This document shows, piece by piece, positions 1 to 64,000 of a DNA stretch of 64,000 bases. Origin of the DNA: Actinoalloteichus hoggarensis. GTDB lineage: Bacteria > Actinomycetota > Actinomycetes > Mycobacteriales > Pseudonocardiaceae. Made by a program: the position numbers and the translations under genes. The notes under the pieces are model-generated. The model made no database searches, was not told the DNA's origin, and worked only from the letters and a program-made list of their open reading frames with translations. How positions within the stretch are numbered: position 1 is the stretch's first letter; every line of letters starts with the position of its first letter. The stretch lies in NCBI RefSeq assembly GCF_002234535.1, contig NZ_CP022521.1:5022001-5086000 (forward strand), in the 5' to 3' direction.

Positions 1-1751
1 CCACCATCCAGCAGGAACAGGACCGGATCATCCGCTCGCCCCGGAGCGGGGTCCTCGTCGTCCAGGGCGGACCGGGTACCGGGAAGACCGCCGTCGCGCT
101 GCACCGCACCGCCTACCTCCTCTACACCCATCGCGATCAGCTGGCCAAGCGCGGCACGCTGGTCATCGGACCGAATCCGACGTTTCTGCACTACATCAGC
201 CAGGTCCTGCCCTCCCTCGGCGAGACCGGCGTGGTGCTCTCGACCGTCGCCGAGCTGTATCCGGGCATCACCGCGACCCGGCAGGAGCCCCCCGCCGTCG
301 CCGCCCTGAAGGGCGACGCGGCGATGATCAAGCTGATGGCCGCCGCGGTGAAGGACCGGCAGAGCGTGCCGAGAAAGCCGATCGAGCTTCAGATCGATCG
401 GGAGTCGGTCGTCATCGACCGCGCGATGGTCACCCAGGCACGCGGCCGGGCCAGACGCTCCCGACGCCCGCACAACGAGGCCAAGTCGATCTTCATCCGC
501 GAGATGCTCGGCTCGATGACCCTGCAGATCGCCGACCGGCTCGGCAGGCACCTGCTCGACCGCGCCGACCTCGACGAGATCAGGGAGGAGCTGGCCTCGG
601 ACGACGGCGTGCGCGCCACCCTCGACGAACTGTGGCCCACGTTGACGCCGGAACGGCTGCTGCGGGAGCTGTTCGACTCGCCCAAGCGACTGGCCACCGC
701 GGCCCGACGGCTCTACACCGAGGAGCAGTGCGCGGCGATGCTGCGTTCGGACGGCGACGGCTGGACCCCCGCCGACATCCCGCTGCTCGACGAGGCGGCC
801 GAACTGCTCGGCGAGGACACCAGGGCCGCCCGCAAGCAGGAGGAGCAGGCCCGACGCGCCGAGATCGCCTACGCGCAGGGGGTGCTGGACATCCTCGACA
901 TGGAGGAGGACCTCGATCCCGAACTGCTGCGCGCGGTGGACATCGTCGACGCCCATCAGCTGGCCTCCCGCCAGGAGGAACGGCGGTACGAGACCACCGC
1001 GGCCCGCGCCGCCGCCGACCGGACCTGGACCTACGGGCACGTCGTCGTCGACGAGGCACAGGAACTGTCGGCGATGGCCTGGCGGGTGTTGATGCGTCGC
1101 TGCCCCAGCAAGTCGATGACCCTGGTCGGCGATGTCGCGCAGACCGGCTCCCAGGGCGGCGCCGACTCCTGGTCGCAGGTCCTCGGGCCCTACGTCGCCG
1201 AGCGTTGGCGCCTGGAGGAGCTGACGGTGAACTATCGGACTCCAGCCGAGATCATGACCGTCGCGGGCGACGTCGCCGCCGCGATCGACCCCGATCTCCG
1301 AGCGCCGCGATCGGTCCGGGAGACCGGGGTCCCGCCGTGGTCGCTGCGGGTTCCGGCGGGCACCACGGCCAAGGCGTTGGCGGACCTGGTGGCCGAGGAG
1401 GTCGCCGAGGTCGGCGACGGCCGGATCGCGGTGCTCGTCCCGGCGGCACGTCTCGACGAGCTCACCACCGCACTCGCCGACGAGCCGTCCTCGGTCGCGA
1501 CGCCGGGCGCGTCCGGCGATCTGACGGCGCAGACCACGGTGCTCACGGTCGGGCAGGCGAAGGGGCTGGAGTTCGACTCGGTCCTCGTCGTCGAGCCGCA
1601 GCTGATCGTCGACGAGTCCCCGCGCGGCCTCAACGACCTCTACGTCGCCGTCACCAGGACCACTCGCAGGCTCGGCGTGCTGCACACCGACGACCTGCCC
1701 GACGTGCTGTCCGGCCTGCATGCCAGGGACGCCGCCGACGACCTGGGCTGA
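1..1751 (+). CDS. helR: HelR/HelD-like superfamily 1 ATPase, RNA polymerase-associated (5' end outside window)
   Basis: The open frame runs in from the left edge (codons start at base 3), so the N-terminus is missing. It begins with TIQQEQDRIIRSP followed by Walker A GGPGTGKT near bases 69-95, and Walker B VVVDEAQ near 1041-1061 before a motif III-like GDVAQTG. A UvrD-type C-terminal helicase module with VAVTRT lies near the end. HelD/HelR proteins bind RNA polymerase, remove it from nucleic acid or rifamycins and recycle it; helR confers rifamycin tolerance in Streptomyces. The family call rests on the Walker A context and LLYTHR/VIGPNPTFLHYI; a generic UvrD-like helicase is the alternative. 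Any rifamycin-associated promoter element would lie outside the window. Confidence 0.75.
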   Translation, partial: TIQQEQDRIIRSPRSGVLVVQGGPGTGKTAVALHRTAYLLYTHRDQLAKRGTLVIGPNPTFLHYISQVLPSLGETGVVLSTVAELYPGITATRQEPPAVAALKGDAAMIKLMAAAVKDRQSVPRKPIELQIDRESVVIDRAMVTQARGRARRSRRPHNEAKSIFIREMLGSMTLQIADRLGRHLLDRADLDEIREELASDDGVRATLDELWPTLTPERLLRELFDSPKRLATAARRLYTEEQCAAMLRSDGDGWTPADIPLLDEAAELLGEDTRAARKQEEQARRAEIAYAQGVLDILDMEEDLDPELLRAVDIVDAHQLASRQEERRYETTAARAAADRTWTYGHVVVDEAQELSAMAWRVLMRRCPSKSMTLVGDVAQTGSQGGADSWSQVLGPYVAERWRLEELTVNYRTPAEIMTVAGDVAAAIDPDLRAPRSVRETGVPPWSLRVPAGTTAKALADLVAEEVAEVGDGRIAVLVPAARLDELTTALADEPSSVATPGASGDLTAQTTVLTVGQAKGLEFDSVLVVEPQLIVDESPRGLNDLYVAVTRTTRRLGVLHTDDLPDVLSGLHARDAADDLG

Positions 1752-1770
1752 GGACCCGCGTCCGCCCGCC

Positions 1771-1998
1771 GGGGTCGCCTGCCGGGGGTCGCCTGCCGGG
1801 GGTCGTCTGCCGGGGGCCGTCTGCTGCGATCGCCTGCCAAGGTCGCCGGGGTCGCCTGCCGGAGTCGCATGCCGCGCACGTCTGCCGCGGCCGCCTGCCG
1901 GGATCGGCTGCCGTGCTCGCCTGCTGTGGCCGCCTGCCGGAGTCGCATGCCGCGCACGCCTACCGCGGCCGCCTACCGCGGCCGCCTGCCGGGGTCGA
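1771..1998. repeat. Degenerate tandem GC-rich repeat (GTCGCCTGCCGG-like units)
   Basis: The spacer after the HelR-like gene is built from imperfect units around CGCCTGCCGGGGTCG. A longer block containing GCCGGAGTCGCATGCCGCGC occurs twice, about 78 bases apart (near 1856 and 1934). All frames read through but give only Arg/Pro/Gly-rich text, so I treat it as non-coding minisatellite DNA. Confidence 0.7.
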
Positions 1999-2133
1999 GG
2001 ACGGGACGACCCTGGACGACGCGGGCCCGCAGGCGTGTCACGCGGAACCCGCGCCGGGCGGCTCGCCGACGGCCTCGCGCTCGCCAGGCCCTGCTAGCGT
2101 CGGCGGCCGCACCGTCTCCCAGGAAGGAAGCTC

Positions 2134-2733
2134 ATGATCACGCCGCCCGACGTCCGACCGGCCACCGAGGCGGACGTGCCTCGTGCGACGCAGACCCTCG
2201 GCGCGGCCTTCGGCGACTATCCCTACACGCGACACGTCGTCGACGAGCGGGACCACCTGCGACGGGTGACGCGCTTCCAGGAGCTGTTCCTGACGGAGGT
2301 CGGACTGCCGCACGGCCGGGTGTGGGTGGCCGACGGCGGCGACGCGGTGGCCGTGTGGACCACCCCGGACGCCGAGGACATCGGCGCGGTCTTCGCCCGG
2401 CTCGGCCCCGAGTTCGCGGAGCTGGCGGGCGAGCGCGCCGCCGCGTCCGCCGCGGCGGAGGCTGCGTTGGCACCGCACCGGCCGACCGAGCCCGCGTGGT
2501 TCCTCGGCACGGTGGGCGTCCATCCCGACAGCCAGGGCCGGGGACTGGGCACGGCGGTGCTCCGGCCCGGCATCGAGGCCGCCGAGGCCGCAGGCGTCAC
2601 CGCCTTCCTGGAGACGTCCACGGAACGCAACGTCGCCTTCTACCGACGACTCGGCTTCGTCGTCACCGCCGACGTCGCGCTGCCCGACGGCGGACCCCGT
2701 ACCTGGTGCATGGCCCGCGCGCCGATCCGCTGA
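2134..2733 (+). CDS. GNAT-family N-acetyltransferase
   Basis: A 199-residue protein with the acetyl-CoA-binding motif A as VGVHPDSQGRGLGTAVL near residues 127-143 and the conserved motif B stretch ERNVAFYRRLGF near 168-179. It should transfer an acetyl group from acetyl-CoA to a small molecule or protein amine; the substrate cannot be read from the sequence. The ATG follows an AGGAAGGAAG ribosome binding site. It stands alone between a repeat-rich spacer and a stretch of gene remnants. The family is secure, the substrate unknown. Confidence 0.85.
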   Translation: MITPPDVRPATEADVPRATQTLGAAFGDYPYTRHVVDERDHLRRVTRFQELFLTEVGLPHGRVWVADGGDAVAVWTTPDAEDIGAVFARLGPEFAELAGERAAASAAAEAALAPHRPTEPAWFLGTVGVHPDSQGRGLGTAVLRPGIEAAEAAGVTAFLETSTERNVAFYRRLGFVVTADVALPDGGPRTWCMARAPIR

Positions 2734-3333
2734 CGTCGACGCCGTCGCAGAGCAGGCGGATGCCGCGGCATGCCGAACCGGGGCGGTGCCCTCCTGGCCG
2801 GGCTGATGCGTCCGGGCCGGGCCGGCATGTCGTCGGCGCCGATCGACCATCGCTCTCCCCCGCAGCAGGCACCCGATGCCGATGGACCATGCGAGGCCGT
2901 GTGGTGAGCACGCCGGCGGCTGCGCCGGCCACACCGACGACCACGACGCCGTCGAAGGCGGGCCGTGGTGCGCCCATTCACCGCAGTACCGCCCGGCGGT
3001 GACGCTCGCCCAAGGCCCGACGCCGCTGCGGCACCAGCGGATGAACACCGACTGTGTGCCGGCGCCCATCGGATCGTCGTCGACTCCCGGCCGGCGATCC
3101 CCTGCCTGCGGTGCACGTCCGGACGGCCCGTGTCCGCGACGCCGCGTTCGCGGTGCTGATCGACCGCATCGACCGCTGGTCCGCGACAGGAGTGCCCGGA
3201 GGCCGAGCCGGTGTCCTGCACACCGACGCCCTCGGCCGCCTCGTCGCCCGACAGGCGAGCCGTCATGATCGCCCAGACCAGCGCCGTCGCCAGTGGCCTG
3301 GTCGATCCCTCCTGGCGATACGGGCCCCTGCGG

Positions 3334-3746
3334 CAGTGCACGGCGCGACCCTGGCCTACCGGGGCCGACTGCGCCAGGTCGCCGCATCCGAGTTCGAATA
3401 CGTCGTGTACGCCCACGGCCCTGACGGGGCGCCGGCCGCCGAAGAGATGGCAGATCACATCCTGGGGTGGGATCGCGCCGGCCGCCCGGCTCCGACCCTG
3501 CACGTCCTCCCGATCGACACACCCGACACCGATCTCCCGGAAGGGCCGGCGTTGAACAAGCGGCACAGCCGCGTGGTGTTCACGTGGCCTGCGAAGGAGC
3601 CGCCCCTCCCCGGGAAGCACCTTCTTCCTGCCAGCCCTGCCCCAAGGGGGCCACGCCAACCACGGACTCGCCCATGGCATCACCGTGAGCTCGGATGGCA
3701 AGCCCTCTGCGCAGGTCAGGTCGTCCTGCCGCAGTCAGGTACGTAA
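3334..3746 (+). pseudogene. C-terminal remnant of a FxLD-system / isoaspartate-type methyltransferase
   Basis: From about base 3334 one frame reads as normal protein: ATLAYRGRLRQV, then YVVYAHGPDGAPAAEEMADH, DRAGRPAPTLHVLPIDTP and LNKRHSRVVFTWP. From memory this resembles the C-terminal domain of protein-L-isoaspartate-like methyltransferases linked to FxLD lanthipeptide systems. No methyltransferase domain or start codon lies upstream; bases 2734-3333 carry only shadow-like frames. I therefore call it a truncated remnant. The family assignment is tentative; that this is a gene piece is better supported than its name. Confidence 0.4.
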
Positions 3747-3758
3747 GACACGCTCAAT

Positions 3759-4060
3759 TCAGCCGGGAAGGTGGGGCACGACCGGCGTGGTCGGCGTCGC
3801 CTCGGTGAAGGCGTTCCACAGCAGGTTGAGCGGGTGGTCGGCGGCGTAGCGGTCGCGGTCGCCTTTGCGGGCGAAGATGCCGGTGAGGATCTCCAGGCGG
3901 GGTTGGTAGTCGTCGGCGAGGTCGATCTTGCGCAGGCCCTGGCCAGGGAGCCGGCCATCGAGGGCGGCGTCGGCGACGCGTTCGGTGGTCAACAGGCAGC
4001 CGTGCAGCAACTGCGAGGTGAGGAGGTTGAGGCCGTAGTCGAGCGAGTCGATGTCGTGAC
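3759..4060 (-). pseudogene. C-terminal fragment of an unrecognised protein, beheaded at 4060
   Basis: On the minus strand a convincing protein text runs from WRHDIDSLDYGLNLLTSQLL (near 4054) to EATPTTPVVPHLPG and a TGA at 3759-3761. It is about 100 residues, mixed in composition, with no plausible start and no continuation beyond 4060, where an oppositely oriented gene fragment begins. An ATG at 4010 lies inside the conserved-looking text and is probably not the native start. I do not recognise the family. Confidence 0.45.
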
Positions 4061-4549
4061 GCCACCGCCGAGAAGACCGACCGCAAGAAGACCTGGATCC
4101 AGCGCTTCGGCCGCGCCCTCGACAACACGACCAGCTCGGCGCCGCTGCTGCTGCTCGGCGACCTCAACGTGCTCGAACCCAGCCACACCCCGGCGCACCG
4201 GGGCCAGTTCGCGCCGTTCGAGTACGCCTTCTACAGCGGCCTGACCGACCGACACGGCCTGCTCGACCTGTTCCGGCACCTGCACCCCGACCGGGTCGAG
4301 CACAGTTGGGCCCGCCGCGCGGACCTGGGCTACCGCTACGACCACGCCCACGGCTCGGCAGCCTTGACCGAGGTGCTCAGCGGCTGCGAGTACGTCCACG
4401 AGACCAGGGAACTCACCGCGGACGGCACCCGGCTCACCGACCATTCCGGACTCGCCGTGCGCCTGGCGCTGACCGCGACCAGCACACTGCTACCGTCGGA
4501 CCCCGCCACGGCGGCCACGCCTGGCGAGCCGGAGCCCACCCTGTTCTAA
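4061..4549 (+). pseudogene. C-terminal half of an endonuclease/exonuclease/phosphatase (EEP) family protein
   Basis: The frame opens abruptly at 4061 with ATAEKTDRKKTWIQRFGRAL, followed by the EEP metal/catalytic motif LLLLGDLNVLEP (near 4140-4175) and the C-terminal catalytic TDHSGLAVRL (near 4435-4465). These match the second half of DNase I/AP-endonuclease-like folds. The N-terminal half with the catalytic glutamate is absent and an in-frame stop lies at 4028-4030. The fragment abuts a minus-strand fragment at the same base, which points to a deletion or rearrangement junction. Its 3' end is intact and the Nudix gene follows 76 bases later. Confidence 0.65.
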
Positions 4550-4625
4550 CCTCGCCGGCCGGGTTCGCGGTCGGCTGCCAGAGCACACGCCCCGTCAGCC
4601 GAGACCGCAAGGAACCAGCCGCAGC

Positions 4626-5123
4626 ATGACCGCCTCGACCAGCACCGTCACGCCCCGCATCGGCGCCCGCGTCCTGCTGCAGGACCCCGCCGACCGCGTG
4701 CTGCTCATCCACGCCCTCGACCCCGCCGACACCGCACACCACTGGTGGGAGCTGCCCGGCGGCGGCCTAGACGAGGGCGAAGACCTCCAGACCGCGGCCC
4801 GCCGCGAGGTCGCCGAGGAGACCGGAATCATGCTCCCCACCCTGAGCCGCGAGCTGTGGGTGCGCGAATCCCGGTTCTGCTACATGGGTCGCGACCACCA
4901 CCGCATCGAGCACGTGTTCCTCGGCCGCACCTCCACTACCACGCCGGAGGTCGCGCTGCGGCCCACCGAGAACGAGAAGGCCGGGCTGATCGAACGCCGC
5001 TGGTGGCCGGCCGACGAGCTGCGGCAGTGCACGGACAAGCTCCTGCCCGCCGAACTGCCCGCCCTGCTCGACGACCTGCTCGCCGACCGTTTCAGCCCCA
5101 CGCCCCTGACCCTCACCGACTGA
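4626..5123 (+). CDS. Nudix hydrolase
   Basis: A 165-residue protein with a complete Nudix box (Gx5Ex7REVAEETGI) near residues 41-63, which binds Mg2+ and hydrolyses nucleoside diphosphate-linked compounds. The flanks ARVLLQDPADRVLLIHALD and HHWWELPGGG are the usual beta-strand context. An AAGGA precedes the ATG by about 10 bases. It sits directly behind the EEP remnant and may have been its operon partner. Substrate unknown; the fold is certain. Confidence 0.9.
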   Translation: MTASTSTVTPRIGARVLLQDPADRVLLIHALDPADTAHHWWELPGGGLDEGEDLQTAARREVAEETGIMLPTLSRELWVRESRFCYMGRDHHRIEHVFLGRTSTTTPEVALRPTENEKAGLIERRWWPADELRQCTDKLLPAELPALLDDLLADRFSPTPLTLTD

Positions 5124-5904
5124 TCCGATCTGTGTCAATGTCGGGCTCTGGTCACACATCAGCGCCGCGACGGTGTCTTCGGCGTCGCTGTGGTCGCGCC
5201 CGCGGTTCCTCCCGTTCCGCCCATGCCTGGTACCGGGCGGCGTCACGGTGCTGGGCTTCGGCAACCAGTTCTTGAATGCGTTGTCGCAAAACGAGGTCTC
5301 CGGATCGACCGACCTGCTGTCCAAGGCCGCGTTCACACTTCGTCCTTGAGCCACCCTCGATCCTGGCGGGGCTGGTCGCGACCCGGCGCGGGCCGGTTCC
5401 AGGTCGACTACGAGACTCGCCGCACTAGCCGTGGTACCTGACTCGCGCCGACGGTGCTGCATGCTCCTCCGAGCAGGCACGCCGGCCGCGGTCGGCTCGG
5501 CCGATCCGGCCGGCTGTCGCGACGGAAGACTCCCCGTCGACCCGTCGCGGCCTGCCGTGCCGCGTCGACAGGGATTGGCGCGATCGTTCGCAGCCGCCGG
5601 CGGAACACGCTGGGCGAATCACGAAACGATCAGGGCGGCCGGCGACGGATCTCGACATCGCGCCCCACGGAATGTCCCGGAATCCGCGTCGCATGCATTG
5701 CCGAACGAAGATCAGGTGATTTAAGGTCGGCTCGCCGCCGCCATTCTCGACCTCCTCGAAAAGACACCGTACCGGCGATGATTCCGCGGACATTCCTCGT
5801 CGAGACGCGGACGACGACATCCGACAGGCCCACCCGGCCGCGGCGTGCGTCTCGACGCGCGCTGTCGGTGCGGCGGACCACCCGGACCGTAGGAGAGGAC
5901 GATC
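5124..5904. other. Long gene-poor stretch, no supported gene
   Basis: About 780 bases between the Nudix and GH16 genes. Open frames exist in several phases but have shadow-like composition and no ribosome binding site. A slightly AT-richer patch lies near 5695-5725. I see no RNA gene, repeat or recognisable remnant; the GH16 promoter must lie at its right end. Confidence 0.5.
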
Positions 5905-6855
5905 ATGATCTCAGCCATGACCTTGCGTCGCGGGGCCCTGCGCTCACTCCTCGCCGTCGCCGCCGTCGGACTCGTTCCGGCGGGCGTCGCCGCGGCGGGT
6001 CACGCCACGACGTCCGAGGCCGCGCTGCCTGCCGGAACGGAGGCCGCCGCCCAGACCGCCGTCCTGTTCGACGACTTCGACTACACCACGCACACCGATC
6101 CCCGCCTGCGGGAACGCGGTTGGACGGTCCGCTCCTACGGTGGCGGGCCCGGCGTGGGCGGCGATACCTGGGCACCGGAGAACGTCGGCTTCGTCGACGG
6201 CGACGGCGGCCGGGTGCTGCGGCTGGAGGCCACCACCGACGGCACCGAGGCGGGCACCGCGCAGGCCGAGATCCTGCACCAGCGGAAGTTCCACCACGGC
6301 ACCTACGCGGCCAGGGTCCGGTTCACCGACACGCCGGTGAGCGGACCGGACGGCGACGAACTCGTGCAGGCCTTCTTCACGATCACGCCCCTGCGCTTCC
6401 CTGACGACCCGGAGTACGGGGAGCTGGACTTCGAGTACCTGCCCAACGGGGGCTGGGGGCAGGCCGACTCGGCGCTGTTCCTGACCAGCTGGGAGACCTA
6501 CGATCCGGCGGGCGACGCACGCAACGAGTCGACCGCGGTCCCCGGCGGGCAGGCGGGCTGGCACGATCTCGTCGTCCAGGCCGACGGGACGAGCCTGCGG
6601 TATCACGTCGACGGGCGGCTGGTCGCCGAGCACAGCGGCGACGTGTATCCCGACACGCCGATGGCGATTCACTTCAACCAGTGGTTCATCGAGACCGGCT
6701 TCCTCGACAGCCCCGTGTCGCGCACCTGGGAACAGCAGGTCGACTGGGTGTACCACGCGAAGGACGAGATCGTGAGCCCCGATGAGGTCCTCGCCGAGGT
6801 GGCGGGCTATCGCGGAGCGGGCGTCGGACACGTGGACACCGTCCCCGCGCCGTGA
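5905..6855 (+). CDS. Secreted glycoside hydrolase family 16-like protein
   Basis: A 316-residue protein with a signal peptide: Arg near residue 8, hydrophobic SLLAVAAVGLVPAGVAAAG to about residue 33, Ala-rich cleavage region. The mature part is a GH16 beta-jelly roll: FDDFDY at its start, GTYAARVRFTD, and the catalytic signature GELDFEYLP (E-x-D-x-E pattern) near residues 172-180, then LRYHVDGRLVAEH and MAIHFNQWF. GH16 enzymes cleave beta-1,3/1,4-glucans and related polysaccharides outside the cell. The start follows AGGAGAGG. It is a single gene, and the exact glucan specificity cannot be read. Confidence 0.8.
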   Translation: MISAMTLRRGALRSLLAVAAVGLVPAGVAAAGHATTSEAALPAGTEAAAQTAVLFDDFDYTTHTDPRLRERGWTVRSYGGGPGVGGDTWAPENVGFVDGDGGRVLRLEATTDGTEAGTAQAEILHQRKFHHGTYAARVRFTDTPVSGPDGDELVQAFFTITPLRFPDDPEYGELDFEYLPNGGWGQADSALFLTSWETYDPAGDARNESTAVPGGQAGWHDLVVQADGTSLRYHVDGRLVAEHSGDVYPDTPMAIHFNQWFIETGFLDSPVSRTWEQQVDWVYHAKDEIVSPDEVLAEVAGYRGAGVGHVDTVPAP

Positions 6856-7044
6856 TCGGCGCGGCACCCTGACCGCGCTCGGGCCCGGTGAGGCCGTGGG
6901 CAGCGACCGCCGCCGGGCCGAGCGGCCTTTCGCTTCGCGGTGCCGCGCGGCGTCGGGGCGAGGACGCGGGCGGTTCCCGTTCCCATCCACTGGACCAGGT
7001 GATGACTGCCGGTCCCACCACCGGAGCGAAGCGCAGTCAACCGA

Positions 7045-7057
7045 CTACTGTCAGTAG
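7045..7057. promoter_or_regulatory. Perfect palindrome CTACTG-T-CAGTAG
   Basis: A 6+1+6 perfect inverted repeat stands about 170 bases upstream of the EgtA-like start in an otherwise featureless 372-base gap (6856-7227). Its size fits a dimeric repressor site. It may be chance; no matching regulator is identified. Confidence 0.3.
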
Positions 7058-7227
7058 AGCCGTCTCGATTCGCGTGGGAAAGGAGACACGAGTGGGTGCT
7101 CCCCGACCGGCGGGGCCCGGGCGTCGTTCGCACAGTCGCGTTCCGGGCCTCGCAGCAGCAGGCCCTGCCGGTCTCGCTCGGGGCCCACGACGGCGATCGA
7201 TCCGCTGAGGCGAACGAAGGAGAGGCC

Positions 7228-8586
7228 ATGAGCGTGTCGACGTCCGAACCGCTGACCGAGACGGACCTGCGGTCGCCGTTCCTCCGACCTCCCGACGCGG
7301 CCGAGCGGATCGGCGTCGAGATCGAGATCGCCGTCGTCGATCCGGCCACCGGGCGAGCGGTCCCCTATCTCGGCGAGTACGGCATGGAACGGCTGCTGGC
7401 GGTCCTGCTCGCCGAGATCGGCGGGGAGCCGATCCGGGATCGCGGTCACCTCACCGGACTCCGGCCCGCCGCGGGCTTCTCGCTCACCCTGGAGCACGGC
7501 GGCGCGCTGGAGTACTCGTCGGCCCCCGGAGACGACCTGGCCACCGTGGTCGGACGGATGCGGGAGTCGTTGGCCTGGGTCGCCGAGATCGCCGCGCGGC
7601 TCGGCATGGCCCTCATGCCGGGCGGCAACCTGCCCTTCGATCTCGTGCATCAGATCACGCGCGTGCCCAAGGCCAGGGGCGATCGGATGGCGGAGTACTT
7701 CGACTCGCTCGGCGAGGCCGGCAGGCTCGGACCGACCGTGATGACCACGGCGCTGTCGACGCAGGCGACGCTGGACTATCTCGACGAGGACGACCTGCGG
7801 GCGAAGATCCGCATGCAGGCGGCGGCGTCCCCGGTGATCGCCGCGCTGTCGGTGAACTCCCCGCTCGCGGGGGGTGCGCCCTCCGGCGTGCTGTCGCACC
7901 GGGGCCGATGCTGGCAGCGGACCGATCCGACCCGCTGCGGTCTCCTGCCGCCCGCGCTGCGCGAGGACATGCGGATTCAGGACTTCGTCGACTGGGCGGC
8001 GGACCTGCCGATGATGTACCACCGCATCGCCGAGGACGACTACCGGCGAGGCCCCGACCGGCCGTTCCGGGAGCTGCTGGCCGCAGGCTTCGCCGACGGA
8101 ACCCTGCCGGACCTCGCGGACTGGCGGGCACACCTGTCCCAGATCTGGACCGACGTCCGACTGCGCGAGACCCTGGAGCTGCGGGCCGCCGACGGCCCCT
8201 GCTGGCCGCACTCCCCGGCGATCCCGGCGCTGTGGGTCGGACTCAGCTATCACCCGCCGTCCCGCGACGCCGCCTGGCGCCTCCTCAAGTCGTATCGACC
8301 CGCCGACCTGCGGGCGGCGTCGGAGCAGTCGATCCGGCACGGCCTCGCGGCACGGATCGGAGGCGACTCCGTCCGCGAGCAGGCGGCCGAGCTGCTTCGG
8401 CTGGCCCGCGAGGGTCTGGAGGCTCGGGTCCGCGCCGGAGTGGAGCGGCCGGAGGTGGTCGCCTATCTCGATCCGCTGGTCGCGGTGGCCGAGAGCGGTC
8501 GCACGTTCGCGGAGGAGACGCTGGCCCGCTGGCACGGCGACCTCGCGGGCGACCCGGCGCGTTATGTCGCGGCCCATCGGATCTGA
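7228..8586 (+). CDS. egtA: EgtA-like glutamate-cysteine ligase (GCS2 family)
   Basis: A 452-residue protein of the glutamate-cysteine ligase 2 family. It joins Glu to Cys to form gamma-glutamylcysteine, the first step of ergothioneine synthesis in actinobacteria. Seen: IGVEIEIAVVDPATG near the start, LTLEHGGALEYSSAP near residues 90-104, MPGGNLPFD and MMYHRIAEDD. The start at 7228 is chosen because AAGGAGAGG lies just upstream and because the family text starts there; the frame is open 132 bases further upstream without support. No egtB-E neighbours are present, so assignment to ergothioneine rather than another gamma-glutamyl product is inference. Confidence 0.75.
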   Translation: MSVSTSEPLTETDLRSPFLRPPDAAERIGVEIEIAVVDPATGRAVPYLGEYGMERLLAVLLAEIGGEPIRDRGHLTGLRPAAGFSLTLEHGGALEYSSAPGDDLATVVGRMRESLAWVAEIAARLGMALMPGGNLPFDLVHQITRVPKARGDRMAEYFDSLGEAGRLGPTVMTTALSTQATLDYLDEDDLRAKIRMQAAASPVIAALSVNSPLAGGAPSGVLSHRGRCWQRTDPTRCGLLPPALREDMRIQDFVDWAADLPMMYHRIAEDDYRRGPDRPFRELLAAGFADGTLPDLADWRAHLSQIWTDVRLRETLELRAADGPCWPHSPAIPALWVGLSYHPPSRDAAWRLLKSYRPADLRAASEQSIRHGLAARIGGDSVREQAAELLRLAREGLEARVRAGVERPEVVAYLDPLVAVAESGRTFAEETLARWHGDLAGDPARYVAAHRI

Positions 8587-8602
8587 GACGGCCAGGCTCG
8601 CC

Positions 8603-8633
8603 CGGCGGCGGCGCCCCGGCGGGCTCGCCGCCG
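8603..8633 (+). terminator. Hairpin after the EgtA-like gene
   Basis: CGGCGGCG (8603-8610) pairs with CGCCGCCG (8626-8633) over a 15-base loop, 16 bases after the stop codon. There is no U-tract, as is usual in such GC-rich genomes. Confidence 0.4.
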
Positions 8634-8685
8634 CCCCCGTGCCCCATGGTCGAGGCCGGACGTCGACGGGGAGCGGACGTCGGCC

Positions 8686-8733
8686 GGGTCCGAGCTACGG
8701 CGGGTCCGAGCTACGGCGGGTCCGAGCGTCGGT
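8686..8733. repeat. Three tandem 16-base units (GGGTCCGAGCTACGGC)
   Basis: Units at 8686-8701 and 8702-8717 are identical; the third, 8718-8733, is diverged (GGGTCCGAGCGTCGGT). It lies in the 324-base gap before the anti-sigma gene; the rest of that gap shows nothing else. Confidence 0.75.
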
Positions 8734-8910
8734 GGGCTCGGACCTCGATTTCACCCTGGTCGCCGTCCTCCGGTCGCATCACGGCGACGGACGAAACCGG
8801 CGGGGGCCGCCGGTTCACCACCGTGTCAGCCTTACGACTAGGTTGCAGGAGCGAGACGCCTCGACATGGGCGGCGGCGACGCCGACGCCAGGCCACTGAG
8901 GAGATGAACC

Positions 8911-9336
8911 GTGACAGAGCCAGAGACCGTCGCAAGAACGGCGTCCGCCGGTCTGGTCGAAGTACAGGTGGGCGCCGTGGCCGCACAGGTGCCGATCCTG
9001 CGGACCGTCGCGGCGGACATCGCCATGCGTGAGGATCTCGACCTCGACGCGATCGACGACCTCCGGATGGCCGTCGACGAAGCCTGCTCGCTGCTGGTCT
9101 CCATCGCCGCGCCCGAGGCGCGGCTGACGTGCTGCTTCCTTCCCAGTGAGCAGGACATCACCATCACCGCGGAGGTCCGGTCCCGCGTCGACCGGCCCGA
9201 CTTCACCGACGCGATGGGCTGGCAGGTGCTGTCGGCACTGACCGACTCGGTGACCGATCACGTCGAGCCGTCCGGAGACGGTGACCTCGTGCGGATCGAA
9301 CTGGTGCGCCGGAGGACCGAACAGGCGGATCGATGA
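8911..9336 (+). CDS. RsbW-like ATP-binding anti-sigma factor
   Basis: A 141-residue GHKL-type protein starting at GTG 8911. It overlaps the sigma gene by ATGA (9333-9336), the classic arrangement of an anti-sigma factor with its cognate SigF. It should bind the sigma factor and hold it inactive until an anti-anti-sigma (STAS) protein takes its place. The N-box region reads DLRMAVDEACSLLVSI: the usual Mg2+-binding Asn of RsbW kinases appears as Leu, so kinase activity may be weak or absent. The ATP-lid region is short. Family confidence is high because of the context. Confidence 0.8.
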   Translation: MTEPETVARTASAGLVEVQVGAVAAQVPILRTVAADIAMREDLDLDAIDDLRMAVDEACSLLVSIAAPEARLTCCFLPSEQDITITAEVRSRVDRPDFTDAMGWQVLSALTDSVTDHVEPSGDGDLVRIELVRRRTEQADR

Positions 9337-10133
9337 CGACACAGCAGACCGAGCCGACCACCGGCACCGACGAGCCGTCCGACGAGGAGCTGTTCGGCAG
9401 ACTCGCCGACCTCGACGAGGACGACGACCGACGCCGGGCGGTGCGGGACGAACTCGTCAATCGGCACCTCCGGCTCGCCACGAACCTGGCGCGCAAGTTC
9501 GACCGTCGCGGCGAACCGCTGGACGACCTGATCCAGGTCGCGACGGTCGGACTCATCAACGCGGTCGACCGCTTCGACCCGGAGCGTGGGAGCGCCTTCC
9601 TGCCGTTCGCGGTGCCCACGATCATGGGCGAGCTGCGCAGGCACTTCCGGGACTCCAGCTGGTCGGTCCGCGTGCCCCGCAGGCTCAAGGAGCTGAGCGC
9701 CTCGGTGATCGGCGCCCGCAACGAGCTGACGCAGTCACTCGGCCGCACACCGAAGCCCAGTGAGCTGGCCGAACACCTCGGCATCCCTCGTGAGGACGTC
9801 TTCGAAGCACTGGTCGCCAGCGGCGGGCGGCAGGGCTCTTCGCTGGACCGGCTGCTGGAGGACACCCCCAATCCGCCGTTCGGCTCGGCCGATCCGGAGA
9901 TGGCGGAGGTCGACAATCGCAGGCTGGTCCGCCCGCTGCTGGCCAGGCTGCCCGAGCGCGACCGCAAGATCGTCGTACTCCGCTTCTACGGCGGCCTGAG
10001 TCAGGCGGACATCGCCCGCCGTGTCGGCGTCTCCCAGATGCAGGTGTCGCGGCTGTTGGCGAGCATCCTCACCCGGCTGCGGGCGGGCATCGGCGATCTC
10101 GACGGCGGCGACGGTGCTCCGCACGAGTCCTGA
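9333..10133 (+). CDS. sigF: SigF/SigB-type RNA polymerase sigma factor
   Basis: A 266-residue group 3 sigma-70 factor. Region 2 is clear (DDLIQVATVGLINAVDRFDP, then AVPTIMGELRRHFRDSSW), region 3 follows (SLGRTPKPSELAEHLGIP), and region 4 carries the helix-turn-helix LSQADIARRVGVSQMQVSRLL. Such factors drive stress and sporulation regulons and are controlled by partner switching. The ATGA overlap with the upstream RsbW-like gene indicates translational coupling and a cognate pair. A STAS protein and a second ATPase lie 0.7-1.1 kb downstream. Symbol by family; orthology to a specific SigF paralogue is not tested. Confidence 0.85.
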   Translation: MTTQQTEPTTGTDEPSDEELFGRLADLDEDDDRRRAVRDELVNRHLRLATNLARKFDRRGEPLDDLIQVATVGLINAVDRFDPERGSAFLPFAVPTIMGELRRHFRDSSWSVRVPRRLKELSASVIGARNELTQSLGRTPKPSELAEHLGIPREDVFEALVASGGRQGSSLDRLLEDTPNPPFGSADPEMAEVDNRRLVRPLLARLPERDRKIVVLRFYGGLSQADIARRVGVSQMQVSRLLASILTRLRAGIGDLDGGDGAPHES

Positions 10134-10140
10134 GTCCTGC

Positions 10141-10173
10141 GGGGCGGCACCGCGGTCCGCGGAGCGGCGCCCC
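10141..10173. terminator. Bidirectional hairpin between sigF and the WhiB gene
   Basis: GGGGCGGC...CCGCGG opposes CCGCGG...GCGGCGCCCC almost symmetrically in the 46-base gap between two convergent genes. Its position and strength fit a shared terminator. Confidence 0.6.
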
Positions 10174-10179
10174 TGGGCG

Positions 10180-10488
10180 TCACCGTGCGGAGAGCGCCAT
10201 CCGCAGCTCTCGGCGGCGTCCCTTGAGCAGTTCACGGCGTTCGCCCTCGCCCATGGCGCCCCAGACCCCGTAGGTCTCCTGGCTCGTCAGGGCGTAGTCA
10301 CGACACTGGGTGAGCACGGGGCAGGACCGGCAGATCGCCTTCGCCCGGTTCTCCCGCTTCTCTCGGGCATGGCCTCGCTCGGACTCGGGGTGGAAGAAGA
10401 GTCTGCTGTTGGCGCCCCGGCAGGCGCCGTCGAGCTGCCAGTCCCAGTTCTCCGTCACCGGGGTGGGCAGGCGTCCGGTCTCAGCCAT
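10180..10488 (-). CDS. WhiB-family iron-sulfur regulator, WhiD/WhiB3-like
   Basis: A 102-residue Wbl protein with the four cluster-binding cysteines: one in DGACRG (near residue 22) and three in AICRSCPVLTQC (near 51-62). The turn motif GVWGAM and the basic tail KGRRREL follow. The text WDWQL...SRLFFHPESERG is closest in my recollection to WhiD of Streptomyces and WhiB3 of mycobacteria. Wbl proteins sense O2/NO through a 4Fe-4S cluster and act with the principal sigma factor; WhiD is needed for spore maturation. Convergent with sigF. Confidence 0.9.
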   Translation of the reverse strand: MAETGRLPTPVTENWDWQLDGACRGANSRLFFHPESERGHAREKRENRAKAICRSCPVLTQCRDYALTSQETYGVWGAMGEGERRELLKGRRRELRMALSAR

Positions 10489-10733
10489 GATGACTCCCGA
10501 GGTCGTTGCGGCACGGCGGTACTCGCCGAACGGCGTGCCCGGGGGTTCGCGAGCCCCGCACGGACGGGGTCTCGTCGTTCACCGCCCTGGGTGACACGCC
10601 ATCGGCAAGCGGTGAGGTACCCGACTCTTGGAAGGTGAAACGACGACGCGAAAGTGATCTACTCCACGTCGTCGGCGACGCGGCGGCCGTGATATGCAGT
10701 CGGCGTGGTCGGCGAGGCAGTGGTGACAGTTCT

Positions 10734-10747
10734 TTGTCGCTAGACAA
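10734..10747. promoter_or_regulatory. Inverted repeat TTGTC-GCTA-GACAA upstream of the STAS gene
   Basis: A perfect 5+4+5 inverted repeat about 95 bases before the STAS start, followed by TATCAT (10749-10754), which could be a -10 box. It resembles MarR/TetR-size operators. The 353-base gap 10489-10841 also carries the WhiB gene's promoter, which I cannot place. Confidence 0.35.
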
Positions 10748-10841
10748 CTATCATGCGTGCACGGCCGTTCGCCGCGGGTTCACCGTGACATGCCCGGCTC
10801 GCCACCAGGCATGACGATCCAGTGCGATGGAAGGGATTGTG

Positions 10842-11195
10842 ATGTTGCGCATCACCGCCGAAGGACACCCCTCGACGCGACTGAGTGTCACGGGCGAGGT
10901 GGACCTGAGCACCGCGCCGGAACTGGAGCGGGATCTGGGCACCGCGATCACCGCCGACGGCGCCGAATCGGTGATCGTCGACGTGGCCGGGGTCTCGTTC
11001 ATGGACTCGGCGGGCCTGCGTGTCCTGGTGGGCGGCCTTCGCCAGGCCGAGGAGCACGACGTCCGCCTGACCGTGGAGAACCCGCAGTCCCAGCTGCGCA
11101 AGATCATCGAGATCACCGGGCTCGCCGACGTCCTGGGCCTCGGCGCGGCCTCGGCGGGCGGTCCCATGACCGGGTCGGGCGGCACGCAGGGCTGA
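10842..11195 (+). CDS. STAS-domain anti-anti-sigma factor (RsbV/SpoIIAA-like)
   Basis: A protein of about 117 residues consisting of one STAS domain: LSVTGEVDLSTAPEL and the phosphorylation loop VSFMDSAGLRVLVGG, whose serine is the usual target of the RsbW kinase. In its unphosphorylated form it binds the anti-sigma factor and frees the sigma factor. I prefer the ATG at 10842, which has GGAAGGG six bases upstream; an in-frame ATG at 10827 would add five residues. It probably forms a module with the RsbW-like genes on either side. Confidence 0.85.
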   Translation: MLRITAEGHPSTRLSVTGEVDLSTAPELERDLGTAITADGAESVIVDVAGVSFMDSAGLRVLVGGLRQAEEHDVRLTVENPQSQLRKIIEITGLADVLGLGAASAGGPMTGSGGTQG

Positions 11196-11241
11196 TCACC
11201 CGCCTGATTGACTCGCCCGACGGCTGGGTAAATCAAGCGGC

Positions 11242-11919
11242 GTGAGCGACCATGACGAGGCGGAGGGGAGACCGGTGGGCGCGGTGCGCGGCCGGTCTCC
11301 GTCAATGCCGACGGTCGACCGGCCGGGGTACGTCGAACAGACATCCTCGGGCGGGGTGATCGTCGACGGCACAGCGACCGGAGACGGACGCGATCACGGC
11401 GGTGTCGAGGCCCGCGGCCGAGGCACAGGAGTGTTCTTCATCGAGCATCCCCCGTCGTGGCGGACCGGCGCCGGCCGCACGACGGCGAGGGCGGGCAGGC
11501 ATCGGACGATGGACACGGGTGCACTGGTCAGCATGGAGACGCCGGGCGGAGTCACCGCCGCGGGCGAGGCACGCCACACCGTGGGCACGGCACTGCATCG
11601 GTGGGGACTGAGCGGGGAGCTGGCGGACGACGTCCTGCTGGCCACCTCGGAACTCGTCACCAACGCCGTGGAGCACGGCGCGGCGCCGATCCGTCTCGAA
11701 GTCGAACGCGGCACGTCGCGGATCACCCTCCGCGTCCACGACCGCAGTCTCGACTCGCCGCAGATCTCCTGGTCGGACCCGCTGGGTGAACGCAGCAGGG
11801 GGCTGCTCATCGTCGCGGCCATCAGCTCGGACTGGGGCTTCGAGACCGAGGGCGCGGGCAAGTGCGTCTGGGCGGAGTTCCAGGTGCCGGACCAGTCGCG
11901 ACGCGTCGCCGACGTCTGA
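11242..11919 (+). CDS. RsbW-like ATP-binding protein (serine kinase/anti-sigma)
   Basis: The C-terminal 130 residues are a complete GHKL ATPase: N-box LATSELVTNAVEHGAAP with its Asn intact, and the G1/lid region DPLGERSRGLLIVAAISSDWG. It can therefore bind ATP/Mg2+ and probably phosphorylates a STAS partner. The N-terminal 90 residues are low-complexity and Gly/Arg-rich. The GTG at 11242 has no good ribosome binding site, and the true start may be internal, for example ATG 11509. It follows the STAS gene by 46 bases. Confidence 0.75.
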   Translation: MSDHDEAEGRPVGAVRGRSPSMPTVDRPGYVEQTSSGGVIVDGTATGDGRDHGGVEARGRGTGVFFIEHPPSWRTGAGRTTARAGRHRTMDTGALVSMETPGGVTAAGEARHTVGTALHRWGLSGELADDVLLATSELVTNAVEHGAAPIRLEVERGTSRITLRVHDRSLDSPQISWSDPLGERSRGLLIVAAISSDWGFETEGAGKCVWAEFQVPDQSRRVADV

Positions 11920-12104
11920 CCGGGCCGAGCAGACCGTTCAGGGGCGCCGGCCTCGGCTGACCTGACGGCTGACGGCCTGGCTTCACGCCGGACGGCCGGA
12001 GATCGCCGCCCGGACCGATCACGAGTCGGCGATCGCCTCGGTACGCCGGTCCGGGCCCGGCCCCCTCTCACCAGTGGCGGACACGCTTCGCCTGGTGGAA
12101 GCCC

Positions 12105-12796
12105 TCAGCCGACGGGTCCCCTCCGCCGACGGGAGCCCTCCGCACCGTCGGGGCCTGCCTTGACCGGAGCCGACCCGTACCAGTCCAGACTCACCACCAC
12201 CGTCGTCGAGATCCGTGTGTTCGCGGAAGACGGCGAGAGCGGACCGGACGGCACGCACCGCCTCCCCGGCGGGCAGTCCTCCGGAGGACCGGACGACCCT
12301 GGTCGACGAGGTCTCCCCATAAACGACGGGTGCCGTCGGACGAGTCGTCGACGCCTCCGCCGACCACGAAGAGCCGATCGCGCGGCAGCAACGGCTCCTC
12401 CCTGGTCGCATAGGACGTCCCGTCGAACATGCCGAGCGGAAGCCGCTGCTCCAGTTCGATCCGCCGCGCGCGCTGCTCCCGGAGGGTCCACAGTCGAGGC
12501 GAGCCCGCGTCGACGATGAATCATCCGGCAGGTGGCCGGTTCGAACTCGATCAGCAGGGCCGCCCGATGCCGGTCGCCGCCGTGCTGTCCCCAGATCGCC
12601 TGACGGTGGCGTCGAGCGGGCCCGCGTGCACCGCCGACAGACCGGGAAGCACGCGAAGGAGATCATGCACCGCGTGCCTCCGAAGTGTCTGCTCCACCCG
12701 GGCGATCGCGGGCCATGCGTCATCGTTCCTCCCCGCGGCGGGGACCGCCGACTCGACGAGACGGTACCCACGGCGAGGCCCTCCGTACCGGATCAC
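12105..12796 (-). pseudogene. Frame-broken PP2C/SpoIIE-type phosphatase (RsbU-like)
   Basis: No single frame is a gene, but reading down the minus strand protein text hops between frames: a first piece IRYGGPRRGYRLVES... from 12796 to about 12560; then LLIEFEPATCRMIHRRRG; then LEQRLPLGMFDGTSYATREE and DRLFVVGGGVDDSSDG; then GEAVRAVRSALAVFREHTDL; and last VVVSLDWYGS near 12190. The order (PATxxxxHxRxG, PLGxF, Y..REE, DRLxxVxxGVxD, TDLDD...VVVxLDWYG) is that of PPM phosphatases that dephosphorylate STAS proteins. At least four frame changes are needed. It lies next to the STAS/RsbW genes, so it may be the lost upstream phosphatase of that module. Confidence 0.6.
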
Positions 12797-12816
12797 CAGC
12801 TATGTCACAGTGAGGT

Positions 12817-13809
12817 ATGGCAGCCGAGCGACAGCCGCCCGCCGCGTCCCCGCAGGAGGCGTACCCGCTGGAGACCCGCGCGACGGATGTCGCGGCCGAG
12901 TCGCTCACCCTGCTGCTGGGCAGGGCGGCCGACACGGTCCGGCCGAAGGTGTCCCCCGCGCAGCTCCGCGCGCTTCAGGTCGTGGAGTGGCACCGCTCGA
13001 TCAACCTGACCGGCCTCGCCGAGGTGCTCGGTGCCATACCGTCCTCGGCGAGCAGGCTGTGTGACCGGCTGGAGGCGGCGGGTCTCCTGGAACGACGGTC
13101 CGGCGCCCACGATCGACGCGAGATCGAGCTGGTGCTGAGCCCGGACGGCACCCACCTGCTGGCTCGGCTGCGTGAGGCGCGCCGCGCGGACCTCGGTGCC
13201 GTGCTGTCGATGATGAGCAGGCAGGGTCGGGCCGCACTGCTGCGGGGTCTGGAGGAGTTCGCCGCCGCGTTCGGCCGTCGGGATTCCGCCCGCGGCGTCG
13301 GCTCCGGCGGGCGTCTCGGGTCTGACGGCGACCTCGAGTCCGATCGGGACATCGCGGCAGGCGGCCCTCCCGACGGACCGGGCGCACGCGATCCGGTGTC
13401 CGGCGACGACCCGGCGTTCGCCGACGACGTGATGTCCGGCGGCGACTCGTTCCCCGGCGGCGGCCGTTCTCCCGACGACGGTCCGGCGGGTCCGAATTCC
13501 GGAGGGGCGACGGCCGGGGGATCGACGAGTCCGAGTTCCACGGGGCCGGCGAGTCAGCGTTCCGCGGGTTCGACGGGTTCGGGGCTCGCGGCCCCGAGCG
13601 GGTCGACGGTGAGAGCGGGCACGAAGCAGGACGGGCCCGGCGAGCGGCGAGGACGACTCGGCCGCGATCGCGGCCTCGGCGAACAGTGGGGCCGCGGATC
13701 GAGCGCGCCACGAGGCCGCCGGGGCTCGGACGGCCCCGGACACCCGCGAGACGGATCGCCCGGCGCCCGCCCCGGCGGCGAACGGCCGGAGACCGAGCAG
13801 CCGGCGTGA
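12817..13809 (+). CDS. MarR-family regulator with a long disordered tail
   Basis: Residues 1-155 are a MarR winged helix: LRALQVVEWHRSINLTGLAE, the recognition region GAIPSSASRLCDRLEAAGLL, and the wing RRSGAHDRREIELVLSPDG. The remaining 175 or so residues are Gly/Ser/Pro/Asp-rich without predicted structure, which is unusual: MarR proteins are normally 140-170 residues. It binds DNA as a dimer; its target is unknown. It starts 21 bases from the divergent phosphatase pseudogene. The tail could also be read-through caused by a frameshift, since similar composition continues into the repeat beyond the stop. Confidence 0.75.
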   Translation: MAAERQPPAASPQEAYPLETRATDVAAESLTLLLGRAADTVRPKVSPAQLRALQVVEWHRSINLTGLAEVLGAIPSSASRLCDRLEAAGLLERRSGAHDRREIELVLSPDGTHLLARLREARRADLGAVLSMMSRQGRAALLRGLEEFAAAFGRRDSARGVGSGGRLGSDGDLESDRDIAAGGPPDGPGARDPVSGDDPAFADDVMSGGDSFPGGGRSPDDGPAGPNSGGATAGGSTSPSSTGPASQRSAGSTGSGLAAPSGSTVRAGTKQDGPGERRGRLGRDRGLGEQWGRGSSAPRGRRGSDGPGHPRDGSPGARPGGERPETEQPA

Positions 13810-13842
13810 CGCCGCAGAGGCGAACGGCATCGCAGCACAGCC

Positions 13843-13874
13843 GAGCCACAGAGCCACAGAGCCACAGAGCCACA
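13843..13874. repeat. Four perfect 8-base tandem units (GAGCCACA)
   Basis: Copies at 13843, 13851, 13859 and 13867, with a partial fifth. It lies in the 173-base gap after the MarR gene. A simple microsatellite, likely to vary in length between strains. Confidence 0.85.
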
Positions 13875-13982
13875 GAGCACCGAAACACGGACGACACGGC
13901 AGCGTCCGAACAGCACGCGGGCACGCGCGGCACCGGACCGAGGTACCCGGCCGGGATCACCCGCTGTCCGCCGACGGCCGGA

Positions 13983-14714
13983 CTAGCCGGGATCGACGTC
14001 GTAGACCAGCAGACCGTCCGACTGGACGCGCGCGCCCGGCGTCGGCGGATGCTCGACGAGCCTGCCGTCGTGCATCAGATGCCAGGCGGGGATGCCCGCG
14101 ACGAGCCAGGTGTAGTCGGCGATGATGCGCCGGTGGCATCGCCACCAGACCGTCTCGCCGCAGAGCACGCTCACTCGACCGTCGGCACGCTCCCGCACCT
14201 CGTCGAGCAGTTCGGACATGGCCGCGAGGAAGTCCGGGGTGCGAGTATGTCCCGCGTAGGCCCGGAAGCTGGTGTTACGCCAGTACGTGTCCGGCGAGTG
14301 GTCTGCCAGTCGCCGGAAGCCGCCGAGGCGCTTCTCCCAGCGGTAGGAGATCCCCTCGGCGGGCAGCCATTCGCTCATCGCCTCGCGCGCGGTGTCCGGA
14401 TTGCGCCGACTGCCCGGCACGGTGCGCACGTCGACCAACTCCCGGATCGAGGCTCCGTGCAGCAGGGCGGCCAGCTCCGACCGATCGAGGGTGCCGTGTC
14501 CGACGGTCACCAGCCCCGCACGACCGTCCGGCGACGGGACGGCCTCTCGGTCGGCCGCCGAGACGCCGCCTGCGCGGCCCTGGTGCGGCGTCGGCCCCCC
14601 GATACCTCGTGCCGAGTCCGATCGGCCGGCCTGCGTACCGTCGGAGGCGAACGAAGGCGCGGCGGGGCGGCCCCGTACCCCGTCCCGCCGCGTCCCCGGT
14701 CCCGTCCCGACCAT
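13983..14714 (-). CDS. DUF488 family protein
   Basis: About 243 residues, with the DUF488 domain in the C-terminal 180: VTVGHGTLDRSEL, LVDVRTVPGSRRNP, ISYRWEKRLGGFRR and the conserved Cys/His pair VSVLCGETVWWRCHRRIIADY. The biochemical role of DUF488 is unknown. The first 60 residues are low-complexity; ATG 14714 is a choice without a strong ribosome binding site, and the native start may lie nearer 14540. The frame stays open far upstream but overlaps the next gene. It is the last gene of a three-gene minus-strand group. Confidence 0.8.
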   Translation of the reverse strand: MVGTGPGTRRDGVRGRPAAPSFASDGTQAGRSDSARGIGGPTPHQGRAGGVSAADREAVPSPDGRAGLVTVGHGTLDRSELAALLHGASIRELVDVRTVPGSRRNPDTAREAMSEWLPAEGISYRWEKRLGGFRRLADHSPDTYWRNTSFRAYAGHTRTPDFLAAMSELLDEVRERADGRVSVLCGETVWWRCHRRIIADYTWLVAGIPAWHLMHDGRLVEHPPTPGARVQSDGLLVYDVDPG

Positions 14715-14755
14715 GATCCGTCGACCGCTCACCGCCACGCCTCGTCGTCGGGTGA

Positions 14756-15418
14756 TCACCGCCGCCGGCGACGAACCCGACGCAGCTCGTCGGCAAGGCC
14801 GGTCCGCATCCGAGTCCAGTCCTGCGGCGTCAGGGACGGCCGGGTGCCGGGGCCGCCGAGTTCGCTCGCCGCCGACTCCAGCTCGGCCATCGTCGTGATG
14901 ATCTGGTCGACGACCTCGGGATGCCCCAGCGGCAGCGGCGCGCCCACCGCGTCCCCGGAGTGAACCGGGTCCCGCCGGATGATCCGCGTGGGCACGCCGC
15001 GCGCGGCGAGTTCCCGTACGAGCCGGTCGGTGGCGCCCTCGGGCACCGGCGAGTCGAGTTCCGAGTCCTCCTGGTCGGGTTCGATCAGCAGAACCGCGCG
15101 GACCAGCCGCCACTTCACCGCGCCGAGCAGCAGCGCGTCCTGCGTGGCCGTGCCGCTCGCGACCAGGTATGCAGGCATCCCGTACTCGGCCAGCTCGTCG
15201 AGCAGCTCGGCATTGGACTCGACGCCCGCCTCCGTGGCGGGCAGCCTGCACCACATCACTCGGACCCGTTCGGCCAGCGAGCGCCAGGTGCCCGGCAGGC
15301 CGCCGTGATTCGCCTCGCCCGCCGGATCGAGGACCAGCACGGCGGGACCGCCCGGTGGGCCGTGCTCGACGACGAGCGGGCCACCGGATCGAACGGTCTC
15401 GCTCCCAAAGTCACGCAT
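14756..15418 (-). CDS. Alpha/beta-hydrolase-fold protein of unknown substrate
   Basis: A 220-residue protein: VVEHGPPGGPAVLVLDPAGE near the start, LLDELAEYGMPAYLVASGTATQDALLLGA (elbow region), and VRAVLLIEPDQEDSEL. The layout is that of an alpha/beta hydrolase. The elbow reads VASGTATQD, so a classical GxSxG nucleophile is not evident. ATG 15418 has GAGGAGG just upstream and overlaps the stop of the aldehyde dehydrogenase gene by 8 bases, indicating translational coupling. Function not recognised. Confidence 0.6.
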   Translation of the reverse strand: MRDFGSETVRSGGPLVVEHGPPGGPAVLVLDPAGEANHGGLPGTWRSLAERVRVMWCRLPATEAGVESNAELLDELAEYGMPAYLVASGTATQDALLLGAVKWRLVRAVLLIEPDQEDSELDSPVPEGATDRLVRELAARGVPTRIIRRDPVHSGDAVGAPLPLGHPEVVDQIITTMAELESAASELGGPGTRPSLTPQDWTRMRTGLADELRRVRRRRR

Positions 15419-16910
15419 CGACTTCCTCCTCGCCGACGTACACCCGGTCAGGACCTCTGCTCCGACGTCCACCTGGCACCGCGAGGCCCAGATGCACCAC
15501 CTTCACCGCCGTCATCTCGTCCAACAACTCCGGGCCGAAGTCGAAGCCGGTGTCGACACCGCCTCGATCCCGTGCCCCTCGGCCGACCGCACCGACCACC
15601 GAGTTCACCCGGACGGTGCCGACCGGCAGGTCCTGCCACGCGCGCTGGGCGCGGCTCATCGACGCCGTGAGCACGGTGGCCGCGCGGCCGTAGCGGTCCT
15701 CCCCCGCCTCGGCGAGCGCCTGATCGAAGTCCTCGACGACGCGGATCGCGGCCACCGGACCGAACGTCTCCTCCCGCATCACCCGCATGTCCGGAACACA
15801 GCCGGTGAGGACCGTCGCCGGGTAGAAGGCGCCCGGCCCGCGCGGCACCCGCCCACCTGCCAGCGCCCAGGCGCCCCGGCCGATCGCCTCGCCGACCTGC
15901 TCGTGCACCTGATCGCGTCGCCGCCGGTCCACCAGGGGGCCCAGTTCGACGTCGCCGGGCAGGGCGGGCCGCGCCACCCGGCGGGCCGCCTGCGCGGCCA
16001 GCCGATGCGCGAACCGGTCGGCCAGCGTCCGATGCACGTAGATCCGCTCGATGGAGCCGCGACGCTGCCCGGTCTCGCTGAACGCCCCCACCGCCGCCTG
16101 TTCCGCGGCCCAGTCGACGTCGACGCCCGCGTCGACGATGAGCGCGTCGTTGCCGCCGTTCTCCAGCAGCACCGCCGCGCCCGTCCGTGCCGCCGACTCG
16201 GCGATGCTGCGGCCCGCCTCGGAGCAGCCCAGGTGGGCGATCAGGTCGACCCCGGGGTCGGCGGCCAGCCGGGCGCCGGTGCGGCCGTCACCGGAGATCA
16301 TGGCCAGCACGCCGCTCGGCAGCACCGACGACAGCGTCTCGGTGAGATAACGGCCGACGTGCGGCGCCCGCTCACTCGGCTTGTACACCACGGCGTTGCC
16401 GGTGACCAGCGCGGCACCGAGCAGGCCGCAGGACACGCCGACCGGGTCGTTCCACGAGGTCAGCACCACGACGACGCCTCGGGGCTGCGGCACCGTCAGG
16501 TCGACGGCGCAGTGGCGGCCGAGAAGGCTGCGACCCCGGTGCACCGGGCCCAGCTCGGCGTACTGCTCCAAGACGTCGGCACCCGCGAGGACCCCGGCTC
16601 GGGCATCGGCGAACGATCGGCCCGTCTCGGCGTGGTGCAGCGCGGCCAGCTCGTCGACGGAGGCACGCACCGCCGAGGCGGCGATGCGCAGGCGGCGTCC
16701 CCGCTCGGCGGCCGAGGTTCGCGACCAGCCCGACAGCGCCGACCTGGCGGTACGCAGGGCCTGCGTGATCTCGTGCTCGTCGGCCACCGGGAGCAGACCG
16801 ACCAGCGCTCCGTCGACCGGGCTGTGGACTCTCAGATGTTCCCGCGCCGCCTGTTCGAGCAGCACCGGTCTTGTCGTCGTGATCAGTGAGCCGGACAACC
16901 CGTCGAGCAT
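15411..16910 (-). CDS. Aldehyde dehydrogenase-family protein with the catalytic Cys replaced by Arg
   Basis: A 499-residue NAD(P)-dependent aldehyde dehydrogenase fold. Seen: the Asn motif VVLTSWNDPVG, cofactor Lys in VVYKPSER, the general-base Glu in VLLENGGNDAL, and EETFGPVAAI. The catalytic motif, normally FxxxGQxC, reads AFSETGQRRGSIERIYV. The position exactly 34 residues after the Glu, which carries the nucleophilic Cys in the family, is Arg (CGC; Cys would be TGC). ATG 16910 follows AGGAGGCG. As written it cannot form the thiohemiacetal, so it is either inactive or a scaffold. Closest in style to benzaldehyde/salicylaldehyde dehydrogenases. Confidence 0.85.
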   Translation of the reverse strand: MLDGLSGSLITTTRPVLLEQAAREHLRVHSPVDGALVGLLPVADEHEITQALRTARSALSGWSRTSAAERGRRLRIAASAVRASVDELAALHHAETGRSFADARAGVLAGADVLEQYAELGPVHRGRSLLGRHCAVDLTVPQPRGVVVVLTSWNDPVGVSCGLLGAALVTGNAVVYKPSERAPHVGRYLTETLSSVLPSGVLAMISGDGRTGARLAADPGVDLIAHLGCSEAGRSIAESAARTGAAVLLENGGNDALIVDAGVDVDWAAEQAAVGAFSETGQRRGSIERIYVHRTLADRFAHRLAAQAARRVARPALPGDVELGPLVDRRRRDQVHEQVGEAIGRGAWALAGGRVPRGPGAFYPATVLTGCVPDMRVMREETFGPVAAIRVVEDFDQALAEAGEDRYGRAATVLTASMSRAQRAWQDLPVGTVRVNSVVGAVGRGARDRGGVDTGFDFGPELLDEMTAVKVVHLGLAVPGGRRSRGPDRVYVGEEEVDA

Positions 16911-17199
16911 CGCGCCTCCTGCTGTCGAGCTCCCCGAATACCCCCGCGCGGGCGCGGTACACCTCGCCGGGAACCCGACCAGGGAACGGGCGGCGGCGGG
17001 CGGGGCCGGACGAGACAGGGGCCCGGCGGGGCGAGACGTCCGGCGGGCCGGGGCGGGAGGCAGGCGAGCAGGGCGACGAGCCGAGGCGACCGCGGCGAAG
17101 ACCGGGCCGACAGGCCGAGAACCCTCGTCCGGCTCCCTCACCCCGCGCGCGGGCGGGACGGACTCGCCGAGCAGGATCGTCTGGTGGTCGAAGGCCGGC

Positions 17200-17835
17200 G
17201 GATCACTCCGGTCGCACGGGGCGGACGATCTGCGCCGCGCGCCGATCGAGCTGCCGACCGGTGCGCTCGGGCTCACACCGGGCGGACACGTCGGCCCGCA
17301 GCGCCATCGGCACATGCCCGGTCCACCCCCACTCGCGCGGAGCGGACCGTTTTCAGACCCGCCGCGAATCGCGTAAGCACGGCTCACCCTCGTCTGCGCG
17401 GGGCGGACGATCACGCCCGGCGCGAGATCGCGAAGAAGAACGGCTCACCCACGCTTGCGCGGGGCGGACGCCGCAGCGGGGTCTCCCGTCGGCTGTGCGC
17501 TGGGCTCACCCCCGCTTGCGCGGGGCGGACCTGCCCCGGTGGATGTGGATTCTCGCCGCGATCGGCTCACCCCCGCTTGCGCGGGGCGGACAGCCCTCCG
17601 GGAGGTCCATGTCGCTCACTTTCGGGCTCACCCCCGCTTGCGCGGGGCGGACAAGAACCGCGTCGGCCTGGAGGCACGTCAGGACGGCTCACCCCCGCTT
17701 GCGCGGGGCGGACCACGGTGATCATGCGGATGCCTCCTGCCGCGGCGGCTCACCCCCGCTTGCGCGGGGCGGACGTCTACAGCTCCAGCGAGCTCACCGT
17801 GTACGAGGGCTCACCCCCGCTTGCGCGGGGCGGAC
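17200..17835 (-). CRISPR. Type I-E CRISPR array, eight good repeats plus decayed copies, no cas genes in window
   Basis: 28-base repeats start at 17381, 17442, 17503, 17564, 17625, 17686, 17747 and 17808, with strict 61-base period and 33-base spacers (28+33; equally 29+32). On the minus strand the repeat begins GTCCGCCCCGCG and ends GGGGGTGAGCC, the usual actinobacterial I-E pattern. The base after ...GAGCC is always G or C, as expected of a PAM-derived 29th base. The six repeats from 17503 on are identical; 17442 differs at one base, 17381 at two. Degenerate copies follow at 17320-17347, about 17260-17287 and 17200-17226. So the old end is at low coordinates, transcription runs on the minus strand, and the leader should be at 17836-18223. 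Confidence 0.95.
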
Positions 17836-18223
17836 GCTTCGTGAACTGGGCCTTCACTGGCACGTGATCGTCCTGTGATCTGACGGCGTGGGCGCGGAAT
17901 GCGCACCTGCGATCACCGTACCGGAGCGTGAGACGCCGGTCCGACGACGTTCGACGCGACGCCGGGTCGATCGGGCCGGCGCAGGCCGACGGGCGCCGCC
18001 GACCCGACGTCGTCGGCCCGAGATCGTCCGCGTCGGGACCCGCTTCGGCGCACCCTCCTCGGGTGGACACAGGTGCAGTGTGAGGCGATCTCGGGTATCA
18101 CCACCAGGGAGCGGTGTCGCAGACACGCTCTTACAGGACCACCATCACGCCCAGGCAGGACGTGCGTGTCGTCGAGACGCCGACCGCATCCCGTGCCGGG
18201 CCCCGCCGACAGAGGAGCAGCAG
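17836..18223. promoter_or_regulatory. Putative CRISPR leader region (minus strand) and SRPBCC promoter
   Basis: 388 bases between the newest repeat and the SRPBCC start. The array polarity puts the leader here. The nearest 40 bases (…CACTGGCACGTGATCGTCCTGTGATC) are less GC-rich than their surroundings. I see no repeat copy, gene or clear -10/-35 in it. Confidence 0.35.
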
Positions 18224-18862
18224 GTGGCCGTCATCGACAGGTCGACGGACGTTCCCGTGTCCGCAGCAACCGCCTACCGCTGGTGGGCCAGGCCGCAGCG
18301 TCTGGCCGAACTGCTTCCCGACGTCACGGAGGTCGTCTCCGACGGCGGGAGACGAAGTCGCTGGCGGCTCGCCGTCGGCAGCCGGGAGCACACCGAGTGG
18401 GAGATCGAGAAGCTCGGCGGCAGGCCCGCCCGCGAACTGCGCTGGCGATCCGGCACGGACACCCCGGAACACGCCGGCATCGTCACCTTCGAGCCCGTCG
18501 ACGCGGAGCACTGTCGAATTCGGGTGCGCGTGGTCTGGCGTCCCCGATCCCTCGGCCAGCAGGTCACCCGGTATCTCGGAGTGGTGGAGCACTGGGTGGG
18601 CGCCGCGCTGGCGGAGTCCGCCCGCAGGCTCGCCGAACGGGGCGAACGGGCTCCGGTCGACCGCGACGCCCGGTCCGGCGAGGCCGAATCGGAGCCCGTC
18701 TGGCCCACGGAGGCCGATGTTCCGATCGCCCGACCGGGCCAGGCACCGCAGGGCGCCACCCACATCGGGGACAACCCCGCCGAGGCGGCGCCGGGCACAC
18801 CCGGCACGCCCATGGGTCCGACCCCGCCCTACACCGATCCCCGGAACCGGCCCCGCTTCTGA
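18224..18862 (+). CDS. SRPBCC (START-like) family protein
   Basis: A 212-residue protein. Residues 1-135 form the helix-grip fold of SRPBCC proteins: RSTDVPVSAATAYRWWARPQ, LAELLPDVTEVV, EIEKLGGRPARELRWRSG, VTFEPVDAEHCRIRVRVVW and a C-terminal helix. These bind hydrophobic ligands or act as cyclases; no ligand can be named. The last 70 residues are Pro/Gly/Glu-rich and probably disordered. The GTG at 18224 follows AGAGGAGCAG; the frame is open further upstream but without a start signal. Confidence 0.75.
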   Translation: MAVIDRSTDVPVSAATAYRWWARPQRLAELLPDVTEVVSDGGRRSRWRLAVGSREHTEWEIEKLGGRPARELRWRSGTDTPEHAGIVTFEPVDAEHCRIRVRVVWRPRSLGQQVTRYLGVVEHWVGAALAESARRLAERGERAPVDRDARSGEAESEPVWPTEADVPIARPGQAPQGATHIGDNPAEAAPGTPGTPMGPTPPYTDPRNRPRF

Positions 18863-19031
18863 CGCCGCCGCCCGAGTCTCGGGGGCCGCGTGGCGCCGCG
18901 CCGGAACGCCTCGACGGCATCGGCGGCCACAGGATCGGCCGCCACAGGGTCGGCGGTCCCCGTCAGCGACCGCCGGGGGCCGGCGTCAGCTCGTCGCAGC
19001 GTCAGCAGGCCCCGACGCCGGCAGGTCTCAG

Positions 19032-19196
19032 CGCAGTCGGTCCCCACGCAATCGGTCCCCACGCAATCGGTCCCAGCGCAGTCGGTCCCCACGCAATCGG
19101 TCCCCACGCAATCGGTCCCCACGCAATCGGTCCCAGCGGAGTCGGTCCCAGCGGAGTCGGTCCCAGCGGAGTCGGTCCCAGCGGAGTCGGCCGGTT
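19032..19196. repeat. Minisatellite: eleven 15-base units (CGCAATCGGTCCCCA type)
   Basis: Eleven units in tandem without gaps from 19032. Three variants occur: CGCAGTCGGTCCCCA, CGCAATCGGTCCCC(A/AG) and, in the right third, CGGAGTCGGTCCCAG. The unit is a multiple of three, so all six frames stay open and encode pentapeptides such as HAIGP or DSAGT, but no gene with a start signal carries it. It lies in the 852-base gap between the SRPBCC gene and surE, which otherwise shows only a second repeat. Confidence 0.9.
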
Positions 19197-19605
19197 CGGC
19201 GGTCCGGGTCGTGCTGCACACCTGCCGGTCCGGCCGCGCGGTCCGAGGCGACCGCGTCTCGGCCGAGGGCGTCCGAGAGAGGCGACCGGCCGAGTCCCCC
19301 ACACCGGCATGCCGTGCCCCCAGCGGACGGGCGTTCTCCCGGCCACGCATCCGACGGTTCGGGGCGGGTGCCCGTCGTGCGAGCCGCCGAGATCCGGCGC
19401 GCCGTAGGCGGGCCGGCCGCGGACACACGGGCACGAGACGAGCCGACAGCGGCCGCCCGATGAGAATTCGCCGGGCCACGGCCAGGCCGCGCCGGACAGG
19501 TCCGACCGACGACACCCGCTCTCCGCGCCGACGGATGGGCGGCGATCTCCCCGGCCGCCGCCGACCCGCCGAGGCCGGACACCCCACCAGTGCGGCCGCA
19601 CAGCA

Positions 19606-19682
19606 CCCAGCCGCACCACACCCCAGCCGCACCACACCCCAGCCGCACGACACCAGCCGCACCACATCCGACGCACCACACC
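19606..19682. repeat. Tandem 16-base units (CCCAGCCGCACCACAC)
   Basis: Two perfect units (19606-19621, 19622-19637), a third with one change, then two shortened copies (CAGCCGCACCACAT, CCGACGCACCACAC). It ends about 30 bases before the surE stop codon. Confidence 0.85.
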
Positions 19683-19714
19683 CGCCGTCGGCGAGCGCGG
19701 CGAGACGCCGAGGG

Positions 19715-20524
19715 CTAGGAGGCCGAGGCCGTGCCCCGCTCGGCGACGGCGGGTCCGACCCGCGTCGGCAGCCTCGCCGTGTCCGTCTCTCGGATCCAGG
19801 TGACCTCCGTGATGGTCGCCAGACCGTCGGCGAGCAGGCTCGCGTCGGAGCCGTCGCCGCCCTCGGCCTCCATCCTGGTCGTCGTCACGCGCAGGCGTCC
19901 GTCGGTGAGGGCGTCGACATGCCCCTGCACCGCACCGAAGCGGGCCAGCGTCGCGCGATGCAGCATCGTCGCGGGCTGCTCGGTCGGCGGGAGGTTGACG
20001 TTGAACACCGTGCCGCGCGGCGCCGCCAACAACGGCGGCAGGGCGAGTCCCGCGCCGATCGCGGCGGCCCGCCACATCTCCCCGGTGACCCGCGTCGTCT
20101 CGGCGTCCAGCGACACCGCATCCAGGGACACCGCCATTGCTCGCGCCCCCTGCATCGCCCCGGTGATCGCGGCGCCCAGGGTGCCGGAGTGCAGCACCGA
20201 ACGCCCGACGTTCGCGCCGAGATTGATGCCGGAGAGGACCAGTTCGGGTGCCGCGCCGAACGCGCCGCGCGAGGCGGCGAAGGCGATGAAGGCCGGGGCG
20301 GCCTGCACCGCGAAGCACTGGGCGCCCGCCAGGCCGGGCAGCCGACGCTCGTCGGCCACCACCCGCCCGTCGTGCTGCACCGACGTGATCGCGGCGCTAC
20401 TGCCGCTCGACTCGTGGGCGGGCGCCGCCACCAGGACGTCCCATCCCTGTTCCAACGCCGCCGCCGCGAGGGCGTGCAGACCTGGTGACTCGACGCCGTC
20501 GTCGTTCGTGATCAGCACCCGCAC
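19715..20524 (-). CDS. surE: 5'/3'-nucleotidase SurE
   Basis: A 269-residue SurE-family phosphatase removing phosphate from nucleoside monophosphates, metal-dependent and cytosolic. The start MRVLITNDDGVESPGL holds the metal-binding Asp pair. The second signature is LVLSGINLGANVGRSVLHSGTLGAA, and VFNVNLPP is also typical. The segment VSLDA is repeated back to back near residues 130-140, a small in-frame duplication. The gene lies 34 bases after the PfkB kinase gene on the same strand, probably one transcript. Confidence 0.92.
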   Translation of the reverse strand: MRVLITNDDGVESPGLHALAAAALEQGWDVLVAAPAHESSGSSAAITSVQHDGRVVADERRLPGLAGAQCFAVQAAPAFIAFAASRGAFGAAPELVLSGINLGANVGRSVLHSGTLGAAITGAMQGARAMAVSLDAVSLDAETTRVTGEMWRAAAIGAGLALPPLLAAPRGTVFNVNLPPTEQPATMLHRATLARFGAVQGHVDALTDGRLRVTTTRMEAEGGDGSDASLLADGLATITEVTWIRETDTARLPTRVGPAVAERGTASAS

Positions 20525-20558
20525 GTGTTCCGCTCCGTCCTCACGCCCATGGCCGGCC

Positions 20559-21476
20559 TCAGATCTCCCGTAGTTCCACCTTCGCGGCCAACACCTCGAT
20601 GCTCTCGTCGCTGCCGGTGCCGAGCCCGCGCCGGACCACGTTCACCGCACCCGCCGCCGCGCCGAGCCGCACCGCCTCCGTCAACGATCTGCCCCGTACC
20701 AGCGCGGCGGCGACCCCCGCCGCCATCGAGTCGCCCGCCCCTCGTGGCTCGGCGGGTTGCAGCACCGGGAGCCGCACCTCGTAGACGACATCGTCGAGCA
20801 GCGCCAACGCGGGCTCAGCGGCCCGAGAGACGAGCACCGCGCCCGGCCCGGCCGCCCGCAGCTCCTTGGCCGCCTTGATCAGCGAGTCGCGGTCGTCGTC
20901 GCGACTCCGACCGTCCGCGATCAACTCCTCGTGGCTGATCTTCACCATCGACACGCCGCCTGCCAGGGCGGCGTCGAGCTGTTCGCCCGCGAGGTCGACG
21001 AGCACCAGCCCGCCGTTGCCGGTCATGTCGGCGGCGAGCCGCCGGTAGGTGTCCGCCGGGATGGTGCCGAGTCGTGAAGGGCCGCTCAACACGGACAGAC
21101 GGGCGTCGAGCCCGTGCACCAACGACAGTTCGTAGAGATCGTCCAGCTCGTGCCGGGACAGCGGCTCCCCCGGCGCGTCCACGATCTCCCTGCGCACGCC
21201 GCCCCGCCGATCATGCACGTAACCGCCGTTGCGGGTACTGACGTCGACCGCCTTCAGCTCCAGTCCGTCGTCGACGATCAGATGACGCAGCACGGCCCCC
21301 GTCTCGCCCCCCAGCGCCGCGCACAGGACGACCGGCACGCCGAGGGCGGCGATCATCCTGGCCTGCCAGACACCCTGGCCTCCCGCGTGCAGATGCAGAT
21401 CGGGCTCCTCGCCCCGATCCTCCACGGTCACCGTGAGCTGGGGTGAGGGGGCGAAGACCATCACATGCTCGGTCAT
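20559..21476 (-). CDS. PfkB-family sugar kinase, 1-phosphofructokinase-like
   Basis: A 305-residue ribokinase/PfkB protein. N-terminal MVFAPSPQLTVTVED and the sugar-binding GGQGVWQARMIAALG resemble the FruK/LacC branch. The C-terminal catalytic motif PRGAGDSMAAGVAAALVRG contains the anion hole and the catalytic Asp. It should phosphorylate a sugar or sugar phosphate with ATP; substrate not determined. The start at 21476 is the first ATG matching the family's beginning; the frame is open 200 bases further upstream. Co-directional with surE. Confidence 0.85.
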   Translation of the reverse strand: MTEHVMVFAPSPQLTVTVEDRGEEPDLHLHAGGQGVWQARMIAALGVPVVLCAALGGETGAVLRHLIVDDGLELKAVDVSTRNGGYVHDRRGGVRREIVDAPGEPLSRHELDDLYELSLVHGLDARLSVLSGPSRLGTIPADTYRRLAADMTGNGGLVLVDLAGEQLDAALAGGVSMVKISHEELIADGRSRDDDRDSLIKAAKELRAAGPGAVLVSRAAEPALALLDDVVYEVRLPVLQPAEPRGAGDSMAAGVAAALVRGRSLTEAVRLGAAAGAVNVVRRGLGTGSDESIEVLAAKVELREI

Positions 21477-21940
21477 GATCCGCCGCTCTCGTCGCCGACT
21501 CGACTCGCCGCGCGGGCGGTGCGTCGGCACGGTCCTCGACCTCGCCGGAGCGCGTCCTGCGCTCCGGCGAGGGGCGGCGGGACGGCGGTCGCGGGACTCC
21601 GCATGAGTCGCCCTCCTCCCAGCCTCGTCGAAAGCACGGACCGCCACGAGGTACCCGTCGTGACGATCAGTCAAACGGCGGCGGCAGGCGGCTCAGCCGA
21701 GTGGGACGCCGCCGCCTCGACGCGGCCGACACGTCGCCGGGGCGCGCCTCCGGGGTGCGATCGCCGAGAAGGCGGGACCCGTCCGGGCCGCCGCCCGAGC
21801 ACGACGGCCGCCGAAGAGGCCCCGAACGAGTCCGCCCGAGTGAATCGGTGCGCACCCGGGTACGCCACCGCGGACACCCGGACCGACGGGTGGCGACGCA
21901 CCCACGACGGCATGCACGTCCGACATCGAGGAGAAGGCCC

Positions 21941-22513
21941 GTGGCACAGCAGCTCACGAAGCAGACCGTGGCATTCCTGGTGGCGCCGGAAGGCGTCGAG
22001 CAGGTCGAGTTCACCGAGCCGTGGGAGGCGGTCCGCGCCGCGGGCGGCACCCCCGAACTGGTGTCGACCGCGAAGGGTGAGATCCAGGGGTTCCACCATC
22101 TCGACAAGGCCGATCGCTTCCCGGTGGACCACGTCGTGAGCGAGGTCGACGCGCATCGCTACGACGCGCTCGTCCTGCCCGGCGGAGTGGCCAATCCCGA
22201 TCTCCTGCGCACCGACGCGCAGGCCGTCGCCTTCGTTCGCGCGCTGATCGAGGCGGGCCGACCGATCGCGGCGATCTGCCATGCCCCGTGGACGCTCATC
22301 GAGGCGGACGCCGTCCGGGGACGCACCCTCACCTCTTGGCCGAGCCTCCAGACCGACCTGCGCAACGCGGGCGCGACCTGGGTGGACGAGGAGGTCGTCG
22401 TCGACGGCAGGCTCATCACCAGCCGTAAGCCCGACGACCTCCCGGTCTTCTGCGCGACGCTGGTGCGGGAGTTCGCCGACGCGGCGGAACCGACCCCGAA
22501 CGTCGGCATCTGA
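21941..22513 (+). CDS. DJ-1/PfpI-family type 1 glutamine amidotransferase-like protein
   Basis: A 190-residue protein with the PfpI/YhbO layout: VAFLVAPEGVEQVEF, the glutamate region DALVLPGGVANPDLLR and the nucleophile elbow PIAAICHAPWTLIEA with catalytic Cys followed by His. Relatives act as stress proteins, protein deglycases or proteases. The start is GTG 21941, preceded by GAGGAGAAGG. It is a single gene with 464 bases before it that hold only shadow frames. Confidence 0.88.
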   Translation: MAQQLTKQTVAFLVAPEGVEQVEFTEPWEAVRAAGGTPELVSTAKGEIQGFHHLDKADRFPVDHVVSEVDAHRYDALVLPGGVANPDLLRTDAQAVAFVRALIEAGRPIAAICHAPWTLIEADAVRGRTLTSWPSLQTDLRNAGATWVDEEVVVDGRLITSRKPDDLPVFCATLVREFADAAEPTPNVGI

Positions 22514-22752
22514 CCGCGTTCGGACGGCCGGGGGAAAACGCATCGCATCGACGGCGGGCGCCCCGACGCCCGGCCGGTCCGGGGCCCGCGCGCGGCCGCG
22601 GCGGACGCCATCGTCGGGCAGAGCGCCCGCGATACGGGCACGATGGAACGGGCGAGGGCATCGGTCCGCCTGCGGCACCGCCGGTCGGCTCGTCCGTCCA
22701 CGTTGCACGCATCCCCGTCCCGCTCGGACGCCGAGTAGACCTTGGACCGCTG

Positions 22753-23961
22753 ATGACGACCGCCGATCGACGTGACGACTCCGAGACCGACGCGCGGCGA
22801 GCCCTCCCCCGCTGGCTCCGGGTGAGCGCGGCCGCGGGCTGGCGACTGCTGGTCCTGGTCGCCGCCCTCTACGTGCTGGGTGTGGTGGCGACCCGGATCA
22901 GCATCGTGTTGATTCCGCTGGCGATCGCGCTGCTACTGGCCGCACTGCTCGAACCCGCCATGTCCGCGCTGCGCAGACGGGGGATGTCCCGAGGCCCGGC
23001 CACCGCGATCGTCCTGGTCAGTGGCGTGGCCGGGTTGGGCACCGCGCTGACCTTCATCGTCGCCACCTTCGTCGGCGGGCTCGCCGACCTCCAGTCCAGC
23101 CTGATCCAGGGCCTGAACTCGATCAGGGCCTGGCTGACCGACGGGCCCCTGGGGTTAGAGTCCGCCCAGATCGACAACGCCATCGGGGAACTCGGCACCA
23201 CGCTGCAGGACAACCAGCAACGAGTCTTCTCCGGAGCGCTGACCACCGTCACCACCGTGGGAGGCTTCGTCACCGGCCTGGTGCTGGTGATCTTCATCCT
23301 GGTCTTCCTCCTGCGAGACGGCCCCCTGATCTGGCGGTTCGTGCTCCGTGCCGTCCCGAGGAGTCGACGGGCGCTGGCCGACGAGGCGGGCCGGAACGCC
23401 TTCCGATCGCTGACCGGCTACATCCGGGCGACCGCCACCGTGGCCGTCATCGACGCCGTCGGCATCGGCATCGGCCTCGTCATCCTCGGCATCCCGCTGG
23501 CGCTGCCGCTGACGGCGCTGGTGTTCTTCGGGGCCTTCATCCCGCTCATCGGGGCGCTGGTCTCCGGCGCCGCGGCGATCCTGGTGGCCTTGGCCTCGCA
23601 AGGCCTGGTCGCGGCGCTGCTCGTGCTCGGCATCGTGCTGCTCGTCCAGCAGATCGAGGGCAACGTCCTGCATCCCTGGATCATGGGCCGGACGATGCGG
23701 CTGCACCCGCTGGCCGTGGCGCTGACCCTGACGATCGGGCTGTCGCAGGCAGGCATCATCGGGGGGCTGCTGGCCGTGCCGTTGTTGACCTCGCTGCGGG
23801 CGATGGCGCGCACCTGGCGGGGCACGCGCGACGACGATCCCGACGACCCGGTCGGCGAGGTCGAGGCGAACCCGGCGTCCCGTTCGCGGACTCGAGCGGG
23901 CACGGCGGGGGATCGCGGTTCCGTCGACGACGGCGAGGAACCGGAGTCCTCACCCACCTGA
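22753..23961 (+). CDS. AI-2E family transporter (TqsA/YdiK-like)
   Basis: A 402-residue integral membrane protein with about eight hydrophobic helices: LLVLVAALYVLGVVATRI at residues 34-51, IVLIPLAIALLLAALLEP, a long loop with amphipathic helices, then GLVLVIFILVFLLRDGPL and the conserved PLALPLTALVFFGAFIPLIG near 250-270. The motif QQIEGNVLHPWIMGR is diagnostic of PF01594. Family members export autoinducer-2, Na+/Li+ or unknown solutes. The tail is hydrophilic and acidic. Single gene. Confidence 0.9.
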   Translation: MTTADRRDDSETDARRALPRWLRVSAAAGWRLLVLVAALYVLGVVATRISIVLIPLAIALLLAALLEPAMSALRRRGMSRGPATAIVLVSGVAGLGTALTFIVATFVGGLADLQSSLIQGLNSIRAWLTDGPLGLESAQIDNAIGELGTTLQDNQQRVFSGALTTVTTVGGFVTGLVLVIFILVFLLRDGPLIWRFVLRAVPRSRRALADEAGRNAFRSLTGYIRATATVAVIDAVGIGIGLVILGIPLALPLTALVFFGAFIPLIGALVSGAAAILVALASQGLVAALLVLGIVLLVQQIEGNVLHPWIMGRTMRLHPLAVALTLTIGLSQAGIIGGLLAVPLLTSLRAMARTWRGTRDDDPDDPVGEVEANPASRSRTRAGTAGDRGSVDDGEEPESSPT

Positions 23962-24209
23962 CGTCCCGCTCGGCCCGGCCGCTCGCGCCTCGTACACCCG
24001 CGCCCCTGCGGGGGCTGCTCGGCAGTGCGGCGCGGACGGACCGGGCCGCCGAGAACGACGGCAGAGGAAAGGGCGGGAGTACATCGCCGTTCGACCGGGT
24101 CCTCTCCGATCGTCACGCGCGACGCCCCCGCCCGAGGGAATCGATCATTCTGTCGTACCGGACCTGCACACCGGCCTGCCGACCACGCGGGCCGGCGACC
24201 GCGGCGCCG

Positions 24210-24500
24210 TCAGTGCCCGGCGGCGTGGTGGCCGGTCTTGCCCGGCCACGTGCCGGTGACTCGACGGTATCCCGCCGCCCCACCACGGTCCACCGCCGCC
24301 TTGACGACACCGAACACCGCTCCGTGCAACGCGGCCGCGGCCAGCACCTCGCGCCAGCCGTACTCCTCCATCGTGGCCTCGGGAGCATCCGCGTGGCCGG
24401 TCGACCGCTTCCAGATCCGATGGAAGATCGTGCTCGCCGCCAACCCGCCGAGCATGCCGAGCAGCGTGCCCAGCGGCCGGTAGAGCAGCCTGCCGATCAT
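24210..24500 (-). CDS. DUF4235 small membrane protein
   Basis: A 96-residue protein with one N-terminal membrane segment (LYRPLGTLLGMLGGLAASTIF) and the DUF4235 hallmarks WREVLAAAALHGAVFGVVKAAVDRGGA. Function unknown. Its start overlaps the DUF3618 stop (ATGA, 24497-24500). Third gene of a coupled trio. Confidence 0.88.
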   Translation of the reverse strand: MIGRLLYRPLGTLLGMLGGLAASTIFHRIWKRSTGHADAPEATMEEYGWREVLAAAALHGAVFGVVKAAVDRGGAAGYRRVTGTWPGKTGHHAAGH

Positions 24501-24928
24501 CGCTGTCGCCTCGTCAGCCTGCGCAGCACCAGCAGTGCCACCAGTGTGACGGCCGCCGCGGGTCCGGGGTTCTCCCGCACCGAGGACACCGCCTGATCGA
24601 ACCTGCGGGACACCGGGGGCGGCAGCTTCTCCGACGCCCGGCTCACCCAGGCCTCGGCCCGCTCGCCCAGATGCGATGCGGAGGCACGCATCGCGTCGGT
24701 GCGACCGTGGAACTCGCCCTTGAGTCGGTTGGACACGTCGAACTTCTGCGCCAGTGCCTCGACCGTGTCGCCGAGTTCCTCGCGGGTCAGCTCGATGTCC
24801 AGCCGGAGGTCGCCGGGATCGCTCGGGCCGTCCGGCCGAGCCTGCGTCGAGGGGACCTCCTCCGAGACCGCGTACGTACGGTCGTCTCGCGGCCGGTCGT
24901 AATCGGGCCGCCGTTGCCGACTGCTCAT
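24497..24928 (-). CDS. DUF3618 family protein
   Basis: A 143-residue protein. LRLDIELTREELGDTVEALAQKFDV near residues 40-64 is the DUF3618 signature. A helical middle follows, then a C-terminal membrane anchor (PGPAAAVTLVALLVLRRLTRR). Overlaps both neighbours by ATGA. The trio holin-X, DUF3618, DUF4235 is common in actinobacteria and thought to serve the envelope; no function is established. Confidence 0.9.
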   Translation of the reverse strand: MSSRQRRPDYDRPRDDRTYAVSEEVPSTQARPDGPSDPGDLRLDIELTREELGDTVEALAQKFDVSNRLKGEFHGRTDAMRASASHLGERAEAWVSRASEKLPPPVSRRFDQAVSSVRENPGPAAAVTLVALLVLRRLTRRQR

Positions 24929-25347
24929 CGATGCGCCCCTTCCCTGATCGTCTGTAGATCGTCGCGGACGCTCGCCATCGTCTGTTCCGGAACCGGCGGA
25001 GTCGCCCTACGGGTCTGGCCACGACCGACTGCCGCACACAGGCCTGCCACCGCCAGCAGCGCGACGCCCACGACGAGCCCCGCGATCCACGGCGTCAAGA
25101 CCAGTGCGAGGAGCATGACCAGCGTGGCGATGAGCACGCCGCCGCCGTAGAGGGCGAGCACGCCCGCCGTGCCGAACAGCCCGGCACCCGCGCCCAGCCT
25201 TCGGCCCTTGCTCCGCAGTTCGGCCGTCGCGGCCTGCATCTCGTCACGCACGAGGCGAGTGAGCTGGGTCGAGAGATCCCCCATCAGCTCCGCCGTCGAA
25301 CGATCGTCGTGATGTCGCGCGTAGCCCTGTTTCGTATCAGGATTCAT
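24925..25347 (-). CDS. Phage holin family protein (actinobacterial holin-X)
   Basis: A 140-residue protein: an amphipathic start (STAELMGDLSTQLTRLVRDE), then two membrane helices, GLFGTAGVLALYGGGVLIATLVMLL and WIAGLVVGVALLAVAGLCAAVG, then a short basic tail. Despite the family name it is a chromosomal gene, not prophage. It leads the three-gene unit with ATGA overlaps. The 438 bases upstream (25348-25785) show no gene. Confidence 0.88.
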   Translation of the reverse strand: MNPDTKQGYARHHDDRSTAELMGDLSTQLTRLVRDEMQAATAELRSKGRRLGAGAGLFGTAGVLALYGGGVLIATLVMLLALVLTPWIAGLVVGVALLAVAGLCAAVGRGQTRRATPPVPEQTMASVRDDLQTIREGAHR

Positions 25348-25785
25348 GTTCGCCGCCTTTCGTTGGCTCCCTGACCCGACTCGGCTACCCCACTCGTGTC
25401 ACGGGCAACCCTCCGGGCGGGCCGACCTGCGGCGGTCGAGACACGTCTGGCTCCGCCGGGGGATTCGGTGCCCGCCGGGGCGGGCCGGCCGCGACGGGCG
25501 ATCCACCGCCGGCCGCGTGGTCACCGGCATCCGGACACAGTGCGATCGGAGGCGGTGCGACCGGAGACAGGACCGCCGGACAGGCCCGTGCCTTCCGGGT
25601 CCCGTGCCTTCGATCGCCGGCGGCCCGCGACCGGCATTCCGGACCGGACGCCCGCGGCGGCCGCGACCGGAGCAGGCGCCGGCCCGCCCGGGGGCGCGGG
25701 AGGCCGACCGAGGGCGAGCCGGACCGGATCAGCCGGGCCGGGGGCCGCGGACCGCGATCGGCGGGCCGCGAAGGGGCCGGACGAC

Positions 25786-26601
25786 TCAGGCGACGTGGTC
25801 GAGGAGCAGTCGGCCCGCGCCCCGCGCCGTGACGCCGACGGCGCGCAGCGTCGCCCACATCGTGACCTGGTTGGCGGTGAGGACCGGCTTGCCGATCGCG
25901 GCCTCCAGCGGAGCGATCAGATCGTAGGTCCGGACGTTCGTGCAGCTCACGAAGACCGCCTCGGCATCGCGGCTGTCCACCGCCAGGACCGCCCGCACGA
26001 CCTCGGAGAAGGAGACCTGCCAGATCCGGTCGACCAGGCCCAGACTCCGCTCGGCCACCACGTCGAACCCGTGCTCGCCGAGGAAACCCCGCAGCCGCTC
26101 GGTGACGGCCCCGACATACGGCGCCGCCACGGCCACCCGGCGAAGCCCGAGGACGTCCAGCGCCTCGACGAGCGCACCCGAGGTGGTGACGGCCGCGGGA
26201 GCCCCCGCAGCCACCATGGCCGCACGCAGCCCGCGCTCACCCGCCGCACCGGCCGCGAAGCTGCCGGAGGTGCAGGCGTAGGCCACCGCCGACGGCTCGG
26301 GGACCAGGATGTCGCGGAGTGCTTCGGCCACGGCGGCGGGCTCGGCGAGCGCCACGGCGGGTTCGCGTGCCGTCGGCGGCGGAGCGAACGGCAGTCGGGT
26401 CAGGTAGAGCGAGACCTCGTCGGGGACCCACCGCCAGAGTTCGCGATCCACGGCGAAGTCGAAGGGCGCCACCACACCGACCCCCGGCCCGGCGGTGAGG
26501 TCGGCGGGGAACCCGAACCGCTCGGGCGGCGGAACGACCAGCGCGCCGCCGAGGAGCGACTCGGCGTCGTCCGGGACAGGTGTGCTGAGGCTGCGCGTCA
26601 T
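25786..26601 (-). CDS. Maleate isomerase / Asp-Glu racemase superfamily protein
   Basis: A 271-residue protein of the maleate cis-trans isomerase / arylmalonate decarboxylase group. The two catalytic cysteines appear in AVAYACTSGSFAAG (near residue 109) and EAVFVSCTNVRTYD (near 220). GVGVVAPFDFAVDRELWRWV at the N-terminus and KPVLTANQVTMWATLRAVG near the end are typical. Probable reaction: isomerisation or racemisation of a small dicarboxylic acid; substrate unknown. Single gene. Confidence 0.85.
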   Translation of the reverse strand: MTRSLSTPVPDDAESLLGGALVVPPPERFGFPADLTAGPGVGVVAPFDFAVDRELWRWVPDEVSLYLTRLPFAPPPTAREPAVALAEPAAVAEALRDILVPEPSAVAYACTSGSFAAGAAGERGLRAAMVAAGAPAAVTTSGALVEALDVLGLRRVAVAAPYVGAVTERLRGFLGEHGFDVVAERSLGLVDRIWQVSFSEVVRAVLAVDSRDAEAVFVSCTNVRTYDLIAPLEAAIGKPVLTANQVTMWATLRAVGVTARGAGRLLLDHVA

Positions 26602-26895
26602 GGGACTCCCCTTTCGGCCGTGCCGTCAGGGTGGCCCGACGCCGTTGCCCGGCGTTTGAGCCGGTGTGACGGGTTGATGACGAGAGCCGGGGACCGCGGG
26701 CCGCCCGCGCGCCGACCACGCCCCCGTGCGACCTCGGCGGGTCCGGAGCAGACCGCCTGCCACGGCGCGCGGACTGACCACGGGCTCGGGTGTCCCAGCG
26801 CGATCGGGGAGCGTGTCGCGGCCCGTCGGGTCGTCCCACGGCCGACGGCCCGGCCGTGCTGGGCCGTCGTCGACGGCGAGGGCGGCCCGACCGCG

Positions 26896-27801
26896 TCAGT
26901 GCCGGAGGAGCTGCCGCACGACCGACCGGTAACGCCGCAAGGTCAGGCGCAGATCCTCGGTGGGCACCTCGCCGTCCCGCTGCCAGCGGGACCGCAGTTC
27001 GCCACGCCGTTCCTCCACGGCGTCGCGCAGCGAGTCCAGCACGTCGACCACCAGGGCGTCCGCGTCGCTCACGGCACGTCGCGGGTCGTCGACGAAGGAG
27101 ACCTGGAGGTCCTGCCACTGCGCCTGCCTGCGGCCCTGCTCCTCCGGTGCGAACAGCCGCGCCGGGTCGTCCCGGCCCGCCGCATCCGACCGATCCGGCA
27201 TGCCTGCCGCGGCGTCCGTGACGGCGGTCTGTCCGGCCGCCACCGCGGCCGGGTCGGGCGCGTCGAGGGGCAGGCCCGGCGACGGGTCGACGAGCGCCGC
27301 CTGGGCGGCGCCGTCCTGCACGCGGCGGCCGGCGGCGTAGTCCGCGATCGGTGGAGCCGAGTCGACCGGCTGCCTCCCGCCACGCGCCGGTCTGCGTCCG
27401 AGCCCCGGCGGCCGCGGCTCCTCCCGCCGCTCCGTCGGCGTCGTCTCGTCCGTCGGCACTCCCTGCTCAGTCGGCACTCCCTGCTCAGTCGGCGCTCCCT
27501 GCTCAGTCGGCACTTCCTGCTCCGTCGGCACTCCCTGCTCAGTCGGCGCTCCCTGCTCCGTCGGCGCTCCCTGCTCCGTCGGCACTTCCTGCTCCGTCGG
27601 CACTCCCTGCTCAGTCGGGACCGCCGGCTCGGTCGGCACCATCCGCCCGGACGGCGCCCCGCCGGGATCCGCCCCGATGCGACCCTCGTCCGAGGGCGAG
27701 GCGGCGGGCATCGCGACGTCGTCCCGTGCGATCGCGGCCCGCGCAGGCGGCTCCGTCGTCGACTCGCGTCGCGGTGCGTCATCCTGGGATCGGCGCATCA
27801 T
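26896..27801 (-). CDS. Unknown protein with (VPTEQG)n linker, paralogue of the next upstream gene
   Basis: A 301-residue protein. Residues 1-55 are Asp/Arg-rich, 56-120 are ten hexapeptide repeats of the type (G/E)(V/A)PTEQ, and the last 80 residues read WQDLQVSFVDDPRRAVSDAD, LVVDVLDSLRDAVEERRGEL and TEDLRLTLRRYRSVVRQLL. This end aligns by eye with the C-terminal domain of the protein encoded at 27871-28509 (RWTEVQGRFVDSPGPAVMEAD...TEDLRLAMRHYRALFEDLL). No membrane segment is seen, so it is probably soluble. Function unknown; the conserved domain occurs widely in actinobacterial hypothetical proteins. Confidence 0.7.
   Translation of the reverse strand: MMRRSQDDAPRRESTTEPPARAAIARDDVAMPAASPSDEGRIGADPGGAPSGRMVPTEPAVPTEQGVPTEQEVPTEQGAPTEQGAPTEQGVPTEQEVPTEQGAPTEQGVPTEQGVPTDETTPTERREEPRPPGLGRRPARGGRQPVDSAPPIADYAAGRRVQDGAAQAALVDPSPGLPLDAPDPAAVAAGQTAVTDAAAGMPDRSDAAGRDDPARLFAPEEQGRRQAQWQDLQVSFVDDPRRAVSDADALVVDVLDSLRDAVEERRGELRSRWQRDGEVPTEDLRLTLRRYRSVVRQLLRH
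27445..27624 (-). repeat. Ten in-frame 18-base units coding for (G/E)(V/A)PTEQ
   Basis: Ten gapless 18-base copies within the gene at 26896-27801; plus-strand unit CTGCTCAGTCGGCACTCC with few variants (CAG/CCG third bases, GCG/GCA). The near identity at DNA level suggests recent expansion and likely length variation. Confidence 0.92.
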
Positions 27802-27870
27802 CGCCTCCGTCTCGATTCAGGCGGCCTGCGGGACCCGCACGGCCTGCTCTTGGTGTCGCGGGGCCGGCCG

Positions 27871-28509
27871 TCAGGCGGGGTGCCGGGCATCCGTCGGTCG
27901 GGCCTCGGGGCGTGGAGCGGGAGCCGGGTCGGGCGACGGGACGGCGGTCGCGTCGCCGTCACTCGGCAGGCCTGCCTGCTCGTCGCCGAGGAGGTCCTCG
28001 AAGAGCGCGCGGTAGTGCCGCATCGCGAGCCGGAGGTCCTCGGTCGCCGCCTCGCCCCCGACGCCGCGCTCCAGCACGCGATGTGCCTCGCGATAGTGCT
28101 CGAGGCTCCTCCCATGATCGACGGAGAGGTCCGTCACCTGCTGCCGATAGCCCTCCGTCGGGTAGCCCCGCTCCGCCATCAGGCTGGTGATCAGCCGATC
28201 CGCCTCCATGACGGCCGGCCCGGGCGAGTCGACGAATCGACCCTGGACCTCGGTCCAGCGGTGCGTGTAACGCCGTCGCATCTCGGCCGAGGCAGGCCGG
28301 ACGTTCAAGTCCGCATGGCGCCTCTCCCGCTCGGTCAGTTCACGCTCCACCGCACGATGGTCCGGAGACTCCGCCAGCAGCCGTTCGTACTCCGGCCCGA
28401 ACCGACGCCGCAGGCGTGCCCGCCGAAGCCGCTCTCGCAGGACGAACCCCGCCACGAGGGCGGCGAGTATCAGGACGACGACGACGGCGATGGTCAGCAC
28501 GGTGTTCAC
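27871..28509 (-). CDS. Unknown membrane-anchored protein with the paralogous C-terminal domain
   Basis: A 212-residue protein. One N-terminal membrane helix (VLTIAVVVVLILAALVAGFVL) is followed by a basic stretch (RERLRRARLRRRFG), ERLLAESPDHRAVERELTER, and the domain TEVQGRFVDSPGPAVMEADR ... TEDLRLAMRHYRALFEDLL shared with its downstream neighbour. The tail is Pro/Asp-rich. The basic segment after the helix places the bulk in the cytoplasm. It precedes the soluble paralogue by 69 bases on the same strand; the two may work together. Confidence 0.75.
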   Translation of the reverse strand: MNTVLTIAVVVVLILAALVAGFVLRERLRRARLRRRFGPEYERLLAESPDHRAVERELTERERRHADLNVRPASAEMRRRYTHRWTEVQGRFVDSPGPAVMEADRLITSLMAERGYPTEGYRQQVTDLSVDHGRSLEHYREAHRVLERGVGGEAATEDLRLAMRHYRALFEDLLGDEQAGLPSDGDATAVPSPDPAPAPRPEARPTDARHPA

Positions 28510-29130
28510 ACCGGCCTCCTCGGTATCGGGATGAACGTCTCGACTGGCGGCCTTGGTCCCCGGACGCCTCCGCGGTCAAACGTGCGCGAGCGTCGTCTGG
28601 GCCGAACGGCGCGCCGCGGTGCGTCCGGTCGGCGCACACGCCCCGCGGCTCTGGGTGCTCGCCGTTCTCGGGGCAACCCGCTGCTCGCGGGGTGCCCTAC
28701 GCTCTGGGGACACCTGCCGCTCTGGGGGTCCTGCCGCTCTGGTGCAGCTCTGTCGGCACAGGTCGGTACGGCGGCGACGCGGGGCGGCGACGAGAAGACT
28801 GCGGCGACCGTCCGGATACGGTGGCGGAGGGTGAGTCCCGCCCACTCGGCACACTCCGTCGCGCGCGATGGGCCGAAATACCTCGAAAGTGTGCACGATG
28901 ACGCGGGAAGCGGCGACAGATCGGCACAGGCCGTACCGCCGCATCTGCTTCCGCGCCGGTCAAACACGGAACATCCCGACCGATCACCATGCGTGAGGAG
29001 AAGGGCCGCGCGTCACTAGATCGGTGGAGAAGCCGGCTGGTGGTGGCGCGGTGCGACTCGACCGATGCAGTCTGGTGGGGAGCGACGATGCAGTCCTGGT
29101 ATCCAGCCGAGACCGGTCAGGAGGGCAGCG
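28510..29130. other. Gene-poor spacer
   Basis: 621 bases upstream of the paralogous pair (minus) and of the small IF2_N-like gene (plus). A short imperfect repeat of CTCTGGGG/GCCGCTCTGG elements lies near 28650-28750. No RNA gene or coding frame is supported. Confidence 0.5.
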
Positions 29131-29379
29131 ATGGCCGATCGCCACTCGCGGGCTCAGGCTCGTGACTCCACAGGTGGACCTTCGCCCGAGCGTGCGGCGA
29201 GCCCGGCCGGATCGGGTGGAGAACGCGCCTACTGCGTCGCCGAACGGCTCGGCCGGTGCCCCTCCGAGGTGCTCCGGGTGCTGCACGACCTGGGCTACCG
29301 AGGATCGAGGGCATCCACCGTCCTGGCACCTCGGATCGTCACCGAGGTCGAGAGCGTGCTCATCGCGACGCGAGATTGA
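29131..29379 (+). CDS. Small protein with an IF2_N-like domain
   Basis: An 82-residue protein: a charged, flexible first half, then AYCVAERLGRCPSEVLRVLHDLGYRGSRASTVLAPRIVTEVES. The pattern (hydrophobic-A-x-x-L-G...S-E-V-L-x-x-L...A-S-x-L....I) matches the N-terminal four-helix module of bacterial IF-2, which binds the ribosome or nucleic acid. ATG 29131 has CAGGAGGG upstream; the frame extends 66 bases further back without support. A free-standing IF2_N module in such a small protein is uncommon. Function unknown. Confidence 0.6.
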   Translation: MADRHSRAQARDSTGGPSPERAASPAGSGGERAYCVAERLGRCPSEVLRVLHDLGYRGSRASTVLAPRIVTEVESVLIATRD

Positions 29380-29858
29380 GCGGGCGATGACGGGGTAACC
29401 GGCGAAGAATCGCGATCAGATGACCTTGGCGAGCGCGACAAGGCAGGTCGCGAGTGCCACCAGAAGGGGATCGCGATGTTCGGACATGCCTCGCAGGGAG
29501 TTCCGCAGCCTCGTCCCACCGCTGAAGGCAGCGGCGGCAGCCGAGGAGACCAGTCCTCGCCCGATTCCACCGACGGCCGGGAGGCGGGCTTCCCGACCGA
29601 CGACGACGAGATTCAACGGGCCGACCTGCCCACGGTCTACAGAGGTCTCGACTGACGATCTCGGTCGACGGGGTTTCTCAGACGGGGTTCCTCGACCGGC
29701 GGAGGTCTCGGCCGGTCGAACCCGTTCCCGGCCGCGGCCTCGACCGCGACACACCCGAGGCGCCGGGCGGCCCGGTGCGCCGAAGCCCGCCAGGCATCAG
29801 TCGATGCGGCCACGACGCACCCCGGCCACCGCCTGCGCGAACCCGGCGCGTACCTCCG
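29380..29858. other. Spacer between convergent genes, no supported gene
   Basis: 479 bases. The plus frame from 29420 is Arg/Pro/Ser-rich with no start signal and looks like composition-driven open frame. No clear terminator hairpin was picked out. Confidence 0.5.
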
Positions 29859-30956
29859 CTACTCGGTGACCCGGCCCGCGTGCTCGGCACCGTGCCGGAT
29901 CGACAGCGTCATCGAGCCCGCGGCCTCCATCGACCTCCGAGGGGCGCCGACGACGGTCGGCGAGACGACGGGAAGGCTGACGCCGAGCACCCGTGCGAGT
30001 TCGTCCTCCTCGGTCCACTGTTCCACCAGATCGGGAACCAGCCGGTGGGCATCGGCCAACCGCAGCAGGATGGCGTCTCGCAAGCCCCAGGGACAGATGT
30101 CGAGGCGGTCGCTGTCCAACAGGCTCATCGCCGTCTCGGCCACCACCGCGCCCGCGAGGATCTGCGCCGAGCGTGACGAGGAGACGCCGGGCAGCACCGC
30201 GCGATGCTTGGGATCAAGGCGGGCCAGCGGCGGAATCCACCGGCGTAGATCGGCGCGCAGCAGCGGCCTCGGCTCCCGGCCGGGCCCCGTCCCCGAGGCG
30301 AGCCTGCAGAGCTGGGTGAGGATCTTGGACGCGCCGACGAAGCGCGTCGAGCCGGTCAGCCTGCGGCGCGGGCCGCGCAACGCACGTTCGAGCACCTCGC
30401 GAACGTGCGCGGTCAGCAGCTCCGTCTTCGGAACCGAGGGCGAGTCGGCGAGGAACTCCCGGGTGAGGCGAGCGGCGCCCAGCGGCAGCGAGGCGGCCAG
30501 GCTCGGCTCCTCGGTCTCGCCGAGTGCCAGCTCCATCGTGCCACCGCCGATGTCGATCAGCGTGAGCTGTTCGCAGGACCACCCGAACCAACGGTGAGCC
30601 GCGAAGTACGAGAGCCTGGCCTCGTCCTCCGGACGCAGGAAGGCGAGTTCGACGCCGCTGTGCTCGCGGATGCGACTGCTCGCCGCCTCCTGGTTCACGG
30701 CGTCGCGCACGGCCGAGGTGGCGTAGGCGAGCAGCGCGGTGACCCGAAGCTCGCCCGCCGCGACCACACAGCGGCGCACCGCCTCGGCGACGCGCTCGAG
30801 ACCGTCGGGAAGGATCTCTCCGTCGCGTGTGGTGAACTCGGCCAGCCGCGTGCTGACTCGGACGATCCTGGTCATCACGGGCGGCACCCCGGGGCGACAC
30901 TCCAGCAGCTCCAGTTTCGCCGCCACCGAGCCGACGTCGAGCACGGCGATCTTCAT
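29859..30956 (-). CDS. ppx: Ppx/GppA exopolyphosphatase-family protein
   Basis: A 365-residue protein of the ASKHA fold. MKIAVLDVGSVAAKLELLEC is the phosphate-1 motif, ALLAYATSAVRDAVN and LRPEDEARLSYFAA are typical, LTLIDIGGGTMELALGETEE is the phosphate-2 motif, and RFVGASKILTQLCRLA follows. It should hydrolyse polyphosphate or pppGpp. The first motif is altered: VGSVAAKL in place of the usual GSNS. The start at 30956 matches the family's first residues. It is divergent from the sugar ATPase gene, sharing a 371-base intergenic region. Confidence 0.85.
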   Translation of the reverse strand: MKIAVLDVGSVAAKLELLECRPGVPPVMTRIVRVSTRLAEFTTRDGEILPDGLERVAEAVRRCVVAAGELRVTALLAYATSAVRDAVNQEAASSRIREHSGVELAFLRPEDEARLSYFAAHRWFGWSCEQLTLIDIGGGTMELALGETEEPSLAASLPLGAARLTREFLADSPSVPKTELLTAHVREVLERALRGPRRRLTGSTRFVGASKILTQLCRLASGTGPGREPRPLLRADLRRWIPPLARLDPKHRAVLPGVSSSRSAQILAGAVVAETAMSLLDSDRLDICPWGLRDAILLRLADAHRLVPDLVEQWTEEDELARVLGVSLPVVSPTVVGAPRRSMEAAGSMTLSIRHGAEHAGRVTE

Positions 30957-31148
30957 CGCGCCCCGGCAGCGGATTCGTAGGCCATCGTGGTCACCACACT
31001 CCTTCGGTTCCGATCACCCAAGGTAGCCAATTATTGCCCGATCCGCTACAGTGAGTAATTTTCATGCTTGGGTCAGGCCTGTTGACCCAGTCGATCACCG
31101 TGAGTCTGCCTGCTCGACGGACGCGGCGGAGGAACCGTCCATTTCGTT

Positions 31149-31170
31149 GGCCACTGAACTAACAGTGGCC
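31149..31170. promoter_or_regulatory. Perfect 8+6+8 inverted repeat GGCCACTG-AACTAA-CAGTGGCC
   Basis: A symmetric element in the divergent region between ppx and the sugar ATPase, 18 bases upstream of the ATPase -35 box. It could be an activator/repressor site or a hairpin in a ppx-directed leader; its position suggests a control element. Confidence 0.5.
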
Positions 31171-31188
31171 TGGTGCGGCCAACCTTCA

Positions 31189-31231
31189 TTGACAGTGACT
31201 CACCGCACTCCTACGGTCGTAAGCGCTTTCT
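31189..31231 (+). promoter_or_regulatory. Promoter with LacI-type operator for the sugar ABC ATPase
   Basis: TTGACA (31189-31194), a 17-base spacer, TACGGT (31212-31217), then GTAAGCGCTTTCT (31219-31231). The AAGCGCTT core is a LacI/CcpA-type palindrome. A repressor bound here would block open-complex formation or escape. The same 13 bases recur at 37792. Confidence 0.75.
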
Positions 31232-31327
31232 CACCCAAGGTCGGGTCTGCGCGGCGAGTCCGTTCCGGCGCCCGGCCTCATCGACTGGGCCCGCGCGCGG
31301 CGCGTGTGCCGACTAAGGAGAATCGCG

Positions 31328-32416
31328 ATGGCCGATGTGGCTTACAGGGGTGCTTCGCGGGTGTTCGCGGGAACGCCCCCGGTCAAGGCCGTGGACCAGC
31401 TCGATCTGGAGATCTCCGACGGCGAGTTCCTCGTCCTGGTCGGCCCCTCAGGCTCCGGCAAGTCCACCGCCCTACGCATGCTCGCCGGACTCGAGGACAT
31501 CGACGAAGGCGCCATCCAGATCGGCGGCCGCGACGTCACCCACACCCCGCCCAAAGGCCGCGACATCGCCATGGTCTTCCAGTCCTACGCCCTCTACCCC
31601 CACATGACCGTCGCCGAGAACATGGGCTTCGCCCTCAAACTCCGCCGCATCCCCAAAGACCAGATCAAAGCCAAGGTCGACGAAGCCGCCCGCATGCTCG
31701 ACCTCACCCCCTACCTCGACCGCAAACCCAAAGCCCTCTCCGGCGGACAACGCCAACGCGTCGCCATGGGCCGCGCCATCGTCCGCGAACCCTCCGTCTT
31801 CCTCATGGACGAACCCCTCTCCAACCTCGACGCCAAACTCCGCGTCGAAACCCGCGCCAACATCGCCGCCCTCCAACAACGCCTCGACACCACCACCATC
31901 TACGTCACCCACGACCAGGTCGAAGCCATGACCATGGGCCACCGCGTCGCCGTCCTCAAAGACGGCCTCCTCCAACAATGCGACACCCCCCGCACCCTCT
32001 ACGACGCCCCCGCCAACGCCTTCGTCGCCGGCTTCATGGGCTCCCCCGCCATGAACCTCAAAACCGCCACCCTCCACCCCGACGGCGCCCACCTCGACGG
32101 ACTCACCATCCCCCTCACCACCACCACCCGCACCACCCTCGACACCGACACCATCACCATCGGCATCCGCCCCGAGAACCTCCACCTCACCACCACCGAA
32201 CCCGGCATCACCCTCACCGTCGACCTCGTCGAAGAACTCGGCGCCGACGCCTACGTCTACGGCACCACCACCGCCGACACCCCCGAACGCTTCATCGTCC
32301 GCGTCGACTCCCGCACCCCACCCACCATCGGACAACAAGTCACCGCCACCCTCACCACCCCCGACCACACCCACCTCTTCCACCCCACCACCGGAAACCG
32401 CATCACCACCAACTAA
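31328..32416 (+). CDS. msiK: MsiK/UgpC-type ABC sugar importer ATPase
   Basis: A 362-residue ATPase of the MalK/MsiK group: Walker A GPSGSGKST, Q-loop FQSYALYPHMTV, signature LSGGQRQRVAMGRAI, Walker B VFLMDEPLSNLD, H-loop THD, then a C-terminal regulatory TOBE domain. In actinobacteria one such ATPase energises several sugar permeases, consistent with the absence of permease or binding-protein genes here. ATG 31328 follows AAGGAG. From about 31440 the base use changes: the coding strand is extremely C-rich and G-poor and uses AAA/CAA codons rare in its neighbours. Confidence 0.88.
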   Translation: MADVAYRGASRVFAGTPPVKAVDQLDLEISDGEFLVLVGPSGSGKSTALRMLAGLEDIDEGAIQIGGRDVTHTPPKGRDIAMVFQSYALYPHMTVAENMGFALKLRRIPKDQIKAKVDEAARMLDLTPYLDRKPKALSGGQRQRVAMGRAIVREPSVFLMDEPLSNLDAKLRVETRANIAALQQRLDTTTIYVTHDQVEAMTMGHRVAVLKDGLLQQCDTPRTLYDAPANAFVAGFMGSPAMNLKTATLHPDGAHLDGLTIPLTTTTRTTLDTDTITIGIRPENLHLTTTEPGITLTVDLVEELGADAYVYGTTTADTPERFIVRVDSRTPPTIGQQVTATLTTPDHTHLFHPTTGNRITTN

Positions 32417-32595
32417 CCAACCGGCACACACCTAGGACACCCGGCCCGCGAGACGCCCGCGAGGACACGCGGGCCGAGGCGAAGGCCGTGGCTTGACCCA
32501 TCCAGACGCGCCTGCCTACGCTTGCGAATGAAAAGCGCACCCTGCCTGGCAAGGCCGGTGATCGGCGCAGGGTCGGCCACGGCAGGAGTCCTCTG

Positions 32596-33654
32596 ATGTT
32601 CGATCAACCGTCGACCGGCATCGCGACGCTGGTCGATGTGGCGCGGGCGGCCGAGGTGTCCCTGGCCACCGCGTCCAGGGTGCTCAACGGCAGCCCGCGC
32701 AAGGTCCGCGAGGACCTCCGGGCCCGCGTGATGAAGGCGGCGGAGGCGCTGAACTACGCGCCGAACGCACAGGCGCAAGCCATGGCACGCGGCCACACGA
32801 ACGTCGTCGGCCTCGTCGTCCACGACATCGCCGATCCGTACTTCTCGTCGATCTCGGCGGGCGTGATGCGGCATGCCGAGGACAACGGCCTGATCGTCAC
32901 GATGGCGAGCACGCTGCGCAGGCCGGAGCGCGAGGTGGAGTACGTCGCCGCGCTGCGGGCACAGCGCGCACAGGCCGTGGTGCTGGCGGGCAGCCGCGTG
33001 ACCGATCAGGCCCTCCAGGACCGGCTGGCCGACGAGCTGGCCCGCTTCCAGGCCGCGGGCGGTCGGGTGGCGATGATCAGCCAGCGTCGTATCGAGGTCG
33101 ACACGATCACCCTGGAGAACCACGCCGGGGCACGAGCGCTGGCCCGCGCTCTCTACGAGGGCGGCTATCGCCGCTTCGGCGTGCTCGGCGGGCCGGCGGA
33201 GCTGATGACGGCCCGGGACCGCCTCGCGGGGTTCCGCGAAGGCCTGGCCGACCACGGCGCCCAGCTGCCCGACGAACTCGTGGTGCACGGCGGCTTCACC
33301 CGCGACGGCGGCTATCACGCCCTGCGCGAGCTGCTGAGCAGGCGCGACGACGTGGACTGCCTCTTCGCGGTCAACGACGTGATGGCGGTCGGCGCGATGG
33401 CGGCGCTGCGCGACCTCGGCCGCAGGCTGCCCGACGACATGGCCGTGGCGGGCTTCGACGACATCGCCACCCTCCGCGACGTCACGCCCGCGCTGACGAC
33501 GGTGCGCGTCCCGTTGGAAGAGCTGGGCGCCATGGCGGTGAGCCTGGTGCTCGATCCCGATCCGGACGAGCCCCGGACGCGACGGGTGCGGGGTGAGGTC
33601 GTGATCCGGGCCAGCACGCCGAAGGCGGACCCCGGCACGCGAAGCGAGGCCTGA
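32596..33654 (+). CDS. LacI-family transcriptional regulator
   Basis: A 352-residue repressor. N-terminal helix-turn-helix ATLVDVARAAEVSLATASRV with hinge LNYAPNAQAQAMARG, then a periplasmic-binding-type sensor (VVGLVVHDIADPYFSSISAG ... CLFAVNDVMAVGAMAALRDLG ... MAVAGFDDIATLRDVTPALTTV). It follows the sugar ATPase by 179 bases and is a good candidate to bind the AAGCGCTT operators at 31219 and 37792. Its effector is unknown. GAAAAGCGC near 32530 in its leader may be a half-site for autoregulation. Confidence 0.92.
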   Translation: MFDQPSTGIATLVDVARAAEVSLATASRVLNGSPRKVREDLRARVMKAAEALNYAPNAQAQAMARGHTNVVGLVVHDIADPYFSSISAGVMRHAEDNGLIVTMASTLRRPEREVEYVAALRAQRAQAVVLAGSRVTDQALQDRLADELARFQAAGGRVAMISQRRIEVDTITLENHAGARALARALYEGGYRRFGVLGGPAELMTARDRLAGFREGLADHGAQLPDELVVHGGFTRDGGYHALRELLSRRDDVDCLFAVNDVMAVGAMAALRDLGRRLPDDMAVAGFDDIATLRDVTPALTTVRVPLEELGAMAVSLVLDPDPDEPRTRRVRGEVVIRASTPKADPGTRSEA

Positions 33655-34399
33655 CCGCCGCGACCTCGCCGCGCCGGGACATGTTCGGCGCGCGGCCCGG
33701 CACCTGGCTGGATTCGTCCCCTGCCGCCCGAGACCGCCGTCCCCGGAGCCGCCTCACGGCCGCGCCCTTCCCGATCGGCGACGGCACGCCGCGGCGATCA
33801 CGTCGACGCCTAGCCGGCCCGACGCCACCCCGCCCGGACGCTCCCGTGGCGCGCGTGCCCACCGCCGCCCGCGCCCCAGCCGAGGACCCCGCTCGCCGAA
33901 CCGGACCGCGCACGACCGCACACCCGGGGCCCGCCGGAGAATCGAGCACGCCGCACCGGCCGCGGTCTCCGCCGCCGATCCGGCGAGCCCGCACGGGCTC
34001 CGGAGAAGACGGTCCGCGGACGACGGAAGCCTGCAATCACTTGTCCGAGTGAGATCGGACGCGGCTAGTCAGTCCGCAATGGACGAGATCGTGACCGTTT
34101 ACCGGCGCTACGGCCGATCATGTCCACACAAGAGTGACAAGAACGCACATATCGAGTGAGAGAGCAGCCGGCGCCTTCACCGCCGGAGAGCCGGTCTCAC
34201 GCCCCCGGTGTCGACGGCGGTGTCCGGCGACGGCACGATCCCGAACGAGGCGCGGCTTCTTTCCCGCGGCGAGCGATCGCCGGTCGTCCGACCGTCGTCG
34301 ACGGCACGGGAGATCACGCGGCGGCCTGCGCGGCGCGGCACGCTGGAACAGGCGGCATTCTTCTCCGGGCGAGGGCGACGGCCCCCGCCCGGAACACGA
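33655..34399. other. Spacer without supported genes
   Basis: 745 bases between the LacI gene and the 3' end of the Lsr2 paralogue. A small inverted repeat GTCCGA-N6-TCGGAC lies at 34043-34060. Bases 34030-34160 are less GC-rich than average. No RNA gene recognised. Confidence 0.5.
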
Positions 34400-34879
34400 T
34401 CAGTTGCTCGCGGAGCTGAATCGGGGAAGAGACACCGCAGGCTTGCTGTTCTCCTCCTGCCTGACAGGTTCCTGCGCGGGCTTGGCGACCTCGAGATTCA
34501 ACGCGGACACGTCCAGCGGGATCTCGCCACGCGCGGCCGCCCGCTCCTCGGCGACCCGCTTGACCTCGGCCTCTCTGGCCGCCGCGGCCGCCTCCAGGCG
34601 AGCCCGGTGCTGCTCCTTGGAGCGCTGGGCCACCGCGCGGATCTGATCGGTGGCCTTCTTGCGCTCGACGCGCTCCTGCGCAGGGTCCGCCGCCTCGACG
34701 CGGTGCGAGACCGGGCGACCGTGCGTGATATAGGGAGCCAACAGTTCGCGCAGCGAAGTAGCGTTGCGTTCGGAGAGGTCGATTTCGTAGTTAACCCCGT
34801 CCAAGGCGAACTGCACCGTGTGCTGGGCAGGCTCTCCGTCGAGGTCGTCAACCAGTTCGACGCAGACACGCTCGGCCAT
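34400..34879 (-). CDS. Lsr2 paralogue with altered, extended C-terminal half
   Basis: About 159 residues. The first 55 are an Lsr2 N-terminal dimerisation/oligomerisation domain (VCVELVDDLDGEPAQHTVQF, DGVNYEIDLSERNATSLREL). Then comes an Ala/Glu/Arg-rich predicted helix of about 55 residues (KATDQIRAVAQRSKEQ ... EVKRVAEERAA), and where Lsr2 has its AT-hook-like RGR the text is ARGEIPLDV, so the second Arg is Glu. DNA binding of the Lsr2 type is therefore doubtful, while mixed oligomers with Lsr2 seem possible. I chose MAERV (34879), matching Lsr2's MAQKV; ATG 34885 is two codons upstream. Divergent from lsr2. Confidence 0.75.
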   Translation of the reverse strand: MAERVCVELVDDLDGEPAQHTVQFALDGVNYEIDLSERNATSLRELLAPYITHGRPVSHRVEAADPAQERVERKKATDQIRAVAQRSKEQHRARLEAAAAAREAEVKRVAEERAAARGEIPLDVSALNLEVAKPAQEPVRQEENSKPAVSLPRFSSASN

Positions 34880-35201
34880 GATCACCTAGTCTTTCCCGTG
34901 GTACCACGTAGCCGCCGCTTACGACCTGCGGCGACGTCCCTGATTCTAACCTAATCGACCGGGGCGACCGAAACCGCCGCCGCCACGCTGAGCAGGGTGG
35001 AAGTATGCCGTCTCAGCGACCTATAGCCACACCCGCCCGGCGGGCGTGTGACGACCCCGATAGCGGGCTTAGACAAGCGGTGAAGCGACATCTGCACCCG
35101 ACCATGTTTATGATTGTCGTCAGTGGGATACCTTGACGCGCGCGGACCTCACGGTCAACGCATAGGCATCCGAATGACAGACGAACATTTAAGGAGTCCC
35201 C

Positions 35202-35543
35202 GTGGCGCAGAAGGTCACCGTCCAACTACTCGACGACATCGACGGCACCGTCGCCGAGCAGACGGTTAAGTTCGGACTTGACGGCATGGAGTTCGAGATC
35301 GACCTCTCGACCACCAACGCCGACAAACTCCGCGAGACTTTGACCCCGTTCATGGACAACGCTCGCCGCACCGGCGGCCGCAAGCGGCCGGGTCGCGGCC
35401 GGGTCGCGGGCGCGCCCTCCGGACAGGCCGACCGGGAGCGCAACCAGGCCATTCGGGAGTGGGCCCGGACGCAGGGCCTCAAGGTCTCCGATCGCGGTCG
35501 CATCCCGGCGGAGGTCATCGAGGCCTACGACAAGCAGAGCTGA
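35202..35543 (+). CDS. lsr2: Nucleoid-associated xenogeneic silencer Lsr2
   Basis: A 113-residue, full-length Lsr2. The N-terminal domain [20 protein letters not shown] / [20 protein letters not shown] drives oligomerisation. A basic linker ([14 protein letters not shown]) follows, and the C-terminal DNA-binding domain [33 protein letters not shown] carries the RGR minor-groove hook. It coats AT-rich DNA and silences acquired genes. A clear AAGGAG precedes the start. The 322-base divergent spacer to the paralogue contains AT-richer patches (for example CATGTTTATGATTG near 35104) that could bind Lsr2 itself. Confidence 0.93.
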
Positions 35544-36644
35544 ACCAGATTCCAGCAGCGCCCGTCCCGGCACCAGTAGGACAACGCTCGGCCAGCACCA
35601 GTGCCGGGACGCGGGCGAGTAACCGACCCGCCCGCACATCCAGTGACGATCAAACGAGGCCGCCGGATCACGCGCATCCCCACCCGGCGGGCAAAGATCC
35701 GACGTGACGAGAGCAGTCCGGCGTTACTCCAAGACGAGTAGCCAAATGAGCGACAGGCAGGCACAGACAAAGCGGGCGACATAAGCCGATCTTCATTGCC
35801 GGACCGGTCTCCGCGCGTTCACAACCGGACTCGGTGACCGGTTCGCCACCTCGCGAGGACTTTGTGCTTCAGCACACAAGCCCGGTTTCGCGCGCACGGC
35901 CCATCGCTATCGGCAAGGCATTGCCTACCCACCGCGATCGGGCGCGGGGCGTGGTGATTGGAAATCTCGAGCGGGGCCGCGAGATCCCGCCGTGGCCGCG
36001 ACCACCGGCAATACCGACGGTCGCCCGCGATCGACTCCCCGCTTCGGCGGCGCCGCGATCCCGTCCGCTTCGCCGAAGGACGAACTCCGCTCGCCGGGTG
36101 ACAGCACGACGCCCGCACGTCCGGTCGCCGACGGCAGAGCGCGGCACGGTGCACGTCGGCGAGTCGCCGCCGGACGGGCAGGCGGGCACGACCCCGACGA
36201 TGCGGAGGCCGCGGACCCCGACTCGCCGCGGCACGGCCCGACTCCGTCGCGGCCCACCGGCCCGCCCTGGGGCCGACGGCGGCTCCGCCGCGGACGCCCG
36301 TTCGGATGCGCGGCGTCGCCCCCGCCGCGGCCGGTGCGGCGCCCGGTCCCCCGCCGGCCACGACGCCCGGCGACGGACGTCGATCGCCGGTGCGGCGCCG
36401 CCGACCCGCCCCCGCCGACCCCGCGCCGCCCGGCCTGTCGCACGCGCCGTCTTCCGGCCGCCCGGTGCGGCCCGTGCCGACGACACGGCATCCGACGACG
36501 ACGGCCGCCCCGCCTGCGTCGCGCCGCCGGACGAGGCGAGCCGACCCCGGGCCCCGTCCGCTTCGGCGGCCGCCTCTCCGCACCACTCGCCTGTCGTGCG
36601 GCAGGCGCCCGTGCGCGGCCGCGCATCGGCGGCCTCGGCCTCGA
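35544..36644. other. Large gene-poor gap
   Basis: 1.1 kb between lsr2 and the 3' end of a LacI gene. Long open frames occur on both strands from 35834 but are Arg/Pro/Ala-rich mirror images without start signals. The first 300 bases are less GC-rich. No remnant recognised. Confidence 0.5.
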
Positions 36645-37700
36645 TCACAGCCGCGCGGTCGACGCGAGTCCTCGTCCCGGCGGGCCCACCGACTCCCGGA
36701 CGATCAACTCGGAGGACAGCCACACGAGCCCGTCCGGCCCGGGCATGTCGTCCGCTCCGATGGCGAGCCTGCCCGCCCGTGCCGCCGCCTCCCGCAGCGG
36801 CAGCCGGACCGTGCTCAGCGCCGGCGCCGCGTCCATCGCGACGGGGAGGTCGTCGAAGCCCGCCACCGAGACGTCCTCCGGCACGCGCACCCCCTGCTCC
36901 CGTAGCGCGGCCATGACCCCGAGCGCGGTGAGATCGTTGCCCGCCACCACCGCGGTGCAGTCCACCCCGCGCCGCACCAGTTCCATCCCGGCGGCGAACC
37001 CGGAGGCACGGGAGAAGTCGCCGTGCAGGGCGGCCCCGTCCTCCGGTTCGAGCCCGGCGGCCAGCAGCGCGTCGCGGTGCCCGGCGGCCCGCGCGGTGGT
37101 GGTGGTGTTGGCCTCCGGTCCGGAGACGTAGGCGAATCGGCGATGCCCCATCGCGAGCAGATGCCGGGTGAGCGCTCGGGCGCCGCCCCTGTTGTCGAAG
37201 AGGATGCTGACCGCCTCGCTGTCCGGCGGTGCCTGGCGACCGCAGAAGACGACGCGGGCTCCACGTTCATGGCACTGTCGGATCAGCTGCGCGACCCGCT
37301 CGGCGTGGTCGGGGTCCTCCCGGCCGCCGCCGGTGAGGACGATCGCCCTGGCCCGCTGACGCAGGAGCAGCTGCATGTACTTCAGCTCGTCCTCCGGCGA
37401 TCCCGCGGTGTTGCAGATCACCGCGAGCAGCTCGGCTCCGCCCGCCTCCCATTGGATCCCGCTGGAGAGGATGCCGAAGAACGGGTCGGAGACGTCGTTG
37501 ACGATGACGCCGAGCATGTCCGAACTGGCCGCCGCCAGGGCCCGGGCCGGGCCGTTGACCACATAGTCGAGCTCGTGCAGTGCTGCGAGCACCCGAGCCT
37601 TCGTTCCCGGCGAGACCGGGTAGTTGCCGTTGAGCACACGAGAGACGGTGGCGGTGGAAACCCCGGCTCTCGCGGCGACATCGACCAACGTCGGCGCCAC
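36645..37700 (-). CDS. LacI-family transcriptional regulator
   Basis: A 351-residue repressor: helix-turn-helix PTLVDVAARAGVSTATVSRV, hinge ELDYVVNGPARALAAASSDM, then the sensor domain (MLGVIVNDVSDPFFGILSSG ... AVVAGNDLTALGVMAALREQG ... VSVAGFDDLPVAMDAAPALS). It is transcribed divergently from the DUF993 gene across a 169-base region holding the operator at 37792, so it probably controls that pair and itself. It may compete with the other LacI protein for the same site. Confidence 0.92.
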   Translation of the reverse strand: MAPTLVDVAARAGVSTATVSRVLNGNYPVSPGTKARVLAALHELDYVVNGPARALAAASSDMLGVIVNDVSDPFFGILSSGIQWEAGGAELLAVICNTAGSPEDELKYMQLLLRQRARAIVLTGGGREDPDHAERVAQLIRQCHERGARVVFCGRQAPPDSEAVSILFDNRGGARALTRHLLAMGHRRFAYVSGPEANTTTTARAAGHRDALLAAGLEPEDGAALHGDFSRASGFAAGMELVRRGVDCTAVVAGNDLTALGVMAALREQGVRVPEDVSVAGFDDLPVAMDAAPALSTVRLPLREAAARAGRLAIGADDMPGPDGLVWLSSELIVRESVGPPGRGLASTARL

Positions 37701-37753
37701 GCTCGACCTCCGATCACGAACAGTGCCCGCTCGTCCACGCGGTGCGCAGGCTA

Positions 37754-37804
37754 TTGACAGCGTGTACTGGCGCGCTTAGTTTACGGTCACAGTAAGCGCT
37801 TTCT
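37754..37804 (+). promoter_or_regulatory. Promoter with the same LacI-type operator, for the DUF993 pair
   Basis: TTGACA (37754-37759), a 17-base spacer, TAGTTT (37777-37782), then GTAAGCGCTTTCT (37792-37804), identical over 13 bases to the site at 31219. It lies between the divergent LacI and DUF993 genes. Confidence 0.75.
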
Positions 37805-37869
37805 ATAGCCTTTGTCTCGGTCGTCTTCCGGGGCGGGGCGTCTGACGACGTGGACATGGAGCGGACCCT

Positions 37870-39027
37870 GTGACTCTGAAGCTGCCCACCTCGACCGGTG
37901 AGTTCCTCGACTACGTCCCCAGATCGACGGGCGCCCTGGACGCCAGAGGCCCCAGTCCGACGAGCCGTGTCCTCTACGCGGCCGCGCACGTCGTCGCCGA
38001 TCCCCTCGCCGACAACACCCCCGGCAGGCCCGCCCGGCCCGACTGGGAGGCCACCATGGCCTTCCGCAGGCACCTGTGGGCTCACGGCCTCGGAGTGGCC
38101 GACGCGATGGACACCGCGCAGCGCGGCATGGGCCTGGACTGGCCCACCGCGGCCGAGCTGATCCGCCGCAGCGGGGCCGAGGCCAGGGAACTGGGCGGCC
38201 TGCTGGCCTGCGGGGTAGGGACCGACCAGGTCCGCGACGAGGCCACCAGCCTGGACGAGGTCATCGCCGGTTACGTCGAGCAGGCCGCCGTCGTTCAGGA
38301 TGCGGGGGCCACCGTGATCCTCATGGCGAGCAGGCGCCTGGCAGCCGTGGCGCGCGGCCCCGAGGACTACCACCGGGTCTATTCGACGTTGTTGGAGCAG
38401 CTCGACTCGCCCGCGATCCTGCACTGGCTCGGCCCGATGTTCGACCCCGCCCTCACCGGCTACTGGGGCTCGACGGACCTCGACGTGGCCACCGAGGTCT
38501 TCCTCGACGTGATCAAGGCGCACTCCGACAAGGTCGACGGCGTCAAGATGTCGCTGCTCGACGCCGATCGGGAGATCGGCGTTCGGCGCAGGCTGCCCGA
38601 GGGCGTCCGCTGCTACACGGGCGACGACTTCCACTACCCCGAGCTGATCAAGGGCGACGAGCAGGGCCACAGTGACGCCCTGCTCGGCATCTTCGACGCG
38701 ATCGCCCCGGCGGCCGCCGCCGCGCTGCGCAGGCTGGACGCGGGCGACGTCGAGTCCTACGACGCGATCCTCGCGCCCACCGTCCCGCTGTCGCGGCACA
38801 TCTTCGGGACGCCCACGTACTACTACAAGACGGGCATCGTCTTCCTCGCCTGGCTGGCCGGTCATCAACAGCACTTCCGCATGGTCGGCGGGCTGGAGAG
38901 CGCCCGTTCGGTCCCGCACCTGGCCCGGCTGTACGTGCTGGCCGACGAGGCGGGCCTGCTCCCCGACCCCGAACTGGCGGAACGCCGGATGCGGCGCTTC
39001 CTCGACCTGGCCGGAGTGCCGCGATGA
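37870..39027 (+). CDS. DUF993 / dihydrodipicolinate synthase-like protein
   Basis: A 385-residue protein of the DUF993 group, related to the DHDPS aldolase barrel. Typical stretches: RVLYAAAHVVADPLADNTPG, DWEATMAFRRHLWAHGLGVA, ATVILMASRRLA, ILHWLGPMFDPALTGYWGS, KVDGVKMSLLDADREI and YTGDDFHYPELIKGD, in which the Lys of VDGVKMSLLD may be the Schiff-base residue. It probably cleaves or makes a sugar-derived keto acid. The start is GTG 37870. ATGA overlap with the next gene; LacI operator upstream. Substrate unknown. Confidence 0.85.
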   Translation: MTLKLPTSTGEFLDYVPRSTGALDARGPSPTSRVLYAAAHVVADPLADNTPGRPARPDWEATMAFRRHLWAHGLGVADAMDTAQRGMGLDWPTAAELIRRSGAEARELGGLLACGVGTDQVRDEATSLDEVIAGYVEQAAVVQDAGATVILMASRRLAAVARGPEDYHRVYSTLLEQLDSPAILHWLGPMFDPALTGYWGSTDLDVATEVFLDVIKAHSDKVDGVKMSLLDADREIGVRRRLPEGVRCYTGDDFHYPELIKGDEQGHSDALLGIFDAIAPAAAAALRRLDAGDVESYDAILAPTVPLSRHIFGTPTYYYKTGIVFLAWLAGHQQHFRMVGGLESARSVPHLARLYVLADEAGLLPDPELAERRMRRFLDLAGVPR

Positions 39028-39848
39028 GCGATCTGAGCAGGTTGAGCCTCAACCAGGCGACCATCAAGTACGCCGGAATGGAACAGGCCGTCAGCGCCTG
39101 TCTGCGCGCGGAGATCCCCGGGATCGGGCTGTGGCGCGAACCGGTCGCCGAATACGGGTTACGCAAGACCGGAGCGCTGCTCCGGCAGGCCGGACTGACT
39201 CCCACCTCGATGTGCCGAGGCGGCTTCTTCACCTCGCCCGACTCCGATCAGCGGATCAAGGACCTCGCCGACAACCGCGCGGCGGTGGACGAGTGCGCCG
39301 AACTGGGCGTCCCCGAGCTGGTGCTGGTCTCCGGCGGACTGCCCGACGGCAGCCGCGACGTCGACGGCGCCAGGTCGATGGTGCTGGACTCACTGGCGGA
39401 GCTCGCCCCCTACGCCGGGGAGCGCGGGGTTCGGCTGGCCATCGAGCCGCTGCACCCGATGTTCTGCTCCGACCGCTGCGTCGTCGCCACGCTGGGCCAG
39501 GCACTGGACCTCGCGAGCCGCTTCCCCGCCGAACAGGTCGGCGTGGTCGTGGACACCTATCACATCTGGTGGGACCCGACCGTCTATCAGGCGATCGAAC
39601 GAGCCGAGGGGCGCATCTCGGCTTTCCAGGTGTGCGACTGGATCACGCCGCTGCCGGCGGGTGTGCTGCTGGGTCGCGGGATGATGGGCGACGGCTGCAT
39701 CGAGCTGCGGCGGATGCGCGAGGCCGTCGACAAGGCGGGCTACACCGGACCGATCGAGGTCGAGATCTTCAATCAGGAGATCTGGGACGCCGACGCCATG
39801 GAGATCGCGGAACTCACGGCGGCCCGGTACGTCGAGCACGTGCTCTGA
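39024..39848 (+). CDS. Sugar phosphate isomerase/epimerase (AP-endonuclease 2-like barrel)
   Basis: A 274-residue TIM-barrel protein: LSLNQATIKYAGMEQAVSAC, IPGIGLWREPVAEYG, VRLAIEPLHPMFCSDRCVVA with the metal-binding Glu, VGVVVDTYHIWWDP with Asp/His, and YTGPIEVEIFNQEIWD with the final Glu. It isomerises or epimerises a sugar or sugar acid using a divalent metal. Coupled by ATGA to the DUF993 gene. A Gfo/Idh oxidoreductase, which often accompanies this pair, is not in the window. Confidence 0.88.
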   Translation: MSDLSRLSLNQATIKYAGMEQAVSACLRAEIPGIGLWREPVAEYGLRKTGALLRQAGLTPTSMCRGGFFTSPDSDQRIKDLADNRAAVDECAELGVPELVLVSGGLPDGSRDVDGARSMVLDSLAELAPYAGERGVRLAIEPLHPMFCSDRCVVATLGQALDLASRFPAEQVGVVVDTYHIWWDPTVYQAIERAEGRISAFQVCDWITPLPAGVLLGRGMMGDGCIELRRMREAVDKAGYTGPIEVEIFNQEIWDADAMEIAELTAARYVEHVL

Positions 39849-40695
39849 AGCCGCCCCGATCGACGACGCCCGGGCACGGGCGCGCTCCGGGCGGGTCCGA
39901 CGGCCGCCACCGTCGGACCCGCCGCCCCGCCCGGACAGCCGGACTCGGCCGGGTGAGTCGGCACAGGAGGACTCGACACAGGACGATCCGGCGCAGGAGG
40001 GCCCGGTCCGGGCGCCCAGGGGTCGGTCCGTCGGATCTGTCGCCCCGGCGGCTGTGGGCCCGACCGCCCGCGTCGATCGTTCTGCTCCGGCCCGCCCGCC
40101 ACACCCGTGCGTGCGGCGACGGGTTGGCGCGGCGCCGGTGAGTGCGGCGCCGGCTCGCGGATGACCGCCCTTGGTCCGAGCGACCGAGGACGGCGGTGCC
40201 CGACGACTCGGCGCGGCCGTGCGCGAGGCCGAACCGATCGGCGTCCCGTCTCGACGAGGAGACGACGAGACGAGTGGAGACGGGCAGGACACACGGCCCG
40301 CCGAGCAGCCGCACCGCACCACAGGGCACCAGGACCGCGCCCGTCACGGAAAGGCGTCGAACCCCCGGCGGCCGGCGCGTCGCCCCGGCGCGGGCGACGC
40401 GCGTGATTCGGCCGCCGGACGCCGCGTCGTGACACCGCTCATCGGGCCGTGCTCACCGATCGGGTGACTGTGTGGCTCCAGGTCTATCGTCCGCGTGACG
40501 ATCGGCTCTACGATTCCGTCGCCCACCTCACGACGGGTGACCACCTCGGCGAAGGCCGATACCGCGCGTATGCCGCCGCGTCGCATCGGCTGCCCCGGCC
40601 GGGCGGCAGGCTGCTTCCGCACCCCGTCATCGAGGCGGAACCGGCCCGAGAGGCGGTGCCCTCATCGTGACGACTCCGGATCGGCGGCTCACGTC
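39849..40695. other. Gap with one weak candidate small gene (40449-40670, +)
   Basis: 847 bases. Most frames are composition shadows. One GTG-started frame, 40449-40670 (73 residues, starting near VWLQVYRPRDDRLYDSVAHL), has a more protein-like composition and ends 25 bases before the DUF1295 gene. It has no clear ribosome binding site or recognised family, so I do not call it. Confidence 0.35.
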
Positions 40696-41511
40696 ATGAA
40701 TCAGGATGCGGTCGACGCGCTGCTGATCACGCTCGGAGTGAACGCGGGCGTCCTCGCGGCCCTGGTGTTCGGCGCCTTCCTGATCGGCCTGCGCCGCGGA
40801 CGCCACGACGGCATCGACGTCGTCTGGGGACCGGGCTTCGTGGTGATCGCGCTGATCACGCTCGTGTCCTCGCACGGCCATGGCGACCTGCTGGTCCGGC
40901 TGCTGCTGACCGGGCTCACGGTCTGCTGGGGACTGCGCCTGGCGACGCGCCTCGCCCGGCGGTCGCGCGGCGGGCCCGAGGAGCGGCGCTATGCGGCGAT
41001 CCGGGATCGGGCCGTCGGCGGTCCGCGCCTGCGCCTGCTGTGGACGGTGTACCTGCCGCGGGGTCTGGTGCTCTGGGTGGTGTCGGCCCCGGTCCAGGTC
41101 GGGCAGTTCTTCGCCGAGCGGTCCACGCCGTCGCTGATCGCCGGGGCGGTGGTGTGGCTGCTCGGCTTCGCCTTCGAGACGATCGGCGGCCACCAGCTCG
41201 CCCGGTTCCGCGCCGACCCGGCCAACTCCGTCCGGGTGCTGGACACCGGGCTGTGGCGGTACACCCGCCATCCGAACCACGTCGGCGACGCCGCCGTCTG
41301 GTGGGGGCTGTTCCTGCTGGCCTGCCACGGCCTGCCTGCCCTGCTGACCCTGCCCGCCCCGTTGCTCCTGAGCCTCCTGCTGTCTCGCGGCAGCAGGAGG
41401 CAGCTGCTGGAACGACGACTGCTCATGCGCCGCTCCGGCTATGCCCGCTACGTCGCCACCGCAAGCGGTTTCGTGCCGCTGCCACCGAAGAGAGAGCGAG
41501 TCGACAGGTGA
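40696..41511 (+). CDS. DUF1295 / steroid 5-alpha-reductase-like membrane protein
   Basis: A 271-residue polytopic membrane protein with about six helices (LLITLGVNAGVLAALVFGAF, FVVIALITLVS, LIAGAVVWLLGFAFETIGG). The C-terminal signature LWRYTRHPNHVGDAAVWWGLF and SGYARYVATASGFVP is shared with 5-alpha-reductases and isoprenylcysteine methyltransferases. Probable NADPH-dependent reductase of a lipid or steroid; substrate unknown. It overlaps the peroxiredoxin start by GTGA (41508-41511), so the two are translationally coupled. Confidence 0.85.
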   Translation: MNQDAVDALLITLGVNAGVLAALVFGAFLIGLRRGRHDGIDVVWGPGFVVIALITLVSSHGHGDLLVRLLLTGLTVCWGLRLATRLARRSRGGPEERRYAAIRDRAVGGPRLRLLWTVYLPRGLVLWVVSAPVQVGQFFAERSTPSLIAGAVVWLLGFAFETIGGHQLARFRADPANSVRVLDTGLWRYTRHPNHVGDAAVWWGLFLLACHGLPALLTLPAPLLLSLLLSRGSRRQLLERRLLMRRSGYARYVATASGFVPLPPKRERVDR

Positions 41512-41987
41512 ACACCGGAGACCTGGTACCCGATTTCACGCTTCCCGACGAGCAGGGCACGCCGAGGACGCTGTCCGAACTGCTCGCGGGCGGGCCGGTC
41601 GTGCTGTTCTTCTATCCGGCGGCGATGTCCACCGGCTGCACGTCCGAGGCCTGCCGTTTCCGCGACCTCGGCGCCGAGTTCGGTGAGCTGGGCGCGGTAC
41701 GGGTGGGAATCAGCGGCGACTCCGTGGACAGACAGCAGGAGTTCGCCGCGAAGCACTCGTTCGACTACCCCCTGCTCTCCGACGCCGACGGCGACGTGGC
41801 ACGGCTCTTCGGCGTGCGTCGCCGGTTCGGCCCGATGGACATCAAGCGGCACACGTTCGTCATCGACGTCGACCGGCGGGTACTCGCGGTGGTGAAGAGC
41901 GAGATCCGCATGTCGGTGCATGCCGACAAGGCGCTGGCGGCCCTGCGTGCCCACGCGAGTGACAGGAGCGCGACCGAGGAGGGCTGA
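41508..41987 (+). CDS. bcp: Peroxiredoxin of the BCP/PrxQ type
   Basis: A 159-residue thioredoxin-fold peroxidase. DLVPDFTLPDEQGTPRTLSE opens it; the peroxidatic Cys and resolving Cys are in STGCTSEACRFRD (five residues apart, as in PrxQ); GISGDSVDRQQEFA and FVIDVDRRVLAVV follow. It reduces peroxides at the expense of thioredoxin or mycoredoxin. The usual Pro before Gly-Cys is Thr. Start GTG 41508 overlaps the upstream stop. Confidence 0.88.
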   Translation: MNTGDLVPDFTLPDEQGTPRTLSELLAGGPVVLFFYPAAMSTGCTSEACRFRDLGAEFGELGAVRVGISGDSVDRQQEFAAKHSFDYPLLSDADGDVARLFGVRRRFGPMDIKRHTFVIDVDRRVLAVVKSEIRMSVHADKALAALRAHASDRSATEEG

Positions 41988-41992
41988 TCACC

Positions 41993-42027
41993 GCGGCGCC
42001 CGGCGCCCGTGGTGCGTCGGGCGCCGC
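41993..42027 (+). terminator. Strong hairpin after the peroxiredoxin gene
   Basis: GCGGCGCCCG (41993-42002) pairs perfectly with CGGGCGCCGC (42018-42027) across a 15-base loop, six bases after the stop codon. Confidence 0.7.
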
Positions 42028-42130
42028 GATGAGACGCCGCCGGGGCGGGCACCGCCCAGGCCGCCGCCGGGCCGCGATCCGCCGTCGCGGAGTCCGGACA
42101 GGCGGACCGTCGATCACTATCGTCGGTGAC

Positions 42131-42925
42131 ATGTCACTGACCATGGGCGACGGTCCCTTCGCGAAGCCGCTCGCCGGCGAGTTGAACTTCGATCTGACCG
42201 CCTCGGCGCCGGGGCACGTGCTCTACGTGCACCAGCTGGACCGCAGGATTCGCGGCGAGTTCGCGGGCCGGACGGTGGTGGACACCGTCCGAGCCAGGAT
42301 GCTCCACGAGACACGGCTGCTGCCGCAGTGGTACCTGCCGATCGAGGACGTCGCACCCGGAGTGCTCGTCGAGAGCGACCACCGGACGCACTGCCCGTTC
42401 AAGGGCGATGCGCGGTACTGGCACCTGCGGGTCGGCGATCGGACGGTCCGCGACGCCGGATGGTCCTACCCCGACCCGGTGGCGGGCAGTCCGGATCTCC
42501 GAGGGCTGATCGCCTTCTATCACGACCGCCTCGACGCCTGGTTCGAAGAGGATGAGCGGCTCCCGACGCACCCGCGCGATCCGTTCCACCGAGTGGACGC
42601 ACGCAGGTCGAGCAGGCGGGTGACGGTGCGCGTCCGCGACGTGCCGATGGCCGACACCACCGGGGCCGTCGCCTTGTTCGAGACCGGGCTGCCCGCACGC
42701 TGGTATCTGCCCGCCGAGGACGTCGCGACCGAACATCTCGTCCCCTCCGAGACCGTCACGATCTGCCCCTACAAGGGGCGGGCTCGCTACTTCCACTTCC
42801 GGGCGGACTCGGGACGCGTCGACGACGTGGCGTGGAGCTTCGCGGCACCGTTCGCCGAGGCCGGGCCCGCGGCGGACATGCTGTGCTTCGACGGCCCCGA
42901 GGTGTCGGTGACCGTCGAGTCGTGA
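42131..42925 (+). CDS. DUF427 protein with two tandem domains
   Basis: A 264-residue protein built of two DUF427 repeats. First: VVDTVRARMLHETRLLPQWY-LPIEDV, DHRTHCPFKGDARYWHLRVG. Second: ALFETGLPARWYLPAEDVAT, SETVTICPYKGRARYFHFRA. Each holds the family's C-P-(F/Y)-K-G motif. Function unknown; single-domain relatives are common in actinobacteria. The frame is open 102 bases upstream of ATG 42131, but family text starts after it. Confidence 0.88.
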   Translation: MSLTMGDGPFAKPLAGELNFDLTASAPGHVLYVHQLDRRIRGEFAGRTVVDTVRARMLHETRLLPQWYLPIEDVAPGVLVESDHRTHCPFKGDARYWHLRVGDRTVRDAGWSYPDPVAGSPDLRGLIAFYHDRLDAWFEEDERLPTHPRDPFHRVDARRSSRRVTVRVRDVPMADTTGAVALFETGLPARWYLPAEDVATEHLVPSETVTICPYKGRARYFHFRADSGRVDDVAWSFAAPFAEAGPAADMLCFDGPEVSVTVES

Positions 42926-43235
42926 TCGGCACGGGCCGGTCGGCGGCAGCCGGATCGCGCGGGCGGGCCGCTCGCTCACGGTCCCGACGACGGCGTCGGC
43001 CGCGCCCGACGAGCGTCGACCGACGACGACTGCGACGGCGCGTCCTGCCGCCCACCGGGCCGACGGTCGAACGACGGGCCGCCGTCGGGCGCAGTCGATA
43101 CCGCCGACACCAGCCGATTATTTACCGCCTGTCTTTACCGTCCGCGTCCAACACGGGTTCACACCGTGTTTCGCGGACGGGACGGGGACGACGAGTCTCC
43201 GCGCGCCGCGATGTCGATGCGGCCGGGAGGCGCGG

Positions 43236-43871
43236 GTGTCCGAGACTGCTGTCGTCAACACGAATGCTCCTATCACCGTGGTCATCGTCCATGACGAGCC
43301 CGCGATCGCCGCGGGTTTCGCGGCCTGGTATCAGGTGGCGAGCCCCGCGATCGCGGTGGTGGCGGCCGGTCCCGACCCGGCGATCGCCTGGAGCGGTCCG
43401 GGGCAGGGCGCCGAGGTCGTGCTGTTCGGCGTCCAACACGGGGAGCCGACGGCCCGCGCGGCCGAGGTACGTCGGCTGGCGCAGGCGGGACGACGAGTCC
43501 TGCTGCACGCGGGCAACTGGCCGTGGGCCGAGACCGACGCGGCCAGCGTGCGGTGTCTGCCCCGCCGGGTGACCAGGGGCCAGCTGGTGAGCGCGACCCG
43601 GCTGGCGGCACGGGGCGGCACCACCGCACAGCTGCCCGTGGTGGCGATCCCGACGCTCTCACCCCGTGAGGTCGACGTCCTCCGGACCTGGCTCCGCTGC
43701 CGCTCGAAGTCCTCGGTGGCCACGGAGTTGCAGCTTTCGGCCCGGACCGTCAGCTCCTATCTGGAGCGGATCAGGTTCAAGTACGAGCACGCGGGCAGGC
43801 CCGCCTCGACGAAGACCGACCTCCTCGCCAGGGCGTTGCAGGACGGGCTGATCAGTCTCGCCGAGATCTGA
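43236..43871 (+). CDS. LuxR-type regulator with a degenerate receiver domain
   Basis: A 211-residue response-regulator-like protein. The N-terminal 115 residues resemble a receiver (TVVIVHDEPAIAAGFAAWY), but the phosphoacceptor Asp position reads VVLFGVQHGEP, with Gly in its place, so phosphorylation is unlikely. The C-terminal helix-turn-helix is intact: LSPREVDVLRTWLRCRSKSS-VATELQLSARTVSSYLERI. GTG 43236 follows GGGAGG. Orphan; no kinase gene nearby. Confidence 0.82.
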   Translation: MSETAVVNTNAPITVVIVHDEPAIAAGFAAWYQVASPAIAVVAAGPDPAIAWSGPGQGAEVVLFGVQHGEPTARAAEVRRLAQAGRRVLLHAGNWPWAETDAASVRCLPRRVTRGQLVSATRLAARGGTTAQLPVVAIPTLSPREVDVLRTWLRCRSKSSVATELQLSARTVSSYLERIRFKYEHAGRPASTKTDLLARALQDGLISLAEI

Positions 43872-43888
43872 GGTACGCCCACCCGGCA

Positions 43889-43922
43889 GGCCGGCGGCGC
43901 CCGCGTCGGGGCCGCCGCCGGC
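43889..43922. terminator. Bidirectional hairpin between convergent LuxR and SGNH genes
   Basis: GGCCGGCGGC (43889-43898) pairs with GCCGCCGGCC-type sequence ending at 43922; located 17 bases after the LuxR stop codon and 126 bases after the convergent SGNH stop. Confidence 0.6.
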
Positions 43923-44048
43923 CGGCAGCGTGCCGCCCGAAGGCGGTAACGGCCCAGGCCGGTCGGGTTCGCCCTCGTCGGGCTCCGATCGGCGGAGCCC
44001 GACGCAACGTCGGGAACGATCGCCGCGCCCGGCCGCGGACGGCGCGGG

Positions 44049-44876
44049 TCAGCCTGCCGCCAGGACGGCGGGCGAACTCGGCGCGGCGGCGGTGAAGGCG
44101 GGCAGGTAGGCCTGGGCGTGCCCGGCCGCGTTCGGGTGGAACGACTCGGTGATCGGCCAGGCGAGCGAGTTGATCCACGGCGTGCTCGCGCAGACCCCGC
44201 GACCGTCGAAGTGGGATCGCACGTCGGCGTAGACGAAGCCGGCCGCCGCGGCCCGCCCCGCGGTGACCTCGGAGAGCAGATCGGCCGTGGCGTTCAACGC
44301 CGCCCGTGCCCCTTCGGTGAGGACGCAGGCGCCGGTGGGGTGGAACAGGCGCGGGTAGCCGAGCACGACCACCGAGGAGTTCGGCGCCGCGCTTCGGATC
44401 GCCGCGTAGGTGGCGTCCAGCCTCGCGGGCAGCTCCGTCTGGATGTACTCGTTCGCCTCGGCGGCGGCGTTCTGGCAGCCGGCGGTGCCCAGGAGCGTGC
44501 AGCGGGTGATCACCTCCACGAAACCCGCGTCGTTGCCGCCGATCGAGATGCTCACCAGGTCGGTGTCGGCGGTGAGGCCGCCGAGCTGCCCGGTGACGAC
44601 GTCGTCGGTCACGGCGCCGGAGCAGGCGGCGAAGGTGAAGGACGAGACGTCGTTCGCCGCCGCCCAGAGTTCGGGATACGCGCCGGGGCTCCGCAGGCAG
44701 GAGCCGCTGCCCGAGTGGTAGTCGCCTATCCCCGTTCCCGAGGCGTAGGAGTCGCCGAGTGCGACGTAGTCGACGGGGGCGGCGGGGACGGTCTCCTCGG
44801 CCGACGCCGCGGGCGCCCCGAGAGCGACGGCGATCAACGCACCGGCGACGACGCCGGTCATGCGAGCAGGACGCAC
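44049..44876 (-). CDS. Secreted SGNH/GDSL-family esterase or lipase
   Basis: A 275-residue exported enzyme. Signal peptide: RPARMTGVVAGALIAVALGA ending APAASA. Block I is YVALGDSYASGTG (nucleophile Ser), block III SIGGNDAGF (oxyanion Asn), block V ESFHPNAAGHAQAY (catalytic His). Six cysteines (GSCLRS, AACSGA, TRCTLL, GCQNA, ACVLT, VCAST) suggest three disulfides, as in actinobacterial extracellular SGNH esterases. GTG 44876 is chosen because GGAGG precedes it and it starts the signal peptide. Divergent from rocD across 475 bases with no recognised feature. Confidence 0.88.
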   Translation of the reverse strand: MRPARMTGVVAGALIAVALGAPAASAEETVPAAPVDYVALGDSYASGTGIGDYHSGSGSCLRSPGAYPELWAAANDVSSFTFAACSGAVTDDVVTGQLGGLTADTDLVSISIGGNDAGFVEVITRCTLLGTAGCQNAAAEANEYIQTELPARLDATYAAIRSAAPNSSVVVLGYPRLFHPTGACVLTEGARAALNATADLLSEVTAGRAAAAGFVYADVRSHFDGRGVCASTPWINSLAWPITESFHPNAAGHAQAYLPAFTAAAPSSPAVLAAG

Positions 44877-45351
44877 GGTTACCTCCGAGTAGATACGTGA
44901 GATCACTACGTACCACGCGCCTATTCGGGGAGGAAGCAACCGCCGCCAGGTCTGACCGTCTGGACCAAGGACCACCCGGGCAGGCAGCGATCAGCCGCCG
45001 AACACACCGACAGTCGGTGACGCCGACGCGGCGATCCTCACCCGTTGAGTGGCTACCTGACAGGGGGATGTGTTGGCAATGTGAAGAGATTGGGCGTACC
45101 CGGCCCGCCTGCGGACGTCGACATCGGCGGCGACACGGCCACGCCCGTTCCCCGCGGTCCTCGACGTCGATGCCGCCTGCTCCGCCGGGCCGCATCCGAC
45201 GGATCACCGGTCCCCGCCGGAGACGATCTCCGGCGCGCACCCCGCGTGCACAACAAGACGCCGCCAGGACGGCGGACTACGCAACGGACCGCGCACCGCA
45301 CGCGGCGTTCGCGCACTGATATTCGGCCGTCCGGCCTCTAGCCTGAGGCCC

Positions 45352-46644
<1,293 letters not shown>

Positions 46645-47308
46645 TGCGCGAGCGGGCGGCCGATGCTCGAGTGGACGCGCCGACCCGTCCCCGGCTGCCC
46701 GGACACGGCAGTCGGGGACGGGCTGGGACGGGCCACCGGAACCTCGTCCGCTCGGTCGCCAGGCGGACCGCCACCGATCCCGTCCGGGGACGACGCCGAT
46801 CGAGACCCGCGGGGCGAACCGTGCAGGTCTCGCCCTCGGTGGACCTCGTCGAGGAGGGGCGTCGGTCGCACTCCCGGCGCCCGCCGCCGCGAATGCGGGT
46901 GCCTGCGGCCCGCGACGCGATCGTCGAGATCGCCGCGCATCCCGTCGGCGTCGCAGAACGGCCGAGCCGCACGCGAGGTCGTCGGGCCGCCGGTCGGCGC
47001 CCGCTGGATGCGCGAGATGCCCGCCCATGACACCCGCGACGACCTCGCCTGGTCGGAGGGCGCTCGGATGGCGTCGGCGGTGTTCGCGGGTCGGTTCGGC
47101 GCCGCCGCAACGCGGCCAGGGTGATCTTCGGTCTCGACGGCGCCCCGGTGGCCGCCTTCGCCCTGTTCTCGCGCGGAGTGCGCGATGCGGACGACTTCGG
47201 CGCGACACACCCTGTGGTGCGGGCTCGGGCGGTGATGGGACGGGCGTTCCTGAACTCCGTCACCGGGGCCGCCGGCCGTAGGACACCCGGCCGCCGGTCG
47301 CGGGCCGG
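46645..47308. other. Spacer between convergent rocD and zapE
   Basis: 664 bases. Short protein-like pieces appear in two plus frames (near 47040 and from 47121, VIFGLDGAPVAAFALFSRGV), which could be a worn remnant, but I cannot assign a family. No hairpin of note. Confidence 0.35.
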
Positions 47309-48382
47309 TCAGGCGGGCCTGGTCCGACCTGCCCGGGCGGCGCGGACGCCGTCCTGCTCGGGCTCGGCCGAGCCCCGCGACAGCGCGATCAACCTGCTGA
47401 CGGCCCGCAGATACTTCTTGCGATAGCCGCCGCGCAGCATCTCCTCGGTGAACAGCTCCGAGACCGGCGCACCGGAGACCACCACCGGCACCGCACGGTC
47501 GTAGAGCCGGTCGGCGAAGGACACCAGCCGCAGCGCCACGTCCTGACCGCCTGCCGGACGCACGCCGCGCAGGTGGACGACGCTCACGTCGTCGACCAGC
47601 CTGCCGTAGCGCGACGGGTGCAGGGTCCCGAGATGCGTGCACAGCGCGTCGAAGTCGTCGATGGTGGCCCCGGCCACGGCGTCCGCCCTGGCCGCCAGTT
47701 CGGCGTCGGACACCGGCGGCGGGGCGTCGGGCAGACCCCGATGTCGATAGTCGGCACCGTCGACCCGCACGATCTCGAAGCGCTCGGCCATGGCGTGGAT
47801 CTCTCGCAGGAAGTCGCCCGCGGCGAAGCGTCCCTCGCCCAGCCGGTCCGGCAGCGTGTTGGACGTCGCCGCCACGCAGACCCCCGCCGAGGTGAGCTCG
47901 GCGATCAGGCGGGTGACCAGCATCGTGTCGCCGGGGTCGTCCAGCTCGAACTCGTCGATCGCGAGCAGGCTGTAGCCCGACAGCCTGCGCACCGTCTCGC
48001 CGAAGCCGAGCGCGCCTACCAGGTGCGTCAGCTCCACGAACGTGCCGAAGGCCCTCGGTTCGGGCACCTCGTGCCAGACGGCCGCGAGCAGATGCGTCTT
48101 GCCGACGCCGAAACCGCCGTCCAGATAGAGTCCTGGCCTGCCCGTCGCCTGCCTGCCCGCGCCGGTCAGCGTCTGCCACCACGATCGACGGGCCCGGCCC
48201 GCGCCGACGCGGCGGGCGAACTCGCGACAGGCCGTCAGCGCCGCGGCCTGGCTCGGCTGCGCCGGGTCGGGCAGGTAGGTGTCGAAACGCACGCCGTCGA
48301 ATCTCGGCGGCGGGCACATCGCCGCCACCAGCTCGTCCGGCCCGACCTCTGGACGACGGTCGGTCAGGTGGGTGGCGGACAT
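47309..48382 (-). CDS. zapE: Cell division ATPase ZapE (AFG1-like)
   Basis: A 357-residue P-loop ATPase. RFDTYLPDPAQPSQAAAL is the family opener, Walker A is GLYLDGGFGVGKTHLLAAV, Walker B LLAIDEFELDDPGDTML, and a sensor-like VAATSNTLPDRLGEGRF follows. ZapE/AFG1 proteins destabilise FtsZ rings in Gram-negatives; actinobacterial members are less studied. Ends convergent to rocD; its start is 35 bases from the divergent RibD-like gene, so promoters overlap. Confidence 0.9.
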   Translation of the reverse strand: MSATHLTDRRPEVGPDELVAAMCPPPRFDGVRFDTYLPDPAQPSQAAALTACREFARRVGAGRARRSWWQTLTGAGRQATGRPGLYLDGGFGVGKTHLLAAVWHEVPEPRAFGTFVELTHLVGALGFGETVRRLSGYSLLAIDEFELDDPGDTMLVTRLIAELTSAGVCVAATSNTLPDRLGEGRFAAGDFLREIHAMAERFEIVRVDGADYRHRGLPDAPPPVSDAELAARADAVAGATIDDFDALCTHLGTLHPSRYGRLVDDVSVVHLRGVRPAGGQDVALRLVSFADRLYDRAVPVVVSGAPVSELFTEEMLRGGYRKKYLRAVSRLIALSRGSAEPEQDGVRAARAGRTRPA

Positions 48383-48417
48383 GCCCTTGAGCCTAAACCT
48401 CGCCCCGGGATGGAAAC

Positions 48418-49257
48418 GTGCAGAGCCTCTTCCTCGCCTCGACCGAGACCGGCGCCACAGTCGCCGCCGACGCCGCCGAACGGCCGGTGCCGGGCCTGCT
48501 GCTGTCGGAACCGGAGATCGAGAACGTCTACGCCTACCCGGAGCCCCTGGACCGGCCGTGGCTGCGCGTCAACTTCGTCACGAGTCTCGACGGCGCCGCC
48601 AGCGCGGTCGACGGCCGCTCCCGGTCGCTCTCCAGCCCCGCCGACCGTCGGATGCTGTCGATGCTCCGCGATCTGTCGGACGTGATCCTGGTGGGCGCGG
48701 GCACCGCCGTCGCCGAGGGGTATCGGGCGGTCCGACCGCGGGAGAGCCGGGCGGAGCGACGCGCCAGGCTGCGGCTCGCCGTGCTGCCCTCGATCGCCGT
48801 CGTCACGGGCACGGCGGACCTGGACCCGGCGAGCGGCCTCTTCGCCGATGCCTCGGCCGACGCGCCGACGATCGTCTTCACCGTCGAGTCCGCGCCGACG
48901 GACCGACGCCGGGCCCTCGCCGACGCGGGCGCCGACGTGGTGATCGTCGGAGACGGCGCCGTCGAGCCCAGCGCCCTGATCGCGGAGCTGGACCACCGGG
49001 GACTGCGTCGCGTCTGCTGCGAGGGCGGGCCTCGGCTGTTCGGCTCGCTGATCGCCGCCGACGTCGTGGACGAACTGTGCCTGACCGTCGCGCCGCTGCT
49101 GGAGGGCGGTGCGGCCCCTCGGCTCGCCGCCGCGGCGCCGCCCGTCGCGGCACCCGTCGGCATGACGCTGCGCTCGGTGCTGCTCGCCGACGGCCAGCTC
49201 TTCCTCCGGCACGCCAGGGCATCCGCCCGCCCCGGCTCCTCGGTTCAACGGGCCTGA
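48418..49257 (+). CDS. Pyrimidine reductase-family protein (RibD C-terminal domain)
   Basis: A 279-residue RibD_C/dihydrofolate reductase-like protein. VNFVTSLDGAASAVDGRSRS near the N-terminus, VILVGAGTAVAEGYR, and RVCCEGGPRLFGSLIAADVV near the C-terminus are the conserved NADPH- and substrate-binding stretches. It lacks a deaminase domain, so it is not a full RibD; a reductase of a riboflavin-like or other pyrimidine. Start GTG 48418. Function beyond the family unknown. Confidence 0.85.
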   Translation: MQSLFLASTETGATVAADAAERPVPGLLLSEPEIENVYAYPEPLDRPWLRVNFVTSLDGAASAVDGRSRSLSSPADRRMLSMLRDLSDVILVGAGTAVAEGYRAVRPRESRAERRARLRLAVLPSIAVVTGTADLDPASGLFADASADAPTIVFTVESAPTDRRRALADAGADVVIVGDGAVEPSALIAELDHRGLRRVCCEGGPRLFGSLIAADVVDELCLTVAPLLEGGAAPRLAAAAPPVAAPVGMTLRSVLLADGQLFLRHARASARPGSSVQRA

Positions 49258-49489
49258 CTGACGCGGCGCGGCCGACGACCCGCCGTCGGGCGCCGGTCCG
49301 CCGCCGCCCGGCCCCATCGGTCGGGTGAGCCCCAGACCATCCGATCGGGTCGCGTCGGGTAGGTCTCGCGCCGCACGGGCACCACCGGTCGGACGGACCA
49401 CGCGCGCCCGGCCCCGCGGCGCCGCCCGGTGTCGACCGGCCGCGGCGAACCGAGGACGGGCGCGGTCGGGCGACGAAGGGACCAGCGCC

Positions 49490-49972
49490 ATGGCGACCAC
49501 CAGCGGGGTGACTCGCAACGACGAACCGAGCACCATCGACGTGAGCCTGCTGTCCGGGCCCGCGCATGCCTGGGCGGCGGGCGAGCAGCAGTCGGGCAAG
49601 ACCAGCATCTCCCCCGCCGTGGTGCAGAAGGTGGCAGGCATCGCGGCCAGGGAGATCTCCGGCGTGGCCGCGATGGGAGGCGGCGTCTCCCGCGCGTTCG
49701 GCGCCCTGCGCGAGCGGATTCCGGGCGGCGGCACCTCCGCCACCGCGGGCGTGCAGGTCGAGGTCGGCGAACGACAGGCCGCCGTCGACCTGGACATCAT
49801 CGTCGAGTACGGCATGTCGATCGCCGAGCTGGCCAGGGCGGTGCGCCGCAACGTCGTGACCGCCGTCGAGCGGATGACCGGGCTCGACGTGATCGAGGTC
49901 AACATCGCGGTGAACGACATCCGGCTCCCCGAGGAGGAGAGGCCGGAGCCCGCCTCTCCCCGCGTCGAATGA
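49490..49972 (+). CDS. Asp23/Gls24 family envelope stress protein
   Basis: A 160-residue protein: TSISPAVVQKVAGIAAREIS-GVAAMGGG, VEVGERQAAVDLDIIVEYGM, IAELARAVRRNVVTAVERMT and LDVIEVNIAVNDIRLP form the complete Asp23 domain. In Staphylococcus, Asp23 lines the membrane through AmaP and answers alkaline or envelope stress. First gene of a plus-strand run to 52308 with an AmaP-like gene at its end. ATG 49490; a GAAGGGACC box lies just upstream. Confidence 0.9.
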   Translation: MATTSGVTRNDEPSTIDVSLLSGPAHAWAAGEQQSGKTSISPAVVQKVAGIAAREISGVAAMGGGVSRAFGALRERIPGGGTSATAGVQVEVGERQAAVDLDIIVEYGMSIAELARAVRRNVVTAVERMTGLDVIEVNIAVNDIRLPEEERPEPASPRVE

Positions 49973-50081
49973 CCGGCTCGGTCGCCGGGCCGCCCGCCCC
50001 GGCGGCACCGGCGCGGGCCCGCCGTCGCGGGCGTCGAACGGCACGCGGGGCGTCGAGAGGGCGCGGCGATCGGATCCTCCG

Positions 50082-50399
50082 ATGACCGCCCGGCGACCCG
50101 CCGCCGCCGAGCGCGCGGCGCTGCGGGCGTTCGTCCGCGAGCACCATCCCGACCTCGGCGGCGACCCAGACCGGTTCGCCGCGGGTCTGCGGGATCTCCA
50201 GGAGGCCCGTCGCCGTGCCGAGCTGGGCCTGGATCGTCCCGGCAGGCATCGGGCCGACGCCGCGGGCGGCCCGTCTCGGCGGGCCGACCGTTTCGACGGC
50301 CCGATCGTCGGCCGCCGCCCCGACACCGCCGTCCGCAGACTGCTGCATCGGCTCCGCCGATGGGCGAGCAGGCGACGACGGCCCGCCCGATTCCGCTGA
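50082..50399 (+). CDS. Small basic protein with a J-domain-like HPD start
   Basis: A 105-residue protein. AALRAFVREHHPDLGGDPDR-FAAGLRDLQEAR resembles helix II-loop-helix III of a J-domain, including His-Pro-Asp; the rest is Arg-rich and low-complexity. J-domains stimulate DnaK through HPD. It lies between two genes of the Asp23 operon, 27 bases ahead of the small membrane protein, so it is probably translated as part of that unit. Role unknown. Confidence 0.6.
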   Translation: MTARRPAAAERAALRAFVREHHPDLGGDPDRFAAGLRDLQEARRRAELGLDRPGRHRADAAGGPSRRADRFDGPIVGRRPDTAVRRLLHRLRRWASRRRRPARFR

Positions 50400-50426
50400 A
50401 CCCGGTCCCGCCGACAGGAGGCCTCC

Positions 50427-50615
50427 ATGACCACCACCCACACCGGACTGATCGCCGGACTCGTCCTCGGCCTGGCAGGCGCCCTCGGCGGCTTCTCGGC
50501 CTTTCTGATCTGCCTGGTCGTCGGGGGCGTCGGATTCTTCGCGGGACGCGCCCTCGACGGCGAGCTGGACCTCGGCGAGCTCCTCGGCAGGGGAGATCGA
50601 AGCGAGGAGCGATGA
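50427..50615 (+). CDS. Small two-helix membrane protein of the Asp23 operon
   Basis: A 62-residue protein: LIAGLVLGLAGALGGFSAFL and ICLVVGGVGFFAGRALDGEL form one long hairpin of membrane segments, followed by an acidic tail (ELDLGELLGRGDRSEER). Similar tiny genes (DUF2273-like) accompany asp23/amaP in actinobacteria. A clear AGGAGGC lies before the ATG; its stop overlaps the next start (ATGA). Confidence 0.78.
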   Translation: MTTTHTGLIAGLVLGLAGALGGFSAFLICLVVGGVGFFAGRALDGELDLGELLGRGDRSEER

Positions 50616-51100
50616 GCACCGTCGCCGGTCGAGACGACGGCCGTCCGGTCCCGCCGCCGGTGCACCGAGAAGCCCGTCCCGACGGCGTGGCGCCGGTCGA
50701 ACCCGACGACCGGGGCTCGCTCACGATCGCACCGGCCGTCTACTGCAAGCTGATCCGGCGTGTCGCCCACGAGTTCCCCGAGGTCCTGTCCGACCGCCGC
50801 GGCGGCCGAGGCGTGCGGGTGCGGCGTCACGACGGGGCGGCGGGCCCGCGTCGCCGACGCCGGTGGGTCCGAGGCCGACGGCGGCACGGTTCGGCACCGG
50901 ACCGGTTCGCCGGCCCGGCCGACGGGGTGCGCGTGCGGCTGGCCGTGGCGCTGCGCTATCCGTGCGGGGTCCGCGAGGTCGCGGGGCGCATCCGCGACCG
51001 GGTGATCGCCGAGGTCGATCGGGTCACCGGGACCCCCGTGCGGGCGCTCGACATCGTCGTCGACGGCCTCCGTGCCGACGCCGGTCCGTCACCGCGCTGA
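50612..51100 (+). CDS. Second Asp23-family protein
   Basis: A 162-residue protein with a divergent Asp23 domain: GSLTIAPAVYCKLIRRVAHE, then an Arg-rich insertion (VRVRRHDGAAGPRRRRRWVR), and VRVRLAVALRYPCGVREVAG, RVIAEVDRVTGTPVRALDIV at the C-terminus. It probably partners the first Asp23 protein. Coupled by ATGA to the small membrane protein. The basic insertion is unusual for the family. Confidence 0.75.
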   Translation: MSTVAGRDDGRPVPPPVHREARPDGVAPVEPDDRGSLTIAPAVYCKLIRRVAHEFPEVLSDRRGGRGVRVRRHDGAAGPRRRRRWVRGRRRHGSAPDRFAGPADGVRVRLAVALRYPCGVREVAGRIRDRVIAEVDRVTGTPVRALDIVVDGLRADAGPSPR

Positions 51101-51178
51101 CCCGCTCCCGCCGCCTCGCGACGCCCGATCCCCCCGCGCGCACCATCCGACGATCCGACACACCGGGAGGCCACGTCG

Positions 51179-51715
51179 ATGCGACTGCTGGTGCGGCTGC
51201 TCGCCACGCTCGTCGGCCTGGGGGCCGCGGTCGCGGGGGTGCTGCTCGTCGTCGAGGTGAGCCGGTCCTGGCTGCGTCCGGGCGGCGCGCCGCTGATCGT
51301 GCCGTGGCGTGCCTGGCTCGAGCACGGCTCCCGACTCGGCTGGGCGGATCGGGAGGTGCTGGCCGGTTCGCTGTTGACCATCGCGTCGGGCCTGCTGCTG
51401 TGCACGGCGGCGTCCGCGGCCCGCAGACGGGTCCTCCCGTTGGCGGACCTGCGACCCGAGGTGTCGGTCACCACGTCCGGTCGATCGGTGGCCCGACTCG
51501 TGGACCGTCGCCTCCGCGCCGAGGAGGACGTCGTGGACGTCGCCGTGCGGGCCGATCGACGCCGGGTCCGGGTGCGTGTCGTCGGAGCGGACGGGATGCC
51601 GGACGAACTACGCACCCGGCTCCTCGGCCTGACCCGACGGCTGGTGGCGGACCTGCCGCTGCGAGAACAGCCGAGGATCTCGCTGGACATGCGACGCGGG
51701 CGGACGATCCGATGA
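51179..51715 (+). CDS. DUF6286-type membrane protein of the Asp23 operon
   Basis: A 178-residue protein with two membrane helices (LLATLVGLGAAVAGVLLVVE; LTIASGLLLCTAASAA) and a soluble C-terminal part (PEVSVTTSGRSVARLVDRRL, VRVRVVGADGMPDELRTRLL) resembling the DUF6286 proteins found in actinobacterial asp23/amaP loci. The family number is from memory. Coupled by ATGA to the AmaP-like gene. Confidence 0.7.
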   Translation: MRLLVRLLATLVGLGAAVAGVLLVVEVSRSWLRPGGAPLIVPWRAWLEHGSRLGWADREVLAGSLLTIASGLLLCTAASAARRRVLPLADLRPEVSVTTSGRSVARLVDRRLRAEEDVVDVAVRADRRRVRVRVVGADGMPDELRTRLLGLTRRLVADLPLREQPRISLDMRRGRTIR

Positions 51716-52308
51716 GTCGTCGACGCCGTCCGATCGACGTCCGGTCGATGGCCTGGGCCCGCGCCGTCGTCTGGAGCGCGGGTCTGCTGGCCGTCGTGAT
51801 CGGGCTCGTGGCGTCGCTGACGGGCAGCGGTCTGTTCGGCGTCTTCCGGGGGCGACGGCCGCTGGCCGACCCGCTGGCGCTGGACTGGCTCGGGACGCAC
51901 GCGGCGGGCGCGGGCGCGGCGGCGATACTGACCGGGCTGCTGCTGACGGCGGCGGGGCTCGGCGCGGTCCTCCTCGTGCTGCGTCCCGAGCACCGCGTCG
52001 ACCTGGTGTTCGCCGACGGCGGGACGAGCCTGCTCGTCGTCACGGCCTCGGCCGTCGCCGAGGCCGTCCGCGCCGACGCCGAGGCGACTCCCGGAGTGGC
52101 GCGGGCACGCGTGGCCGTCGTCGGGAGCGTCCGCAGGCCCCGGCTGCGGGTGACGCTGTCGCTGCGCGAGGGCGGCGATCTTCCGACGATCTGGGCCGAT
52201 CTCGATCAGCGGGTCCTCGAGCGTGCTCGCCGATCGTTGGGCGTGGCCGTCCTCCCGGCGACCGTCCATCTGGATCTCGACGCGGTCCCGGCCGTGCGCG
52301 TGTCCTGA
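51712..52308 (+). CDS. AmaP-like alkaline shock response membrane anchor
   Basis: A 198-residue protein: AVVWSAGLLAVVIGLVASLT and AAAILTGLLLTAAGLGAVLL are membrane helices; the soluble remainder (LLVVTASAVAEAVRADAEAT, RPRLRVTLSLREGGDLPTIW) looks like the AmaP cytosolic domain. In Staphylococcus AmaP tethers Asp23 to the membrane. It closes the operon (49490-52308). Confidence 0.75.
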   Translation: MSRRRRPIDVRSMAWARAVVWSAGLLAVVIGLVASLTGSGLFGVFRGRRPLADPLALDWLGTHAAGAGAAAILTGLLLTAAGLGAVLLVLRPEHRVDLVFADGGTSLLVVTASAVAEAVRADAEATPGVARARVAVVGSVRRPRLRVTLSLREGGDLPTIWADLDQRVLERARRSLGVAVLPATVHLDLDAVPAVRVS

Positions 52309-52382
52309 CCAGCCAGAACCCGACCCGGTGCCGGGCGTCGCGTCGAGATGCCGGGCGACGGCCGCCGGGAGACCATGTCGGG

Positions 52383-53480
52383 ATGGCACTGCCGTTGAAG
52401 TCGCCGATCGAGCCGATGCTGGCGAGCACCGCCGCCGAACTGCCCGCCGGGGACTGGTTGTTCGAGCCCAAGTGGGACGGCTTCCGCTGCGTGGTCTTCC
52501 GGGACGGCGACGAGATCATCCTGCAGTCACGCACCGGCCGGCCGCTGAACCGCTACTTTCCCGAAGTGGTGCGGCGGCTCGCCGAGGTCCTGCCCGAGCA
52601 GATCGTCCTCGACGGCGAACTGGTGGTGGCCCGGGGCGGCAGGCTCGACTTCGACGCGCTCGGCGAACGCATCCATCCGGCCGACAGCAGGGTCCGCATG
52701 CTCGCCGAGGCGACGCCCGCCGAGTTCCTGGCCTTCGACCTGCTGGCCCTCGGCTCCCGCGATCTGCTCGGCGCTCCCCTGCACGAACGCCGCGAGCTGC
52801 TGATCGAGCTCGGGTCGACGGGCCAGGCCGCCCGGCTGCGCGTCACCCCCGCGACGACCGACCCGGACACGGCCATGACCTGGTTCGATCTGTTCGAGGG
52901 CGCCGGACTGGACGGGATCGTCTGCAAGCTGCTGGACGGCGCCTACACTCCCGGACGCCGCACCATGATCAAACTCAAGCACGAGCGCACGGCCGACTGC
53001 GTGGTGGCCGGGCTGCGCTGGCACGCCAAGACCGAGCCCGGCACCTCGGTGGGCTCGCTGCTGCTCGGACTGTACGACGAGCGGCGGACCCTGCATCACG
53101 TCGGCGTCGTGGGCGCCTTCACCGCCGCCGTCCGCCGTTCGCTGGCGGACGACCTCGCGGACCTGCGGGTGACGGACGCCGACGAACATCCCTGGCTCGG
53201 CGACCGCCCCGTCGACGGGCAGCGACTGCCCGGAGGCGAGAGCCGATGGCGTAAGGCGAACACCGACTGGGTCGCGCTGCGGCCGGAACGGGTGGTGGAG
53301 GTCGCCTACGACCACACCGAGGGCGCCCAGCCCGCCCGATTCCGCCACACCGCCCGGTTTCGCCGGTGGCGCCCCGACCGCGATCCCGCGTCGTGCCGAT
53401 ACGACCAGCTCGACGAACCGGTCCGCTACGACCTGGCCGCCGTGCTCGCGGGCGAGGTCCGCCCACAGGCATCTCGCTGA
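52383..53480 (+). CDS. ligC: ATP-dependent DNA ligase, LigC type
   Basis: A 365-residue ligase. Adenylation motif I is LFEPKWDGFRC, with the Lys that takes AMP near residue 30; motif III is VLDGELVVA, and EFLAFDLLALG, GLDGIVCKLLDGAY and MIKLKHERTADCVVAG are motifs IIIa-V. The C-terminal OB fold is complete. LigC acts as a back-up ligase in repair in mycobacteria. A LigD-type polymerase domain gene lies 4.7 kb downstream on the other strand; no Ku gene in the window. Single gene, 74 bases after the AmaP-like gene. Confidence 0.92.
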   Translation: MALPLKSPIEPMLASTAAELPAGDWLFEPKWDGFRCVVFRDGDEIILQSRTGRPLNRYFPEVVRRLAEVLPEQIVLDGELVVARGGRLDFDALGERIHPADSRVRMLAEATPAEFLAFDLLALGSRDLLGAPLHERRELLIELGSTGQAARLRVTPATTDPDTAMTWFDLFEGAGLDGIVCKLLDGAYTPGRRTMIKLKHERTADCVVAGLRWHAKTEPGTSVGSLLLGLYDERRTLHHVGVVGAFTAAVRRSLADDLADLRVTDADEHPWLGDRPVDGQRLPGGESRWRKANTDWVALRPERVVEVAYDHTEGAQPARFRHTARFRRWRPDRDPASCRYDQLDEPVRYDLAAVLAGEVRPQASR

Positions 53481-53923
53481 TCACGCCGCGCGCCGGGCGA
53501 GGGCCGCGGACCGCCGTGCGACGGACGTCGTCCCACGCACGCCACGCGCCGCCGCCCCGACGGGCGATCCCGCGCTCCGCGGCCATCCGAGGGACCGCCC
53601 GCGACCGGCCCGGCGTCGCCCGCCGATCGCGTCGCGCCCGGCTCGTTATGCGCGCCTCACGGGCAGACGGGCACCCTGACTGCGTAGCCTGAGTCGCGCG
53701 TCCGCACCCGCCGACCCGAGGCCGGGGGCGTCGACGAACGTCGACCAGCCGGACGTCGGGACGGCCGCCGAGGGCGGGCCGGTCAGCGAGGGCGGGCCGG
53801 TCAGCGAGTGGGGTCCGGCCGACCCGCCGACTCCGGACGGCAGGCGGGTCTCAAGCCGACCGCACCTCGCCGACGTCGCCCGAGTCCCGGACCCGACGAC
53901 CGCTTCGAGAGCAAGGAGACACC
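53481..53923. other. Spacer, no supported gene
   Basis: 443 bases with a tandem pair GAGGGCGGGCCGGTCAGC near 53771-53807. It must carry the lipoprotein promoter; none recognised. Confidence 0.5.
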
Positions 53924-55489
53924 GTGCCGCGCATCGAACGGACGGTCACGGTGCTGTGCGCCGCGCTCGCCGTGCTGCTCACCGCCGCCTGCACGGTAGG
54001 CGGCTCGGAGCGTCCGCCGGTGCCGCTGTTGATCGACGGGCCGACGGAGGCACCCGGCGACGACGGCAGCGACGCCGAGGTGCCGGTTCCCGACCTGGAG
54101 ACTCCGTCGGGGATGCTCGCGTGGTCCGACTGCACGGCCGCGACCGCCGACCGGCTCGGCGATGCCGCGGACGGCTCGGCGGAATACCAGTGCGCGCAGC
54201 TGGTCGCGCCGCTGGAGGCGCCGGGGATGCCCGGCTTCGGCTCGACCCCGCTGAACCTGCTGCGGGTCGGCAGCGGCCCGACGCCACTGGTCGTGGTCGA
54301 CGACGCCGCGGGCCTGCCCGGCACGCTGTACGCGGCCCGGCTGGCCCGGAGTCTGTCCCCGGAGACGCTGGAGACCTTCTCGCTCATCGGCGTGGACCGG
54401 CGCGGCACCGGGACGTCCTTCGACACGAGCTGCGTCCGTCCGCAGGACCGGGAGACGGTGCTGTCCTACGACCCCACGGCGGCCACCGCCGAGGAGCTGC
54501 GCGGCCTTCAGACGGCCACCGAGAGCGCGGCCAAGGAGTGCACCCTCATCCTCGACCAGCTGACCAGGGCCTTCGACGGTCATCGCACGGCGGGCGATCT
54601 GGAGCAGCTGCGCGGCGAGCTGGGGCTGGAGCGGCTGAACGCCATCGGCCGAGGCGAGGGGGCGCAGGCGCTGACCACCTACGCCGCGCGGTTCCCCGAG
54701 TCGGTGGGCCGGCTGGTGCTCGACGGGGTGCCCGACCCGAACCTGGACGCCGTCGGCCTCGCCGAGGAGCAGGCCCGCGCCGCGGAGTCCACCCTGGACG
54801 CCTTCTTGAGCGACTGCGCGTCGGGTCCGGAGTGTCCGCTCGGCTCCGACCCCCGGCAGGCCCTCGACACGCTGTTCGCGGACCTCGCCGTCCAGCCGCT
54901 GCCCACCGAGCGCGCGCCGCTGACCCACGGTCTGGCCACCTCCGCGATCCTGCTCGGACTCGCCGACCGGGCGGGCTGGTCCGATCTGGCCGACCGCGTC
55001 GCGAGTGCGATCGACGGGCAGGGACAGGCGTTGGCGGCGCTGGTCGAGCCGTTGTTGACCTCGTCCGGTGTCGACCAGCCCCGATTCGAGGCGATGATGA
55101 TCAACGGCTGCAACGACACCCGCGACCGCATCCCGCCGAACCGGGTCGCCGAGCTGGCCGAGGAGTGGGCTCAACGGCATCCCTACTTCGGCGGGCAGGC
55201 GGCACAGCGCCTGATGCTGTGCAGCTCGTGGCCCATCCCCACCGAGGAGCCCGCCGCGCCCGAGGTCGGCGGGCTGCCGCCGACCATGGTGATCGCGACG
55301 GCGCTGGATCCGGTGACGCCGGGCCTCGGCACCGCCAAGGCCGCCGAGGCGCTGCCGGGCGCCGTGCTGGTGGACTGGCAGGGGGCCGGGCACGGTGCGG
55401 TGGGCACCTCCACCTGTGCCACCGGCGTCGCCGAGGACTTCCTGGTGCACGGCGAGGTACCCGAGGACACGGTGGTCTGTCCGCCGTGA
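53924..55489 (+). CDS. Alpha/beta-hydrolase (TAP-like) lipoprotein lacking the nucleophile serine
   Basis: A 521-residue lipoprotein: signal VTVLCAALAVLLTAACTVGG with lipobox LTAAC. The fold matches secreted tripeptidyl-aminopeptidase-like hydrolases: LIGVDRRGTGTS, LNAIGRGEGAQALTTYAARF, VGRLVLDGVPDP and a C-terminal TAP-like part MVIATALDPVTP ... WQGAGHGAVG. The acid Asp and the His are present, but the nucleophile elbow GxSxG reads GRGEG, so Ser is Gly. The protein probably binds rather than cleaves, or uses another mechanism. Start GTG 53924 after AGCAAGGAG. Confidence 0.85.
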   Translation: MPRIERTVTVLCAALAVLLTAACTVGGSERPPVPLLIDGPTEAPGDDGSDAEVPVPDLETPSGMLAWSDCTAATADRLGDAADGSAEYQCAQLVAPLEAPGMPGFGSTPLNLLRVGSGPTPLVVVDDAAGLPGTLYAARLARSLSPETLETFSLIGVDRRGTGTSFDTSCVRPQDRETVLSYDPTAATAEELRGLQTATESAAKECTLILDQLTRAFDGHRTAGDLEQLRGELGLERLNAIGRGEGAQALTTYAARFPESVGRLVLDGVPDPNLDAVGLAEEQARAAESTLDAFLSDCASGPECPLGSDPRQALDTLFADLAVQPLPTERAPLTHGLATSAILLGLADRAGWSDLADRVASAIDGQGQALAALVEPLLTSSGVDQPRFEAMMINGCNDTRDRIPPNRVAELAEEWAQRHPYFGGQAAQRLMLCSSWPIPTEEPAAPEVGGLPPTMVIATALDPVTPGLGTAKAAEALPGAVLVDWQGAGHGAVGTSTCATGVAEDFLVHGEVPEDTVVCPP

Positions 55490-55813
55490 CACCGGGGGCG
55501 CCGGCCCTGGCTCGGCGATCGTGAGGCCACCGGGAGAGCGTGGTGCGGGCTCGCGCCGGTCACCGCCGCGCCCCCGCGTCGAGGGCGACGCGCCCCTCGG
55601 TGCGACGGGCCGATCCGCCCGTTCGGAGGCGAAGTGCTCGGGGCTCGGCGAGCAGCCGCCTTCGACGTCGCGTCGATCGCGCGGCGGGCGAGTGTGGGAG
55701 GGGGCGGCGGCAGGCGGCGAGTCATCGGCCGAGCAGGCGGTGGGCACGGGGATCCGCCGCGCCCGCCGCCGCGACTCGACCGTTCCGACCGCGGTCCTCG
55801 CCGTCGGACACGA

Positions 55814-55831
55814 GCTGACCGTCCGGTCAGC
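55814..55831 (-). terminator. Perfect 7-bp hairpin overlapping the peptide's stop codon
   Basis: GCTGACC-GTCC-GGTCAGC: seven paired bases, four-base loop. The stop codon of the cysteine-rich peptide lies within the stem. Reads the same on both strands. Confidence 0.6.
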
Positions 55832-55922
55832 AGCCCTTGCAGCAGCCGCAGCCGGGCCCGGTGCATCCGGAACAGCAACCGCATCCGTCGAGACCGGGCG
55901 GCTGAGCTCGAACACTCTCCAT
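55827..55922 (-). CDS. 31-residue cysteine-rich peptide with two CGCCxGC modules
   Basis: ATG at 55922 preceded on the minus strand by TAGGAGGTCACC, an ideal ribosome binding site. The peptide starts MESVRAQPPGLDG, then has two seven-residue modules, CGCCSGC and CGCCKGC, joined by TGPG, and ends on the last Cys. That makes eight cysteines in the last 18 residues. Such density indicates metal binding (Cu(I), Zn) as in metallothioneins, or several disulfides; no leader or export signal is visible. A perfect palindrome GTGCCGGCAC lies at 56008-56017, about 90 bases upstream. No neighbour suggests a role. I know of no named family with this exact pattern. Confidence 0.7.
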   Translation of the reverse strand: MESVRAQPPGLDGCGCCSGCTGPGCGCCKGC

Positions 55923-56558
55923 GGTGACCTCCTACAGAACGCCGTGTGCCGACGCCTGTCGATGCTGCTGCACGCGGCGAACACCCCGGCACCACCGCCA
56001 GATTGAAGTGCCGGCACGACGGAGTCGCCGAACCCGACACACACCGTGACATCACCCCGCGCCCGACGTCTCACCATCTGGACGTCGCGTCACTCCGCGA
56101 GACGAGCCGCGACTCCGGACACCGCCGATGACGTGCGTCTTCGTCGGCGTGATCGTCCCCCCGGACATCCCGGCTCGGTTCGATCAGCGTATGCGTATGA
56201 GTGAATGGACGACGGTCCCGGTCACCCAGCGCGCAGGACCGGACCGCCGCGACGCGGGCTGGCGAGGCCACACCGCCGGGCAGGCGACGGGCACCGCCGC
56301 GCGGCCCGTCGAGCAGCCTGCGACGGCGGGCCCGGCGATGTCGGACACGGCGATGTCGGACACGACGGCGCGCACGGCCCCGCTCGGCGACGGGCACCGG
56401 CAGGCGCGGGCGCGCGGCAGGCCCCCGCCGGAGAACACCGGTGCCGCGGCGCCGACGGCCGACCGCCGCGACATCGCCACCCGGCGCCGCCGCGACCGGC
56501 CGTGCGCTCGTCCCGCCCGGGCCGACGCGTCACACGGGCCGACGACCCGCCGCCGGTG
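55923..56558. other. Spacer between the Cys-rich peptide and hisS
   Basis: 636 bases. It contains the peptide's upstream region, the palindrome at 56008-56017 and a doubled 15-mer GCGATGTCGGACACG near 56336-56365. Open frames are shadow-like. The 337 bases left of the peptide (55490-55826) hold nothing else recognisable. Confidence 0.5.
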
Positions 56559-57839
56559 TCACCGCTCGCCGAGCGGTCGCTCCGCCCACGGCGCCGCCGA
56601 GTCCCGACGGGTGCCGAGGTGCACGAAGGAGGTGAACCCCCAGTCGGTGAGCCGGTCGAGCTGAGCGCCGAACTTGCCGCGCCTGCGCACCGGAGCCGCG
56701 GGCCGACCGGCCGACCGCAGTTCCCGTGCGACGGCCAGCACCTCGGCCGCGGGGACGTCGGTCTCGTACAGCACCGCCACCTGTTCGCCGCGTCGCGTCC
56801 CGCCGAGCAGGTCCACGATGCGCTCGAAACCGATGGAGAAGCCGCAGGCGGGCACCTCACGACCGAGCGACCGGCCGATCAGGCGGTCGTAACGCCCGCC
56901 GCCCGCCACCGACGAGGAGCTGTCGGGGTGGACGATCTCGAACACCTGACCGGTGTAGTACCCCATCCCCCGGACCAGCGTCGGGTCGAACTCCCAGGTC
57001 GAGCCCGACGACTCGGCGAGCGGTGCCAGGCCGGCGATGGTGGAGCCGAGGTCGGTCAGGACCTGCTCGTCCAGCGACGGCAGCGCGTCGGCCAAGGTGT
57101 CCACCACGTCGTCGATCGCGACGGACCGCAGGCGCTCGATCTGCGTGCGCACCATCGTGACCGCCTCGGCGGCCAGCCCGCGTGACTCCACCAGTTCGGC
57201 GGAGACGCCGTCCCAGCCGATCTTGTCCAGCTTGTCCAGAGTGATGAAGAAGCCGTCCCAGGCCTGTTCGGGCAGCCCGACGTGTTCGGCCACGGCGGCC
57301 AGCAGCCTGCGGTCGGAGATGCGGACCGTAGTCCCCGTCAGGCCGATCGCGTCCAGCGCCGCGACGGTCGCCTCGATCAGCTCGATCTCGGCGAGCACGC
57401 TCTCCTCGCCGATGATGTCGATGTCGCACTGGTAGAACTGCCGATACCGACCCTTCTGCGGTCGTTCCGCCCGCCACACCGGCCCGAACTGGAACGATCG
57501 GAACGGCAGTGGCAGCTGCGCGTGGTGCGCGCCGTAGAAGCGCGTCAACGGGACGGTCAGGTCGTAGCGCAGGCCCAGATCCACCAGGTCGGCCAGCCCG
57601 ACGCCCTCCGCGAGCGGCTCGGTGAGTCCGCGCCGCAGCACCCGGTAGATCAGCTTCTCGTTCTCGCCGCCCTGGCCGCCGGTGAGCCTGCCGATGTCCT
57701 CCAGCGCGGGCGTCTCGATGCGGTGATAGCCGTGATGCCGGTAGACCTCCGTGATGGCCGCCAGCACATGATCGCGGTCGGCGACGGCGGCGGGAAGCAG
57801 ATCACGGGTGCCCCTGGGGGGGCTGTTGTCAGATTTCAC
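56559..57839 (-). CDS. hisS: Histidyl-tRNA synthetase
   Basis: A 426-residue class II synthetase charging tRNA-His. GTRDLLPAAVADRDHV is the usual opener, motif 1 lies in ITEVYRHHGYHRIETPALED, motif 2 in FQFGPVWRAERPQKGRYRQF with YQCDIDIIG, the histidine-binding signatures are LVRGMGYYTGQVFEI and VAGGGRYDRLIG, and motif 3 is ACGFSIGFERI. The C-terminal anticodon domain is present. GTG 57839 has AAGGA upstream and starts the conserved text. The last residues (ERPLGER) are followed by low-complexity DNA. Confidence 0.92.
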   Translation of the reverse strand: MKSDNSPPRGTRDLLPAAVADRDHVLAAITEVYRHHGYHRIETPALEDIGRLTGGQGGENEKLIYRVLRRGLTEPLAEGVGLADLVDLGLRYDLTVPLTRFYGAHHAQLPLPFRSFQFGPVWRAERPQKGRYRQFYQCDIDIIGEESVLAEIELIEATVAALDAIGLTGTTVRISDRRLLAAVAEHVGLPEQAWDGFFITLDKLDKIGWDGVSAELVESRGLAAEAVTMVRTQIERLRSVAIDDVVDTLADALPSLDEQVLTDLGSTIAGLAPLAESSGSTWEFDPTLVRGMGYYTGQVFEIVHPDSSSSVAGGGRYDRLIGRSLGREVPACGFSIGFERIVDLLGGTRRGEQVAVLYETDVPAAEVLAVARELRSAGRPAAPVRRRGKFGAQLDRLTDWGFTSFVHLGTRRDSAAPWAERPLGER

Positions 57840-58154
57840 CGAACATCCTTGCGCTGTCGAACCAGGGCATGATCCCGCCCGAGAAGCCGGACGGGCACCG
57901 GGCGCAATCCTAAGCCCCGGCCTCAAGCCCCCGGGGCGGTGAGCGTCGGCGAACGACCACCACACGGCCGATCATCACGAGATCACCACGGGACCGATCG
58001 TCACGCCTGCCGACGTCGACCGGACGACGCACGAAGGCGGCGCGGGCGGACGTGGTCCGGACGGCGGCCGTGGCGGTCGGCGGAGCCCCGGCGATCAGCG
58101 CAACCGGGCGGCCGGCGGAGCCAAGCCGGCCCCTCCGTGAGCCCGCGTGTCTCG
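57840..58154. other. Short spacer, nothing recognised
   Basis: 315 bases between the hisS start and the polymerase-domain stop, both minus strand. No coding frame or hairpin stands out. Confidence 0.5.
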
Positions 58155-59183
58155 TCAGCTCGTCGGCCTGCGGCGTTCCCGGCTGGGCTGCACCCTGGGC
58201 GGCTCCCCCGGCATCTTGGGGTGGTCGGGCGGATAGGGCAGATCGCCCAGTCCGTGGTCGCGCGCATCGCGCGCCGCCCACTCCAACAGGGGCTCGATCG
58301 ACTGCGGGTCGTCGTCGATGCCCGCGTGCGCGTCGCCGTGCTCGGCCAGCCAGTCCGGCACGGTGCGCAGGGTGAAGTCGTCCGGTTCCACCGATTCCAG
58401 CTGCTCCCAGCGCAGCGGGGTGGAGACGGTGGCCCTCGGGGTGCCCCGCACCGACCAGGCCGAGGCGATCGTGCGGTCCCGTGCCGTCTGGTTGAAGTCC
58501 AGGAACACGCGGCGGCCGCGCTCCTCCTTCCACCAGGAGACGGTGGCCAACTCCGGAATCCGCCGGGCGACCTCCCGCGCCAACGCGATCACCGCGCGGC
58601 GGACCCCGACGAAGTCGTGCTCGGGGCGGATGCGGACCAGCACGTGGATGCCTCGGCCGCCGGAGGTCTTGGGATGGCCGACGATGCCCGCGTCGCCGAG
58701 CACCTCCGCCAGCACCAACGCCACCCGGACGGCGTCGTCGAAGGTGGTCCCCGGCTGCGGGTCGAGGTCGATGCGCAACTCGTCCGGGCGATCCACGTCG
58801 GCGCGGCGGACCGGCCAGGGATGGAAGTCGAAGGTGCCGAGGTTGGCGGCCCAGGCGAGCACGGCGGGCTCGGTCGGACACACCTCCACGGCGGTGCGCC
58901 CCGACGGGAACGTGATCCGCACTCCCTCCACCCAGCTCGGCGCGCCCTTCGGCACGCGCTTGGCGTAGAAGGGCTCGCCGTCCACCCCGTCCGGGAACCG
59001 TTTGAGGGTGGTCGGCCGATGCAGCAGGGCGGTCAGCAGCGGCTCCGCGACCGTCAGGTAGTACTCGACCAGCTCGCGCTTGGTGATCCCCGGCTGGGGG
59101 AAGTACACCTTGTCGGGGTTGGTCACCCGGACACGTCGGTCCCCGTGCGGCCCGGGGACGGCGATCTCGACGGCATCGGCCAT
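58155..59183 (-). CDS. LigD-type polymerase domain (PolDom/primase-like), stand-alone
   Basis: A 342-residue archaeo-eukaryotic primase-like enzyme of the LigD PolDom family: VRVTNPDKVYFPQPGITKRE opens it; KRFPDGVDGEPFYAKRVPKG, the catalytic DELRIDLDPQPGTTFDDAV (DxD), HPKTSGGRGIHVLVRI and RRVFLDFNQTARDRTIAS follow. It fills gaps with NTPs at double-strand breaks or in base excision repair. Fused ligase and nuclease domains are absent. LigC (52383-53480) may supply the ligase. ATG 59183 starts the family text. Confidence 0.9.
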   Translation of the reverse strand: MADAVEIAVPGPHGDRRVRVTNPDKVYFPQPGITKRELVEYYLTVAEPLLTALLHRPTTLKRFPDGVDGEPFYAKRVPKGAPSWVEGVRITFPSGRTAVEVCPTEPAVLAWAANLGTFDFHPWPVRRADVDRPDELRIDLDPQPGTTFDDAVRVALVLAEVLGDAGIVGHPKTSGGRGIHVLVRIRPEHDFVGVRRAVIALAREVARRIPELATVSWWKEERGRRVFLDFNQTARDRTIASAWSVRGTPRATVSTPLRWEQLESVEPDDFTLRTVPDWLAEHGDAHAGIDDDPQSIEPLLEWAARDARDHGLGDLPYPPDHPKMPGEPPRVQPSRERRRPTS

Positions 59184-59296
59184 CGGGCCAGCGTAAGCGC
59201 GGTGCGCCCGCCTCGCGCCCGGAGCGACGCGACCGTCTCGTACCCCGGCCCGGTGCACTGCCGAGCGGGTCGCGACGGAACCGCTACCGTGGAGTC

Positions 59297-59647
59297 ATGG
59301 GTGAGAGCAGTCGGCCGAGGGACTCCGACGACGGCGGTCACCGCGAGCTGGGCGCGGGCGGCCCGACGGCGCCCTCGGATCGCTTCACGGAGGACCTGAT
59401 CGGCCTCGACCCGCACGATCCGGAGGCCAAGGCCTTCGCGGCGCATCTCGACCGGATGGAACGCGACCGGCCGAGCATGACCATCGAGGGCTCGCTGGCG
59501 GCGCTGCGGGAGTTCACCGACTCGGCGAACCGGGTCGGCGGCGGCCGACGGCTGGTGGCCGTGGTCGTGGTGACGCTGATCCTGACCGCGTTCGTCCTGC
59601 TCGTCTGGCACATCCTGGTGCTCGCCGCCACCGTCTTCCTCGGGTGA
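59297..59647 (+). CDS. Small single-pass membrane protein
   Basis: A 116-residue protein: an acidic, hydrophilic N-terminal 75 residues (PHDPEAKAFAAHLDRMERD, MTIEGSLAALREFTDSANRV), then RRLVAVVVVTLILTAFVLLV as a C-terminal membrane segment. Not recognised beyond that; similar short proteins often sit near heme or msrB loci of actinobacteria. It is 89 bases ahead of msrB. Confidence 0.65.
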   Translation: MGESSRPRDSDDGGHRELGAGGPTAPSDRFTEDLIGLDPHDPEAKAFAAHLDRMERDRPSMTIEGSLAALREFTDSANRVGGGRRLVAVVVVTLILTAFVLLVWHILVLAATVFLG

Positions 59648-59736
59648 ACCAGGCGGGACGTCGAGGCGGCACGGGGTGATGACCACCGCAGTCGCCGGAC
59701 GCGCCGAGGTCGGCCCGGCAGGACTATTTTGAGGGC

Positions 59737-60162
59737 ATGGAACCAGTCCGGGGTGCCACACCCAAGGTCGTGAAGTCCGACGAGGAATGGCGGGAGGAGC
59801 TCACGCCGGTCGAGTACCGGGTCCTGCGGCAGGCGGGCACCGAGCCCGCTTGGACGGGCGAGTACACCGAGACCAAGACCAAGGGCGTCTATCTCTGTCG
59901 TGCCTGCGGCGCGGAGCTGTTCCGCAGCGACACGAAGTTCGAGTCCAACTGCGGCTGGCCGTCCTTCTACACGCCCTCCGACGCCGACCACGTGATCCTG
60001 CGGGAGGACCTCAGCCACGGGGCCCGCCGCACCGAGGTGCTGTGCGCGAGCTGCCACAGCCATCTGGGCCACGTCTTCGAGGGCGAGGGCTACCAGACGC
60101 CCACCGACCAGCGGTGGTGCATCAACTCGGTCTCCCTGCGGCTGGCGCCCGAGGGCCGGTAG
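59737..60162 (+). CDS. msrB: Peptide-methionine (R)-S-oxide reductase MsrB
   Basis: A 141-residue zinc-binding MsrB. The two CxxC zinc sites are YLCRACGAELF and VLCASCHSHLGHVF; the catalytic Cys is in RWCINSVSLRL near the end; CGWPSFYTP is diagnostic. It repairs oxidised methionine in proteins with thioredoxin. Close to, but on the opposite strand from, the heme genes, a neighbourhood common in actinobacteria. Confidence 0.95.
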   Translation: MEPVRGATPKVVKSDEEWREELTPVEYRVLRQAGTEPAWTGEYTETKTKGVYLCRACGAELFRSDTKFESNCGWPSFYTPSDADHVILREDLSHGARRTEVLCASCHSHLGHVFEGEGYQTPTDQRWCINSVSLRLAPEGR

Positions 60163-60173
60163 CCCTCCTGGAC

Positions 60174-60206
60174 GGGCGCGCCGCCGCCGGACCGGGGCGC
60201 GCGCCC
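60174..60206 (+). terminator. Hairpin after msrB
   Basis: GGGCGCGC (60174-60181) pairs with GCGCGCCC (60199-60206) over a 17-base loop, 12 bases after the stop codon. Confidence 0.55.
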
Positions 60207-60230
60207 GACCGAGGCGCCGCACCGTTCGCA

Positions 60231-60278
60231 CCGCCGAGCCTCGACCGCCGAGCCTCGGTCGCCGACCGCCGAGCCCGG
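60231..60278. repeat. Short tandem repeat (CCGCCGAGCCTCGA-like)
   Basis: Two 14-base copies (60231, 60245) with a third, interrupted copy at about 60265. Lies between msrB and the lipoprotein gene. Confidence 0.7.
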
Positions 60279-60345
60279 CCGCCGCACGACCGCGGCGGCT
60301 CCGGTTCGATGCAACGGATCGCGACGACGGCTCCGTCTGCACGTC

Positions 60346-60876
60346 ATGAGGAGATCATCGCGGTCGATGCTCGTCGCGTTCGGCCTGGTCGTCCTGGCGG
60401 GCTGCGGCACCCAGGGCGCGGGCGTCGGGGTGGAGTGCACGGCGATCGGTGCCCGCACCGGCCTCGGGCTGGACGTCGCCGCAGGCCTCGCGCCCGACGT
60501 CGCCGAGGCGCGGGTCCTGCTCTGCCAGGACGACGAGTGCACGGAGACCGACATGCCCGCCGACTGCGGCGACGACTGCGGGATGGATTCGCTGCGACCC
60601 GGCAGCGACACGGTCGATCAGGGCTGCGTGGACGGCGTCTGCTCCGCCTCCTCGGTCCCCGACGGGACGCTGCACGGCTTCGTCGACCTGCCCGAACTGG
60701 CCGCGGGCCCCGCCGAGGTCTCCGTGACCCTCGTGGACCGGGCGGGCGCCGAGATCCTGGCCGAGACGATCAGCCTGACGGTCGAGGACGTCTACCCCAA
60801 CGGCCCGGAGTGCGGCGCGGGTGGTGTCGCCGCCGCCGTCCGCGTCACCGACGACCACACCCTCGTGGAGGCCTGA
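60346..60876 (+). CDS. Lipoprotein of unknown function
   Basis: A 176-residue protein with a lipoprotein signal: MRRSSRSMLVAFGLVVLAGC, lipobox LAGC, lipidated Cys at residue 20. The mature part is acidic, with seven further cysteines in its first two thirds (VECTA, LLCQDDECTETD, ADCGDDCGMDS, GCVDGVCSAS) and a beta-rich end (AEVSVTLVDRAGAEILAETI). The cysteines suggest disulfides outside the membrane. Family not recognised. It lies convergent to hemQ. Confidence 0.75.
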   Translation: MRRSSRSMLVAFGLVVLAGCGTQGAGVGVECTAIGARTGLGLDVAAGLAPDVAEARVLLCQDDECTETDMPADCGDDCGMDSLRPGSDTVDQGCVDGVCSASSVPDGTLHGFVDLPELAAGPAEVSVTLVDRAGAEILAETISLTVEDVYPNGPECGAGGVAAAVRVTDDHTLVEA

Positions 60877-60880
60877 GCGA

Positions 60881-60914
60881 CGCCCCGGCTCGCCCGACAC
60901 GGGCAGGCGGGGCG
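60881..60914. terminator. Hairpin between the lipoprotein and hemQ
   Basis: CGCCCCG (60881-60887) pairs with CGGGGCG (60908-60914), with an inner GCCCG/CGGGC pairing. Four bases after the lipoprotein stop codon; the convergent hemQ ends at 61043. Confidence 0.6.
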
Positions 60915-61042
60915 CCGCCCGAGGACTCCGGAGCGCGCCCGTCGGGCCGCCGCGTCCCGCCCGCGCGGCCCGCGCACGAAGTCCGGCCGGACCGCAGGGC
61001 AACCGAACCGCAGCGCAGCCGGGGCCGCAGGGCAGCCGAGCC

Positions 61043-61735
61043 TCAGGGCAGCCGGTCGACCAGCTCGCCGACGGACACCCGGACGCCGGTGTAGAACGGC
61101 AGCTCCTCGCGGACGTGCCGCCGGGCCTCGGTGGCCCGCAGCTCGCGCATCAGGTCGACGATGCGGTGCAGCTCGGCCGCCTCGAACGCCAGCAGCCACT
61201 CGTAGTCGCCGAGCGCGAACGAGGCCACCGTGTTCGCCCGGACGTCGGGGAACGGCCGCGCGGCCTTGCCGTGGTCGGCGAGCATCGTGCGCCGCTCGTC
61301 CTCCGGCAGCAGATACCAGTCGTAGGACCGCACGAAGGGATACACGCAGAGGTACTTCTGCGGCTCCTCCCCGGCGAGGAACGCGGGGATGTGCGACCGG
61401 TTGAACTCGGCGGGGCGGTGCAGCCCGACGCTGCTCCACACCGGTTCGCAGGCCTGCCCCAGCACGATGCGCCGCAGACCGGTGTAGGCGGCCTGCAGGG
61501 CCTCGACCTCCTCGGCGTGCCACCAGATCATGAAGTCGGCGTCGGCCCGCATCCCGGAGACGTCGTAGACGCCGCGGACGGTGACGCCCTTCGCCTCGAG
61601 CCCGGCGAGGTACCGCTCCGCCTCCCGCGCCGCCTCGGCCCGATCGACGGGCAGCGCGCCCTGCTCGATGCGGAAGACGGACCACATGGTGTATCGGATG
61701 GACGAGTTGATCTCAGCCGCGTTCACGCCAGACAT
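61043..61735 (-). CDS. hemQ: Coproheme decarboxylase HemQ (ChdC)
   Basis: A 230-residue chlorite dismutase-like protein that decarboxylates coproheme to heme b with peroxide, the last step of the coproporphyrin route. [16 protein letters not shown] opens it; [56 protein letters not shown] with the catalytic Tyr, and [20 protein letters not shown] are family text of the actinobacterial type. ATG 61735 lies four bases after the hemG/Y stop codon; an ATG at 61759 overlapping that gene is possible. Confidence 0.93.
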
Positions 61736-61739
61736 GGGC

Positions 61740-63209
61740 TCATCCTCGCACCGAGTCACGCAGGATCGTCGTGGAGGTCAGCTCCGCCGCCACGGCGGCG
61801 GCGGCCCGTCGCGCCCCGCCCACGCAGGCGGCCAGCCCGATGCCGTCGAAGGCGGCACCGGTCACCTCCAGGCCCGCCAGCCCGGCGACCTCCGTCCTGA
61901 TCCGCCGCACCAGGTCGACGTGGCCGACGCCGTACTGGGGCAGCGCCCCGCCCCAGCGCGTCACCACGGCCTCGATCGGGTCGGCTCGGACGCCCGTGAG
62001 CTCGGCGAGATCCGCGCGGACCGCGCGGATCAGCTCGTCGTCGTCACGCTGCATGGTCGAGATCTCGCCGACCCGGCCGATGGAGCCCCGGACCAGCAGT
62101 GGCGCCGCGGAGCCGCGATCGTCGCCGAGATGGCGCCACTTGCGGCTGGAGAAGGTGAACGCCTTGGCGGTGAAGTCGGTGCCGTCGTCGTGCCGTTCGC
62201 CCCGCGCGATCAGCACGCCGCTGGCCTCGGGCAGCCGAGCCGCGGGCGGCAGCGCCAGGCTGACCACGACACTGGAGGCCACCTCGATGGCGCCGTAGGC
62301 GGCGGCCGCGGCCGGAGCGGTCACCGCGAGCAGGCGCCGCGCCGCGGGCGGCGGCACGGCCAGCAGCACGGCGTCGACCTCCAGCAGCTCCGGGCTCGGC
62401 ACCGCGCCGAAGGCGAGCCGCCAGCCGACGTCGCCCCTGGTCAGCGCGTGCACCGGCAGGCCGAGTCGCACCGTGGCGCCCGCGGCCTCCGCCAGCCGGT
62501 CGATCAGTCTGATCAGGCCGCCGCGCAGCGTGCCGAACACCGGGGCTCTGGGCTCGCCGGGCGCCGGGGCGGGCGGGAGGAGTCCGGCCGCGGCATGCAG
62601 CACCGAGCCGTCGCCCTCATCGAGCGCCCTGGCGAGGGCGGGCATGGTGGCGCGCAGCCCCAGCCGGTCCGCGTCGCCCGCGTAGACCCCGCCCAGCATC
62701 GGATCGACGAGCCGGTCGGTGAGTTCGTCGCCGAAGCGCGCCCGCAGCATCCGACCGAGTGCGACGTCGCCGCCGTCGAGACGCAGCGGTGGGGCCGAGG
62801 GCTCCTCGGCCACTCTGGCGACACCCTCCGCCGAGAGCACCCCGCGCAGCGCCTCCACCGAGCCGGGGACGCCCTGCACGGTCCCGGTGACCGGCATCGG
62901 AACCGTCCGGCCGCCCGCCCGGACCGTCGGCCCCGCCGAGGTGGGGTTGACCACCTCGCCCGAGGCGTCGAGGTCGGCGAGGAGATCGAGGACCTCCGGC
63001 CTGCGGACCAGGAACGCCTCGGCCCCGACGTCGAAGGCGCCGCCGCCCAGCTGGGCGGTCGCGAGCTTGCCGCCGAGACGACGGCTCTGCTCCAGCACGG
63101 TGATCCGCGCGGCGCGTCCGAGCAGCCTGCGCAGCTCGTAGGCGGCGGTGAGTCCGGACACCCCGCCGCCGATCACGGCGATGTGCGGGACGTGCTGCGG
63201 CCTGGTCAC
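61740..63209 (-). CDS. hemY: Coproporphyrinogen/protoporphyrinogen III oxidase (HemY type)
   Basis: A 489-residue FAD enzyme: dinucleotide fold [20 protein letters not shown], then [39 protein letters not shown] and a C-terminal FAD motif [20 protein letters not shown]. In bacteria with HemQ this enzyme makes coproporphyrin III (CgoX). Start overlaps the hemE stop (ATGA, 63206-63209), and hemQ follows at once, giving a hemE-hemY-hemQ unit. Ferrochelatase is not in the window. Confidence 0.93.
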
Positions 63210-64000
63210 CGAGTTTCGGCTTCCGCGTCCGTCTCCTCGGACTCGTCGGAGGGGACGCCGCGCTCGTGGACCAGCTCGACGACCCGGGTGATCGCGTCCG
63301 GATCGGTGTCCGGCAGCACCCCGTGCCCGAGGTTGAAGACGTGGCCGCCGGTCCGCCTGCCCTCGGCGAGGATGCGATCCACCTCGCGCTCGATCGCGGG
63401 CGCGCCCGCGAAGAGCACGGCCGGGTCGAGGTTGCCCTGGACCACCGGGGCGGGCCGCTCGGGGGCCGCGGCCACCAGCCTGCGCGCGGCGACGTCCAAC
63501 GGCGTCCGCCAGTCGACCCCGACCACGTCGGCGCCCGCCTCCCGCATCGCGGGCAGCAGCTCGCCGGTGCCGACGCCGAAGTGGAATCGGGGCAGGCCCG
63601 CGTCGGCCAGGCCGCCCAGGACCTTGGCGGAGTGCGGGAGGACGAACTCGCGGTAGTCGCGTTCGCTGAGGGCGCCCGCCCAGGAGTCGAACAGCTGCAC
63701 GGCGTCCACGCCCGCGTCGATCTGCAGGCGCAGGAAGCCGAGGGTGATGTCGGCGAGCCGGTCGAGCAGGGCGTGCCAGGTCGCGGGCTCGCCGTGCATC
63801 AACGCCTTGGTCCGCTCGTGGTTCCGGCTCGGGCCGCCCTCCACCAGGTACGAGGCCACGGTGAACGGAGCGCCGGCGAACCCGATCAGCGGGGTGTCGC
63901 CCGCCTCGGCGGTGATCAGCCGGATCGCCTCGGCGACGGGCGCCACCTGTTCGTCTCGCAGACTCGGCAGCGCGGCGACGTCGGCCGCGGTGCGCACCGG
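63206..64000 (-). CDS. hemE: Uroporphyrinogen III decarboxylase, 5' part outside window
   Basis: The C-terminal 264 residues of Hem[94 protein letters not shown] and [20 protein letters not shown]. It decarboxylates uroporphyrinogen III to coproporphyrinogen III. The N-terminal active-site region (with the usual RQAGR) lies beyond base 64000. First gene of the heme unit in this window. Confidence 0.95.

Follow-up and report, generated by a model that had tools for sequence, protein, structure and literature searches.

The window analyzed here, a 64,000-nucleotide stretch of Actinoalloteichus hoggarensis contig NZ_CP022521.1, carries on its minus strand an ORF of 31 codons (55827–55922, stop included), assigned from its translation and its relatives. 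The product, MESVRAQPPGLDGCGCCSGCTGPGCGCCKGC, is a 31-residue peptide with eight cysteines within the last 18 residues, as the first-pass annotation had described. Its conserved core, CGCCSGCTGPGCGCCKGC (55830–55883, minus), is built from tandem CxCCxxC modules. The sequence before the start reads TAGGAGGTCACC-ATG; the strong ribosome binding site reported earlier is present as AGGAGG at 55928–55933 (minus), ahead of the ATG at 55922. A gene for a TAP-like α/β hydrolase (53924–55489, plus) converges on the peptide gene. The locus is flanked by separate genes for an ATP-dependent DNA ligase (52383–53480, plus) and a LigD primase-polymerase (58155–59258, minus). Between the latter and the peptide gene sits a histidyl-tRNA synthetase family gene (56559–57965, minus; TIGR00442 score of 296 bits, cut-off 287), an arrangement confined to the genus's three members among the 40 loci compared.

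When 60 genomes (own included) were searched with the single sequence, both remaining members of the genus gave full-length matches (E = 1.3e-13 and 4e-11), and there were many more. The tandem-module ORF was present in 24 of 34 loci (own included), each time ending no more than one residue past the last cysteine, and profile A1 was built from these 24 ORFs. A1 matched 175 of 249 genomes from the same family, covering 43 of 46 genera, and was without a match in the other 74. The family was judged to be Pseudonocardiaceae from five named records (Lentzea kentuckyensis, Kibdelosporangium persicum, Amycolatopsis marina, Saccharothrix deserti and a Saccharothrix MAG), the lineage being taken from the first four. 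In a phylum sample of 396 genomes, A1 matched two: our own genome and one partial match (13 of 31 positions, E = 0.004). Scanning the locus of the latter revealed no short ORF with at least six cysteines. Among 298 genomes of the order, a short-form profile, A2, matched 39, all of them in the same family; its sensitivity is lower than that of A1, and it missed some A1-positive genomes. The phylum and order samples (396 and 298 genomes) thus held no convincing relative outside Pseudonocardiaceae.

A generic cysteine-pattern scan, which matched at least 118 genome stretches and at least 120 viral stretches, yielded mostly poly-cysteine readings when 118 genome and 80 viral stretches were translated and ORFs of fewer than 120 codons considered. 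Among the matches listed, only L159, L204, L218, L220 and L234 encode a peptide of the eight-cysteine type with a stop codon no more than one residue away. A mobile origin for the gene was rejected, as plasmid and phage records gave no match to the peptide, although short tblastn queries make this weak evidence. Three genomes (G009, G011 and G034) carry two copies of the gene in differing contexts (L081/L082, L083/L084 and L063/L064); one copy of the pair lacks a clear promoter element in both G009 and G034 (upstream regions L027 and L008).

The coding status of the ORF was assessed on 65 distinct cores, collected by a pattern that fixes 10 of the 18 core positions (eight cysteines and two glycines), so that the invariance of cysteine is partly built in; three long-tailed matches in L175 and L226 were left out. 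In all 65 copies the stop codon follows the module CxCCxxC-xGxx-CGCCxxC by no more than one residue, with no residue after the last cysteine in 36 and a single one in 29. Frameshifts or stops in relatives, named beforehand as grounds for discarding the gene, did not appear: the frame is open in 65 of 65 of these pattern-selected cores. Cysteine is encoded by TGC 422 times and TGT 98 times (520 codons), and the conserved glycine and proline positions use all four codons. Substitutions are mainly synonymous, the type of bias proposed earlier as a check. When nearest-neighbor single changes were counted at only the eight core positions left free by the collecting pattern, 117 synonymous changes (1244 opportunities) and 45 nonsynonymous changes (3436 opportunities) were obtained, giving a crude ratio of 0.14. 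The ribosome binding site, whose loss had also been named as a warning sign, keeps a match of at least four bases in 56 of 65 copies by a simple score but is weaker in nine.

In the two same-genus relatives the ORF is identical at 87 and 72 of 96 positions, whereas identity is 279 and 261 of 540 in the region 160–700 nt upstream and 88 and 78 of 180 in the region 200–380 nt past the ATG. The nearest flanks are fairly alike in the closer relative (55/65 and 75/104; 38/65 and 47/104 in the second), and the contrast between ORF and flank therefore rests mainly on the outer flanks and the second relative. We conclude that 55827–55922 is a real, conserved protein gene under purifying selection. In keeping with the earlier remark that it is too short for ordinary gene callers, this genuine gene falls under the usual length limit.

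Outside the cysteines and the fixed glycines, a proline is conserved in 56 of 65 cores and position 8 is threonine or serine in all 65. The region before the first cysteine varies from three to 17 residues, giving peptides of 21 to 36 amino acids. Such conservation beyond the thiols would suit a regulatory or adaptor micro-protein that binds a partner and holds a structural Zn or Fe-S site. Judged by composition, the peptides have very few hydrophobic or charged residues with which to engage a partner, and some genera tolerate seven or eight cysteines in a rearranged order; we consider this explanation improbable. The combination of a variable N-terminus and a conserved C-terminal core is likewise reminiscent of the leader-core layout of a RiPP precursor, the cysteines of which would be modified by an enzyme encoded elsewhere. 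However, the shortest peptides, 10 of the 65, are only 21 residues long with three residues ahead of the first cysteine, which leaves no room for a leader. Pfam and NCBIfam gave no match, and no modification or export gene was seen among the annotated neighbors (25 of 68 Pfam families). A RiPP origin, which a distantly encoded enzyme would still permit, is very unlikely.

The rearranged peptides came from 26 genomes with no or weak A1 match that were re-examined with A2 (a further 49 A1-negative genomes lie outside this set). Of the 26, 18 had an A2 match with E no higher than 3, and 11 of these were accepted on inspection of the sequence. Five genomes of one genus carry MAGCGCC(A/S)KCTGCGDNCCPNC, which retains eight cysteines in a rearranged pattern downstream of the same upstream element; this is as expected if the number of thiols outweighs the exact sequence. 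Other divergent forms are MSGCGCGCGKCSGPGCGCCSNCG or peptides with seven cysteines. The upstream element scored 9.7–15.6 in eight of the 11 divergent members (99% background quantile, 8.5) and is visible by eye in a ninth, G018. Candidate divergent peptides at L384 and L387 had element scores near zero.

This upstream element, which the first-pass annotation overlooked, is new here. Applied to 51 non-redundant upstream regions (two of 53 were dropped as redundant), a Gibbs search converged on TCnCTCGnnnnGCGGT(g/a)t with 15.4 bits, against 7.9–8.3 bits in four shuffled sets. The copy in the window, TCAATCTGGCGGTGGT (55991–56006, minus), is a presumed activator site (family consensus, TCnCTCGnnnnGCGGT) and lies 23 nt ahead of a presumed −10 box, CAGCAT (55962–55967, minus), within a stretch kept in both same-genus relatives. 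In leave-one-out scans over 170 nt, the element TCnCTCG-N4-GCGGT scored above the 99% background level, set from 130-nt windows, in 43 of the 51 regions and below it in eight; the window's own copy scored 15.3. A TAnnnT box follows in 33 of 51 regions, 22 nt (17 regions) or 23 nt (16 regions) past the element. It is missing from the remaining 18, the window among them, and nine of those 18 have CAnnAT in its place. Within the genus, a 20-nt window over the element is identical at 20 and 16 of 20 positions and a 7-nt window over the box at 7 of 7 in both relatives.

With the inferred transcription start as reference, the element would span approximately −50 to −35 and be centered about 42 bp upstream at standard spacing. 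This position suits a putative class II activator site. Control of the MerR type, in which the operator occupies a 19–20 bp spacer, was rejected; the stretch between the element and the −10 box is not conserved. We know of no metal-regulator site that the element matches. The palindrome GTGCCGGCAC, noted earlier upstream of the gene, does exist at 56008–56017, but alignment showed it to be absent from the equivalent place in both same-genus relatives, and it was rejected as an operator because it is not conserved even within the genus.

A strict form of the promoter (the element, 21–24 nt, then TACCGT) occurred 24 times in the 249 family genomes, and the reversed pattern did not occur. Directly ahead of the peptide gene were 21 of the 24; of the other three, L115 ends at a contig edge and L133 and L134 are unexplained or due to chance. 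None of 296 genomes in the phylum sample contained the strict form (reversed control, one occurrence). Most copies, including that in the window, are not caught by the strict pattern, which shows specificity and not the whole regulon; the description "one-gene regulon" is true of the strict form only. A wider regulon in the window's own genome was sought with a relaxed element, TCNCTCNNNNNGCGGTR, and rejected: its 12 occurrences, against 14 for the reversed control, amount to background, and none of the 12 sites has a peptide of the eight-cysteine type within the next 300 nt. At L133 (1500–1700, minus; G067:C3 at about 695840), the full strict element and −10 box are present and the peptide does not follow; approximately 100 nt past the element there is an AGGAGG and then a 6-codon ORF (MRDREC). 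This site may be what is left of a second copy, or the same regulator may have a further target here.

The surroundings of the gene were compared at 40 loci; L098 was removed from an initial 41 as it has no strict pattern match and holds a divergent form. In 23 of the 40, the TAP-like hydrolase gene is the convergent neighbor of the peptide gene, at a distance of no more than 600 nt in 22 and of 2.2 kb in L081, and is presumably unlinked to it in function. The other 17 loci fall into several contexts, which include groES/groEL genes, a LuxR-type regulator with an FMN reductase, a methionine synthase family gene with a DNA ligase, and a gyrase/topoisomerase gene. Because the neighbors change between loci, the peptide gene looks like an autonomous, self-contained unit. 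A Pfam scan of 50 of the 66 listed neighbors, from which 25 of 68 families were considered, revealed no gene for a metal transporter, a metal regulator or a peptide-modifying enzyme, and adjoining metal genes were discounted on that basis.

One recurrent neighbor could point to a different role. Of the 40 loci, 16 have a gene for the methionine sulfoxide reductase MsrB no more than 10 kb away. Together with eight cysteines in 18 residues separated by Gly/Ser-rich spacers, and with a promoter element at an activator-type position, this would fit a redox or thiol-stress peptide whose cysteines cycle between thiol and disulfide, acting either as a disulfide or persulfide sink or as the partner thiol in mycothiol metabolism. 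However, MsrB is on the strand opposite to the peptide gene, often several kilobases away, and absent from the other contexts, as befits a mere chromosomal neighbor. CxCC and CxC triplets are moreover typical of metal clusters and not of CxxC redox pairs. A redox function is unlikely, if less so than the adaptor role.

Neighboring genes also bear on whether the peptide has any function of its own. In a cysteine-responsive leader, ribosomes stalling at the cysteine codons would attenuate a downstream gene and the peptide itself would be jobless. Polycysteine leader ORFs acting as cysteine attenuators are reported from mycobacteria, and like them the present gene is a short ORF dense in cysteine codons. 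In one context, a gene of the cobalamin-independent methionine synthase family lies downstream on the same strand (L064, L082 and L100; 81, 1583 and 211 nt, respectively), a possible link to sulfur amino acids, though an inconsistent one. A stable hairpin just past the stop codon, described below, would also be in keeping with attenuation. In 23 of 40 loci, however, the only conserved gene downstream is the hydrolase gene in the opposite orientation, which leaves nothing there to attenuate, and the downstream genes differ between contexts. A conserved co-directional gene was not found beyond the one three-locus context. Unlike polycysteine leaders, the peptide is conserved at the level of residues, including those other than cysteine, and usually has a ribosome binding site. 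Of all the alternatives, we give this one the least credence.

The stop codon of the peptide gene is held within a perfect 8-bp inverted repeat, GCTGACCG/CGGTCAGC, at 55814–55831 (no strand assigned), between the two converging genes. The repeat had been described earlier as a hairpin; it is present, but its folding energy in the window is not unusual (z = −0.5). Across the family, an unusually stable fold (z below −2) around the stop codon or just downstream was found in 39 of 65 copies compared with five of 65 control windows, taken 100–900 nt into each locus, with shuffles that keep base composition only. A run of four T near the downstream hairpin occurs in only six of 65 copies, and these hairpins are therefore not classical intrinsic terminators. 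The repeat is a possible end-of-transcript element, weak in the window's copy. A structured RNA was rejected, as Rfam gave no match at E up to 1 over 55400–56600.

The composition of the 65 peptides bears out the earlier description of a metallothionein-like make-up: they contain 28.6% Cys, 21.3% Gly, 14.1% Ser and approximately 0.2% aromatics. Exactly eight cysteines are present in 64, aromatic residues occur in three and histidine in 12. A cysteine-rich composition of this kind with CxCC spacing is a metallothionein trait, and the peptides have the sequence features of the class, being small and very rich in cysteine, with CxC/CC spacing and few or no aromatics. Profile searches placed them in no known metallothionein family. 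For the 24 A1 members Pfam returned no family with E of 1 or below, NCBIfam and PHROGs gave no match to the peptide, and at the same threshold the SmtA-type profile PF02069 matched nothing in the window's own genome. Against PDB chains, the profile gave one chance-level match (prestin, E = 0.41) and the single sequence none; no metallothionein was recovered.

Three known systems invite comparison. SmtA-type metallothioneins resemble the peptides in concept only, as small cysteine-rich metal buffers; the peptides are clearly shorter than the 51-position PF02069 profile, contain histidine in a minority and do not match it. The fungal Cu-metallothioneins outside yeast (MT Family 8; Neurospora crassa and Agaricus bisporus) have 26 residues and seven cysteines in the pattern X2-CXC-X5-CXC-X3-CXC-X2-C-X3, according to PMC4755600. 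They too are very short (21–36 residues here), with a similar number of cysteines (7–8 here) separated by small residues. The present peptides differ in being bacterial and in their arrangement, CxCC-xx-C-x4-CxCC-xx-C, and in alignments they do not fit the Family 8 pattern; any likeness is presumably convergent. MymT, the mycobacterial copper metallothionein, is a 4.9-kDa protein predicted to bind up to six Cu(I) (PMC7558416). Both are small, cysteine-rich actinobacterial ORFs that were formerly unannotated; in contrast to the mycobacterial MymT, the eight-cysteine family was not found in the other families of the order sampled. The fungal Cu-thioneins are nearest in size and MymT is nearest by lineage.

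We favor the interpretation that the peptide is a metallothionein-like buffer of Cu(I) or of mixed metals held as thiolates, produced under the control of an activator, and put its probability at roughly 0.6. The redox, adaptor, RiPP and attenuator explanations all rank below this metal-thiolate buffer. The stand-alone gene, in most copies equipped with a ribosome binding site, its own promoter-type element and a stable hairpin past the stop codon, would encode an ultra-small, cytosolic metallothionein-like peptide. Its seven or eight cysteines in CxCC/CxxC spacing, with almost no aromatics and an N-terminus free to vary, would provide thiolates that fold around a metal-thiolate cluster. Cu(I) would be favored because the peptide is short, usually lacks histidine and has CxC/CC spacing, with Zn or Cd as possible alternatives. 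A putative activator binding at TCnCTCG-N4-GCGGT would activate the gene in response to metal or thiol stress, and the peptide would then buffer the metal.

A more ambitious proposal, which we advance tentatively and at somewhat less than even odds, is that most genera of Pseudonocardiaceae possess an undescribed metallothionein with its own activator and a near-dedicated promoter element, together forming a minimal one-gene metal-buffering regulon with a metal sensor. Among titles and abstract openings, a body of literature with subscription papers largely outside it, we found no account of this peptide.

Ordinary gene callers tend to miss this gene, and the conserved element offers a direct route to its controlling sensor. 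If the peptides bind metal, they would be among the smallest natural metallothioneins and would provide a minimal model of how thiolates cluster around Cu(I) or Zn; as a metallothionein, the 21-residue form with eight cysteines would be smaller than the 26-residue fungal Cu-thioneins. Metal binding would also mean that soil actinomycetes of a large family possess a buffer of this kind for metals or thiols.
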